From NCBI GenBank assembly GCA_947044365.1, contig OX345640.1, positions 1,545,001 through 1,609,000 of the forward strand: a DNA stretch of 64,000 bases. Reading direction: 5' to 3'. A program made the position numbers and the translations under genes. Each line of letters begins with the position of its first letter. Position 1 is the first letter of the stretch. This document shows positions 1 to 64,000 of the stretch, piece by piece. Source of the stretch: Petrosia ficiformis. Its lineage: Eukaryota; Porifera; Demospongiae; Haplosclerida; Petrosiidae. The notes under the pieces are model-generated. The model made no database searches, was not told the DNA's origin, and was given only the letters and a program-made list of their open reading frames with translations.

Positions 1-3000
1 CAAAATCTGTCAAAAGATATGTATGTGTGTGTGTGTGTATATGTGTGTATGTGTGTACATATGTACATACGTACCTATGTATATATAATATTATATGTTT
101 GTATGTAATAGATGTAGTTTATCTCTGAGTGCCATATGAAATATACTGTGGGCGTGGCGTCATCACAGTGATGGTACATACCATGTGTTCATGAGGATGT
201 ACATGTACATGTACGCTACAACTGTTTTGTATAGCATAAAAGCTTGGAAAGAAAAGGAAACTGTTAATTGTAGAACACCATCTTGATGCAGTCAGTAGCA
301 ACATCTGAGATGTGGCATTATGGTTATGCCACATTCTGTATGTGTGGTAATCTAAGTGAACAGACTTTTAAGTGAACTAATCACCTTGTTGTTCAAATAT
401 CTTAAAATTAATTTCTGTACTTTAGGTGTAAATTGGTTATCACATAGTCGTACTGTTCTTTTCATACATATACACCACAGCTGGTTACCACAGCTGTCCA
501 GCACCTGTTCTCATGTATTCTAGAAGTTTCTTTATGTTTTTGTATAAATACTGGTTATTTATTAGTTAAATCAGTTGTTGATTATCTGTAAGCAAAATCC
601 TGTATAGTCAAGTTATTACAGTATGTTATACTACTAATACATAAAGTATGTACAAATGTATGTACATATTGGTACGTAAGTATGTACGTATGATTGTAAT
701 CATTGTATCATGTGTTTCACATACCTGAACAAGTCATCAAGACATTATTCAATTGATATCCAGGATTACATTCACAATCAAAACTTCCAATAGTGTTTGT
801 ACATACATGTATCTGTTCACAGGTTCCATTATTTTCACACTCATTAATATCTGTCAGAAAGACAATTATACATAATAATTATAATAATTTTATGTGTAAT
901 ATTTTGGATATGCATGTATATAGGCCTGCAATAGTTCATAACTTCATTATGTATGTGTGTGTGTGTGTGCTCTGCCCTCTCCTTTAACCATGTAGATGGT
1001 TCTGCATAGAACCTTGCATGACACACTAAGCTTCTATAATTATCAAAAACATCAGGTGCACCATTTATACCTTGACCAATAAAATTTCGAGTCTATGCCA
1101 CTGTTTTGTGTAGAATATTGTGGTTTCAGAAGAGGATAAAGACAAGAAGCTGTTGTTCTATGTATGGTAGTGAATCATGGACCCCTTTATCTGAACATGT
1201 GAGGAGGCTGCAAGGTTTGTGATAAGGTGTCTGAGGATAATTTTTGGGATATCAGTATAGGAGAAGAGGTGACATACTGAGGTGAGAGAGTTTGGAAAGA
1301 TGGAGAAAATGGATACTTTACTGAGTTGTAGGAGGTTGAGATGGCTGGGTTATGTGCCAAAGATGGGTGAGTGGCAGCTATCATGACAATTCCTAGTTTG
1401 TAGACCTGATGGTGGTAAGCGGGCAGTAGGAGTACAGAATTTAAGGTGGAATGATGTGATGTGAAAGATCTTAAGTTGTGTGGTATATATGATAATTAGT
1501 TTGAGCTAGCACAGGACCGTGATAGTTGGAGGTGTAACACAAATGGGTGAGCTGAATAGTGATGTCAAGAAACTGGAAGTATGTAAGAAAAATGAAAGGA
1601 AACATCGAAGAGAGAATAGTATGGCTGTGGCTGAGTCCATGCTGAAGTGCCCAGAGGGGAGGTGTGCATTTGTAGCTTAAAGTAAGGCAGGCTTTGTGAA
1701 CCACAAACAGCAGAAACACACTATATCAGCAACGACAACTATGCTATGCCATTTCTACAGCAGGTACTTTCAACCACAAGGTCTGAGAAATCACATGAAG
1801 TTCTGTTCATCTCATCCCAAGACATAGATATTGTAAAAGCACAATGTCTCTCTACCATGTGGCCTGTACCACTCATATTGAGTGAACACAGAAGATGTGT
1901 GTGTGTGTATGTGTATGCATGTATATATATACAGTACATATGCATGTATGCCAGTACATGTATGTACATACATGTATGTATGTACATTTGTAAGTATGTA
2001 CGTATGAATGTATCATGTATTTCTCATACCTGAACAAGTCATTAAGTCATCATTCAATTGATATCCAGGAAAACATTCACAAAAAAAACTTCCAAAAGTG
2101 TTTATACATCTATGATCACAGATTCTATTATTTTCACACTCATTAATATCTGTCAGTAAGGCAATATACATAATTACACTGTGTGTAATTATTTGGATAT
2201 GCATGTATGTAGGCCTGCAATGTTTCATAACTTCATATGTGTGTGTGTGTGCGTGTATGTATGTACATGTACATGTATGTATGTACTTACGTCGAATGCA
2301 CATATGTATGTACATTCGTAAGTATGTACATCTGAATTGTATGATCATTGTATCATGTATTTCACATACCTGAACAAGTCATTAAGTCATCATTCAATTG
2401 ATATCCAGGATTACATTCACACATAAAACTTCCAATAGTGTTTGTACATATCTGATTACATCTGTTTAAAGAGTCATAGAGAACTTCTTCAATATCTGTA
2501 AAAAAAATACATGTATTGGGTTACACATTGCATAACTACATATGTATTAGTTAAAGCACTGGCGTGAGTGCTGTACGAGAAATATAGCATGAGGAGTGGG
2601 GTCAAGAAATCATGTCTATGCAAACATTAAGCACCCCCAGTGCTATATTTTCTAGTACAGCACAAGCAAAACCAGTGCTTAAATGGGTTATAGTAGTTTG
2701 AATTGATAAATGTTGCCAGTGATGGAGAATAAAAACGAAGTACTTGGTGTTCTTTCACTAAACCTGAGGTAAGTGCATTGTTTTCTAGCACCAGCAAAAC
2801 CAGTGCTTTAACTGGTTTATAGTAGTTTGAATTGATAAATGTTGCCAGTGAATAAAAACGAAATACTTGATGTTCTTTCACTAAACCTGAGGAAGGGGTA
2901 TTGTTTTCTAGTGCTGGGATCAACATCCGGAAAATATAGAACCAGATGTGGTACCAAGTGTGCTATATTGAACTGTTGCTACCTTTGGTGAAGATCAATA

Positions 3001-6000
3001 TCGTATATATTATATAACTGTAAACAGAAAGCAAAAATAATTAGAACAGTAGTGGAATGAAATACAGTAACAGGATTTCATATACAAGGGGGGAGGGGGG
3101 TGGCCCTAAGATTCCTACCTCCAGCTACTCCTGCCAAAAAATAAAATTCAAATTTCCTGTACTCAGATCTTATATACTTATTAATTCAAAATTTGTGCTT
3201 TGAAGTGTCGGTATTGGTATTACATTCCATATATGGCTACATGTTCATCAATTTGTTTGCTGCCTTTTGTGATATATTATATAGTATCAGTATGTAGATA
3301 CAATTTTTAACTTACAATTACTAATGTTACACTGCACATTTAATTGTTCTGGAACTGGATAAGCAAACACACCTGGACATCCCACATTACTCTCTCTGCT
3401 AATATTAAGAAACCCATTGGTAAGCAGTCCATAAAAACTAGAGCAGGAAGCACCATCTGAACGAAGTTCTACTTGTGCAGTTTCAAATGATAAGAACAAG
3501 AAGTAGTTAGTAAGTTGACGATCACTGATGAATTGAAACGTTATTCTCTGCAAAAAAGGACATTGTGTAAGTAAAATACACTTCAACTGTGAAAACATAG
3601 AAAGGTGTGGATTACATCATCATAATTAAAGCATTTTTACAGTACAGTGTGTGTGTCTGTATAAATAAACATGCAAGCATAATATATGTGACAGGATTTA
3701 TGAAAACCAGGCTTATAGATAATTATTAATTTTGAGATATCAGTGAAAATAGGCAGTAATGGATTACTTGGGTGATCTTCGTTTTACTGCATAAAAAGCT
3801 TCACTTACCTATCCATTCATACCTTCAGAGAGGTTTGGAGACATCTCTGTGCTTCACTAGCCACTGCTAAATAAATGTGTAATCATTAATTTTAATCATT
3901 AAAAATTTGATTTAATTGGATTTTTTTCAAAATGAATGATTTGTGACTACAATGATTTAATCCCTCACTGTAGCTTTGTCTTTTGCTTGATTGGGATGTA
4001 TCATATATCATTCTAGAGCTAATTGAATGCTCTATTCAGGTAATACAAAATTTCCATTTTCAAAATTTATCCCATAAGCCTGGTTATTGCAAATTTGGTC
4101 ACGGTATTAAAACTTAAAATGATAAATTACTTCACTATTATTAGAGCAGCAATATCCAACACGATCCCATGTTGCAATAAACACTTCTTCAGTAGGTGGC
4201 GATGATATTTGTGGAAAAGCAGGAATACTAGTTCTTTCATCATTGAATCTCTCAATAACTTCAGTATCATTAGTTAATCTATACCACACAGAACCACAAT
4301 ATTGTGTATCTTGGTCAGCACAGGGTGGAGCAATGAGTGGTAAAAGTTGTGGACAAATGTTATCATCAAAGACAAGATCACCAGTGTTGATCAACTACAT
4401 ATAAACATAGAATAATTGTTAATGAAAATATTATATCTGATTTCAATAATTAAAGGTCTAGTGAATGTATCATAGTCAAGCTAACAAGAGTACATAATCA
4501 ACTACACAAACAGAATACATGTATATAGATCAGGATTTCATACAGGGGGAACCTAGGATTCCTTATAAATTAACCAACCTCCCCAATTGCATTCAAGATT
4601 ATTACTCATACAGAATAGGAAAGCACAATTAAGTGGATAGAAGATGGTGCTTTTATGAATGCCAATTGGGATCCCATCTCTCAAACTAAAAATCCTGTAT
4701 GAAACCCTGCGCTATATCTGATTTACATGATTAGTATCTATCAAAATGAAACCAATCAGTATTGCATCAGGGGCGGTGGTGGGTGGGTGTGTAGCCCCCA
4801 TGCTATAAACTCTGAGCATATCAAACTTACATATACTTCTGAAAAACCTTCAAATACATTGCCTGTATTCAGATAATGTATTGAGTCACTTGAGTGATTG
4901 AGAGATATGTTAAACAGTGTATCTTGAGCTTCAATACCAAACAGATAAAAATTGTTCAGTCGATTGCCACACTCATTGAGATCTGTCATAAAAATATATA
5001 TACATGTACATATGTTGAATCTAGACTCTTTTTCTCTGCCATCTTCAGAGCCTAGGTATGAGACTAAGGGTTAACTACACCTGCACTATCTAATCATAAC
5101 AACATTAACATACACTGTACAAATGGTAGGGCATTGTTTAACAGTTACTGGGGCATGTGTCCTAGTCTCCACCTGTTTGGCTACACCAGTGCTTGTACAA
5201 TTAAAATACTGTTTATAGTGGCTGTTTACTGATGAGTTTAGCATCTGTCCTTCAGTATTGAGTGCTTACATATAACAAAACTCATGCTACAAAATATTAT
5301 AAACTGCATTGTTGTTTAGAATAGAAGTTTAGTTCAAGAGCTATCATACTAAAGTCTGCTCACATTCACAGTGATCTCAAAATTAGGATGTGATGACCTT
5401 ATTATGTAATATAGTGTATAGTTTAATGTCATAAGATTAATACATGATTATACTGTAACTCAATAATGAAGCAATGGTTTGATTGGAGGTGTTGGTGAAC
5501 ATGAATGCCCTTTAGTTTAATGAACTTACGTTGTGTATATGATAACTCACCAATTGTGAAAGGTATAGCACAAAAACTACTGTTCCCAAAAGCAAAAGTA
5601 TATCGGTATTCATAGGTACCAGCAAGACAAGACTGGAAACTCTTGATCTCAAAACGAGCAGTATCATTATGAATAACACAAATATCACTATCATTACAAA
5701 CAGCAATATCAAAGACACCATTACTCTCTTTGTAGAGATTGAATGAAACAAGTTCAGAGTGTTCAACAATGATATCAAAGGAATCACCAATATTAGCATA
5801 TATGATGTCATTATAACACAAGGAATTGCATGCTAATGGAAAATAAAAAAATAACAATAATTATATTTTAGTTCATATATACACATGAAAATATCCATTG
5901 CAAAATGTCACAACATCACACATGTTTATTATCATTCACAAACCATGTTTAACATTTGTGAAATTTTGTTACAATATTATTGTCCCAGTGTTATTGTGGG

Positions 6001-7249
6001 TTTACAATCTGCACTGTTCACAGTAGGGGGACATTACTCAATGGAGGGGACAATATGGTCCAAAGGGACAATAATCCTAGTGAATAATGTCCAGGGAATA
6101 TTTTATTCACTCTCACACCAGTACTAGACATATGTACAATTCAAACATTATTGTGAAGAATTTAAATAAATTAAAGGGTATGAATATGCCTTTTGAGATT
6201 ATTACCGTAGCCTTGTACACAGGTTCTTTTAAGATGGCTGAGAAAAAGAGCTTGGATTAAACTGTTTGTGCATGCACTAATTAACATGCAAAATAACATG
6301 TGGTCACTAAAGTGTGTCAGTTTGCCAAGATCTACTCATGGTTTGCAGGAGATCCAAGGTGCTGTACAGAACAGAGATTACTGAATTGAAACTAGCCATA
6401 TTGATTATACTGCCTAGATTTGGCTAAGTGAAACAGACGATAGTTTCTCGGTCACTTCAGATATGTGGGAAATTAAAGAGTTAATGAGTGCATTCGCGAA
6501 CAGTTGAATCCAGGTTGCCATCCTACAGAGCCTGGGTACAACAAGGCTACATAAAATTGGGCAACAAGATATAAATAAGAAATAATCACTTACATTCGTT
6601 ACTCTCAAAGGTACAGTTAATACTGATAGATTCACTGGGTTGCATCAACAGGAAGATCACTAATCCACACACTGAAAAAACAAAGTTGTTAAAATAGCTA
6701 ATTTATTTGTTAGCACAGTTGCAACACTGTAAAAAATTGTTTGTTGTTTCATTCAATTTGGTTGGTTTGTTAATACAAAGTCATAATGTCTATAAGTATT
6801 ACAGCATGAATAATTTGTGCCCCCTACAGTACTGAGTTAGGCTATATCATGTGACAAAAGTTTACTATAGCTAGCTACTTTGACTGTGACACTGTTACTG
6901 TCAAGCAGTATGAATTATGTTTTACAGTATACGTATATAGAGTTACTTAGCTGCTTTGACAGTGACACTTATGGTCACGCAGTGTGAATGACATCTAGCT
7001 TTGCAGCCTGTCCATGGCTTCATAACAATTAGTTATGTTTATAGTTATAAAAATGAAACTCAATTAAATTGGTCAAAATAACATATCAGTTTTTACAGTG
7101 CGTTACAATTCATGTTCAGACAATCGGATGGATGGGTGGTGGACAAACAGACATGAATGAAAAATAAGTGACAATGATTTACAGGAGTTCCCAAACTAAC
7201 CGGTTATCACAAAGAATGGCCTCGGGTCTAAGCATCTTAGTAAAAACAT
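1..7249 (-). CDS. Ig-NIDO-EGF receptor-like protein, copy 1 (3' end beyond window)
   Basis: Extracellular modular protein, probably the ectodomain of a sponge-type receptor; the ligand is unknown. Exons read on the minus strand: 7249-7201 and 6671-6594 (signal peptide, hydrophobic core GLVIFLLMQ), 5832-5551 (Cys-containing Ig-like domain with an AGTYEYRY segment), 4982-4831, 4394-4131 and 3547-3316 (one NIDO domain; hallmarks [27 protein letters not shown] and a terminal SNVGCPGVF), then EGF modules 2495-2370, 2149-2030 and 850-725 (CxNTxGSFxCxCxxGYQLN). Exon phases close (phase 1 between modules). Position 1 begins just 5' of where the next NIDO exon should start, so the second NIDO, membrane anchor and any kinase lie left of the window. 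The EGF module at 850-725 carries a two-residue insertion relative to its counterpart in copy 2. A secreted matrix protein cannot be excluded from this copy alone. Confidence 0.8.
1085..1860 (+). mobile_element. Non-LTR retrotransposon relic (RT C-terminus), copy in unit 1
   Basis: The plus strand, read across several frames, gives pieces typical of the end of a LINE ORF2: [19 protein letters not shown], then [12 protein letters not shown], then [25 protein letters not shown] and a terminal C/H cluster ([20 protein letters not shown]). Stops and frameshifts interrupt it. It lies in an intron of the receptor gene, antisense to it. The same relic occurs at 27,300-28,070, so it predates the segmental duplication. 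Confidence 0.75.
2551..2683. mobile_element. Short inverted-repeat (MITE-like) element in receptor intron
   Basis: Imperfect terminal inverted repeats of about 36 bp (AAAGCACTGG...ATATAGCA against TGCTATAT...CCAGTGCTT) enclose about 60 bp. Part of one arm is repeated downstream to about 2,945. The counterpart in unit 2 is at about 28,425-28,670, so it predates the duplication. Confidence 0.55.
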
Positions 7250-8907
7250 CATTATAATTAAATTACTTGAAACAGTTTGAACACCTGCGCTCCTGCACAT
7301 ATCAACCAGTAGATCTACGTCCGCCAAGAATGTGGCTAGCTGGACGTTACGTACGTGCGTCTGGGTCCCGGGAATTATATTATGGCTTCTTCGTAGTACA
7401 AAGTCTTGTACAATTGAAGGAAAATGAAACAAGGAAAATGAAACAAGAAATGAAAAAAGGAAATGAAAAAAGGAAATGAAATAAAATAAGTTTGAGAGTA
7501 TATAGGCAAACGGGACTATATTATGGTGTTAGCTATTATAGCCAAAAGCAACAATTTATTACACAATGTATATAGGTGTGTGCATACATTTATCTAGATG
7601 GTTAATGCTATACATAATGAAATTTTCAATTTTGTCAACAGCCAATTAAAATAATTATGGTACTGAACACAAGTGGTGCGATGTTATAATCATATATATA
7701 AGTAATATTATACTGATCATGAGTAGTATTATACTGATTACAAGTGGCACAGTACTAATCATGAGTGATATATTGATCATGAGTAAGTATCATATGATCA
7801 TGTGTGGCACTGTACTAATCATGAGTGATATTACATTGATCGTGAGTAAGTATTATACTGATCACGAGTGGCGATGTACTAATCACAAGTGATATTATAT
7901 TGATTGTGAGTAAGTATCATAATGATCATGTGTGGCAATGTACTAATCATGAGTGATATTATATTGATCGTGAGTAAGTATTATACTGATCACGAGTGGC
8001 GATGTACTAATCACAAGTGATATTATATTGATTGTGAGTAAGTATCATAATGATCATGTGTGGCAATGTACTAATCATGAGTGATATTATATTGATTGTG
8101 AGTAAGTATTATACTGATCACAAGTGGCGATGTACTAATCACAAGTGATATTATATTGATTGTGAGTATCATAATGATCATGTGTGACAATGTACTAATC
8201 ATGAGTGATATTATATTGATCGTGAGTAAGTATTATACTGATCACGAGTGGCGATGTACTAATCACAAGTGATATTATATTGATTGTGAGTAAGTATCAT
8301 AATGATCATGTGTGGCAATGTACTAATCATGAGTGATATTATATTGATTGTGAGTAAGTATTATACTGATCACAAGTGGCGATGTACTAATCACAAGTGA
8401 TATTATATTGATTGTGAGTATCATAATGATCATGTGTGACAATGTACTAATCATGAGTGATATTATATTGATCGTGAGTAAGTATTATACTGATCACGAG
8501 TGGCGATGTACTAATCACAAGTGATATTATATTGATTGTAAGTATCATATGATCATGTGTGGCAATGTACTAATCATATACTAATTATAAGTATTATATA
8601 CTGATCATGAGTATTATACTAATCATGAGCATTCCATTACAGTTATTTCAGTACACTGTATTTCAGACATTTCTATTACATGTATCACTTTTGACAGTCG
8701 TAATAAGATATTTACAGGCAGACAATAGTATACATGAATATTTACAGTATAGGCCTACATGATTATAATATACAGTAAATAAATGCAAAAATATAATGAA
8801 CAAAAAAATTGTTAATTTGAGAAAACCATTTATATTGATACTGTCTCCATTATCCAAAAGTTACTTCATCCCGGATCCCACGTCCAGCCTAGGTTGACGT
8901 ATAACTT
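7250..8907. other. Intergenic stretch between MAEL pseudogene and receptor copy 1
   Basis: No gene is seen here. It holds the receptor's upstream region (7,250-7,680) and a large AT-rich minisatellite (7,680-8,640). The last part matches the MAEL 3' flank of unit 2 (35,740-35,966). Confidence 0.7.
7680..8640. repeat. Minisatellite with TGATCA palindromes
   Basis: Units such as TACTAATCATGAGTGATATT alternate with GATCACGAGTGGCGATG. Larger units of 128 and 124 bp alternate (GATCATGTGTG at 7924, 8052, 8176, 8304, 8428), giving a 252-bp higher-order period. Unit 2 has only a short unexpanded version at about 35,530-35,730, so most expansion followed the duplication. Confidence 0.9.
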
Positions 8908-9602
8908 TTAGACCACGCCCCCTCCACGTCCCATACCCGTATTATGAATACCAGTTGACACTTCGGTAACCCCATGAGAGAATGTACGACGAGGAGGATT
9001 TGGATTTGGTGATTTTATAATTCCTACAGGTTGCTCTGGCTGCTCAGGAAGATGTCTTGGAGTAATAGAGACTTTCAGTTTTGGACATAAGTGATCTGAT
9101 ATAACATAACTACATGGGACAAAATAAGACATGATGATGACATTATTAAGCATAATATGATATGATGATATGATGATGATATCACTTGGACCTAAGCCAA
9201 ATAGTACAAACACACATGTAAACATGCACGCACCCACACACACCCACACCTATATATATTAACTGTTGCCAGAGAACAGAATTTGATCTCCCGATGTTCG
9301 TGCCAACCACATCGAGTTCCAATCTCATAATCATAAACTGAAGTTCTGTTACTTGATAGAGGGTAAGAGATGGACCATGCCTAACAATGCTGGAGTCACT
9401 AGAGTTAATTGACTCACTGTACAAATCTACAAGCATTATCAATGTCTCTAACTCAAAAATATTTTCGATGAATGGAGGAACACCTAGTTAAAATAATTAT
9501 ATGCATGTATGTATATATGTGCTTGTGCATGTATGTATGTATGTCTGTATGTATGCATTGTTTGTATATATGTATGTACGTATGTATGTATGTATGTATG
9601 TA

Positions 9603-9633
<31 letters not shown>

Positions 9634-11308
9634 ATGTATATATGTATGTACATGTATGTGTGTATGTATGTACATACATTTCATGTATTTATATGTTTAC
9701 CAGCTTTGTCATATAGCCATTCCAAACAGAATTGCACTCTCTCACCATTTTCACGCTATAAATTGTTAAAAAATTCATTAAATACATTCACATATATAAA
9801 TACTCCACTGAAACGTATATTATGGATTTATGATTTAACATTACAGCTAGTATCAATGACTGTGGTACCCAAGCTGGGGTGCTTTAAAGTGTGCAATAGT
9901 TGTGTAAGAAGTTGAAATTAATTCATAACTACTATAGTAAATCAAGGTTAATACATGTAACTCAATAATGAAGCAACGAATTAAAAGTCGTCAAATACGG
10001 GAAGGATAATGATATGAAAATAGTGCAGGAAAAAAGATTGTTGGTCTAAAGTTACAAAACATTCTCTGAGGTCACAGTGGATGTGAATGTAATTTAGTGA
10101 TGATATTACTATTATAATGATATATAAAATCAACAAATCTCAATTTTGAGGTCATCATAAACATGAACACATTACTTTTACTATACACCATATGGATACC
10201 AAAATTAGTAATTAGTTAGCTCTCTGGAGAATATTGAGCATTTAAAAGAAAGTGTAGTATTATTTCCAAAGTGACTGATTGCCTCATCCATGGTTCATGT
10301 TATTCCTGCCAGCAGGGGTGTGGAAACATTGAGCTAACTGCCCGACATTTTGACCTATTTTTAACACTCTTGTCCTACTCCACATATACTTTATATACAG
10401 TTATACAGTTCAGTTTTAATTTACCGGACATTCACTAGATTTATCAGACAATATGCTGCATGACTGGCTATTTCCACACCACTGCCTGCCAGATTTCCCA
10501 GCTTAACTTTCATCCCCTTTTATTTACCTTTGCAAAAAGTAACGGAATTGATGCACTTGCTCCTTCCGATCCTGAGCTGACAAATGTTTGTAGCTGACTT
10601 AAAATATCTCGATAAACTTTAACAGCAAGTTCAAACCCATCTACTGGTATGTTGTGTGTACGATCGCTCTGACTCTGAGCCTCATACCGATACCCAATAG
10701 GAATGGGACCTGGATTAATGATATTACACATGCTGTACAAAGATGTTTGTAATAGTACTGAATTCTATATGAAGTTAGTGTATTTTACTATTATACTGAA
10801 AAACAAACATTTATTGCATAAATGACAAAATCTCACCCAGCACTAAAGCGAACTAGGGCTGGGAAAAAGTTTCAAATGTTTGAACCTTCATTCGTTTGCT
10901 GTGAATTCGAATAAAATAAAAATTGGCCAAAATGACACTTTTAGTTAGTTAACTAAACCAAAACCCTTTTAGTTAGCCTAAAATTACTTTTGTTAATTAA
11001 ACTACAACTAAACTAAACGTTTGAGAAACTAGACATACTATAACTAAAAGTAGTCATTATTGTCATACTAAAACAACACTAATACATACATACATGTATC
11101 CACACATACATACATAAATACATACATACATACACACATCGCTATGAAGAAGGGTGATGAATAGATATACAATATAGGCATCCTTACTGAGAGGAGTTCT
11201 CCCATACAATCCATGCGACCAACACGTCCTTCAGAACTGATCTGATAGTTACCTGTTCTTTTCTCGTGTTTTGCACGGAGATTATAAGCAGCCTTTTCTG
11301 CATCAGAA
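8908..11308 (-). pseudogene. MAEL: Maelstrom (MAEL) pseudogene, duplicated copy
   Basis: Decayed partial copy of the MAEL gene at 35,967-40,628. Recognisable remnants are exon 2 (11308-11189), exon 5 (10709-10528, with the IPIGYRYEAQSQSD segment of the Maelstrom domain), exon 6 (9757-9703), exon 7 (9483-9250) and exon 8 (9109-8908). Exon 1 is absent because the duplication ends in intron 1. Exons 3 and 4 are absent because unit 1 lacks the sequence matching about 38,490-39,800. The exon 2 acceptor is deleted too. In exon 8 one base is missing in the arginine/glycine-rich tail near 8,920, so the frame ends early in GRGGGVV. No functional Maelstrom can be made. Transcription as a non-coding or small-RNA precursor is possible but nothing in the sequence shows it. 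Confidence 0.9.
9495..9680. repeat. ATGT microsatellite in MAEL pseudogene intron
   Basis: (ATGT)n with GTGT and CATG variants. Open frames through it on both strands are periodicity artefacts. Unit 2 has a related array at about 37,150-37,265. Confidence 0.9.
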
Positions 11309-11509
11309 TTAAAATTGAATCTGGGATAAGACTAGCTTGTATCTCCTACTTCTTGAGAAAGGGGAAAAAGTAAGGATTTCTCTGACAGCATTACAGACTA
11401 TTTATTACTGTAATGACTAACTGGTGCTAGTCTTTTATTATAGCTGACAGTAAAATCTCAAAGTATTTTATGTACTGCCTGTGGTGTTTCCAGACTTGTC
11501 CCTCATTAA

Positions 11510-12105
11510 GGTGGTACTAGGGAGTGGGCGGATGCGACTCCAAACAGTTTCAAAATAGAATATTATATAATATGACTCTAACCTAGTGTAATAGCAACCT
11601 TCAAATCTTCCGATCAGCTTTATATTGTCCTGTAATTGAAGAAATATTGTTAAAATTGCCATTTTTCCCCAATTAAGATAAGTACAAAACCACAAAAGCC
11701 ACGCCCACCATACATGGCGTGCACCAAGTACAATGTATTTTCAGAAAAGTTACGAAGCCGTTTTCTGCAAATTCATTTTACTTTTAAAGTTACAAGAGGC
11801 TGAAGAAAGCTGAATTCTGTAGCTTTTCACTGAAACCATAAAATTTACCTTTCTAGACACTACCAAACTCCGATCTTTCTCAGAGAGCAACTACAGTTAC
11901 CCCGCCATTGTTTCCCACCCACCGCCGTGTTTAGCTTTGTTTCTGAAAATAAACTATCAGTGAAAACATTTAGGCCCAATAATTATACCCCCGGGTGGGT
12001 GTGGCTTCCAAAAAATACAGAATGGAACCAGATTGTATGCAGCAAGAAGCTTGCAAGACTAGAAACTGATTGGAGTAGCATCCGCCCACGGAAAAGACTA
12101 CAACC
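11510..12105. mobile_element. piggyBac-type MITE with TTAA target duplication
   Basis: A 596-bp insertion flanked by TTAA (11506-11509 and 12106-12109). Its ends are inverted repeats (GGTGGTACTAGGGAGTGGGC against the complement of GCCCACGGAAAAGACTACAACC). Unit 2 retains the exact empty site, CCCTCATTAAATTTG, near 40,350. Insertion therefore happened after the segmental duplication, or only on this copy. No transposase is encoded, so it is non-autonomous. Confidence 0.9.
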
Positions 12106-12257
12106 TTAAATTTGTAATGGAATCGCCCCACATTACTTAAGCCTGATTAGATAGTATTTTTGCTATTTATCTATTCAGGGTAGGACTAGTGTCACCATTT
12201 CTAACAGTAACTTCATAGTTTATGAAACTTGGCCTAAGTGCAAAATTTATTAAGAGT

Positions 12258-12660
12258 ATATAGAGTACGCAACGAATATTCGGTCGGACACAGCATATAT
12301 TCGGACGTCACGCTTACTCAACTAGCAGTTCAATTGTACTGGTTTAGGTATAATCTTGTAACTTGCAACTAAACTGTTTCGCACTGCCAGTTTGGATTCG
12401 ATTCGTCGAATCTGTATCTTTGGAGAAAAGAAAAAATGCTATATTTCGGACTCGCCCATGTTCGGAAAAAATCATCCTTTTTCGTACACATTGTTTTACT
12501 CTTTCTAGAAAAAAGATAAAAGATGGGTTTCAGTTTTAATACAATCTCCTATTAATACTCTACTAGATTACCGGCACAACAACAGAATGCTCCGTTGCGT
12601 AAGAAAGTTAGTTTTGCAGCTCTATAAGGGAGGTGTGGCTGTAATAGTCGGACACGTGAT
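12258..12660 (+). repeat. Left terminal inverted repeat of the pogo-like element
   Basis: Reverse-complement match to 19,440-19,837 over roughly 400 bp, with scattered mismatches. Shared blocks include GCAGTTCAATTGTACTG, TATATTTCGGACTCGCCCAT and AGATTACCGGCACAACAACA. Such long repeats are unusual for pogo elements, whose ends are usually a few tens of bp. Confidence 0.92.
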
Positions 12661-12956
12661 TTTGATTCCAGGGACCTCGTGTATACTTTTTGTGATTACT
12701 GTTTGTGTAATTATATACATATTCTCATAACCAAGTAAGTATTTGACTTGATTACTAAGAAACTATGGTGTAAAAAAACTCAAACAAATGTTTTTCTCTA
12801 GCTATTCTGTATTTGCTTTTTTGTTTGTTTTCCTTTTGTATAACGATCCTTGTTATAGTTTATGCTACTGATTAAAATTTAAAACATGAGTGACATTTTG
12901 CCCTGCACCTCCTACTTTAATTTAATTTTTTTTATCTTTTAGAAATATATACGAAT

Positions 12957-14742
12957 GTGAAGATGCTAACTCGTCCTTTGAAAGATCGAATCTTTAATTC
13001 AAAACAAGCTGTTTTTGTTCCAAGTGGTGTGAGTTCTAGACCTATGCAATATAAATGTTGGACTGAAGAAAGATTATATAAAGCATTTGAAGCAGTAACA
13101 AAAGGGGGTGTATCTGTTCGCCATGCTGCTGAGGAATATAATGTACCCAAGAGCACACTTCATGATCGCATTTCAGGAAAGGTGGTATTTGGTTCACAGA
13201 GTGGTCCTCCTAAATATCTAAGTAATAAAGAGGAAGAAGAGCTGGTCAACTTCATTCTAGGATGCTCCTCAATTGGTTTCCCTCGATCTCGTAAAGAGAT
13301 AATTGCAATTGTACAAAATGTTATGTTGGAGAAGGGTCACAATATCACAGTGACTAATGGATGGTGGGATTCATTTAGAAAGCGTTACCCATTTCTTACT
13401 TTGCGAAGTCCTGAGCCTCTTTCACATGCTCGAGCTAATATGTAGCTCTTCCGATGTGATTAATAAATACTTTGATCTCTTAGAAGAAACTTTGGAGCAG
13501 AATGATTTGACAAGGAAACCCTGTCAAATATTCAATTGTGATGAATCTGGGTTCCCTCTTGATCCCTCCTCTCCTAGGGTAGTAGTTGCAAAAGGAGAAA
13601 AACATCCTTACTCCGTATCAAGTGGAGTCAAAACACAAATAACAGTTCTTTCCTGTTGTGATGCTGGTGGCTATGTCATCCCTCCTTTAATCATCTTTGA
13701 TCGCAAAGCAATAAAAGCAGAAATGACTGTTGGAGAGGTTCCAGGTTCTATGTATGGTACCTCTGATAGTGGATGGATTGATGGAGATTTATTTGACCTG
13801 TGGTTTCGACATCACTTTTTAGCTCATGCCCCACCTCTTCGCCCACTATTACTTCTTCTAGATGGTCATTCATCTCACTATACACCTAGTATAATTAACA
13901 AAGCTGCTCAAGAAGGTGTTATCATATTTTGTTTACCTCCTCACTCGACTCATATTACACAACCTCTTGACAAGGGTTGCTTTGGTTCACTGAAGAGATG
14001 CTGGCAAGAGGAGTGCCATAGATTCACTACTGATAATCCTGGTAAAGTTGTAAGTAGGTTTTCATTTAGCCAAGTGTTCCATCAGGCCTGGACGCGTGGA
14101 ATGACAATGCATAATGTAATTACTGGTTTTCGTATAACCGGTGTGTTCCCTGTAAATAGAGATGCTGTTCTTCCTTCACCTCCTCAATTAGCCTCTCCTA
14201 AATTAGTTTCCAAAGAGTTAACAGAAAAGACTGGAGTGTCATTTATTCCATTATACAGTCCTGTAGTAAAGAAGAAGCAACCTCACAATGTTATGACCTT
14301 TAGTGATGATGAGAGAGTACGTTTTCAACGCAGATATGAGGAGGGTTATGATTTACAATGTGATGAAAAATACAATGAATGGGTTAAGATGTATCATCCA
14401 TCCAGTTCAATCACACCACCTCAAACTCCTCCCTCAGGTTCACACATCAGTGATTCGTCCCAAAATTATCATTGTTTATCTTCACTGGCTTCTATAGAAA
14501 CCTTGCCTATAACATCTACTCCATCATTAGAAGAAACTACATGTACAGTGAGCTTACCCTGCTCTAGTATTCTTTCCAAATGGATTGACAAACAGCCAAC
14601 CATTAAGATGCCACGAAAAGATACTAAAGCTTCTGCACGTATACTAACAAGTGAGGAGAGCATAAGAATAATGGAGGAAAAAGAGAGAAATAGAAGTAAA
14701 GAAAGCAGAAAGGCAACAGAAAAGACTAGAGAAACAATTGGA
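12957..14742 (+). pseudogene. pogo/Tigger-family transposase, frameshifted
   Basis: A psq/CENP-B-type HTH lies at the N-terminus (residues about 40-80; AAEEYNVPKSTLHDRISGK), followed by a second helix-turn-helix region with GWWDSFRKRYPFL. The DDE_1 catalytic core has the first Asp in NCDESG, the second in LLLDGHSSHY and the third in HITQPLDKGCFG. The last two are separated by 35 residues (DD35D), typical of pogo/Tigger. The first frame stops at 13,445 and the catalytic domain continues in the +1 frame from about 13,443. No GT-AG intron explains the shift, so a one-base indel (or sequence error) is likely. The C-terminus is basic (KESRKATEKTRE) and ends at a donor AAAAG|GTAATT at about 14,743, joining the cassette exons. 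The start at 12,957 is the first ATG of the open frame; an upstream exon is possible. Confidence 0.92.
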
Positions 14743-14927
14743 AAAAGGTAATTAATTATTTGTGGCTTTAAAATCACATTTTGTAATTTTTATTTCCTGA
14801 TTAGCTCAAAGAACTAATTCTCGTCAATCATCTTGCAGAGGGCTCAAACAAACTGTTGAAAAGTCCAAAGGTATGTACATGTAATATAACCACATGTAAA
14901 TGTATTCTAGTATGCATGTATTTATAG

Positions 14928-17717
14928 GTACACAAGTAAATGAACAGAGTGATTCAGATGTTCCCACAAATTCCCATACAAAAACTGTCAAGAAGTCGAC
15001 TGGTCTTAGAAGTATGTAATATATCTACATGTGAATGTATTTTAGTATGTGTGTATTTATAGGTACACAAGTGAATGAACAGAGTGATTCAGATGGTCCC
15101 ACAAATTCCCATACAAAAACTGTCAAGAAGTCGACTGGTCTTAGAGGTATGTGATATATCTACATGTGAATGTACTCTAGTATGTGTGTATTTATAGGTA
15201 CAAAAGTAAATGAACAGAATGATGTAGATGGTCCCACAAATTCCCGTAGAAAAACTGACAAGAGGTTGACTGGTCTTAGAGGTATGTGATATATCTACAT
15301 GTAAATGTACTCTAGTATGTGTGTATTTATAGGTACAAAAGTAAATGAACAGAGTGATTCAGATGGTCCCACAAATTCCCATACAAAAACTGTCAAGAGG
15401 TTGACTGGTCTTAGAGGTATGTGATATACCTACATGTGAATGTATTCTAGTATGTGTGTATTTATAGGTACACAAGTAAATGAACAGAGTGATTCAGATG
15501 GTCCCACAAATTCCCATACAAAAACTGTCAAGAAGTCGACTGGTCTTAGAAGTATGTAATATATCTACATGTGAATGTATTTTAGTATGTGTGTATTTAT
15601 AGGTACACAAGTGAATGAACAGAGTGATTCAGATGGTCCCACAAATTCCCATACAAAAACTGTCAAGAAGTCGACTGGTCTTAGAGGTATGTGATATATC
15701 TACATGTGAATGTACTCTAGTATGTGTGTATTTATAGGTACAAAAGTAAATGAACAGAATGATGTAGATGGTCCCACAAATTCCCGTAGAAAAACTGACA
15801 AGAGGTTGACTGGTCTTAGAGGTATGTGATATATCTACATGTAAATGTACTCTAGTATGTGTGTATTTATAGGTACAAAAGTAAATGAACAGAGTGATTC
15901 AGATGGTCCCACAAATTCCCATACAAAAACTGTCAAGAGGTTGACTGGTCTTAGAGGTATGTGATATACCTACATGTGAATGTATTCTAGTATGTGTGTA
16001 TTTATAGGTACACAAGTAAATGAACAGAGTGATTCAGATGGTCCCACAAATTCCCGTACAAAAACTGTCAAGAAGTCGACTGGTCTTAGAGGTATGTGAT
16101 ATATCTACATGTGAATGTACTCTAGTATGTGTGTATTTATAGGTACAAAAGTAAATGAACAGAGTGATTCAGATGGTCCCACAAATTCCCATACAAAAAC
16201 TGTCAAGAAGTCGACTGGTCTTAGAGGTATGTGATATATCTACATGTGAATGTACTCTAGTATGTGTGTATTTATAGGTACAAAAGTAAATGAACAGAAT
16301 GATGTAGATGGTCCCACAAATTCCCGTAGAAAAACTGACAAGAGGTTGACTGGTCTTAGAGGTATGTGATATATCTACATGTAAATGTACTCTAGTATGT
16401 GTGTATTTATAGGTACAAAAGTAAATGAACAGAGTGATTCAGATGGTCCCACAAATTCCCATACAAAAACTGTCAAGAGGTTGACTGGTCTTAGAGGTAT
16501 GTGATATACCTACATGTGAATGTATTCTAGTATGTGTGTATTTATAGGTACACAAGTAAATGAACAGAGTGATTCAGATGGTCCCACAAATTCCCATACA
16601 AAAACTGTCAAGAAGTCGACTGGTCTTAGAAGTATGTAATATATCTACATGTGAATGTATTTTAGTATGTGTGTATTTATAGGTACACAAGTGAATGAAC
16701 AGAGTGATTCAGATGGTCCCACAAATTCCCATACAAAAACTGTCAAGAAGTCGACTGGTCTTAGAGGTATGTGATATATCTACATGTGAATGTACTCTAG
16801 TATGTGTGTATTTATAGGTACAAAAGTAAATGAACAGAATGATGTAGATGGTCCCACAAATTCCCGTAGAAAAACTGACAAGAGGTTGACTGGTCTTAGA
16901 GGTATGTGATATATCTACATGTAAATGTACTCTAGTATGTGTGTATTTATAGGTACAAAAGTAAATGAACAGAGTGATTCAGATGGTCCCACAAATTCCC
17001 ATACAAAAACTGTCAAGAGGTTGACTGGTCTTAGAGGTATGTGATATACCTACATGTGAATGTATTCTAGTATGTGTGTATTTATAGGTACACAAGTAAA
17101 TGAACAGAGTGATTCAGATGGTCCCACAAATTCCCGTACAAAAACTGTCAAGAAGTCGACTGGTCTTAGAGGTATGTGATATATCTACATGTGAATGTAC
17201 TCTAGTATGTGTGTATTTATAGGTACAAAAGTAAATGAACAGAGTGATTCAGATGGTCCCACAAATTCCCATACAAAAACTGTCAAGAAGTCGACTGGTC
17301 TTAGAGGTATGTGATATATCTACATGTGAATGTACTCTAGTATGTGTGTATTTATAGGTACAAAAGTAAATGAACAGAATGATGTAGATGGTCCCACAAA
17401 TTCCCGTAGAAAAACTGACAAGAGGTTGACTGGTCTTAGAGGTATGTGATATACCTACATGTGAATGTACTCTAGTATGTGTGTATTTATAGGTACACAA
17501 GTAAATGAACAGAGTGATTCAGATGGTCCCACAAATTCTCATACAAAAACTGTCAAGAAGTCGACTGGTCTTAGAGGTATGTGATATATCTACATGTGAA
17601 TGTACTCTAGTATGTGTGTATTTATAGGTACAAAAGTAAATGAACAGAATGATGTAGATGGTCCCACAAATTCCCGTAGAAAAACTGACAAGAGGTTGAC
17701 TGATCTTAGAAGTACAG
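14928..17717 (+). repeat. 21-unit array of 135-bp exon-intron cassettes
   Basis: Period is exactly 135 bp: TGAACAGA occurs at 14941, 15076, 15211 and so on to 17641. Each unit has TTTATAG|, an 84-bp open exon, then |GTATGT and a 51-bp intron. The exon is phase 1-1 (28 codons), so any number can be joined without changing frame. The peptide begins GTQVNEQSDSDGPTNS and ends KKSTGLR; it is polar, basic and probably disordered. Four unit types (A, B, C, D) recur in order, giving a 540-bp higher-order repeat. Units 5-11 and 13-19 also match as a longer 1,080-bp repeat. The last exon (17,628-17,717) has two extra codons. The array sits between transposase and PHD finger, so its spliced product would be a variable linker of up to about 590 residues. 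Confidence 0.93.
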
Positions 17718-17869
17718 GTATGAAATATACATCTATTATGTGTGTATGTATACATTTTCTGTCTACATGTACACCCAGTGTACTTCCCAGAGCAGCAAGG
17801 AGGCAGGGCATTCCACCCTTTTTAATTCTTGTCTGTAGTAGGTGAGGACCATGGAATATCATTCCTTGT

Positions 17870-19384
17870 GTTTCATAGAGGCGTGATATAGTAGTTCAAC
17901 GTGCTGCTTCCACTGTACAGAAGCAGGCTCTTATGCTTGGAACCACAGCTAGTGCACATAGTAGTATTATTGCCGTTGAAGCTTCCTGTACTATGTTCTC
18001 TTTGCAAAGAAAGGGTGTTCTGAAATGTATGTATCTTTACAATTATAGTTACATATCATGGTAATAAATGGACCACCCTTATAAAAAAAATATATCTGGG
18101 GAGAACCCTCTGTACACTCACAATATGTAACATTAAAAGATCGAGGTAACAAATGGCAACTTTAGTTTCTAGAACATGCTGCAATACTAAAAGTTGCCTT
18201 GTGTTAAATTGCACTTTTAAGGCTGCATATTATAGGTGTGATATAATCCTAATTTCAGATTCAAAAAGCAACAAAGAAGTGGATGATGTATGTGAAGAAG
18301 GTTGGTGGTTAACAAAATATAATGTTTTGGCATTGTTTTAAAGTTGCTATTCATCAGTGATGTCTAACATATCCATGTTGACAGTACTATTGTGTGTTTG
18401 AAAATTGCCATCTGTAACCAGACAAAATTAATAGTCTTAAACTGCCTACAACATGAATCCTTAGTGGAGAAGTAAAAAGTTTACCCCTCCTTACTCTCTA
18501 GTTCATTAATTTGTTGGCCTAGGAAAAGTTTAAAATACTCCTTAGTTTTATACTATTAAGTACATTAATAATTACATAATCATCATAATTATAATTATAA
18601 TCATTATAATTATAGTAGTTAATTATTATGACCCGTAGGCATGGGAAAGTCGGTCATGATTACTAAATTAAACATCACAAAAGAATTACAGGGATACTTT
18701 TTATGGCCTGTAGGGCCATCCCTATAATTGCTTTCCCATGGGTTTGAATTATATATATATATATATATATATATCCTTGTCTCACTTGCATGAGTATGCA
18801 TTGTATATGTAGTTATTAAGGAAGTTGCGTCATTCCGGGAGGCTCAGTCAATTAATGAGTGTAGTGTGTAAAACAGTGCACGCTCGAGCTACATTCAACT
18901 TGGGATGTAAAACTGTAACTAATACTAATAACTGTTGTACATGTATATAGCAGAGAAACATAAACAATGTGCAAGCATTTTTAGCTAGCAAGTATAAGTT
19001 GTTACATTTCAAATGTGAGCAAATCATCAATTAGAGCCTTTAAGGAGTTCTTCAGTTTCATCAAATATCTATGTACTTAGACTGTACTTACTTCATCAGG
19101 CCCTAGTTTTTGAATTCACAGAAGGGTAGAGACATTAGTGGCATCAGCAATGATTGATACATAGTCATTGTATAAGGATACTTTTTTTTCTCAATATATA
19201 TTGTTTGTTAATGCAGAAATAGAGATTTGTCAGAAATGTTTGACTATCTGTGATGGAGATGAAGAAGATTGGGTCGGATGTGACCACTGTTGGCGCTGGT
19301 ATCATGCACTACAGCTGTTTGGGCTATAGTACAAGACCCTTAGATAGTGAATATTTGGCATGTCCAAAATGTGTTACTGATTAA
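17870..19384 (+). pseudogene. C-terminal exons of transposon protein with PHD finger
   Basis: An open exon at about 17,878-18,030 (RRDIVVQRAAST, then CTMFSLQRKGVLK) is followed by one at about 18,260-18,302 (SKSNKEVDDVCEE) and one from 19,217. The last gives EICQKCLTICDGDEED, VGCDHCWRWYH and, in the next frame, HYSCLGYS and ACPKCVTD before a stop at 19,384. The spacing (C-x2-C, C-x2-C, H-x4-C, C-x2-C) fits a PHD finger, a domain that commonly reads histone H3 tails. About four extra bases near 19,306 split it into two frames. How the last cassette joins the first of these exons is unclear: no phase-correct acceptor was found. Confidence 0.75.
18610..18780. repeat. Dispersed short repeat nested in the transposon
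   Basis: Inverted ends (GCATGGGAAAG against CTTTCCCATGG) enclose a GGCCATCCCTATAATTGC block. A related block, inverted, appears at about 21,985-22,030. It ends in an (AT)n run at 18,750-18,774. Probably a small non-autonomous element. Confidence 0.45.
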
Positions 19385-19439
19385 CAATGATTCTTGGAAT
19401 GTCTAAATTGTGCCCCAAAATATTTTGTTTGACACACTT

Positions 19440-19837
19440 AATTAAGGCGTGGCTGTCCGAAAATACAGACAGCACCTCCTTTATGGAACTGTAAAACTAC
19501 TTTCTTGCGCTATGGACCTTTCTGTTGTTGTGCCGGTAATCTAGCAGAGTATTAACATTAGCATGTATTAAAACCGAAACTCAACTCTTGTCTTCTTTCT
19601 CGAAAGAATAAGGAGATGTGTACGAAAATGCATGATTTTTTCCGATTATGGGCGAGTCCGAAATATAGTATTGTTTGCTTTCTCCAAGAGTATAACTTCG
19701 ACGAATCTAGTCTAAACTGATGGTACAAAATAGGTTAGTTGCAAGTTACAGCAATGTAACTAAAGCAGTACAATTGAACTGCTTATTATGACGTCCGAAT
19801 ATTGGCTGTGTCCGAATATTCGTTGCGTACTCTATAT
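19440..19837 (-). repeat. Right terminal inverted repeat of the pogo-like element
   Basis: Partner of 12,258-12,660 in reverse complement; ends ...GAATATTCGTTGCGTACTCTA before TATACATACAC. Confidence 0.92.
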
Positions 19838-20368
19838 ACATACACTTTACCCTGACAAATAATTGGCTGGTTGTCTTGGACTCTCAGTTGAGAAGATTTA
19901 TAAATATAGAATTAGATAAGTGGTTGCAGACTTTGAATTGGAGCAAGATTGTTGTAGAGAGTGTGGTATTCACAAGTTAAAAAACAAGGAGATAGAAGCT
20001 ATATATCTTCATTTGAACAGGGGAATGATACTTTCGTTCGCAGTATTGATACTGGCTCCATAAATTGACATTTCATTTTCAATAGTATACTAATGTATGT
20101 ACGTACAACCCTACTTATAAGTGTAGTAATATAATAGTGATTACAATCATAAGTAATGAATAGAAGGAATACATCACGAATGCATAGTATTAAAATTGTT
20201 GAAAAAAGTATTCCTTATGAGTGAAAGAAACAAAGTCTTTATAACTTATAGTGATATATATGAGGGCCTAAAATATTTGTATTGCTTGTAACACTTTAAG
20301 AAGTACATAATAACAGTTCAGACTAATTATATTCATATAGCTACTTGATGAAATATAGAATAGAAAGT
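19838..20368. other. Intergenic stretch downstream of receptor copy 2
   Basis: AT-rich DNA between the transposon and the receptor's kinase-tail stop. No convincing coding segment is seen. The unit 2 end of the segmental duplication lies here or within the transposon-flanking bases; unit 1's equivalent is outside the window. Confidence 0.6.
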
Positions 20369-20500
20369 TCATGCATTAAGATTCTTGGTGTAAAATTCAG
20401 TAAAGTCAATGTAATCCGCTAACGGTTCCAGTATACTATTCAAAACCTCAACTACTTCTGAAAAACAAGGTCTTTCATCAGGGTCTTTGACTTGAGAGTT
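20369..20500 (-). pseudogene. Remnant of a tyrosine kinase C-terminal lobe
   Basis: The minus strand encodes [16 protein letters not shown] followed by ILEPLADYIDFTEF and a stop at 20,369. The DPxERPxFxEVV pattern is subdomain XI, the last motif of receptor tyrosine kinase domains. None of the earlier motifs (glycine loop, VAVK lysine, HRDLAARN, DFG, WMAPE) occurs in the 0.4 kb between the transmembrane exon and this point, or in the 0.5 kb further downstream. This tail is also out of frame with the preceding juxtamembrane exon, which stops at 20,477. Confidence 0.8.
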
Positions 20501-23500
20501 CTCCTAAACATGGTGTTTCATAACTATTTTGAAGAAACCTTTGAATATATTTTTCTCTCTCTTCATTATCTGGTAACAAACACAAGATAGATATGTGAAT
20601 ACAAACAGCACACACAACAGTATTCATACCAGTTTGGTCTACATTTGCCAAATAGAGTTCGTTCATCTCAATAGCTCTAGTAAAAATTAAAAATAAAAAT
20701 AATCTATTTCTGAACAACTGGTCATAAACTCATGACATATAAATACCTTGAATTAATTTTATTCCTCCGATGTTTTAATATAATCAATAAAATTATTACC
20801 ACCAATAAGAGTATTACAATACAAACTGGTACTATAGTACTAATAATGATTGTTTCAGTTTGAGTATCATCCATAGTTTCAGTATCTGGTATGAATGAAC
20901 ATATGTATGTATGTATGTATGTATGTATATATGTATGCATGTATGTATGTATGTATGTATGTATGTATGTATGATTGATTTTTAATAAATGCATGTATGT
21001 ATGTATGTATGTATGTATGTATGTATGTATGTATGTATATATGTATGTATGTATTATATACGTTGTATGTATGTGTGTATGCCCATAAGTAGTTAGGTAC
21101 ATTTTATGTACGTATGATTGCATCATGTATTTCACATACCTGAACAAGTCATTAAGACATCATTCAATTGATATCCAGAATTACATTCACAAATAAAGCT
21201 TCCAATAGTGTTTATACATCTATGATCACAGGTACTGTTATTGTTACACTCGTTAATATCTGTCAAAAAGTTATGATTATGTAATATATATATATATATA
21301 CATAAAATACTAATTTTTTTACTACATTTTTGGGTATGAAAGTATGCAGGCTTGCATTCTTCATTATGTATGTAATATATACGTATATGCATGTATGTTT
21401 GTATATCAGTGATTTAGATAAGCTTATATGGCACACCATTGGCCCGAAGAGCACTGCACAGTTCTCTATTTGGGCCAATGGTGCATTTAATTGTGATTAT
21501 ATTGTCACTAACAGCATTAACTTTTTTTGTTATTTGACTCAAAATGGCGCATATACTTGAGCCAATTTGGCCCAAGCTTCAAAACGTATCAAAAACTCTG
21601 ATGTATATATATGTTTCTAACATGGTATGTTGGTATGTATGTTATTAGAATCCAACCACCACTCTAAATATCCTGGGCAGAACACTGTACATACCTGAAC
21701 AAGTCATTAAGTCATCATTCAACTGATATCCAGTATTACAGTCACAAATAAAACTTCCAATAGTGTTTATACAATTCAGATTACTACCATCTATCAAATA
21801 GAGAAACAAGATAATTATATTGAGAAAAAGTATTCCTTTGTGATCACTATGTATCAATCATTGTTGATGACACCAGTGTCTCTACCTTTCCGTGTACTCA
21901 AAAACTGGCATGGAGCCTGAAGAAGTAAGTGTAACTGCAGTATAAGTGCACAGAAATGGAAGTGACATATATATATACATACATTAAACCCTGTAGAAAG
22001 CAATTATAGGGAGGGCCATAAAAATGGTAGTTAGTTTACCCTAAAGGGTGGTACCATGGCGCTCCCTCACCTTTTAATTCTAAAGTTAATGCTTGAAACA
22101 CTGTTTTACAACACTAATTAAATGTTTTTGACCAATCCTCATGACTACTGATGCACTCCTCCACCCGTAATATTTATCTTGGGGAAAACTCTGGTACTAT
22201 CTAACTATGTACAGCACATGTCAAAACAGATAGCTGTACTATGCATATAGGGCCCAAACAACTAGTCAACTAATCAGTTAAGCTTAGAGCGGTCAATGTA
22301 TGTATGTATGTATGTATGTATGTATGTGTGTGTGTATGTATGTATGTATGCATGTATGTAGGTATGGCATTGTATGCATGTATGTATGTAATACTATGTA
22401 TGTATGTATGTGTGCACTTCTTACAATTGGTGAGGTTACATTGCATTCCTGATTGTGGTTGCTGGAAGTCTCCATTAACTTGAAAAACAAACACACCAGG
22501 ACATCCCAAATTACTCTCTTTACTAACACTAAAGATGCTACTAGTAAGTGATCCATTCACACTGATGAAATCAACATTATTGCCTGCATTAATGCCTACT
22601 TGAGGTGGATTTGCACATCTGGGTGAATTTACATCTCCATACAAAAAGAAAACAAAGGAATGAACACCATTTGTTGCTAGAACACACTGAAATGTGACTC
22701 TCTGTTAAAGAAATGTTTGTTTGTGTGTATGTGTTAGAAAAAGAAACACATAATGATGTTATAGTGTTGTGGTTGAGTGGTCAGGTCTGTCACTCAGTTA
22801 TGCAATGCTGAGTAATATGATAAGAACTGTTCAAATGACTAGGAGTATTGGGATTATATATACTTTTTGTTTATTTCAAGAACCCTTAATATTAATAGTG
22901 ATGATATTTTTATCCATACTAAATATTTTGTTTTAGTTAATATAAAGTTAAAACTTACTTCTTCCTTAGAGCAGATATATCCCACATTATCCCATGTTAC
23001 AATAAGCACTTCTGTAGCTGAGAATGTTGTTAGTTCAGGAAACACACTTGCTACATCCTCACTGACTCTCTGAATAGTTTCATTGTTTGTAGTTACTCTA
23101 TGCCACACATTACTATCAGAGTATCTAACTAGATCAGTCCAGAATGGAGCTATTAGTGCAGTACTAATAGGAAAACTATCTGGAGTATTATCTTCAAATT
23201 CAGAATCGAAAGAAAGATCGCCGTTGTTATTTAGCTACATACAAACATAAGAATGTTAACAATTATTATATAATCCATTCTAATATAATTGATTACATAA
23301 TTATGATTCTGATTCATTCATTATTCAATTGGAACCACATTATACTACAGGAAGTCATCAAAATGTGTTACACGGGAAGTACACTTATTAGTCTTCTTTC
23401 ATAACATATTTTGTGGGCTTCCTAAACAAAAGAGCAGTGTATAAAGAGAGGACCTTGTGAATTGAATAACGTATGATGTATCGATTTTGCCAGATTCAAG

Positions 23501-26500
23501 TCTTAATTATGAAATACAATAATTAATACTAAAAAACAAGTTACTAGTTTGAGACTTACAAACACTGTTGTATAATTTGTACTATGAAAAACAAAATCAG
23601 TATTCAGTTGTATTGATATGGAGCCATCATTTGTTAGGCCAGATGATATATCTTCATTTTCATCACCAAAGGGAAACAAATATCTGCTATAGCATCCACT
23701 GCCATCTGCACACTCATCAAAATCTGTCAAAAGATATGTAAATGTTGTATGTATGTGTGTCTGTGTATCGGTATATGTGTGTGTATGTATGTAATAGTTA
23801 TGTCATATCTCCAAGTGCCATATGGAATATATTGTTACTGTGTCAGATGACATCAGACTTGAGGGTGTGATGTCATCACAGTGACAATGTATTCCGTGTG
23901 GGCAAACATCTGTTTTTATCGAAACCAAGCATAAAAGTATTCAGTTGTGAGTTTTAATTGAGCTTTAATAACATCATAAATAAATGTGATAAAACAGAAT
24001 GTTTAGACCCGAATGTCTTCTTCAGCTGACTGATACAGGCTTATATACACTTAGGTAATGATGGGAATGGTTGGATGACTGACTGTTCAGAGTGAATACA
24101 AAGTATATGCATACATTATTACATTAATTAAGTATTATGTAAGATGGTTCTCTCCAGGTCTGTGTTCATGGTGTTCTTGGTATTTTTATCATGATAGCTT
24201 CTCTTATTCATCTCCTCTTCCAGTTAGGCTCTCTACACAACACTACACTCTCTTGCCACTTGATGTTGTGTTTAGTTTCACCAACATGACAGGCTATAGC
24301 TTGTCCCAGTTCCTCACAGATCTCTGGTGTTCGGTAAGACCTGTTTTTAGGTTCCTATCAGTCTCTACTATATATATACATCACCACATTCACAATAGAT
24401 TCCATACACAACTCCTGTGATAGTTTCCGATGGTGTTGGTGTTTTAACTTCCATCGACCTTTCTGTAAGCCATTTTACAGGCCTGGGATATCTGCTCACT
24501 CATCCCTTTTATATAGAGGAGGATCGATCATTAATATTTTTATCCGGAAAGAAAGGAACTGTTATGTAGAATGTCGTCTTGACACAGTCAGTGCCAACAT
24601 CTGAGATGTGGCACTGCGGTTATCTCCCATGCTGTATATTGGCATTGTCGGCCCTATGCTATCGTACTACAAGTACATATGTATGTTATATGTGCATTTA
24701 TGTAATAAGTATGCATGTACATATACTGGTACATAAATATGTACGTATAATTGTATTTCACATACCTGAACAAGTCATTAAGTCATCATTCAATTGATAT
24801 CCAGAATCACATTCACACATAAAACTTCCAATAGTGTTTATACATATATGATCACAGGTACTGTTATTGTTACACTCATTAATATCTGTCAAAAAGACAA
24901 TATACATAATAATTATAATGTGTAACTTCATGTGTATGTATGTACATGCATGTGACTGCATGTGTGTGTGTGTGCATGTATGTGACTGTGTGCGTGCATG
25001 TGTGTGTGTTTGTGTGTACATGTATGTATGTAGATACTATGTACTTACATGCACGTATGTATGTATGTATGTAAGTATGTATGTATGTATGCATGTATGT
25101 ATGTATGTATGTATGTATGTATGTATGTATGTATGTATGCATGTATGTATGTATGTATGTATGTATGTGTGTATGTATGTATGTATGTATGTATGTATGT
25201 ATGTATGTTAGTATGTATGTATGTATGTATGTAAGTATATATGTATGTATGTATGTGTGTATGTTTGTATGTATGTATGTAAATATGTAAGTACGCATGT
25301 ATGTATGTAATAATGTATGTATGTACAAGTGTATGTATGTATGTATGTATGTATGTATGTATTATGTACGTTGTATGTATGTGTGTACGCCCATAAGTAG
25401 TTAGGTACATTTTATGTACGTATGATTGCATCATGTATTTCACATACCTGAACAAGTCATTAAGTCATCATTCAATTGATATCCAGAATCACATTCACAA
25501 ATAAAGCTTCCAATAGTGTTTATACATCTATGATCACAGGTACTGTTATTGTTACACTCATTAATATCTGTCAAAAAGTTATGATTATGTAATATATATA
25601 TATATACATAAAATACTAATTTTTTTACTACATTTTTGGGTATGAAAGTATGCAGGCTTGCATTCTTCATTATGTATGTATTATATACGTATATGCATGT
25701 AATGTTTGTATATCAGTGATTTAGATAAGCTTATATGGCACACCATTGGCCCGAAGAGCACTGCACAGTTCTCTATTTGGGCCAATGGTGCAGTTAATTA
25801 TGATTATATTGTCACTAACAGCATTAACTCTTTTTGTTATTTGACTCAAAATGGCGCATATACTTGAGCCAATTTGGCCCATGCTCTGATGCATATATAT
25901 GTTTCTAACATGGTATGTTGGTATGTATGTTATTAGAATCCAACCACCACTCTAAATATCCTGGGCAGAACACTGTACATACCTGAACAAGTCATTAAGT
26001 CATCATTCAACTGATATCCAGTATTACATTCACAAATAAAACTTCCAATAGTGTTTATACATATATGATCACAGGTACTGTTATTGTTACACTCATTAAT
26101 ATCTGTCAAAAAGACAATATACATAATAATCATAACGTGTAACTTCATGTGTATGTATGCGCTGGGCTGTATTTAGGGGGGGGGGGGCGGGGGGGAGCAT
26201 TGGCCCCCCCTTACCGATATTTCGTCCCCCCCTTGAACATTGACAAATAATAATTAATGATTTAGCAGTACACTGTGCAGTCAGCAAAAATAACCGTCCT
26301 TACACCTGCTGTATATAGAGTAACAATTAGCCTAAGAATGCATGTAAAGTGAGCTTTGAGCCTCTACTATATTTAAAATTTTCTTCCGAACACCCCTAGC
26401 TTTACACATGCTTACACACAAACTGGGGGGCTTTGCCTCCCCTTCATTCCCAGACACACATATTTGCCCCCCCTTCCGCAGAATCCTAAATACAGCACTG

Positions 26501-29500
26501 ATGCGTGTATGTATGTGTGTATGTATGCATGTATGTATGCGTGTATGTATGCGTGTATGTTTGTGTGTATGTAAGTATGCATGTATGTATGCGTTTATGT
26601 ATGTATGTATGTATGCGTGTATGTATGCGTGTATGTATGCGTGTATGTATGTGTGTATGTATGCATGCATGTATGCGTATATGTTTGTGTGTATGTAAGT
26701 ATGCATGTATGTATGCGTTTATGTATGTATGTATGTACGCGTGTATGTATGTGTGTATGTATGCGTGTATGTATGTGTGTATGTATGCATGCATGTATGC
26801 GTGTATGTATGTGTGTATGTATGCATGCATGTATGCGTGTATGTATGTGTGTATGTAAGTATGCATGTATGTATGCGTTTATGTATGTATGTATGTATGC
26901 GTGTATGTATGCGTGTATGTATGCGTGTTTTTCATACCTGAACAAGTCATCAAGTCATTATTCAATTGATATCCAGGATTACATTCACAATCAAAACTTC
27001 CAATAGTGTTTGTACATATCTGTTCACAGGTTCCATTATTTTCACACTCATTAATATCTGTCAGTAAGGCAATATACATAATAATTATAATATGTGTAAT
27101 TTTTTGGATATGCATGTATATATGCCTGCAATGGTTCATAACTTCATATGTATGTGTGTGTGTGTGTGTGTGTGTGCTCTGCCCTCTCCTTTAACCATGT
27201 AGATGGTACTGCATAGAACCTTGCATGACACACTAAGCTTCTATAATTATCAAAAACATCAGGTGCACCATTTATACCCTGACCAATAAAATTTCAAGTC
27301 TATGCCACTGTTTTGTGTAGAATATTGTGGTTTCAGAAGAGGATAAAGACAAGAAGCTGTTGTTCTATGTATGGTGGTGAATCATGGACCCCTTTATCTG
27401 AACATGTGAGGAGCCTGCAAGGTTTGTGATGAGGTGTCTGAGGATAATTTTTGGGATATCAGTATAGGAGAAGAGGTGACATACTGAGGTGAGAGAGTTT
27501 GGAAGGATGGAGAAAATGGATACTTTACTGAGTTGTAGGAGGTTGAGATGGCTGGGTTATGTGCCAAAGATGGGTGAGTGGCAGCTATCATGACAATTCC
27601 TAGTTTGTAGACGTGATGGTGGTAAGCGGACAGTAGGAGTACAGAATTTAAGGTGGAACGATGTGATGTGAAAGATGTTAAGTTGTGTGGTATATATGAT
27701 AATTAGTTTGAGCTAGCACAGGACCGTGATAGTTGGAGGTGTAACACAAATGGGTGAGCTGAATAGTGATGTCAAGAAACTGGAAGTATGTAAGAAAAAT
27801 GAAAGGAAACATCGAAGAGAGAATAGTATGGCTGTGGCTGAGTCCATGCTGAAGTGCCCAGAGAGGAGGTGTGCATTTGTAGCTTAAAGTAAGGCAGGCT
27901 TTGTGAACCACAAACAGCAGAAACACACTATATCAGCAACGACAACTATGCTATGCCATTTCTATAGAAGGTACTTTCAACCACAAGGTCTGAGAAATCA
28001 CATGAAGTTCTGTTCATCTCATCCCAAGACATAGATATTGTAAAAGCACAATGTCTCTCTACCATGTGGCCTGTACCACTCGTATTGAGTGAACACAAAA
28101 GATGTGTGTGTGTGTGTGTGTGTGTATGCATGTATGTGTATACAGTACATATGCATGTATGCCAGTACATGTATGTACATACATTTTTTTATGTACATTT
28201 GTAAGTATGTACGTATGAATGTATCATGTATTTCTCATACCTGAACAAGTCATTAAGTCGTCATTCAATTGATATCCAGGATTACATTCACACATAAAAC
28301 TTCCAATAGTGTTTGTACATATCTGATTACATCTGTTTAGAGAGTCATAGAGAACTTCTTCAATATCTGTAAAAAAAATACATGTATTGGGTTACACATT
28401 GCATAACTACATATGTATTAGTTAAAGCACCGGTGCGAGTGCTGTATGGGAAATATAGCACGAGGGGTGGGGTCAAGAAGCTCATGTCTATGCAAACATT
28501 ATGCACCCCCAGTGCTATATTTTCTAGTACAGCACAAGCAAAACTGGTGCTTTAAATGGTTTATAGTAATTTGAATTGATGAATGTTGCCAGTAATGGAG
28601 AATAAAAACAAAGTGTTTGGTTTTCTTTCACTAAACCTGATGTAAGCGCATTGTTTTCTAGTGCTGTGATCAACATCCGGAAAATATAGAACCAGATGTG
28701 GTACAAAGTGTGCTATATATATTATGGAAATATACAACTGTCAGTACCTTTGATGAAGATCAATATTGTATATATTATATAACGGTAAGCAGAAAGCAAC
28801 AATGATTAGAACAGTAGTGGAATGAGATAGGATAACAGGGTTTCATATAGAGTGGGGAGGTGGCCCTAGGATTACTACCTCAGCCAAAATATAAAATTCA
28901 AATTTCCTGTACTCAGACCCTATACACTTGTTAATTCAAAATTTGTGCTTTGATAATCTTGGTATTACATGCCTTATATGGCTACATGTTCATCAGTTTA
29001 TTTACTGCCTTTTGTGATATATTATATAGTATCAGTATGTAGATATAATTTTTAACTTACAATTACTAATGTTACACTGGAATTGTTCTTGTATGGTGAG
29101 CCCATTTAATGTCTCTTGAGCAAACACACCCGGACATCCTACATTACTCTCTCTACTAATAATAAGGTTCCTATTGGTAAGTTCTCTGTAAGCACTACTG
29201 CAGGACGCATCATCTGAACTAAAAAGTTCTACTTGTGCAGTTTCAAATGATAAGAACAAGAAGTAGAAATCAAAATTAATATCACTGATGAATTGAAATG
29301 TAATTCTCTTCAAAAAAAAACGTCCATTGTGTGTGTGTGTGTGTGTGTGTAAGAAAATAAGTAAAATACTACTTTGTTAGCTTATAAGGCATTAATTACA
29401 TCATAATTAAAGACAGTACAATGCGTGTATGTATGTATGCACACAAGGTATTTTTTATTTGCCAATTTTAGTTTCAAACCATCAAATTAAATGCACATTC

Positions 29501-32500
29501 ACATTCCAATCATTCATAAGTATGCTACTCCAATCAGTTTGCAAGCTTCTTGCCTAAACATGCCCTACGGATGGTGGAGGGGGTGGAAATTGGGAAACTC
29601 TGGGAGGGTAACTTTCTCTGAGAAGGATCAGAGTTTGATAGTGCCTAGAAAGGTAAATTTTATGGTTTCACTCAAAAGCTACAGAATTCAGCCTTCTTCA
29701 GCCTCTTGTAACTATAAAAGTAAAATGAATTTTCAGAAAACGGGTCTATTTTTCTCAAAATGCATTGTACTTGGTGCACGCCATGTTTGGTGGGTGTGGC
29801 TTTTGTGGTTTTGTACTTATTGGAATTGGAAACATTGCTACATTTCCTCACTTAGGACAATATAAAGGTGATCAGAAGATATGAAGGTTGGTATTACACC
29901 AGGTTAGTGTCATATTATATAAAATTCCGTTTTGAAAATGATTGGAGTACATCTGCCCACTCCCTACAACCACCTTAATTCGTCAATACTCGATATTTAC
30001 TACCATCAATATTTCCACACATACAGTGTATTTGGTATTAAAATCTTTACTAAAAAATCTCTTCACTATAATCAGTCATTAGAATGCACATGCACATTCG
30101 TGAACTAACCGTTGATTGGTGAATTTCAATTTGACAGTTTGAACCCAAAACCATCAATATTTCCACATACATGGTAAAATCTTAACTAAAAAAATTACTT
30201 CACTATTATTAGAGCAGCAATATCCAACATGATCCCATGTGGCAATATACACATTAGTATATAGGAACAGCAGTCCAGTAACACTAGCTATTTCATCATT
30301 GAATCTCTGAAGAACATCAGTATCATTAGTTAATCTATACCACACAGAACCACAGTATTGTGTATCTTGGTCAGCACAGGGTGGAGCAATTAGTGGAAAA
30401 AGTTGTGGACAATTGTTATCATTAAAGACAAGGTCACCAGTGTTGATCAACTACATATAAACATAGAATAATTGTTAATGAAAATATTATATCAGATTTC
30501 AATAATTAAAGGTTAGTGGATGTATCATAGTCAAGCTAACCAGAGTACATAATCAACTACATACAAACATATAGATTGGGTTTCATACAGGGGGAAACCT
30601 GGAATTCCTCACCCCCCTCACCAAGGCCAGTCCCTCCTAACATCATGAGAATTTTAATACTAGTAGATCTCATTCAAGATTATTCTTACATATTACTCAT
30701 ACAGAATAAAAAGCACACTGAAGTTGGTAAAACATAGCGCTTTTATGAATGCCAATTGGGATCCCCTCTCTCAAACTAAAATCCTGTATGAAACCCTGTG
30801 CTACGTATATCTGATTTACATGATTAGTATCTATCAAAATCAAACCAATCAGAGCACATAATTGCATATCAAACTTACAAATACTTCTCTATTTTCAAAT
30901 ACAGTCAGATCCTGTGTTGAGACACTTGAGTGATTGAGAGATATGTTAAACAATGTATCTTGAGCTTCAATACCAAAGGGATAAAAATTGCTCAATCGAT
31001 TGCCACACTCATTGAGATCTATCAAAAAAAATATATGTATGTATGTATGTATGTATAGTTTAATTTCATAAATTTAATACATGATACTCAATAATGCAGC
31101 AGTGGTTTGATCTGAGGTGATGGTGAACATGAATGACCTTTAGTTTAATGAACTTACATTGTGTATAAGATAACTCACCAATTGTGAAAGGTGTAGCACA
31201 AAAGCTACTGTTCTCAAAACCAAAATTATATCGATATTCATAGGTACCAGCAAAACAAGGCTGGAAACTCTTGATTTCAAAATGAGCAATATCATTATGA
31301 ATAACACAAATATCACTATCATTACAAACAGCAATATCAAAGACACCATTACTCTCTTTGTAGAGATCGAATGAAATAAGTTCAGAGTGTTCAACAATGA
31401 TATCAAAGGAATCACCAATATTAGCATATATGATGTCACTTGAAGGTAAATCATTATAACACCAGGAATTGCATGCTAATGGGAAAATAAAGAAATGACA
31501 ATAATTATTGAATTATATAGTTCATGAAAATATCCATTGCAAAACATCCCAACATCGATGATTTATTATCATTCACAAACGTTTTTATTCAATATTTGGC
31601 CTTTTGTGAAATTTTGAATAACAGTGTTTGAGTTTACAGTATCCTCCATGCAATTGTTAGGTAGCCAATTGTAGGGGCTATGTCCTTATAACCTAGTGGT
31701 CACACCCTCAATCCAGGGGTGATCAAGATTGATATAGTAATCCTCCTCCTCCCTTTTACCACATATGTTGAACATGGTTTCTCAAAGTCTTGCTTATCCA
31801 CTGTTATTGTGGGTTTACAATCCTGCCTGTTGCCAGGTTATAGTACATGTATAGTCAATTGGACAAATATTTGGAGAAAATACTCACTTGACTATCTATT
31901 ACTGAGGTAGTAATTGTAATTGACCTTAAGTAATATTAATATGTTCATAGTAGGTTCAGTAGAGAGACTTTTTACGAATGTTTTTGGCTAGAAAGGTGCA
32001 GACTTATAGATTCTGTTTTTTCAGAAATTCATGAACATTAAATGCAATGGTCATTTAGTTTAAAACATGAAAGAATTTCAAAGAAATGTCAATGCTATAG
32101 CAATCCATGAAGCACCTTTGGTGTGTAGCCTCGCCGCTGTAGCTTAAGGATAGGTTGCAATTGCAACAATTAAATAAATGAGATGCAAGAGAGAAAGTAA
32201 CAAGCTTAAATTTGAATTTGTTGTTTATATAAAGTTTAAAGTTGGTTGACAAAGTTTTTTGTGGCTAGACTGATTTCTGATAAATATAAAAACACATGGA
32301 AGATGACTAAGAATGATTCTCCATCAGCTATACTGCTTTGCACAATAATAACTATATTACTTACAGTCAAATTACATAATATACTCTTCCAACAAATATT
32401 CATTACCTCATTCATTATTACCAAAATATCTATGCCACAACTGTCAGTTACTAAAGATAATTATCTTATAATGAATTGTACATTGTTACAACTACAATGA

Positions 32501-34197
32501 GCAAAAACATTGAACTTACAGTTCAAATATATGTAATTTGAAAGTCAAACAAAAGTTCAATAATAGCAGAAAGGAAGGTATTGCTCTAAACTGACCTCCA
32601 TGTTTGATCTCACGTGATTACATTGGGTGTGGCTGAGGGTGTTGGTTATTGCAAGCATAGATTATATCATAGATTATATAGACTACGTATAAGTAGCTTG
32701 CTAAAACAATGTCTGTGGCAAATTTCTTTTCAATACGATTTTGATAAACTTCTTTCTCTACTCTATCAAGTCTTTAAATCGACACTTAAAACATCTGGCT
32801 AGGATGTGTAGTGAGTTTAGCATTTTCCATTCTAAGTAACTTTTCATACAGTTTACTTCATTATAAAAACAACAGAGCAATAGAAGACCATGTTTTTGAA
32901 CAGATCAGAAAGTTTGGCGGCTGTAGGAGGTATGCGTTTGAAGTTATAACTGTTCAAAGTAAAAAAAAGTTGGGAAGGAATGAATGAATAACTCGCTAAA
33001 ACAATGTCTGTGGCAAATCTTTTTTCAATACGATTTTGATAAACTTCTTTCTCTACTCTGAAGTCTTTTAAATTTAAAAAGTGGGGACAGACAGAATGAA
33101 TGACCGAATGACAACCAAAGTGCTAAAGACTCGCCCACGCGTAGGCGCGGCGAGCCCAATAACAGCAACACTGACTGGCAGTAATAGCAAAAACAAAACT
33201 GTCAAAATAACTCATTCAATGGTAAGTACAGAGAATAGTGTAAATTTAAATTGTCATGAAGCTGATGCCATAACAAATACTTATTATAATAATTACCTAG
33301 CCTATTACCTATTATAATAATCAAAGCAGGTTGCAGGTTTTCAAGAAGTTTCAACCATTTGTTACAAGTGACATGAAACATGAAATACCGTATAGCCCTA
33401 AATTTTCGTGGGTAAAAGTTTTGCTTTTTGACTTATGCATTCACTAAAAATGCTGACGTGATTTTCGTGGTCTGTCAGTTTTTGCAAAATTTATAGCCCG
33501 CGAACATTTAGGCCTATATGGTATTATATGGGAAGAATAACAATAAGACTTCAGTAAATGTTATGGCACAACCAGAAACTTTAAACTTTGAACTGTGACT
33601 TGTAAATATTACCTAGCAGGAAAATAAATCAGCATGCATGGAGGAAAATATAATTGCATTGAAACTCCTGTAACCAACTGAAGGTTAAAATAACCTATTT
33701 CTTTTTACAGTGTAGTAATTATAGCACATTGCATTGTAATTGAAGAATTTTAAGAAAAGGATATAGAAATGTCTTGAGATTATCACCTTAACATTAAGCC
33801 TTGTACCCAGGCTCTGATGGTGGAGAAAAAGAGCTTAGATTCAACTGTGCATATGCACTAATTAACGAATCCAGGCTCTTTTTCTCTGTCATTTTGATAA
33901 AGAGCCTGAGTACGAGACTACATAAAATTGAGCAACTAGATATAAACAGAAATGATCACTTACATTCGTTACTCCCAAAGGTACAGTTAATACTGATAGA
34001 TTCACTGGGTTGAATCAATAGGAAGATCACTAATCCACATCACAATTCATGTTCAGATAAATAAAACAATGGATGGAGGGACAAACAGACATAAATGGAA
34101 AATAAGTGAATAAAATACAATGATTACAGAGCTTCCCTAACTAACCAGTTATCACAAAGAATGGCCTTGGATCAAAGCATCTTAGTAAAGACATCAT
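20477..34197 (-). CDS. Ig-NIDO-EGF-NIDO-EGF transmembrane receptor, copy 2, kinase lost
   Basis: Single-pass receptor-like protein; ligand unknown. Exons: 34197-34146 and about 34039-33964 (signal peptide), 31475-31179 (Ig-like), 31018-30879, 30450-30199 and 29307-29061 (NIDO 1), EGF 28366-28241, 27057-26938, 26102-25983, 25567-25448 and 24885-24766, then 23723-23560, 23234-22959 and 22701-22425 (NIDO 2, ending [15 protein letters not shown]), EGF 21790-21695 (lacks the first cysteines) and 21259-21140. These are followed by 20885-20747 (transmembrane helix, [19 protein letters not shown], then basic KHRRNK), 20676-20630 and 20569-20477 (juxtamembrane, stop). Module boundaries are phase 1, which permits exon gain and loss; copy 2 has five EGFs after NIDO 1 where copy 1 has three. 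The acceptor of the second signal-peptide exon, present in copy 1 (TTTTTTCAG), is deleted here, so this gene may be poorly expressed or mis-spliced. A kinase remnant follows the stop. It could be two genes split near 23,730, but no promoter or stop separates them. Confidence 0.75.
20895..21062. repeat. ATGT microsatellite before the transmembrane exon
   Basis: (ATGT)n interrupted by TGATTTTTAATAAATGC at about 20,975. It lies in the intron between the last EGF and the transmembrane exon, starting within about 15 bp of the exon. Confidence 0.9.
21070..21700. repeat. Internal duplication of an EGF exon with flanking introns (copy A)
   Basis: Near-identical to about 25,370-25,985. It includes GCCCATAAGTAGTTAGGTAC, an EGF exon, an (AT)n tract, a copy of the CAGAGTTTTTGATA element and the 3' part of the next EGF exon. 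This shows EGF exons multiplying by segment duplication. Confidence 0.88.
21405..21604. mobile_element. MITE family with TIR CAGAGTTTTTGATA, copy 1
   Basis: About 200-bp element with GATAAGCTTATATGGCACAC, ATTGGCCC, a central GTCACTAACAGCATTAAC and a 3' end ATCAAAAACTCTG. One end is degraded here. Other copies lie at 25,720, 41,782, 43,083, 58,422 and a fragment at 61,365. Confidence 0.8.
22290..22412. repeat. ATGT microsatellite
   Basis: (ATGT)n adjacent to the donor of the third exon of the second NIDO domain of receptor copy 2. Open frames in it are artefacts. Confidence 0.9.
23938..24545 (-). mobile_element. Penelope-like element relic (GIY-YIG endonuclease end)
   Basis: The minus strand reads [15 protein letters not shown], a stop, then [17 protein letters not shown]: the GIY-YIG endonuclease pattern with the RLxEH segment found at the C-terminus of Penelope-like retroelements. 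Stops interrupt it. The 3' tail resembles their usual end (AGAATGTTTAGACCCGAATG on the plus strand). Unit 1 (around 235-250) is contiguous where this lies, so the insertion is private to unit 2. Confidence 0.72.
24930..25370. repeat. Large ATGT microsatellite between EGF exons
   Basis: About 440 bp of (ATGT)n with GTGT, GCAT and AAGT variants, between two EGF exons of receptor copy 2. Long open frames on both strands here are periodicity artefacts. Confidence 0.93.
25370..25985. repeat. Internal duplication of an EGF exon with flanking introns (copy B)
   Basis: Partner of 21,070-21,700. In this copy the downstream EGF exon is complete (26102-25983), whereas in the other it is truncated at its 5' end (21790-21695). 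Confidence 0.88.
25720..25890. mobile_element. MITE family with TIR CAGAGTTTTTGATA, copy 2
   Basis: Same family as 21,405-21,604. It was carried here within the EGF-segment duplication, so it is not an independent insertion. Confidence 0.78.
26163..26505. mobile_element. G-run inverted-repeat element in receptor intron
   Basis: Starts GCTGTATTTAGGGGGGG and ends CCGCAGAATCCTAAATACAGC, a terminal inverted repeat around CTGTATTTAGG. Internal CCCCCCCTT tracts appear near both ends. It is a non-autonomous element inserted into ATGT-type repeat; no transposase. Confidence 0.7.
26505..26932. repeat. ATGT/GCGT microsatellite abutting an EGF exon
   Basis: Tandem ATGTATGCGTGT-type repeat with a longer period (blocks beginning GTGTGTATGTAAGTATGC at 26,550, 26,687 and 26,847). 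It ends within about 6 bp of the donor of the EGF exon 27057-26938. Confidence 0.92.
27300..28070 (+). mobile_element. Non-LTR retrotransposon relic (RT C-terminus), copy in unit 2
   Basis: Near-identical to 1,085-1,860 ([31 protein letters not shown]). Inherited through the segmental duplication. Lies antisense in a receptor intron. Confidence 0.75.
29570..29974. mobile_element. Truncated piggyBac-type MITE, inverted copy
   Basis: Reverse-complement relative of 11,510-12,105. It ends GCCCACTCCCTACAACCACC followed by TTAA at 29,975-29,978; the other end is missing. It lies in the NIDO 1 intron and is absent at the matching place in unit 1 (about 3,640). Confidence 0.8.
33388..33524. mobile_element. 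Small MITE in receptor intron 2 of unit 2
   Basis: Terminal inverted repeats TACCGTATAGCCCTAAATTT against the complement of ACATTTAGGCCTATATGGTA. About 137 bp, AT-rich, no coding. Not seen at the matching place in unit 1. Confidence 0.7.
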
Positions 34198-35966
34198 GGA
34201 CTCAGAAGGAATTAACTTGCCAGAACTATTTATATGAAATCACGAAAACAGTAATATAGTGTATAAAACATGTAGTATTATAGTATGACCCCATTCTATA
34301 GTTCCTCTGAAAACCACAGATGTTACTTACTCATTTCGGAGTAATTTTAAACAGTAATTATAAAACATAGGTATAACCCCATTCTATAGTTCCTCTGAAA
34401 AGCACAGATGTTACTTACTCATTTCGGAGTAATTTTAAACAGTAATTATAAAACATAGGTATAACCCCATTCTATAGTTCCTCTGAAAAGCACAGATGTT
34501 ACTTACTCATTTCGGAGTAATTTTAAACAGTAATTATAAAACATAGGTATAACCCCATTCTATAGTTCCTCTGAAAAGCACAGATGTTACTTACTCATTT
34601 CGGAGTAATTTTAAACAGTAATTATAAAACATAGGTATAACCCCATTCTATAGTTCCTCTGAAAAGCACAGATGTTACTTACTCATTTCGGAGTAATTTT
34701 AAACAGTAATTATAAAACATAGGTATAACCCCATTCTATAGTTCCTCTGAAAAGCACAGATGTTACTTACTCATTTCGGAGTAATTTTAAACAGTAATTA
34801 TAAAACATAGGTATAACCCCATTCTATAGTTCCTCTGAAAAGCACAGATGTTACTTACTCATTTCGGAGTAATTTTAAACAGTAATTATAAAACATAGGT
34901 ATAACCCCATTCTATAGTTCCTCTGAAAACCACAGATGTTACTTACTCATTTCAGAGTAATTTTAAACAGTAATATAGTGTATAAAACATGTAATATTAT
35001 AGGTATAACCTGTGGTGTATTATTTAAAAACTCCCATTCTACATTTTCTCTGAAAACCACAGATGTTACTTACTCATTTTGGAGTACTTACAATAACAAA
35101 TAATATCCGTTGTACCTAAATTAATTATGTCATGTACTTTATAATACTAGTCAATATAGATCACAATGAAAACATTATACCTTAAAAGAAAAGAATCAGT
35201 TTTAATAGCCTCAGGAGCATATTATTAATATAGTATTGAATCATGTAATCAAATGAGGGTAAAATAACTCATCAATACACTGGCAAGCCATGTGTATATA
35301 TAGAAACTGCAGCTTATAATCATAATTCTTACTTACATCTCCCAGTAACAATAATTTACATTATTCTAGTAGATATTACAGAAAGATTTGACCCTAAAAA
35401 TGATGGATAGCAATGTGCTAATTGGATAATAGTTCACACTGAAAGGGGTCTATAACTAACATTTCTGTGGTAATCCTGCAAGAAAATTGTAAATGCTCCT
35501 CATTATTTGTTCACAGTTCAATTCATTACATATTTACTAATCACGAGTGATATTACACTGATCATGAGTGAGTATTATACTGAGTGGCAATGTACTAATC
35601 ATGAGTATTATACTAATCATGAATGGTAATGTACTAATCATGATATTATGAATGGTAATGTACTAATCATGATACCGGTATTATATATTTATCATGAGTT
35701 GTAATTTACTGATGATCATGAGTATTTCCATTACAATTATTAGTTTCGACACAGCAGTGCGCTGTATTTTAGATATTTCTATTATCACTTTTGACAGTCA
35801 TAGTAAAATATTTACAGGCAGACAATAGTATACATGAATATTTACAGTATACATGATTATAATATACAGTAAATAAATGCAAAAATATAATGAACAAAAA
35901 AAATTGTTAATTTGAGAAAACCATTTTTATTGATACTGTCTCCATTATACAAAACCACAAGTGTAG
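34198..35966. other. Intergenic stretch between MAEL and receptor copy 2
   Basis: No gene seen. It contains the 88-bp array (34,283-34,985), an unremarkable AT-rich middle, a short form of the ATCATGAGTG minisatellite (35,530-35,730) and the MAEL 3' flank. It should include the receptor promoter and the MAEL polyadenylation region; no clear core motif could be assigned. Confidence 0.6.
34283..34985. repeat. 88-bp tandem repeat upstream of receptor copy 2
   Basis: GTATAACCCCATTCTATAGT recurs every 88 bp (34371, 34459, 34547, 34635, 34723, 34811, 34899), eight copies counting the diverged first. Internal copies are essentially identical, implying recent expansion or homogenisation. Absent upstream of copy 1. 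It begins about 90 bp before the receptor start codon. Confidence 0.95.
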
Positions 35967-36374
35967 TTACTTCATCCCACGTCCAGCCATAGGTTGACGT
36001 ATAACTTTTAGACCACGGCCCCTGCCACGCCCCATACCCATATTATGAATACCAGTTGACACTTCGGTAACCCCACGAGAGAATGTACGATGAGGAGGAT
36101 TTGGATTTGGTGATTTTATAATTCCTACGGGTTGCTCTGGCTGCTCAGGAAGATGTCTTGGAGTGATAGAGACTTTCAGTTTTGGACATAAGTGATCTGA
36201 TATAACATAACTACATGGGACAAAATAAGACATGATGATGACATTATTAAGCATAGTATGATATGATGACACAATATGATATCACTAAGCATAAACATGT
36301 AGGGTATGATGATGATATCACTTGGACCGAAATAGTACAAACACACACGTAGTAAACATGCACACAACCACCCA

Positions 36375-36456
<82 letters not shown>

Positions 36457-39400
36457 TATATATTAACTGTTGCCAGAGAACAGAATTTGATCTCCCGATG
36501 TTCGTGCCAACCACATCGAGTTCCAATCTCGTAATCATAAACTGATGTATTAAGAAGTTCTGTTACTTGATAGAGGGTAAGAGATGGACCATGCCTAACA
36601 ATACTGGAGTCACTAGAGTCTCTGGAGTTAATTGACTCACTGTACAAATCTACAAGCATTATCAATGTCTCTAACTCAAAAATATTTTCAATGAATGGAG
36701 GAACACCTAGTTAAAAATAATTATATGCATGTATGTATGTGTGTATATACATGTACATCAGGGCATAAACAAAGGTGATAACATTCGAAGGTTCGTTATA
36801 ATTCCTAACCTTCGAAGGTAAAATCCATTCCACAAAGGTTCGCAATTAACACGTGGTTAATTATTTGCTGCAATAATTGTTTATAATTCTTAATTAATTA
36901 TTACATTTGTCACGTGGAGATTGATAATGGCTGAGAGTGAAGAGACCATGGACGAGAGCGTGGACTTTCAAAACCAGAATGTACTGAATCTCATCTGCCA
37001 TCTTCTGAATTAAGAGGTCTCCGATTAGATAAACACTTGTATAGTACAAAGTTAACACATTCATAGTGTTACACCTTCATGAACCTTCTTGTTCTAGTTG
37101 AAACAAACCTTCGAAGGTGTAAAAATCACCTTCGTTTATGCCCTGATGTACATGTATGTATGTATGTATGTATGTATGTATGTATGTATGTATGTATGTA
37201 TGTATGTATGTATGTATGCATGTATGTATGTGTGCATGTACGTATGTATGTGTGTATGTATGTACATACATTTCATGTATTTACATGCTTACCAGCTTTG
37301 TCATATAGCCATTCCAAACAGAATTGTACTCTCTCGACATTTTCACGCTATAAATTGTTTAAAAACATTCATTAAATACATTCACATATATCCACTGAAA
37401 CGTATATTATGGATTTATGATTTAACATTACAGCTAGTGTCAATGACTGTGATACCCAAGCTGGGGTGCTTTAATGTGTGCAATAACTGTGTAAGAAGTT
37501 GAAATTAATTCATAACTACTCCTAGGTAGTTCACTGAGTGGACTCGCTATTCACATAATCTGTATAGTAAATCATGGTTAATACATGTAACTCAATAATG
37601 AAGCAATGGATTAAAAGTTGTCAAATAAAGACAGGAAGGATAATGATTTGAAAATAGTGCAGAAAAAAAATTGTTAGTCTAAAGTTACAAAACATTTTCT
37701 GAGGTCACAGAGGACGTGAAGGTAATTTAGTTATGATATAATGACATAAAATCAACAAATCCCAATTTTGAGGTCATCATAAACATGAACACACTACGTT
37801 TACTACACCATATGGATACCAAAATTAGTTAGCTCTCTGGAGAATATTGAGCATTTAGTGTAGTATTATTTCCAAAGTGACTCATCCATGGTCATATATT
37901 ACGTTATTCCTGCCAGCAGGGGTGTGGAAACATTGAGCTAACTGCCGGATATTTTGACCTAATTTAACACTCTTGTCCTGCTCCACATATACTTTATATA
38001 CAGTTAGTTCAATTTACTGGACATTCACTAAATATATCAGACAATATGCTGCATGACTGGCTATTTTCACACCACTGCCTGCCAGATTTCCCAGCTTAAC
38101 TTTCATCCCCTTCAATTCACCTTTGCAAAGAGTAACGGAATTGATGCACTTGCTCCTTCCGATCCTGAGCTGACAAACGTTTGTAGCTGACTTAAAATCT
38201 CTCGATAATCTTTAACAGCAAGTTCAAACCCATCTACTGGTATGTTGTGTGTACGATCACTCTGACTCTGAGCCTCATACCGATACCCAATAGGAATCGG
38301 ACCTGGATTAATGAAATTACACAAGTTGTACAAAGATGTTTATAATACTGAATTCTATGGTAAAGTTAGTGTATTTTACTATTATAATAAAAAAACAAAT
38401 TTATCAGACGAACAACAAAATCTCACCCAGCACTAAAGTGAACTAGGGATGGAAAAAGTTTCTAATGTTCGTACCTTTGTTCGTTTGCTGTGAATTTGAA
38501 GCTAAATACTTCATTGCTGACATGCCCACTTTAATGTTTGTGCATGCACATTGGTACACTCTAAATGCGTGGTTAATAATATGGCCATGTTCCAGTAAAG
38601 TTGAAGCTGTGTTGCTGGCTGCTTCTGTCTCATTTCTCAGTCCAGCAATGCTAAATCCAAGTAGAAACAGTGACAGGAACAAGACTAGTATTCGTTATAA
38701 AGCACTAATTCAGTTTTGGAGGTTTTCCATAACCAATAACAACATTGGTAAACACGTGCAAACCTTCAAAGCCTTCGCAGTTTCTTAATGAACCTTCAAA
38801 TTAAATATTCGTCTCAGCACTAATATGAACAGTCAAATACTATTTAATTTATCATACCAGGGTCAATGAACTTATGAAGTGATCGATGAATGCCATGTTC
38901 AAAAGAATACTCTACAATAGCCATTTCACATGGTAACCATCTCTCCTTTTCTAGATCCTTTAGTTCACATAGAGGTTGAATATCAAATAGATATAATTTA
39001 GTCAGAATCACCTCTGGAGAGAGAGAGAGAGAGTGAGAAAGAGAGATGGAGATTACATGTATAATTAATTACAAATATGAAAGTGTAATTTATTTCATAT
39101 CTAAACCTAATAGTGTAAAATGTTAATAATCATTTTGTATTTTGTGTCATAAGCATTACCACATGTTCTGTTTAGCTATACACTCAAAACATATCTGAAC
39201 ATATTGCTAACCCTTGATACTAACTCAGGCTCGCCTCACAATGTTTTAACATTCCTCTAGTAATAATCCTAACAGACAGCAATATTCATAGATTTCGTAC
39301 TAGTAATATAAACACCAGGGATTTCCCATATTCCAGACCTCTATATACAATGGTAATATAAACATCAGGGATTTCCCATATTCCGGCCCTCTATATACAA

Positions 39401-40628
39401 TCACAATCTACATATCAGGGATTTCCCATATTCCAGCCTTCTACAATCGTAAAAATAACAGACAACAATATTCATAGATTTCATACTAAAACATCCAGTA
39501 TAATCCAGCCTTCTACAATCATAACTGATAACAATATTCATACTCTAAACATTGCCCATAATCCAGTCCTCTACACTAGCTGCTAATATGGACTGACCTT
39601 TTGTCTTCGGTAGACAATCTTTAAGTATTTCTTTTTGTCTTCTTCTCCTTTCTTCTCTTTCAGCTGCTATATCTCTACGTTCCTACATCGATGGAGGAAT
39701 AAAATGGACGAGTGGATTCACTGGATTGATAGATTGATGTACATACACACACACACACATAATTACATACATACATCCATACATAGTTTACATACATATA
39801 CATACATATGATACACACACTACATACATACATACATATACACATCGCTAAATATGACGAAGGGTGATGAATAGATATACAATAGGCATCCTTACCGAGA
39901 GGAGTTCTCCCATACAATCCATGCGACCAACACGTGCTTCAGAACTGATCTGATAATTACCTGTTCTTTTCTCATGTTTTGCACGGAGATTATAAGCAGC
40001 CTTTTCTGCATCAGAAAGATGCTGAAACAAAACAAAAAATATATTCAAACTTTTGAAGTATCTTAAAATCATGTTACAGTTACTATTTATGAGTGGTTTG
40101 TATTATGTATTGGTGTGTGAGCACTTAAAATTGAATCTGGGATAAGAGTAGCTTGTATCTCCTTGCTACTTCTTGAGAAAGGGGGAAAAAGTAAGGTAAT
40201 TCAAGATTTATCTGACAGTATTACAGACTTATAAACTATTTATTACTGTAATGACTAACAGGTGCTAGTCTTTTATTATAGCTGACAGTAAATCACAAAG
40301 TAATTCATACATTCTTGGTACTGTCGTGGTGCTTCCAGAATTGTCCCTCATTAAATTTGTAACGAAATTGCCCCACCTTACTTAAGCAATGCCTGATTAG
40401 ATAATATTTTCTATTTATTTATTCAGGGTAGGATAGTGTCACCATTTCTAACAGTAACTTCATAAATTTATGAAATTTGGCCTAAGATGGCACACTTACC
40501 CTCCACCGCGGACCTGCTAGAGCAGACATTTGATCCATGGGAACATTACGACCTTGTCTTCTGAGTTCTTCTCGCATATCCAACATGAAATAGAAAAATC
40601 CATTCCTCTGCTTCTTTTTGCTGCTCAT
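35967..40628 (-). CDS. MAEL: Maelstrom (piRNA pathway, HMG box + Maelstrom domain)
   Basis: Maelstrom acts with the piRNA machinery in germ-line transposon silencing in animals. Eight exons, all in phase: 40628-40500, 40021-39896, 39682-39598, 39013-38858, 38302-38121, 37347-37293, 36706-36454 and 36210-35967, giving 409 residues (vertebrate MAEL is about 430). Residues 1-80 form the HMG box (KKKQRNGFFYFMLDMREELR, GPRWR, then DAEKAAYNLRAKHEKR). The Maelstrom domain (RNase H-like fold) follows with YLFDIQPLCELK, IVEYSFEHGIHRSLHKFIDP and IPIGYRYEAQSQSD. The tail is rich in Arg-Gly (MGRGRGRG), a possible methyl-arginine/Tudor-binding site. The exon 7 donor is followed immediately by (GT)n, and intron 6 holds a hAT-type MITE. 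The gene shares a short promoter with the divergent C18orf21-like gene. This is the intact partner of the pseudogene in unit 1. Confidence 0.95.
36378..36453. repeat. (CA)n microsatellite at MAEL exon 7 donor
   Basis: More than 30 CA units. On the minus strand they read (GT)n directly after ...TATATAG|, so the 5' splice site itself is the first repeat unit. Confidence 0.95.
36759..37145. mobile_element. hAT-type MITE in MAEL intron 6
   Basis: Ends CAGGGCATAAACAAAGGTGA and the near-perfect complement TCACCTTCGTTTATGCCCTG. An 8-bp target duplication ATGTACAT lies at 36,751-36,758 and 37,146-37,153. Inner repeats of TTCGAAGGT. No transposase. Absent from the same intron of the MAEL pseudogene, so private to unit 2. 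Confidence 0.93.
37150..37266. repeat. ATGT microsatellite in MAEL intron 6
   Basis: (ATGT)n next to the hAT-type MITE, ending about 27 bp from exon 6. Confidence 0.9.
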
Positions 40629-40937
40629 CTTGGCTTTGATGTCGAATCCACACCCACATCAACCTAATAAATGCACATGTATACACGTGGCCAAGTAGCG
40701 GATCGTGGAACATTTCCGTACAAAAAATCCAAAAATCCACAAATAACAATTTATAAAAATGTACTGTTTCTTATACCATAGATAATAGAGTAGAACTACT
40801 CTACTATAAGTATATGCTTATATATGCGCTTGTATGTACACCACCGTCCAGGCGTCCACAGGTACGTCTAGGAGTGTCTTCGTATATCTACGTTCATGTG
40901 TTTTACGGAAAGGTAATGTGTTATTGTGTTATGTGTG
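40629..40937. promoter_or_regulatory. Bidirectional promoter region, MAEL / C18orf21-like
   Basis: Only 309 bp separate the divergent start codons. It must hold both core promoters and both 5' UTRs. No TATA box is obvious at a fitting distance. Inferred from gene layout only. Confidence 0.6.
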
Positions 40938-42576
40938 ATGGCTAGTGATAGGTTTCTCTGCAATGCATTGCAGATCTTACCAGCAGATTCTTTAACAAGT
41001 AGAGAGCTAGGGTGAGGAAGGATGTTGGGATTAAACAATCCTACTTTTTAAAATTTTTTTTACAGAAAAACAATCCTGGCCAGGAAAAAGCAGGCAAAAC
41101 TTGAAGGTGAGTTGCACTCAATATGTATGTGGTTGCTAGACATCTGGGCTGAATAGATGCAGCAAAAATGCATTAGTTCATATACAATACAGAGTAGGGA
41201 TCAACTGGAATATACGACACCGGAAGTAGGCATTACAATGGTTTAATTTGACAGATTAAAACCCTAACGATAAGAGACCCTAGGATCGAGGGTGTGTCCT
41301 ATGAATTTTAATGAGGTGCCGTGTATTCCAGTTGACCCCAGAGTAGTAAGTGTTTGTAGTGTTTGCAAACAAATGGCATAATCAATGTTTGCTAATTTTC
41401 ATTCCTTGATAATGCACATGAATATTGATTAAGCTCAATGGAAATTTGTTCTCTGATTTTTTTTTTTACTGTGACAGTCCTGATCTACTATACTCATGAT
41501 ATTATAGGACCATCTAATCAATGTCCATCATGTCATACCTTTCTGGTTCCTGGTGTGTGTAGTGTACATACCATTAGCAAAAAAAGAATCAAGAAGAGAT
41601 CCAAACGATATTTTATCATTAAAACATCAAAAGTCAGGAAGAAACACTTTTTGGTAAGTTAACAATTATACGAAAAGATGGTATGTTGTTTTAGCAGGAC
41701 TCAATTTGAATTAGACATGCTGCAAAAGGGTGCTCTATTTAGTTATGTCTACACAATATTTGTACACTCCGCAGTGTTTTTGACAAGCTTATATGATGTA
41801 CCATTGGCCCAAAGAGCTTCTTATTTGGCACTGCACAGTTCTCTCATATTGGCCAGTGGTGCAGTTAGTTGTGATTATATTGTCACTGACAGCATTAACG
41901 CTTTCTCCATTGGCTATTCCCAATAGCGCACACACTAACCATTGTTGAGCCGATTTGGCCCATGCTTCAAAATGTATCAAAAACTCTGACACTCAGCTAT
42001 TTATATTATTTATATTATTAAAACAATGATTATTCATTTAGAAAATTCATTGTAAGATGTGTAACCACACTTATCTTACGCCATGTGGACATAGTCCTGA
42101 TAAACCAACTGGTTCCTCTCATATAACACCTACCCTTACTCCAGTAACTCGCACACCAACACCTCGTAGGTTAGTATAATTACAATTTTAATGAAGCATA
42201 ATTTTATATAATCCATCCATTTAATCTGTTTATCCATCCATTCATCAAACTATTGCTCCATTCATCTGTTCCCCAATTCAACTATGTATAAGTATACATC
42301 CATCCATTCATCTTATATGCGTGTGCAGGGTTCATACAGTAAGTTCCCCTACAGCTCAGACCACCATGTCCCAATCAGCTATAGCAACCTCACTGCACCT
42401 GAACTAAAACATTTCCTGGGAGAGCATACCCCACACAAAATTATGCTCTGTTTTACATATTTATCTGTGTATTATTTTTGCACAGGAGACGATCTTTGGA
42501 TTTACGTTCACTATTTCAACAAACCACTCCCAATACTCCACAGACACCATCTCTTAAAGACTTTCTCCTATCCTAA
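40938..42576 (+). CDS. C18orf21: C18orf21-like protein (candidate RNase MRP-associated zinc protein)
   Basis: Five exons in phase: 40938-41011, 41066-41106, 41508-41653, 42042-42169 and 42486-42576, giving 159 residues. Two cysteine pairs, CPSC (after SNQ) and CKMC (with HCKMCNHTYLTPCGH), form a likely zinc ribbon as in the C18orf21 family, followed by a Thr/Pro-rich linker (TPTLTPVTRTPTP) and a C-terminal SLFQ...PSLKDFLLS motif that matches the end of the vertebrate protein. Human C18orf21 has been linked to RNase MRP; that role is family knowledge. The start is the first ATG whose frame joins exon 2 through GG|A. The neighbours are MAEL (divergent) and FIP200 (convergent, 130 bp apart). Identification rests on the cysteine spacing and tail; an unrelated zinc-ribbon protein is the alternative. 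Confidence 0.68.
41782..41995. mobile_element. MITE family with TIR CAGAGTTTTTGATA, copy 3
   Basis: TTTTTGACAAGCTTATATGA to ATCAAAAACTCTGA in intron 3 of the C18orf21-like gene. It carries the shared ATTGGCCCAAAGAGCTTCTT and GTCACTGACAGCATTAAC blocks. Confidence 0.82.
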
Positions 42577-42706
42577 GTTGAGTAATAGTCTCATTCTCAG
42601 ACTAATCGTTCATTGAAAAAAAATGTTTTAATCATCACACAACTAATTGACAATATGAACAAAACTAGTATAACTATTATATATCTATTATGTTGAAGTT
42701 ATATAA

Positions 42707-45700
42707 TTAGGCAGTTATGACAGGTAATACAGATTCTCGTGCGGATACTTTGTAGAGTCTTTGACCAATAGGAACCTTCAGACGATTATTCTCCTGCAAA
42801 ATGGAGAAATAGATTATTACACATGTAATGAATATACAATTGAAGATGTACCTTCCTGACTTCGACCAGCAACTTCTCTGTTATAGTTCCTATCAGAACT
42901 TTTCTGTGGGTATTAAAAGATTACATGTTACAACTGTACATAATGTAATGGATAGTATTGTAGTATGGGGTCTGCATGAAAGGAATGGATAATAGTATGT
43001 CCATATCTCATTCCCACACTATAAAGTCTAATGTATGGACACAATAATTATTATGTATATGTATGGTAAATGCTGTGTACCAATGTTTTTGATAAGCTCA
43101 TATGGTGCATTACTGGCCCAAAGAGATTCTTATTTAGCACTGCACAGTTCTCTCTTTGGTGCAGTTAATTATGATTATATTATCACTAACAGCATTACCT
43201 CTTTGTTAATTGGCTCGAGATGTATTCCAATGGCACACACACTAACCAGTGTTGAGCCAATTTGGCCTATGCTTCAAAAACTCTCTTATTACATAGACAG
43301 ATGTATATACCATATATATATCATGTACATACATCATGTACATACCCATGTATAACCATGTACATACTACATACATACCGCGTACATACTACATATATAC
43401 CACATACATACTACATACATACCACCACGTACATTTACAGCTGGATCTATACTATAGCCTGCATGCATACATGGATATACATCTACAGCTGATATTTGTA
43501 ATGTAGTCTATGTAAATATATCTGCTGTCCATGTATATTGCAATCTATACATGTAAAATATGCACATGTACATGTACATATAATGTAAATGTGTACTATT
43601 ATTATGTAGACATTCTTTGGAAGGAAATGTTTACAGAAGCTATGTATAAATGATCAAATCTAAAATTACAGTCATGTCAGGGTTGCCAGATCATGAACAA
43701 AGTTCATGTTTCATGAACTTTTTGAGCTTTGCATGAACTTTTCATGAACTTGAAAATTTCATAAACTTTTCATGAACATTTAGTGAAAAACATGAACTTT
43801 CACATGAAGTATACTTTTATTAATTAATAAAAGATTAATTTCAGCATGCAGAGTTAAAGCTGAAGGAGTGGCTCAAGTATATGCAGCAAGAGTTAAATCT
43901 GAAGGAGTGGCTCAGGTATTGTATGGTCCAGCTGATGGCTTACAGGTGTTGATAAGAGTTCAACAATGTGCTTAGTGTGCATATGAATGGTATAGTGTTA
44001 TATAGAAAAAAAAATTAAAATTAACATTCATAATTATTACATTTTCATTGTCAAATTACTAAAATTTGAGAACATGAACTTTTTAATAACTTTTCATGAA
44101 CTTTCTGCTCAACCCATCTGGCAACCCTGATTACAGTTGTGACAGCTGTATCTTACACTACATGTACACTTACCTTTTTATTGGTGCTTGAACTATTAGG
44201 AAGAGAATAGCATGTAATATATAAGAATATTTCTATGTATATATGTCACTCACTTCTACTATTAACATCAGAAGTGAAACATTCTGCAGAAGCATGATTC
44301 AGGTAATATATACGACTATCTACAGTCACTGCCAGGAAGTTAGATAGAGAGTCCTGAATAAATAGTGCTGTATCTCCTACCCTCAAACTAAAATAAGAAA
44401 AGAGTAAATATAAAACATTGAAGAGACTATTAAAGACAAATGCTATGGCTAATGTATCAGTGCTGGTACTGTAGTACTGGAGTACTAGTATCAGTGCTGG
44501 TACTGTAGTACTGGAGTACTAGTATCAGTGCTGGTACTGTAGTACTGGAGTACTAGTATCAGTGCTGGTACTGGAGTACTGGTACTGTAGTACCGCTATC
44601 AGTGCTGGTACTGTAGTACTGGAGTACTAGTATCAGTGCTGGTACTGTAGTACTGGAGTACTAGTATCAGTGCTGGTACTGTAGTACTGGAGTACTAGTA
44701 TCAGTGCTGGTACTGTAGTACTGGTATCAGTGCTGGTACTGGAGTACTGGTATCAGTGCTGGTACTGGAGTACTGATATCAGTGCTGATACTGGAGTACT
44801 GGTATCAGTGCTGGTACTGGAGTACTGATATCAGTGCTGGTACTAGAGTACTAATATCAGTGCTGGTGCTGGAGTGCTGGTATCAGTGCTGGTACCGGAA
44901 TACTGATATCAGTGCTGGTACTGGAGTGCTGGTATCAGTGCTGGTACCGGAGTACTAATATCAGTGCTGGTGCTGGAGTGCTGGTATCAGTGCTGGTACC
45001 GGAGTACTAATATCAGTGAATTAAGACTTTAATTTTGCAGTTATTTGTTATATTTAATTGTGAGATTTAATCACATGATAATTAATTATGATTAACAGAA
45101 TGTTTCAACCTGGAGGTCTTCTTACAGCTGAAAAAGAACCTCCAGGTTGAAACATTCTGTTCATCAGAATTAATTATCATGATAATGTCATAACGTATAA
45201 TGTGGAACACTATATATTAGGTTTTCATAGCTTGAACTTAATAGTAACATGTATTCTTGAAACGTATTCTGAAACGTAATCTTGATTCTAGTACATTAGT
45301 ATGTTTGATATTGGTCAGTTTTTGACTGTAAGCAGCTGATATGAATGGTCTCCAAAAGTGTTCAATAGAAATTCAATAATTATTATGACTAATATAACTA
45401 AACTTACTTTCCAATTGCAATACTTGTTAGTGGAGGATCATCCTGAGGTAGAAAGAAAGATATACAACTGACCCAACACAAACAAACAAACAAACAAACA
45501 GTTGTGCTCATTGAGCTTGAACCATTGGTAGATTAGGTACTATGTACAAAAACACAATGACCTACATCTTATTTTACTCAATATATGAAGGGCTGTCTCA
45601 AAATTAAAAATGGTTAATAGTTTAACACCAACAGATGGTCTAACTTACTATACCATGGCCTCAAAATGTGTTTTATGAGTAGAGAAATATTTAAGGAATC

Positions 45701-47393
45701 AAAAATATTCCCTGTTTGATAGTGTGGGCATACTCAAATTATGAAATATGAACAATTTCTTGTAGTATAGTACTGTTTTGTGTGTTAGAGCCCTCTAGTT
45801 CTCATCTCTTCATATTATAATAATGACCACTTTATCATCAGCTGGTTTTAGTTCCTCAATATTGGCTAACTTATCACTAATTACTAGGGACAGTTAGAAC
45901 TGACAATGCTTTTCTAAAAGGGCTTGTATTAACACAGCACTAATGTTCATAACATACTGTAGTGTCCCTAGACAGGGTATAAGACTGATGATGATGCTTC
46001 ATTTCTCTCTCTAACTCCATTACTTGTTTCCTGTTAGTGTCTCGTTCCAGTACCAGCTGGCTCTTAAGACCTGATACAGCTGCTTGCAATGCAACCAGTT
46101 GACCTTGTAACTCGTACACGTTGTATCCTGCTTCACTTGTATTTGACTCCACTTCCATTGTGTATAGTTCTGTCTGTACACTAGCTTCCTCTGTAACATA
46201 GGGATGAGTCTGTGCACTATCTTCCCTTGTAACATAGGGATGAGTCTGTACACTATCTTCCCTTGTAATATAGGGATGAGTCTGTACACTATCTTCCCTT
46301 GTAACATCAGGATGAGTCTGTACGTTATCTTCCTTTGTAACATGAGTCTGTACAATAGCTTCTTTTGTACTATGAGGAATAGTCTGTACAAAAGCTTCCA
46401 TGACATTGGTATGAGTCTGTACACTAGCTTCAACAACATTGGTATGAGTCTGTACACTAGCTTCAACAACATTGGTATGAGTCTGTACAATAGCATCAGA
46501 GGAATCTGGAGACATATTGACCTGCACTGTGGAATCTGTAACATCTATGTGTGTTTGAGAATATACATCTAAATGTTCGAGTAGAGTTTTAGTGTTAACA
46601 CATTCACCAGAATTGGTCTGAGCACCAGTATCTACAACATGGGAATGAGTCTGTATACCAGTATTAATCATGTCAATTAAATCTGTTTGGACTTCACTGT
46701 CTTCGCCCTTAAAATGAACTTGCACAAGTGCTTCCAAAGTATCTGGAAGAATCTGGGAACCAGTCTCTACACATTGAGCTGAAACCTGAACTGCTTTACT
46801 CACCACATCTTTAAGTTCAATACTGATAGTTTGGGAACCAGTCTCCACATGTTGAGCTGAAGCCTGAGGTGCTTTATTCATCATATCTTCAAATTCAATA
46901 CCGATAGTTTGGGAACCAGTCTCTTCAGTATGGGAATAGACTTGTGAGAAACCATCACTGTATTGTTCTACCAGTGGTGCATGTACACTTGTATCTGTTT
47001 GACTACTCTTTTCACAGTTTAAACTGACCAATCTGAAAGAAAATTATGATATAATTATATTAATACATTATCTTTTTATGCAAATTTCATTGTAATTATA
47101 AAACCATTTTCAACTCACTCATCAAGAGTGGAGGACGGCCGAGGAAGCCAGTGTGATATATTATTGAGAGTATCTTGTGACAGTGAACATAAATCTTCAT
47201 CAAAGTTGTCAGGAATTGAGGTCTGAACAAGAGAGAATGAATGAAAGTAAGTATGAATGGATTATCGAAAGAATGCAAGAATGGTAGGTAGAATTGATAG
47301 ATGGATGGATGGATGGATGGACAGGTGGCTAGGTAGGTTGGTAGGTAGGTACTAGGTAGATAGATGGATAGATAGATACATGTAGATAGATAA

Positions 47394-47431
<38 letters not shown>

Positions 47432-48115
47432 GGAACAATGAAAGATAGGATAAAAGAATGACTAAAAGGATGATTGTATAGATGATGTCTAACCATTAAA
47501 CGAGGTATTCTATCAGTAAATGATGGAAATAAGGACAAAATGAAATGTTGACTATAAGATTCTAGAAATTTCTGTCTTCTCAACTTTTCTTTTTGTCTGT
47601 GATGCTCAAACATAGCAGCCATTCTTTGTCCAATCTAAAAGATAAGTTTGAAATCTCATGTTCTTCAAGACAACAAAGACCTCAACCTGTATCAGCTATT
47701 TGCATACAAACATGTACCCACACAAAGTTTATAGCTAAAGGGTCTAGGTTGAATCCCCTTCAGATCTAAGGGGTCTGGGGTTGAATCCCAGTTTAGATCT
47801 ATGGGGTCTAGGGTTGAATACCAATTTAAATCTATGGGGTCTAGGGTTGAATCCAAGTTTAGATCTATGGGGTCTAGGATTGAATCCCAGTTTAGATCTA
47901 ACATATTAAACATTCAATTTTTTCCTTAAACAGTGTGTGAATAGTTCATACACGTACCTCCATATACTGCTTTTTGAATCTTTGTCTCTGCTCTATCTCA
48001 TATACAACATGAAATAGCATTTCAGGAGCAGCACATATCTGTTCCAAAACTTCAAACCTATAAAAATAGTAGTATTTATTGTGTGTGTATGTATGTGTGT
48101 GTGTATGTGTGTGTA

Positions 48116-48148
<33 letters not shown>

Positions 48149-51100
48149 ACCTTCTTCTAGTCAACTGAAGATGTTCACAATAAAATAGCAGCTGTGCATC
48201 CATTTCCATCATTTCTTGTTGAAGATTAGCTAAAGCCTTTAAGCCACCACTAATCTTCTCTTTCAGAGATGACCTTACACTCTCAAGCTCTTTGACTTTA
48301 GTTTCCATCAACTGATGGTTTCCATGCATGAGCTGTACAAGTCTTTGGTTGCTAAGACTGACATTAGCCAATGCACCTGCATCACCATTACCTAGAACTC
48401 TTTGTATAGTGACCTGCAAACTCTAACAATGGATAGATTGATGGATGAATGGATGGATGGATTGATAGATGGATGGATCGGTGGATGGATAGACGGATTG
48501 ATGAATGGATGGATGGATGGATGGATGGATGACTGGATGAATCGGTGGATGGATAGACAGATTAATGAATGGATGGATGGATGGATGGATTGGTGGATGG
48601 ATAGATGATGGATTGATGGATTGGTGGATGGATTGGTGGATGGATAGATGGATGGATGGAATGAAAAGGACAAAGAGTAGTCAACACATGTCCTGGTATT
48701 ACATATGATACAGATATCAGATATGTGCACCATTAATTTTATGAAGTCAAATAATGAAAAATGGAAAATAATTATTACACAGACCTGAGCCATAGACTGT
48801 TGCTCTTGAGCTACTTTCTCTATTTCTTGTAAATTGACATCTTGAACTATATTCTTAATAGTTTCTCTTTTGATCAACTGCTCTGCAGAACCTTAAAGAG
48901 AAAGAGTATTTGAAAAACCTGTTCTCATAACAGGTTTTATAAATTTCAGACTGACCTATTAATTGTGTTGCTAATGCTTGCAACTGTTCTAATGATGTTT
49001 CATTGACCTTTGAAGTTTGAAATTAAATAGTGATAATTTTAGTGTATAGTTATATTGTGTCTAAGTAGTTAACTAAAAGTGCCCATTATTCATTATAACT
49101 ACATGTAGATGATACATGTACAAATACAGTTATAGTTTAAAGTCACAGTACCTACCGTAGGTAGTGTTTTACACAAGAGGTGGTAGGTACCAAGGCACTC
49201 CCACACACCCTTTAGTCTTACCACTGATGCACTCCTTCACCCATAATATTTATCCTGATGGAAACACTGCCTTAAGTACATACGAGTTATAGTTACAGTT
49301 AACTTAAAACAACACTGATCAAACCATGAGAGGAAGGAGAACAGATAGATTCCTCATATTTCTCACCTGTTTCAAAGCTTCACTACATTCTCTTATCAGA
49401 TCAGGTAAACTGCTATGTTCATCTTGTGAACTAATCCACTCATACAAAGATCCCTTGTGTCCATCAAATGCCCCATGACCCAATGAAGATGGTAAAACAA
49501 CCTTCTTTAATATCTCAAGCTGATTTGGAGACCTGCAGTCATTATTGATTAGTATATAAATGAATGAGAACACATACATCCCTATACACCTACTATAATT
49601 CTTATACCATGCCATAATGTATAAATACAACATTATTTCTTGATTTCTCATACAAAGAAGCAACCAAATTACTCCATCTAACCTTGTTAGAAGATCTTCA
49701 TAACTTGATCTAGAGCTCTGATGATTCACAAGTCCCCATCCAAGAGCTCGATGATGTTTATCAAATGTTCTACAAGGAAAATGAATTGTGAATTGATTGA
49801 CGTAATGATCAATTCATTCATGAATAATTAAAGTAGTAACTAGTTAGTGATCCACAAAAAAAACTGAACGACCTTGGATATCTACTTGAAAGATTTAATC
49901 GATATTGCAATACGTATACTATTAATGTCATTTCTTTTGATTATATATAACATCCCATTAATCGCTTTTATGATACTCCTAATTATTGATAAATTCTCAT
50001 TTTCATTGAAATAATCAGAAACGAGAAGGTAGATATAATATCGGATCGATATCAGTATATGTAATTATTATTGGTTTATCTGAATATCTTATCAGCGCAT
50101 TACTGTCATTCAATTCTCTTGAATAATTATGAATATAGAACAGATATTCAGTACACTTATTATATATCAAAAATAAATATCAATAGTGACTGACAGGTCA
50201 CTATGATTACAGTAACCCATTCTACCTATGTGGGCGAGTTAATATCAGCATCTCATTACTATTATAGTACTCACACATAATGTACCTGTGAATTGCAGAG
50301 AAATTGTGTAATAATGCTTGCCAGCCAATCCATTGTAAATGAGTATTAGTTCTTAACTGTTGACTAGTACTGATTAGACGTAGTGCCTCTTGTGCAAACA
50401 GATTACCTAGATTTAGTTGATGTTGTAGAGCAGTAGGAGATGGAGAAGAAGTGAGTTGAGTTAATAGAGATTCGATTTTCTGGTTTCTTGTGTATGGCTG
50501 ATGTAAGTAAGGGTACTGTGGTGTGACCTCTGGTCGGAAAAATACAAAGACAGGTTTCTCGTCCTGTAGAGATAGGATATATGTTATCTTGACATGTAGT
50601 CATATATATACAATGTAGTATAGTCTTAGATCATGTGGATATGAAATACAAAGATGGGAATCGCTCTGTAGAGATGGCATATATTATCATGTGAAATGTA
50701 GTCATATATATAGTCTTAGATCAATTGGGTATGTAGTATGTTAGCTTGAATACTGCAGTTTCAATGGAGTGTAATATGATAGGTTCCTACCTAGCTTTTG
50801 AGAATGCAACAGGTAGCAGTGACAAACTACACATTTTAACTAGAGCGTTTCATTGCCCTTTGATAATGTTTTTATAAATATTTTTATCACATTGAACCAA
50901 ATCAACAATTACTAATGTCTTGAAATTTTAATCACCCTGATTCAGTGAACAACACTGAATTGTATGTTTAGTTAAGTAAGCAGTTTGGTTTAATGTTTGT
51001 TAAGTAAACTAAAATTAGTAATTGTTTTTTTTTGTTAACCTGTTAATAGTTTTAGTTCACTACTGAAAAAGCCAATCAAAACATGTCAACATTAGCTCAT

Positions 51101-52540
51101 TTATATGTTCTTAACAGTTGCAATTTTCTAACCCAAAATACTGATGAGTAGTGTGTATGACAGTGTCTCCAGACAAACACCAGACTACTAAATGGTCTCA
51201 TATTGAAGTACTATCATGTAATGTGTATGACAATGTCTCCAGACAAATGGTTCAGTAACACCAGACTACTAAATGGTCTCATATTAAAGTACAATCATGT
51301 AATGTGTATGACAATGTCTCCAGATAAATGGTTCAGTAACACCAGACTACTAAATGGTCTCATATTGGAGTACTATCATGTAATGTGTATGACAATGTCT
51401 CCAGACAAATGGTTCAGTAACACCAGACTACTAAATGGTCTCATATTAATGTAATGTGTATGACAATGTCTCCAGACAAATGGTTGTAACACCAGACTAC
51501 TAAATGGTCTCATATTGAAGTACAATCATGTAATGTGTATGACAATGTCTCCAGACAAATGGTTCAGTAACACCAGACTACTAAATGGTCTCATATTGAA
51601 GTACAATCATGTAGTGTGTATGACAAATGGTTCAGTAACACCAGACTACTAAATGGTCTCATATTGAAGTACAATCATGTAGCGTGTATGACAATGTCTC
51701 TAGACAAATGGTTCAGTAACACCAGACTACTAAATGGTCTCATATTGAAGTACAATCATGTAGCGTGTATGACAATGTCTCTAGACAAATGGTTCAGTAA
51801 CACCAGACTACTAAATGGTCTCATATTGAAGTACAATCATGTTGAATTTTCATTAGAAAACACATTCAATGCTTCTTATGTGCATGCAAAGTACTGTTAC
51901 CCAGGTAAGCATATTTATAAGATAAGGTGGGGTAATTCCGTTACACATTTAATGAGGAACTAACATCACAAGCAGTAACAAGGATAAACAGCTTTGTGAT
52001 TTTACTGTTAGCTATAATAAAAGTGTAGCATCTACTACTAGTCATTACAGCAATAAATAGTTTGTAAGTCCAACTTATACTGTAACAGCAACAGAGAAAT
52101 TTTGAATTTCTGGCATTGCCTTCTTCCCACTTTACCTTATGGAATCCATAGTAATGCACAGATCCTCTAAACTATTTGTAAGCTTAGTTTCAATTCAACA
52201 CGATTCTACTTAAGTATGCATATTTGTAGATGGATTCATGTGTGCATGTTGGTTAAACAATGATGTTGCACATTTTGCCAATACTTACCGTCCCAGCATC
52301 ATATGCTCCAAGAGTTTCCTTTGCATCAAGCAGATGTCCTTTAGATGAGAGGAGCACCACGTCCTTACTCCCTACCTTACATTTACGACCAAGAACAGAC
52401 TGCAAGGTGGACACACTATTATCAAACAAGATGAAAATTATACTCTACATTCATCATTTATATATACATCATTACTTTGCGGTTGGTGGTAGATTTTCAG
52501 CTAAAGAAACACCTTCTGAGACAAAAAATACTCGATACAT
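42707..52540 (-). CDS. RB1CC1: RB1CC1/FIP200 homologue, autophagy-initiation scaffold
   Basis: FIP200 scaffolds the ULK1/ATG13 complex and, through its C-terminal claw, binds autophagy receptors. Seventeen exons close in frame (966 residues): 52540-52476, 52415-52289, 50563-50286, 49769-49683, 49532-49367, 49007-48956, 48891-48785, 48422-48151, 48057-47958, 47634-47494, 47222-47119, 47032-45958, 45442-45408, 44387-44254, 44192-44174, 42903-42852 and 42793-42707. Order: ubiquitin-like N-terminus ([10 protein letters not shown]), ATG17-like helical region ([34 protein letters not shown]), a 358-residue exon with 17 QT motifs and a short coiled coil, then the claw ([33 protein letters not shown]). 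Human FIP200 has about 1,590 residues, largely because of a long coiled coil that is nearly absent here. Exon 15 (19 nt) is the least certain. Confidence 0.93.
43083..43290. mobile_element. MITE family with TIR CAGAGTTTTTGATA, copy 4
   Basis: TTTTTGATAAGCTCATATGG to TTCAAAAACTCT within FIP200 intron 15. It is followed by ACATAC-type simple repeat to about 43,440. Confidence 0.8.
43677..44133. mobile_element. TIR element carrying an open-frame fragment, FIP200 intron
   Basis: Ends TCAGGGTTGCCAGAT and ATCTGGCAACCCTGA in perfect inversion; ATTACAGT occurs close to both ends. Inside are repeated CATGAACTTT motifs and, at 43,844-43,975 on the plus strand, an open frame with a 14-residue repeat ([11 protein letters not shown] type) ending in a stop, preceded by TTTCAG. 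No transposase. Confidence 0.78.
44455..45015. repeat. Minisatellite, about 34-bp GGTACTG unit
   Basis: Degenerate tandem repeat of TATCAGTGCTGGTACTG plus TAGTACTGGAGTACTAG, with shorter variants toward the right. It lies in FIP200 intron 13. Confidence 0.93.
45096..45159. repeat. Perfect hairpin (inverted repeat)
   Basis: CAGAATGTTTCAACCTGGAG and its exact complement flank about 20 bp (CTTCTTACAGCTGAAAAAGA). The arms resemble the conserved 3' ends of Penelope-like elements, as does 23,990-24,025, so it may be an inverted pair of such ends. Confidence 0.85.
47290..47432. repeat. GATG/GATA microsatellite
   Basis: (GATG)n then GGTAGGTA then (GATA)n, in FIP200 intron 10, within 70 bp of both exons' splice sites. 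Confidence 0.92.
48425..48660. repeat. GATG microsatellite
   Basis: GGATGGATGGATTGATGGAT-type tetranucleotide array in FIP200 intron 7. It begins right beside the exon 8 acceptor (48,423). Confidence 0.93.
51140..51840. repeat. 81-bp minisatellite in FIP200 intron 2
   Basis: About eight copies of GTGTATGACAATGTCTCCAG ... CTAAATGGTCTCATATTGAA with a basic period of 81 bp (51223, 51304). Some units are shortened. Because 81 is divisible by 3, long open frames arise by chance. Confidence 0.93.
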
Positions 52541-52687
52541 CTTTGTTTTACTTGCAAATTTATATATCTGCCATCTAAATAAACTACTGCTTCCTCCACA
52601 TTCACTCTTATCAGCATGTAGGCGTGGCTACTAATAATTATTAATAGTTATAAATAAGTTTGTGTGTCTAGTTCTTGAAAAAATAAA

Positions 52688-54672
52688 TTAAATTTTGAAT
52701 TCCTCATCATTTGGATCTATGAATGGCTCTTCATGTTCTTTCCATATGCTTGAATCCAACAGCTAGTAATAACAAAAATAATAGCAAGATAGTGATGAGT
52801 CAGGTCAGTACAATACGATTTGGAAATCAGTATTCAATTGTATTGAGTACTGGACTGGACTGTGCATGCATGATCAAATGTATGCCATAGTATTATTATT
52901 ACATAAATTCACTAATTGTTTATTAATGAAACAGATATGGTATCAACTGATGCATTCAAAAAAGGGTGATGGCAGTAAGTACTCAATACCAGGAATCGAA
53001 GTACTGGTATTGAAGAACTGCCTATTGCACTGTTTTACAATACATCATGCATACATACATGTATATGTACATAATTACAGATATGATACCTGTAATTTAT
53101 CCATCGGGAAGATGTGTAAGGCAGTATCATTGAATATATTAGGTATAATAAATAAAGGAAGTTGTGTCTCAACAAACCCATCTTTAATCTGAAAAGGAAT
53201 ATACAATTAGACATACATGCAAAACATAATTATAGTGATCAGATACTGATGTCCATATATGCTGATTTTAAATTAACCCTGCTTAACCCTTCATCTTTGA
53301 AAGTATAATTTCAATAGTTCAACAGATTATATGTATATATCAGGGAGGGAGGAACTTGTAGGGCAAGTTAAGCAAGTGCCTTATTAGTTACGTATTTGAG
53401 AGTTGCAAACTACGTCGCTAACACTTCACTCCTGCTGTATATATACCGTATTGGTCAATCTGTTCAATCATTTGACTACAGAACATAACTCTCCATACTT
53501 GCAGTGAAGCTCTAATAATATTCAATATTTCAAATTCTTTATAATTATATTACTCAAATATCTTACCTTTAAAAGGTAATATGATTTTTGAAAAAGCTGT
53601 TTATCAGTCATTCTATAAAATTAGTATAATTAGTTAAAACAATTTAATATCATTTAGTAGATATAATATTAACTAATATCTTCCATTGTTTCTACTAATA
53701 TCTTCTATTGTTTCTACTAATATATTTCTACTAATATCTTCTATTGTTTCTACTAATATCTTCTATTGTTTCTACTAATATATTTCCATTGTTTCTACTA
53801 ATATATTTCCATTGTTTCTACTAATATCTTCTATTGTTTCTACTAATATCTTCTATTGTTTCTACTAATATATTTCCATTGTTTCTACTAATATATTTCC
53901 ATTGTTTCTACTAATATCTTCTATTGTTTCTACTAATATATTTCCATTGTTTCTACTAATATCTTCTATTGTTTCTACTAATATATTTCCATTGTTTCTA
54001 CTAATATCTTCTATTATTTCTACTAATATATTTCTACTATTATCCACCATTGCTTCTACCAATACCTTGCATTGTGTCTCATGTTATCTGCCATTGTTTA
54101 TTTTTGCTAATACCTCACATTATTTCTACTAATATCTTCCATTGTCCTATTCAGAAATACCGATAATCAAAAGAAAGTAGTAGAAACTATGAAAGTAGAA
54201 TTAGCAGAAACAATGGAAGATATCAGTGGAATTAATCAATTACTTGTCTTGTCTGTATTAAATACATATGTACATACATACATGAACCTTATGAAATAGC
54301 TGGAAAATTTATTTCCTATGATAAGCATTTGATTGAGTTGTTGTGTTTTCCAGTTTGCATATAACAAATTGTTGTACATTGATACACTGCAATGAGGCAT
54401 ATAGAACAAAGTGGATACATCAATGCTGTGTCTACAACGCTAAGAGAAAGAGAGGGAGAACTACGTAAGTGGATAAATCAGTACTGTGTCTACAACGCTA
54501 AGAGAAAGAGAGAGAGAACTACGTAAGTGGATAAATCAGTACTGTGTCTACAACGCTAAGAGAAAGAGAGAGAGAACTACGTAAGTGGATAAATCAGTAC
54601 TGTGTCTACAACACTAAGAGAAAGAGAGAGAGAACTACGTAAGTGGATAAATCAGTACTGTGTCTACAACAC

Positions 54673-54722
<50 letters not shown>

Positions 54723-56194
54723 ACATAAATAAATAAATCAGTACTGTGTCTACAACACTAAGAGAAAGAGAGAGAGAGAACTACGTAAATGAATAAATCA
54801 GTACTGTGTCTACAATGCTAAGAGAAAGAGAGAGGGAGAGCTACGTAAGTAGATAAATCAGTACTGTGTCTACAACTCAGAAAGAAAGATGGTTACAGTA
54901 TGTATGTATATGAAGGTGGTCAGTGGTGTGGAAACAGCCAGTCAATAGCAGTCATTTGCATACCTCATTATATCCAATATTCTGAAGTCCAAATTTTTCT
55001 AATACATCTATCTCATCATCAGTTAGAATGGGATCATATATTAATGCTTGTTTGACCTATTATAGAATCAATACCAGTTTAACCTGTTTTCATTAATATA
55101 CATGTATACAACTGAAGCTTCTATGCTGTTCGTATTTATGACTTTGGTCATTACTACACCTGGCACTTATGCAGGAGTGCTATAAATTGATCAGCTCGTG
55201 AACAAAATTTCATCAATTTTTCAATCTAGAATTATTTGAATACATGGACAGTATAACTTGTTGAAAAATGCTGAATTCTTAGATTGGATTCGAACTCATG
55301 ACCAAGGCCAATGGAGTAAAACCAAACCATACGCTCTCACTGGGAAGCATAATTTCTCCATCTAACATAACTATTATTTATGTACAAACATACTTATGTA
55401 CAAACATACACACATAAATACCTTTATTATCTCCATTAAACATAATAGAACAGACAACTGATACTGAGCTGTTAAATCACTGCTTACTCTACCAATACCA
55501 TAACATACTACTTTCTTTATATCAATTCCACTGTCATCAATGAGAGCTGGGCAATGATATATATACCAGTACATGCATAATTATAATTATAAATTATATA
55601 GCATTTCCATAGCATTTTTCATGGATATATAATTAGCTCAGCATACGTACAACAATACACAGGAAAGTGTGTGGTTGTATTTATGGTCCTTGTCGTAACA
55701 CAAAACTATCAATTTATAATTAATTTAATTTTTAACTAAACATGATTGTAGTTTAGTGTATTTAGGCTAATTCATTGTCTAACACACCAGACTACTCGGA
55801 TCAACAGAAGAGTTAATATTCATTACACCACACCACTGACCCATGGATAGTGAGTCAGAGGTGTGGTGTATATAGTATGAATATTAATGAGGTGCCATTC
55901 TTGTGAACCAACTAATGTACATATACAACATATAACATAGCGCTCACATTTAAGATATTCAGAATATTTCAAACAATTTTCATCACTCCTATACAAAGAT
56001 ATAATACTGAATGATATAGTCTGGACATTGCTTTAAACACATACTAACTTGAGCGTCGCTAATCTCTTGTATAAATTGTCATCTACTATATTCTCACTAC
56101 AAAATAGAGGGGTGTGTTTAGTGGAACGTGTCACTTGTCTCTTTGCACAGAGTGGATGTCCTTTAGTTACCAGCTTGAATCCATTTTCTTCCAT
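52688..56194 (-). CDS. SRRD: SRR1-like protein (SRRD)
   Basis: SRR1-domain protein. The plant relative affects circadian/light responses and animal SRRD has been tied to haem regulation; the molecular activity is unsettled. Eight exons in phase, 258 residues: 56194-56049, 55988-55948, 55546-55422, 55056-54964, 54439-54288, 53612-53567, 53188-53090 and 52762-52688. Family landmarks in order: VVCYGIGRVSSDLTAQYQL, YDPILTDDEIDVLEKFG, TLFYMPHC, MYNNLLYANW, MLIIGNKF, and a C-terminal FNDTALHIFPMDKL. The start is the first ATG of the open exon. The fifth exon's acceptor (CTCTTAG|CGTTGTAG) is the last of a series of near-identical acceptors in a 58-bp minisatellite, so splice choice here may vary. 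The FIP200 start codon lies only 147 bp downstream of the stop, on the same strand. Confidence 0.94.
53690..54060. repeat. Minisatellite TTTCTACTAATAT(C/A)TT...
   Basis: About 22-25-bp units TTCTACTAATATCTTCTATTG and TTCTACTAATATATTTCCATTG alternate, with longer-range periodicity. It lies in SRRD intron 5. Confidence 0.92.
54440..54895. repeat. 58-bp minisatellite containing repeated splice acceptors (SRRD intron 4)
   Basis: TGTCTACAACGCTAAGAG recurs at 54429 (true exon), 54487, 54545, 54603, 54661 and then about 54,748, 54,808 and 54,868. On the minus strand each unit reads CTCTCTTTCTCTTAG|CGTTGTAGACACAG..., copying the real acceptor and first exon bases, then a GTAGTT donor-like site 33 nt later. 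A (GA)n expansion lies at about 54,675-54,720. Confidence 0.93.
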
Positions 56195-56474
56195 TTATAT
56201 CATATGACCAACCTCCTTATTAAATATGTATTATCTCACCTAATGTGCTACAATGTTATATATATATATGTATCATGAATTCATGACATGACATGAATGA
56301 TTGTAAGCCTGAAGCCCTTTCTACAAGCCCAATGTATTATGCTAGAGATAGGTTATAAATCGAGTGAGGATATAATACACACACAATAATTATGACATCA
56401 TAAAAAATGAAAGTACAATAATTATAATTATGAAGAAGGGGTTGTTGCTGTGAATGTATGAGTATGTGTAAAAT
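56195..56474. promoter_or_regulatory. CWC25-SRRD spacer (SRRD upstream region)
   Basis: Both genes read leftward, so this 280 bp holds the CWC25 3' UTR and the SRRD promoter. It is AT-rich with (TA)n at 56,255. No core promoter motif could be assigned. Confidence 0.5.
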
Positions 56475-59400
56475 CTATCTTTTCATGAAGCTGTCATTAA
56501 GAGCACTTCTTGTTCTCTGTACTGAGTTGATGTTACGATGTATTCTATCCTCTAGTGTTTTTGATGATGTTAAAGATTGGACTTTTAGTGGTCTAGAGGG
56601 TGTGTGTATGCGTATGAATGAGAGAGAGAGAGAGAGAGAGAGAATATGGAAATTATTTGTCATTATAGATCTATCAACTCTAATTCATACATACTTGAGG
56701 AAATCATTTTGACTAGTGAGTGCTTCTTCCTCTTCTTTCTTCATTTCACTCTAAAGTTTAGCAAGTGACAGCATGTAAGTGGTTGTCATGGTAACATATA
56801 GTGACTTACCTCATACAGACGTACTCTTTTTTCTCTCTCTCTATCTCGTTCCCTAATAAAGAGATAACAGAATATAAAAATATATAATTTGGAAAGACAC
56901 TTGAAGTACTTACTTTGCTGATGCCATCATTTCTTGTCTTTTTCTTTCTAATTCAGCGGGGTCCATCCGCCGAGTCACAGAACTTTGTCCCGGTCTGGAA
57001 CCTTTGCTATTATAACCTTCCCTTGATCTTGAATCTCTGTATGACCTGGAACTTGAATGAGGACCTTCCTGTGATCTGGAATCTCTGTAAGATTCCTTTG
57101 ATCTGGAACTTCTATAAGAACCCAATCCAGACCCTCTGCTCTGTTCACTGGACCCATTAGATTGAATATTTCTATGTCCTCTATTGGATTCCCTGGTTGA
57201 GGTTTGATGTCGTCTTTCAGTCTCTCTCTGACGATATGGAGATCTGTCTCTATAACTACAGATAGTGAAACCTTAATAACAATGGTTGCACTAAAACACA
57301 CAAAGCATAACACAGTGAATATTGTGATATCCCAAGACTTATGGCTAACTACATTGTATCTTTAGTTTTGTTATCATAATTATATTCTTCCTGTATGGCT
57401 GACATATGTTATTCTTATATATTGTGTTATGAAGTCATTATTCTTATGTCATTGTGTTGTCTTGTTCATTTGCTAGACCACCTTGATTTGCCGTCAGTAT
57501 ATAAAGGCCACATTTGTTAGTTCTGATCCATGCTAAAATCACTAGGATTACAACAGAATAGTGATCAACAAGAAAGAGAATTGTGACAAAAATCCACTGT
57601 TTGCAGAGGAGGATAATTTCAATCAAAAGTTGTGCTTCAATTATGAAGTTAAGTCTTGTGAGACTAAAGATAGTACTTACTACTCACTGTTCTCTAGTTT
57701 CTTGTGGTGAAGGATCTCTGTGCCTTCTGTTTCGACTATCTGTATGTCTATGTCTTGAATAACTGCAACAATAAATCTTTGATCACATGACAATCACATG
57801 TTAATTCATAATATGACAAGATTATACTTGCTTATCATGTAATGTTTGGTTTGTGTATTTAACATAACACAATCACATGACAGATAATGACAAGTCAAGT
57901 GCCTATCATATGATGTCACATAATTACTCACTCATCAGAGTCACTGTCACTGCTGGCATCATGATGACTAGTCTTCTTTCTTTTCTTCTTTGACTTATGT
58001 TTGTGTTTCTTACCTTTGTCTTTGACAGCAAGCTATAAAAAATATTTATCAATTAGAATATAAATACAAATCACAAATCACAAAGGAAACCAACCTCTTG
58101 TAACTGTTTCATCTTGATGGGATTATTGAGTAAGCGTTTCTTAGCTTCTTCCTCTCTCTTTCTAGAAGGGAAATGATTTGTATAATTATATAAATTTCAA
58201 TTATGATTACAACAATTAATTAGGTACATTCTGAATATTGATTGATATATCACCTGATAATGAATAATGGATCTTCTCTGATCTTTACCTCCAAATCAAT
58301 AGACGTATTAGATGTATCAATAGATGCAAATAAAGCGCCTGGACCACTTTCCAATGCCTGGATAATTTTATGTGTTGTATAAATAAGTAAATATATGTAT
58401 GTGTATATATGTATGTATCAGAGTTTTTGATAAGCTCATATGGTGCACTATTGGCCCAAAGAGCTTCTTATTTGGCACTGCACATTTCTCTCTTTGTGCC
58501 AATGGTGCAGATAATTATGATTATATTGTCACTAACAGCATTAACTCTTTACTCATTGGCTCAAGATGTATTCCCAATGGTGCACAAACTAACCATTGTT
58601 GAGTCAATTTGGCCCATGTTTCAAAACATATCAAAACCTCTGGGTAAGGTATTGGTATAGGCAGTATTAGTACCCTATATTATCCAATATCTGAAGTACA
58701 ACACTAGTATTAAGTAGATAAGTATTAATATTTAACATACTATGTATATCCAGTTATCCACTGTACATGTTTGTTGAATTGCATACCTGTTTCTCTCTCT
58801 CCTCTTCTATTAATGTTGGGTCAACTGTTTTATCTATGGGTTTACCTAATAAATATTCATCTCTGTTAACGGTTCCAGGTCCTTTATATAACCAATCAAC
58901 TCTTTCATCACGAGCTCTAAATATTCATAAGATTTCATCTCATTATTATTTTATTCATAGATGATTAATTAATTAATTGGCATATACATGTACATGTACA
59001 TATACTTGTCCAATCTCTATTTGTGCAGAGTACACGATATGGTACTATACTAAATATATATAAATATATATACCCCACCACTAACTATATACTGCCCAAT
59101 ACATATTCCGGATAGTACCAATTAAAGGTTACATGAAGCATACCCCTTTTAGGAAAAGAAATATTGAAATTCATTAAACGTATTATAATACTCACTTCAT
59201 AACACCTGATTCTACGGCCATTTGTTGCATTTCTTCTCGAGCTCTTTCTTCCCGTATTTCTGCTTGAAGTTCAGCTATCCTTTTCCGTTCAGCTTCATCA
59301 CGTTGCTCCGCTTTCCAAACCCTTTCAAGGTTCTGCATTGTCAGCGGATGCCAACTCTTTTTAAGATTCTGAGGATCATAAAATATTGAACAACAATTAA

Positions 59401-59645
59401 CAACATAAACGTTTAATGAGGACCACAATAGCATCCTTGTTCCATTAATACTCAGGGTCTTATACAAAACACCGACTTACATTGGCCCATATTTGAGGGT
59501 AGAGCTGGGCCCAATACTCTTAGCTAGTTATACAACACTGAACAGTTATCATCATGTTTAGTGTTATATAACTCCAGTGGATGGCTGAGTGCCACACACC
59601 ACTCAGCCACCATTGACACAAATAAATAAACATAGATCTATAGAT

Positions 59646-59677
<32 letters not shown>

Positions 59678-59704
59678 TATACTCACCAAATCTCCTCCTC
59701 CCAT
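56475..59704 (-). CDS. CWC25: CWC25 spliceosome-associated protein
   Basis: CWC25 joins the activated spliceosome and promotes the first transesterification step, contacting the branch helix with its extreme N-terminus. Eleven exons in phase, 408 residues (human about 425): 59704-59687, 59368-59196, 58916-58787, 58357-58254, 58161-58095, 58032-57932, 57762-57688, 57255-56914, 56852-56810, 56750-56695 and 56592-56475. The conserved start MGGGDLNLKKSWHP is split after six codons by the first intron. Then follow a charged helix (EREEMQ-type), DWLYKGPG, NRDEYLLGK, IREDPLFIIR, a basic KHKHKSKKKRKK stretch, an SR-rich region, ELERKRQEMMASAK and the family C-terminus LEDRIHRNINSVQRTRSAL...FMKR. It is divergent from SNU13, another spliceosome gene, with 266 bp between starts. 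Confidence 0.97.
58422..58645. mobile_element. MITE family with TIR CAGAGTTTTTGATA, best-preserved copy
   Basis: CAGAGTTTTTGATAAGCTCA at the left and ATATCAAAACCTCTG at the right, 220 bp, in CWC25 intron 3. Shares ATTGGCCCAAAGAGCTTCTT and the central GTCACTAACAGCATTAAC with the other copies. Open frames through it are not genes. Confidence 0.85.
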
Positions 59705-59970
59705 TTTGAGTTTCTTGGTACAAGGGAGAGAATCACACAAAAATTATTGTTGTTGATACTTCTTAGCTTATTACTTTTTTAAACCACACCCTTCATACAT
59801 ACATAAATATAATATACATGTACATAATGCATAGTCATAATCCATGACGCTCTTGTGACGTTTATACTTACGCATGCTCAGCAGTTCTCCCTCGTGGTAA
59901 AGTAAAACAAACTCCTTTCCTCAGTGAAGCTCTATCTGCTGAGAGGATCTAATATTCAATTTTTTTTAAA
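59705..59970. promoter_or_regulatory. Bidirectional promoter region, CWC25 / SNU13
   Basis: 266 bp between divergent start codons, more GC-rich than its flanks, with GACGCTCTTGTGACG around 59,850. Inferred from layout; no assigned motif. Confidence 0.6.
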
Positions 59971-60819
59971 ATGGTCAGTTAACATTTCACTCAATAAACA
60001 AAATTCACTGCTTTTTTTTTGGTTAAAGGCTGAGGCTGATGTTGATAAAGTTAATCCGAAGGCTTATCCTCTCTCTGATCCACAACTTACGATCACTATC
60101 TTGGATTTACTACAACAAGCTACAAATTATAAACAGATTAAGAAAGGAGCTAATGAAGGTATGATATGAATTGGTATGTATGATGTATCATGATATTCTC
60201 AATCATTTATATTTAGCAACAAAGGCACTTAATCGTGGCATTGCAGAATTCATTGTAATGGCCGCAGACACTGAACCAATTGAGATTCTTCTCCATCTTC
60301 CCCTTCTGTGTGAAGACAAGGTATTTCACTATAACACGATATTTATACCACAGCTGGTAGTAGACCTAAACCAAAATACATTCCTTATTTCAAAGATATA
60401 TATATAATATTAATCTTCAACTTTCAGTTTTCTACTCAAAATCACTATACTCTTACTTGTGACATTTACAAATGCCATAGTTTAACTTTTCATTAAGAGT
60501 TTGGTAATCTAATGGGTATACTACTTCTCCCTGAAGAGCTTTCAGATCCCTTATCTATGATAACCTTAAAGTACCATCTAATTTTTATAATGTGTATTAT
60601 AGAGTTTACGTAACGTAACTTGTCACATACATTGCTTATAAATACATTTCGTTTCCATAGAATGTTCCTTATGTATTTGTGCCATCAAAATCTGCCTTGG
60701 GAAGAGCTTGTGGTGTCTCTCGTCCAGTGATTGCCTGTGCTGTTACAGTGAATGAGGGCTCGCAGCTCAAACCACAGATAACTGCCCTCCAGCTGTCCAT
60801 CGAAAAACTATTAATTTGA
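59971..60819 (+). CDS. SNU13: SNU13 (NHP2L1/15.5K), U4 snRNP and box C/D snoRNP protein
   Basis: L7Ae-family protein that binds the kink-turn of U4 snRNA and box C/D snoRNAs. Four exons in phase, 131 residues (human 128): 59971-59973, 60029-60158, 60217-60320 and 60661-60819. The first exon contributes only the ATG, directly before a GTCAGT donor. Recognisable blocks: [33 protein letters not shown] (the RNA-binding segment), [40 protein letters not shown] and the end SIEKLLI. The single-codon start exon means the start would be missed by simple open-frame searches. Convergent with CSN5, 134 bp apart. Confidence 0.98.
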
Positions 60820-60953
60820 TATTGATTTCATGTATTTTTTTTTGTTAATAACAATATTCTATTCATTGTCACCATTTTTTGTTATCACTGTAATTTTGAA
60901 TACAAACAAATGAAATAAACTTAACACACTGTAATTGTAAACTATGAGGAACG

Positions 60954-63900
60954 TCATTTAATGGATTTATTGAACAGCTGATCTTTTATCAATTGAGTCA
61001 TTAATCCATGAACTACTTCACTTGTTAGTTTAGAACTGGAAGAAAAAGTAAGCAAGTCTGAGGTAATGGTGAATATGAAGGACCTCTCACATTCATGATG
61101 TCCTCATAATTGATGGCTTTATATGTAATATAATGTATAGCTTAATGTCTAATACATGATTGTACTGTAACTTTATAATGAAGCAATGGATTGAAATTTG
61201 ACATACAAAAAAAAGAACGGGAAGGACTATTATATAAAAATGGTGCATGTAAAAAGATTGTTAGTCATTCCAAACCAAAGTTATGAACATTTTTCTAAGG
61301 ACAAGGTAAACGTGAATGATCTTTATATATGTTTATATAGCCAAATTCAATGGTTAGTGTGCGCACCCAAAAATACATCTTGAGCCAATTAACAAAGAAG
61401 CTCTTTAAGCCAATATTATGCTGCCATATGAGCTTATCAAAAACTGATAACTACATTATTACATTATTACATTTTCAAGTTTATTAACTCGTTATATGGC
61501 TAGTCAAACATGTAATGACTCACCAATCTTGAGCTGCTTTTGTTAATTTCTCTCCTTTTTCCACTGACTTACCAAATCCAGTACTATGTCCCTGTGTGGT
61601 GTATAAACAAAGATCATTAATTATCTTTACTTGACTATTAACTGACTTGGAATTCAGCTCTTTCTAATTTTGAGTTGAGATCTGTAATCTGTTGTGTTGT
61701 GTAACTTGCATTCTAAATAAATGGCATTATTCATCAAATAATAGAATATAAAAGATGTCCTTTCTATTTCAAAGCATCCTTCTATTCCACTTACTGTTAA
61801 TAATGAACATGAAGAGAGTGTGTTGACCCAGTACGTATTCCAGAGAAGATCAAGTAAATGAGAGTCCAGACTTGATTTGAAATAAGACACATTTAAAGTG
61901 TAATATCTAATGTAGACAAAGAATGGTTTAAAAATGAAAGAGAATGTTCAGACTAGGGATATATCAAAACCGAAAAAGCACAAAAAAGAATGAATTAACA
62001 AATAACTAACTGTTTGCAGTGTACTCCAAAGTCTTCTATTTTCTCAAGTGGAATGGTCTGATATTCACTAGGTCCTTCATGAGGTGGTGAATATCCCTAA
62101 AGAGAAGGAAACATATTTACTTATACAGATAGTATTAAAACTCAAGCGTATTCACTATTCAGCCATTTTGAACATAATCAGACCATTCTGAATATGAAAT
62201 AAGGTGTGTATTTACTAGGATGTATGATACACCCAAAAAATAGTGTTGTTTATTGTAACCAAAAATATCACAATACAATATCACAATATTTACATTTCTT
62301 GGAAATACTGAAATACGCTGGCTGTTTTATAACCAAGGCTAAACACTTAGATTAACAAGCTCTCTTAAACTGCCCAGTCAAGTATTGATAGTATCAGTAT
62401 ACAAATCAGCAGTATTGTAGTGGATAACAATATCAATATTTTGATATTTCGATATGTATTGCACACTACAGTACATCTCGATGCAAATTTCCAGTACAGA
62501 ATGAATAGAAAGCAATAATTAATTAACTGGGAATTCTGTATATCGTGTACACGTAAGTGATATACACATTTCCCAGTTAATTAATTATATTAATATTATG
62601 CTTACTTTTGGGTAGGTTCTAAAAGCCCCAAGATTCACTTTTCCAGAGGACATTGTTCTGATTGGATCAACCTAGGTCACAAGATAGTCACATGATCACA
62701 TATAACAACTAGTAGCATACACATACCACAATAGCAACGAAAGGTTCTTGATATCTCTGATTAGTCATTTGTGTGTCCACGTCAATACCAGACAACCAAC
62801 AACCATAACCAGGATGACTATGATACCATCCTAATGCATTCTCTAGTCGTCCAACCTATAATTATTAATTTAATTTGTAATAATTAAATTTATTAGTGAT
62901 GTGTGTATAATACATCCTTTCCTACTGACAAATCACTGTTGTCACAACTAGGGTGTCAGTGACTGTGTCTCATAAGCCTACAACATCTGGTGAGCAATTC
63001 AGACACCAATGCTCATCACTATACAATTAGCATGCATTGAGTTTCCAAAATCTAGTGCTGTAAAAGCACATTTTTTGCTCTAAGAACAGTGGAGGACCAC
63101 TTAAATGTATATGTCATCCTGATCACTACAATGAATAGCCAAGATACATTTGTTGAGATAATGCTTAAAAAAATGATTTTCAAAATTCAAAACTGTGTAT
63201 AAAGGCATGTACATGTATGCTATGTCCATTGTATCTGGCTACATGAAAGGGTTGGCAACCAGTGGTTGATATCCTTACTGCACAAGTTGTGTCCAGTATG
63301 ACGCAAACTGATGCACCATAACTTCAAAGTGATCACTATACAATACAATTAATACATGCCCTTGATTGGTTCAGTCACCATGAATAAATGTACTGGCAAC
63401 GAACACTAAACATTAAACATGTAAATTGATCATAGGGATAGCATGCCCTTTGAGCTATAAAATGGACAACAATCAATCAATATAAGACGATAGATACAGC
63501 ATGTCACCATGAGCATGGTCAAATGAATATCAGTAAAAACCCAGGAAGTGAGCCTACAATGGCAGCGGTGAGTTTTTCCACCAAGGATGGTTGGTGTGGG
63601 AAGGACAGAGAAGGATTACTATTCAACTTTGTAGAAAACTTTTTTTAATCCTACCTATATGAGACCTGTATTTCGGTGAATTCGGTTCCCTAGACCCTAT
63701 GGTTCATTGAGCACACCCACATTATGCCCATGATAACATACTGTACCTAATCAATGACTAGTTATCTTTTGGGTATTTATTTGATGACTATACAATAGCG
63801 GATTTACTTTACATTACCTTCTTTGCTGAATCAATGTACATTGTCATATATTCATAAGCAGCAGCCTGAGCATTAACACGAGTCTCTGTTCCCTCAACTG

Positions 63901-64000
63901 GGAGGGCAAATGTATCCATGACAACCATCACTGGTCCGTCAATCTTTCCAAGCATTAGTCCCATTACTTCTAAACGACCACCACTACGAGCATGCATCAC
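60954..64000 (-). CDS. COPS5: COP9 signalosome subunit 5 (CSN5/JAB1), 5' end beyond window
   Basis: Catalytic metalloprotease of the COP9 signalosome that removes NEDD8 from cullins. Visible exons, all in phase: 64000-63818, 62855-62727, 62671-62606, 62096-62011, 61906-61795, 61712-61647, 61591-61524 and 61035-60954. The JAMM/MPN+ site is complete: glutamate in [10 protein letters not shown], then [14 protein letters not shown] (H-x-H-x7-S-x2-D). Downstream are [56 protein letters not shown] and a C-terminal [14 protein letters not shown]. About the first 60 residues lie right of 64,000. The 0.96-kb intron at 62,856-63,817 holds nothing recognisable as coding. Divergence from animal CSN5 is low. 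Confidence 0.98.
61365..61450. mobile_element. Fragment of the CAGAGTTTTTGATA element
   Basis: CATCTTGAGCCAATTAACAA ... CATATGAGCTTATCAAAAAC is one end of the MITE family in inverted orientation, lying in the last CSN5 intron. Confidence 0.6.

Follow-up and report, generated by a model that had tools for sequence, protein, structure and literature searches.

Pogo-superfamily transposons of the sponge Petrosia ficiformis carry tandem arrays of small cassettes with the layout of symmetric exons. Judging from their sequences, it is probable that these satellite-like arrays encode a disordered tether between the transposase and a PHD finger, and that their reading frame outweighs their sequence. 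Our broader reading, which we regard as evenly balanced between right and wrong, is that a large clade of sponge pogo elements carries "exon satellites", i.e., coding cassettes that would be amplified, homogenised and replaced like satellite DNA and yet kept as exons. Each family would then possess its own adjustable-length tether from transposase to histone reader; the architecture (transposase, phase-1 slot, PHD) would be inherited, and the cassette in the slot would be disposable. The original prediction covered a single window, i.e., the whole stretch of 64,000 nucleotides analysed here, with one array, which we name family W. The cassette design recurs in at least ten further unit families, and a design common to many transposon families with interchangeable cassettes is the larger finding.

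The element in the window and its copies

The array belongs to a transposon with the following parts, where L009, L010 and L011 denote the other copies of the element.

12261..12262, no strand: left TA target-site duplication, TA followed by GAGTACGC at the left end of the window copy, L009 and L011 (L010 lacks a clean one)
12263..19832, + strand: entire transposon of 7570 bp, bearing GAGTACGCAACGAATATTCGG as terminal inverted repeats
12963..13442, + strand: N-terminal part of the transposase with the HTH_psq DNA-binding domain (Pfam, 45.1 bits, cut-off 20.4)
13447..14747, + strand: transposase catalytic region plus Lys-rich tail, reaching the donor at 14748 (Pfam DDE_1 with 76.5 bits, cut-off 22)
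14841..14870, + strand: putative short exon before the array, 30 nt with acceptor ...CAGAG (phase kept) or 32 nt with ...CAG (phase lost)
14928..17717, + strand: cassette array with 21 exons, all of 84 nt except the final one of 90 nt, and 20 introns of 51 nt, from Tandem Repeats Finder (TRF), unit parse and lag identity
18259..18300, + strand: candidate phase 1-1 exon of 42 nt between array and PHD, kept in four copies
19217..19384, + strand: terminal PHD finger exon, placed by copy alignment; frame broken in the window copy and intact in L009, where Pfam PHD scores 29.1 bits (cut-off 24)
19833..19834, no strand: right TA target-site duplication, GCGTACTC followed by TA at the right end in the window, L009 and L011

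Pfam domains and TA-flanked termini support the predicted pogo element, in which transposase and PHD are separated by a cassette array. It ends in GAGTACGCAACGAATATTCGG and the reverse complement thereof, with TA on both flanks. Its outer regions of about 400 bp constitute an imperfect inverted repeat, where the first 399 bp align to the opposite strand of the right end at 80%. HTH_Tnp_Tc5 reaches 18.9 bits in the transposase, under its Pfam cut-off of 22.2, and 35 residues separate the second and third catalytic Asp by hand count on the translation. According to the main text of Gao et al. 2020 (PMC7386202), the pogo superfamily shares with W the HTH_psq and DDE_1 domains, the DDD-type triad (about 29-56 residues between the last two), TA duplication and inverted repeats, which measure 392-856 bp in some unclassified insect elements. 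The W element differs by its length of 7.57 kb, beyond the 1.20-5.20 kb given there as a reported and not a defining range, and by a multi-exon gene that includes the cassette array and the PHD. That main text contains none of the words "intron", "tandem" and "sponge".

The transposase is one unbroken frame of 612-622 aa in L009, L010 and L011, whereas the window copy is interrupted between its two transposase parts, near 13440. Further breaks relative to these copies lie in the Lys-rich tail, where L010 shares the break, and in the PHD exon, and hence the window copy is probably not functional. In the short exon before the array, the phase is kept only via the second of two close acceptors.

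For the array itself, TRF reports a period of 135 with 21.0 copies and 94% matches over 14879-17714. A unit-by-unit parse yields 21 exons and 20 introns; all introns are exactly 51 nt long and read GTATGT...ATAG, and each exon is open in a single frame starting at its third base, i.e., in phase 1-1. The predicted 135-bp tandem units, composed of an 84-nt phase 1-1 exon, a GTATGT donor and a 51-nt intron, are thus real, with a last exon of 90 nt. Units four and eight positions apart are 98.6% and 99.0% identical, compared to 93.8-94.9% at lags 1-3 and 5-7, and the predicted higher-order repeats of 540 bp and 1,080 bp are therefore present as well. From their sequence, the introns look like short spliceosomal introns. 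The description of the cassettes as self-spliceable did not hold, as no Rfam family reached its gathering score in 12200-19900; group I or II self-splicing introns are ruled out there.

The Petrosia ficiformis genome holds three other copies of W, with 16 (C14), 15 (C1, 5.16 Mb) and 8 cassettes (C1, 19.85 Mb). The cassette number varies among copies as predicted, with 21, 16, 15 and 8 in the four of them and no copy without an array. In the diverged copy with eight cassettes, introns measure 43, 49, 52 or 55 nt; its first seven exons still have 84 nt, and its last one has 88 nt and is frame-broken. L009 contains a single 57-nt intron in its array. Across the family, intron lengths range freely (43, 49, 51, 52, 55, 57), and 59 of 60 exons are a multiple of three. 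The higher-order period comprises four units in the window and three in L009, L010 and L011, which indicates that the arrays were rebuilt independently and supports the satellite-like exchange put forward originally (lag 4 versus lag 3). A DNA search with a 540-bp cassette query located cassettes at four places only, all of them copies of the W element; as far as that search sees, W cassettes have no independent spread.

Some further observations concern the window. At 17879-18025, an open stretch is kept in the four W copies; it has splice-like ends and a phase-0 acceptor, and is incompatible with a phase-1 chain. A dispersed repeat (18698-19213) in the intron upstream of the PHD exon matches about 35 other places at 72-77%, out of 3354 initial candidates; as all four W copies contain it, its insertion predates the spread of the family. 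Tandem repeats are abundant across the window: other arrays were found at 34283-34974, 7701-8577, 51176-51842 and 53672-54840, with an 88-bp unit at 99% identity, 64/128-bp, 81-bp, and 22/45- and 58-bp units. Some of them served as controls for the frame-blind scan described below.

Cassette arrays in related families

Transposase relatives were collected by a DNA search and by a protein search with the transposase, resulting in at least 97 loci with transposase similarity among the scored candidates. We read 32 loci, 30 of which (all but L014 and L015) belong to the 97. A tandem array of 80-210-bp units lies downstream of the transposase at 25 of the 32, and these arrays represent 11 unit families. 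The exon lengths are 84 nt in W, 54 in A, 45 in B, 72 in C (also 69 and 81), 48 in D, 48 in E (also 39), 72 in F, 69/72 in the degenerate family G, 36 + 63 in the two-exon family H, 72 in I and 84 in J. Seven loci have no array (L013, L014, L015, L016, L021, L039, L040); L014 and L015 matched over about 50 bp only, and L039 and L040 hold two or three diverged repeats. The array-less L016 encodes a close relative of the window transposase (58% aa) in an intact frame of 707 aa; it is a relic or possibly a host gene.

Arrays reach up to about 27 near-identical small exons. Cassette numbers per copy amount to 26, 23 and 8 (parsed) in family D and to 4, 4, 6 and 5 in family A, while the 18 loci of family I have 0 to 8 full units and lie just downstream of a transposase match in 12 cases. 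Family G shows stops in four of nine units. Diverged units occupy the array edges in A, C, D and E, as in satellites. In family H (L032, 4740-6033 of the oriented strand), the unit spans 209 bp, and its exons of 36 and 63 nt are each a multiple of three and open in phase 1. In family C (L025, 7107-7373), the PHD exon opens with the same bases as the cassettes, and this shared start may be a clue to the origin of the unit.

TA duplications with terminal inverted repeats were identified in three of four W copies, three of three in C and two of two in E (TA on shared ends). Scanning for exact 16-base inverted repeats gave no match in L026 (D), L032 (H) or L016. The collections of viral contigs and genome contigs yielded no relatives. 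Recent movement is evident in family C. Three of its copies agree at 100% over 6808 bp, their 19 cassettes included, and lie in different flanks at different TA sites; the left boundary of each reads TA|GAGTAAACGG, the right one CCGTTTACTC|TA. Thus, whole arrays were carried along in transposition. A fourth copy of C has an equal transposase score, PHD score and spacing (3443 bp).

Within 8 kb and on the same strand, a PHD match occurs downstream at 24 of the 97 transposase loci and upstream at none. This pairing used all 46 PHD matches, and a subset of 30 gives the same 24; as the PHD query came from family C, families with diverged PHDs were missed. Pfam scores exceed the cut-off of 24 in L009 (29.1) and L025 (27.2) and stay below it in L022 (22.6) and the window (19.3). 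The nearest solved structures to the sponge PHD are the PHD fingers of KDM5B, TAF3, BPTF and KDM5A, which are readers of H3K4me3.

A transposase tree of 17 rows distributes the array families over three supported clades, D+H (95/96), A+C+E+F (100/99) and W (100/100). W joins the proteins P0002, P0003, P0005 and P0006 (100/99), apart from the other array families, and the array-less L016 is unplaced. Three clades, together with cassette peptides that show no detectable similarity between families, indicate a slot that is either old or recurrent and whose content was replaced. In the turnover that we propose, entire units would be gained, lost and homogenised in a satellite-like manner by unequal exchange or by repair of the excision break; old units would drift at the array edges, and between families the unit would be replaced outright.

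Reading frame and splice signals

In the proposed gene, a large exon with HTH_psq, DDE_1 and the Lys-rich tail would be followed by small phase 1-1 exons with short GT-AG introns and then by the PHD exon. The introns flanking the array and those within it are all phase 1, such that any number of cassettes could be spliced without a break of the frame.

The parse covers 300 units from 25 loci and all 11 families, with 103 distinct exon sequences; a length divisible by three is seen in 298 exons, and 295 are open in phase 1. This count takes in the three identical copies of family C and omits 12 exon starts for which no donor lies within 140 nt, mostly the PHD-adjacent start or diverged edge units; the motif-based parse misses diverged units, and L034, L035, L036, L037 and L029 have more units by TRF. 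Introns of up to 200 nt read GT...AG in 279 of 280 cases and GT...GG in one. Among distinct length changes within families, three of three gap runs in exons are multiples of three, compared to introns, where 15 of 23 are not. From these sequence patterns, splicing of the cassettes is strongly implied.

Since the splice sites had first been picked by eye, a frame-blind scan was run, which applies a textbook splice consensus to the TRF unit consensuses (family H, with its two-exon unit, was excluded). A multiple-of-three exon open in phase 1 was selected in nine of ten transposon arrays, but in one of 21 control strands, or in five of 21 with any frame allowed. The corresponding Fisher p of 4.8e-6 is too small, since the 21 strands derive from 11 overlapping TRF rows that represent about six distinct window arrays. 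For the window array the scan selects the same 84-nt exon. It prefers 30 nt in A (not 54) and 51 nt in B (not 45), both multiples of three and open in phase 1, and fails in G, where a 70-nt exon was chosen. In a family A locus (L020), a second in-frame acceptor lies 24 nt inside the exon, with a possible alternative exon of 30 nt.

The flanking exons are in matching phase. The transposase exon terminates at a phase-1 donor in C, D, E and two copies of W (L009 and L011); for A and F, no such donor was identified. A phase-1 acceptor, picked among several AGs, precedes the PHD exon in all seven PHD-bearing families (W, A, C, D, E, F, H). In silico splicing gives one open frame from transposase to PHD and stop in C (L025, 19 cassettes and one short exon, 1209 aa), D (L026, 23 cassettes, 1033 aa) and E (L028, 19 cassettes, 982 aa); these splices used the parsed cassettes and omitted other edge units, with the phase unaffected. 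A protein search with residues 640-1209 of the spliced C model, in which the best 7986 candidates by shared words were scored, returned its own transposase exon as the sole match. The predicted product would connect a transposase to a PHD chromatin reader through a linker that is disordered, mildly basic and several hundred residues long; the length and openness of this linker would be tolerated or selected, and its sequence would be of little consequence.

Constraint on the cassettes and comparison with known systems

Within-family divergence is lower in exons than in introns for A, B, D, E, F and J, six of the nine families, and higher for W, C and I. The ratio pN/pS is greater than 1 in W (1.67), I (1.49), F (1.29) and J (1.29) and below 1 in D (0.40), H2 (0.48) and E (0.70), while A, C and H1 reveal no synonymous differences; hence, seven of ten exon types either exceed 1 or are without synonymous change. 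In W, the comparison of exon and intron substitution rates that was originally named as a possible refutation goes partly against the prediction: with mean p-distances of 0.071 in exons and 0.055 in introns, exons are not slower, and with pN/pS above 1 the amino-acid sequence of W is not visibly conserved; the frame, stop-freedom and splice signals alone are kept. In a stop-freedom simulation, 4.9 of 20 W exon types were expected to contain a stop, and the probability of none is 0.004, which makes the case look stronger than it is because shared descent is ignored.

Frame and splice signals kept and sequence not kept is a pattern that fits a spacer and equally a passenger. The latter is the strongest alternative, and we rate it somewhat below an even chance: phase-1 symmetry would hide the gain and loss of units, slippage or exchange would build the arrays, and length and sequence of the linker would be functionless. 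The pN/pS values, the unrelated cassette sequences of different families, the broad spread of copy numbers inside families and the wealth of tandem repeats in the window all agree with such a passenger. However, a neutral passenger should often be lost, while arrays are present in three supported transposase clades and at 25 of the 32 loci that we read, and 19 units persist in intact copies that moved recently.

Alternative splicing may regulate the cassette number instead, such that one element would make several transposase-PHD isoforms differing in reach or activity, or chiefly a transposase that lacks the PHD. Every cassette could be skipped in frame, family A has its second in-frame acceptor, and in C and W the transposase exon meets an in-frame stop few codons past the donor, such that intron retention would yield the transposase alone; still, the sequence gives no sign of regulated skipping, and we consider this unlikely. 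Less likely again is an array of cassettes which each bear a short basic motif, forming a multivalent region for binding of nucleic acids or partners instead of a passive spacer. All 11 cassette consensus peptides have K+R >= D+E, and TRG or SRG is found by eye in A, D, E, F, I and J; yet these motifs are absent from B, C and W, the net charge is small, and composition is the only feature in common, as one of 55 family pairs is similar at p<0.05 (15-33 residues against composition shuffles, a comparison of little power). That the arrays are satellites within one long intron and never exons, with coincidental phases, is very improbable despite the plentiful tandem repeats of the window and the like divergence of exon and intron parts in W, given that, over 11 unrelated units, 298 of 300 exons are multiples of three and 295 share one open phase, that the frame-blind scan gives nine of ten versus one of 21, and that the flanking exons match in phase.

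If the exon-array reading is true, satellite DNA dynamics act on exons under reading-frame constraint, inside mobile elements. Mobile copies are natural replicates, with one family at 8 to 21 cassettes per copy in one genome and identical 19-cassette copies at different sites. Therefore, the change of unit number in transposition, the role of linker length and sequence, and the splicing of dozens of near-identical exons are directly testable. One such question is whether a recombinase attached to a chromatin reader is affected by the length or the sequence of the disordered linker.

In the V(D)J recombinase, a DDE recombinase is coupled to a histone reader through the PHD finger of RAG2. There, the two reside in separate subunits and no cassette array is involved, and histone reading by the sponge PHD is a prediction. 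Small in-frame exons that can be added or skipped and that build repetitive, extended protein are known from titin PEVK, nebulin and collagen, which are slow-evolving host genes. In contrast, the sponge arrays sit in mobile elements and move along with them, their number differs between copies, and their units are unrelated in related families. The micro-exon genes of Schistosoma (see PMC10526429) likewise have many short exons per gene, but they are host genes for secreted proteins, with long introns, and not transposons. Our literature search, with most subscription papers outside its reach, found no description of such exon-cassette arrays in transposons. The Petrosia ficiformis assembly odPetFici3.1 is a PacBio HiFi assembly whose repeats, according to its description in PMC12648040, were masked before gene prediction. 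Masking of this kind could well hide such genes, which is a warning for annotation. The same paper names poly(A) RNA-Seq libraries of the species.

A predicted protein of 702 aa from Dysidea avara (P0096) resembles W in its HTH_psq and DDE_1 domains, Lys-rich tail and C-terminal PHD, while its gene model is without repeated cassettes between tail and PHD. The same order of domains implies that the partnership of transposase and PHD is not confined to Petrosia. Another relative, P0119 with 904 aa, has a long Ser/Arg/His-rich repetitive stretch after its DDE domain, which by its sequence appears to be another route to a repetitive tail.
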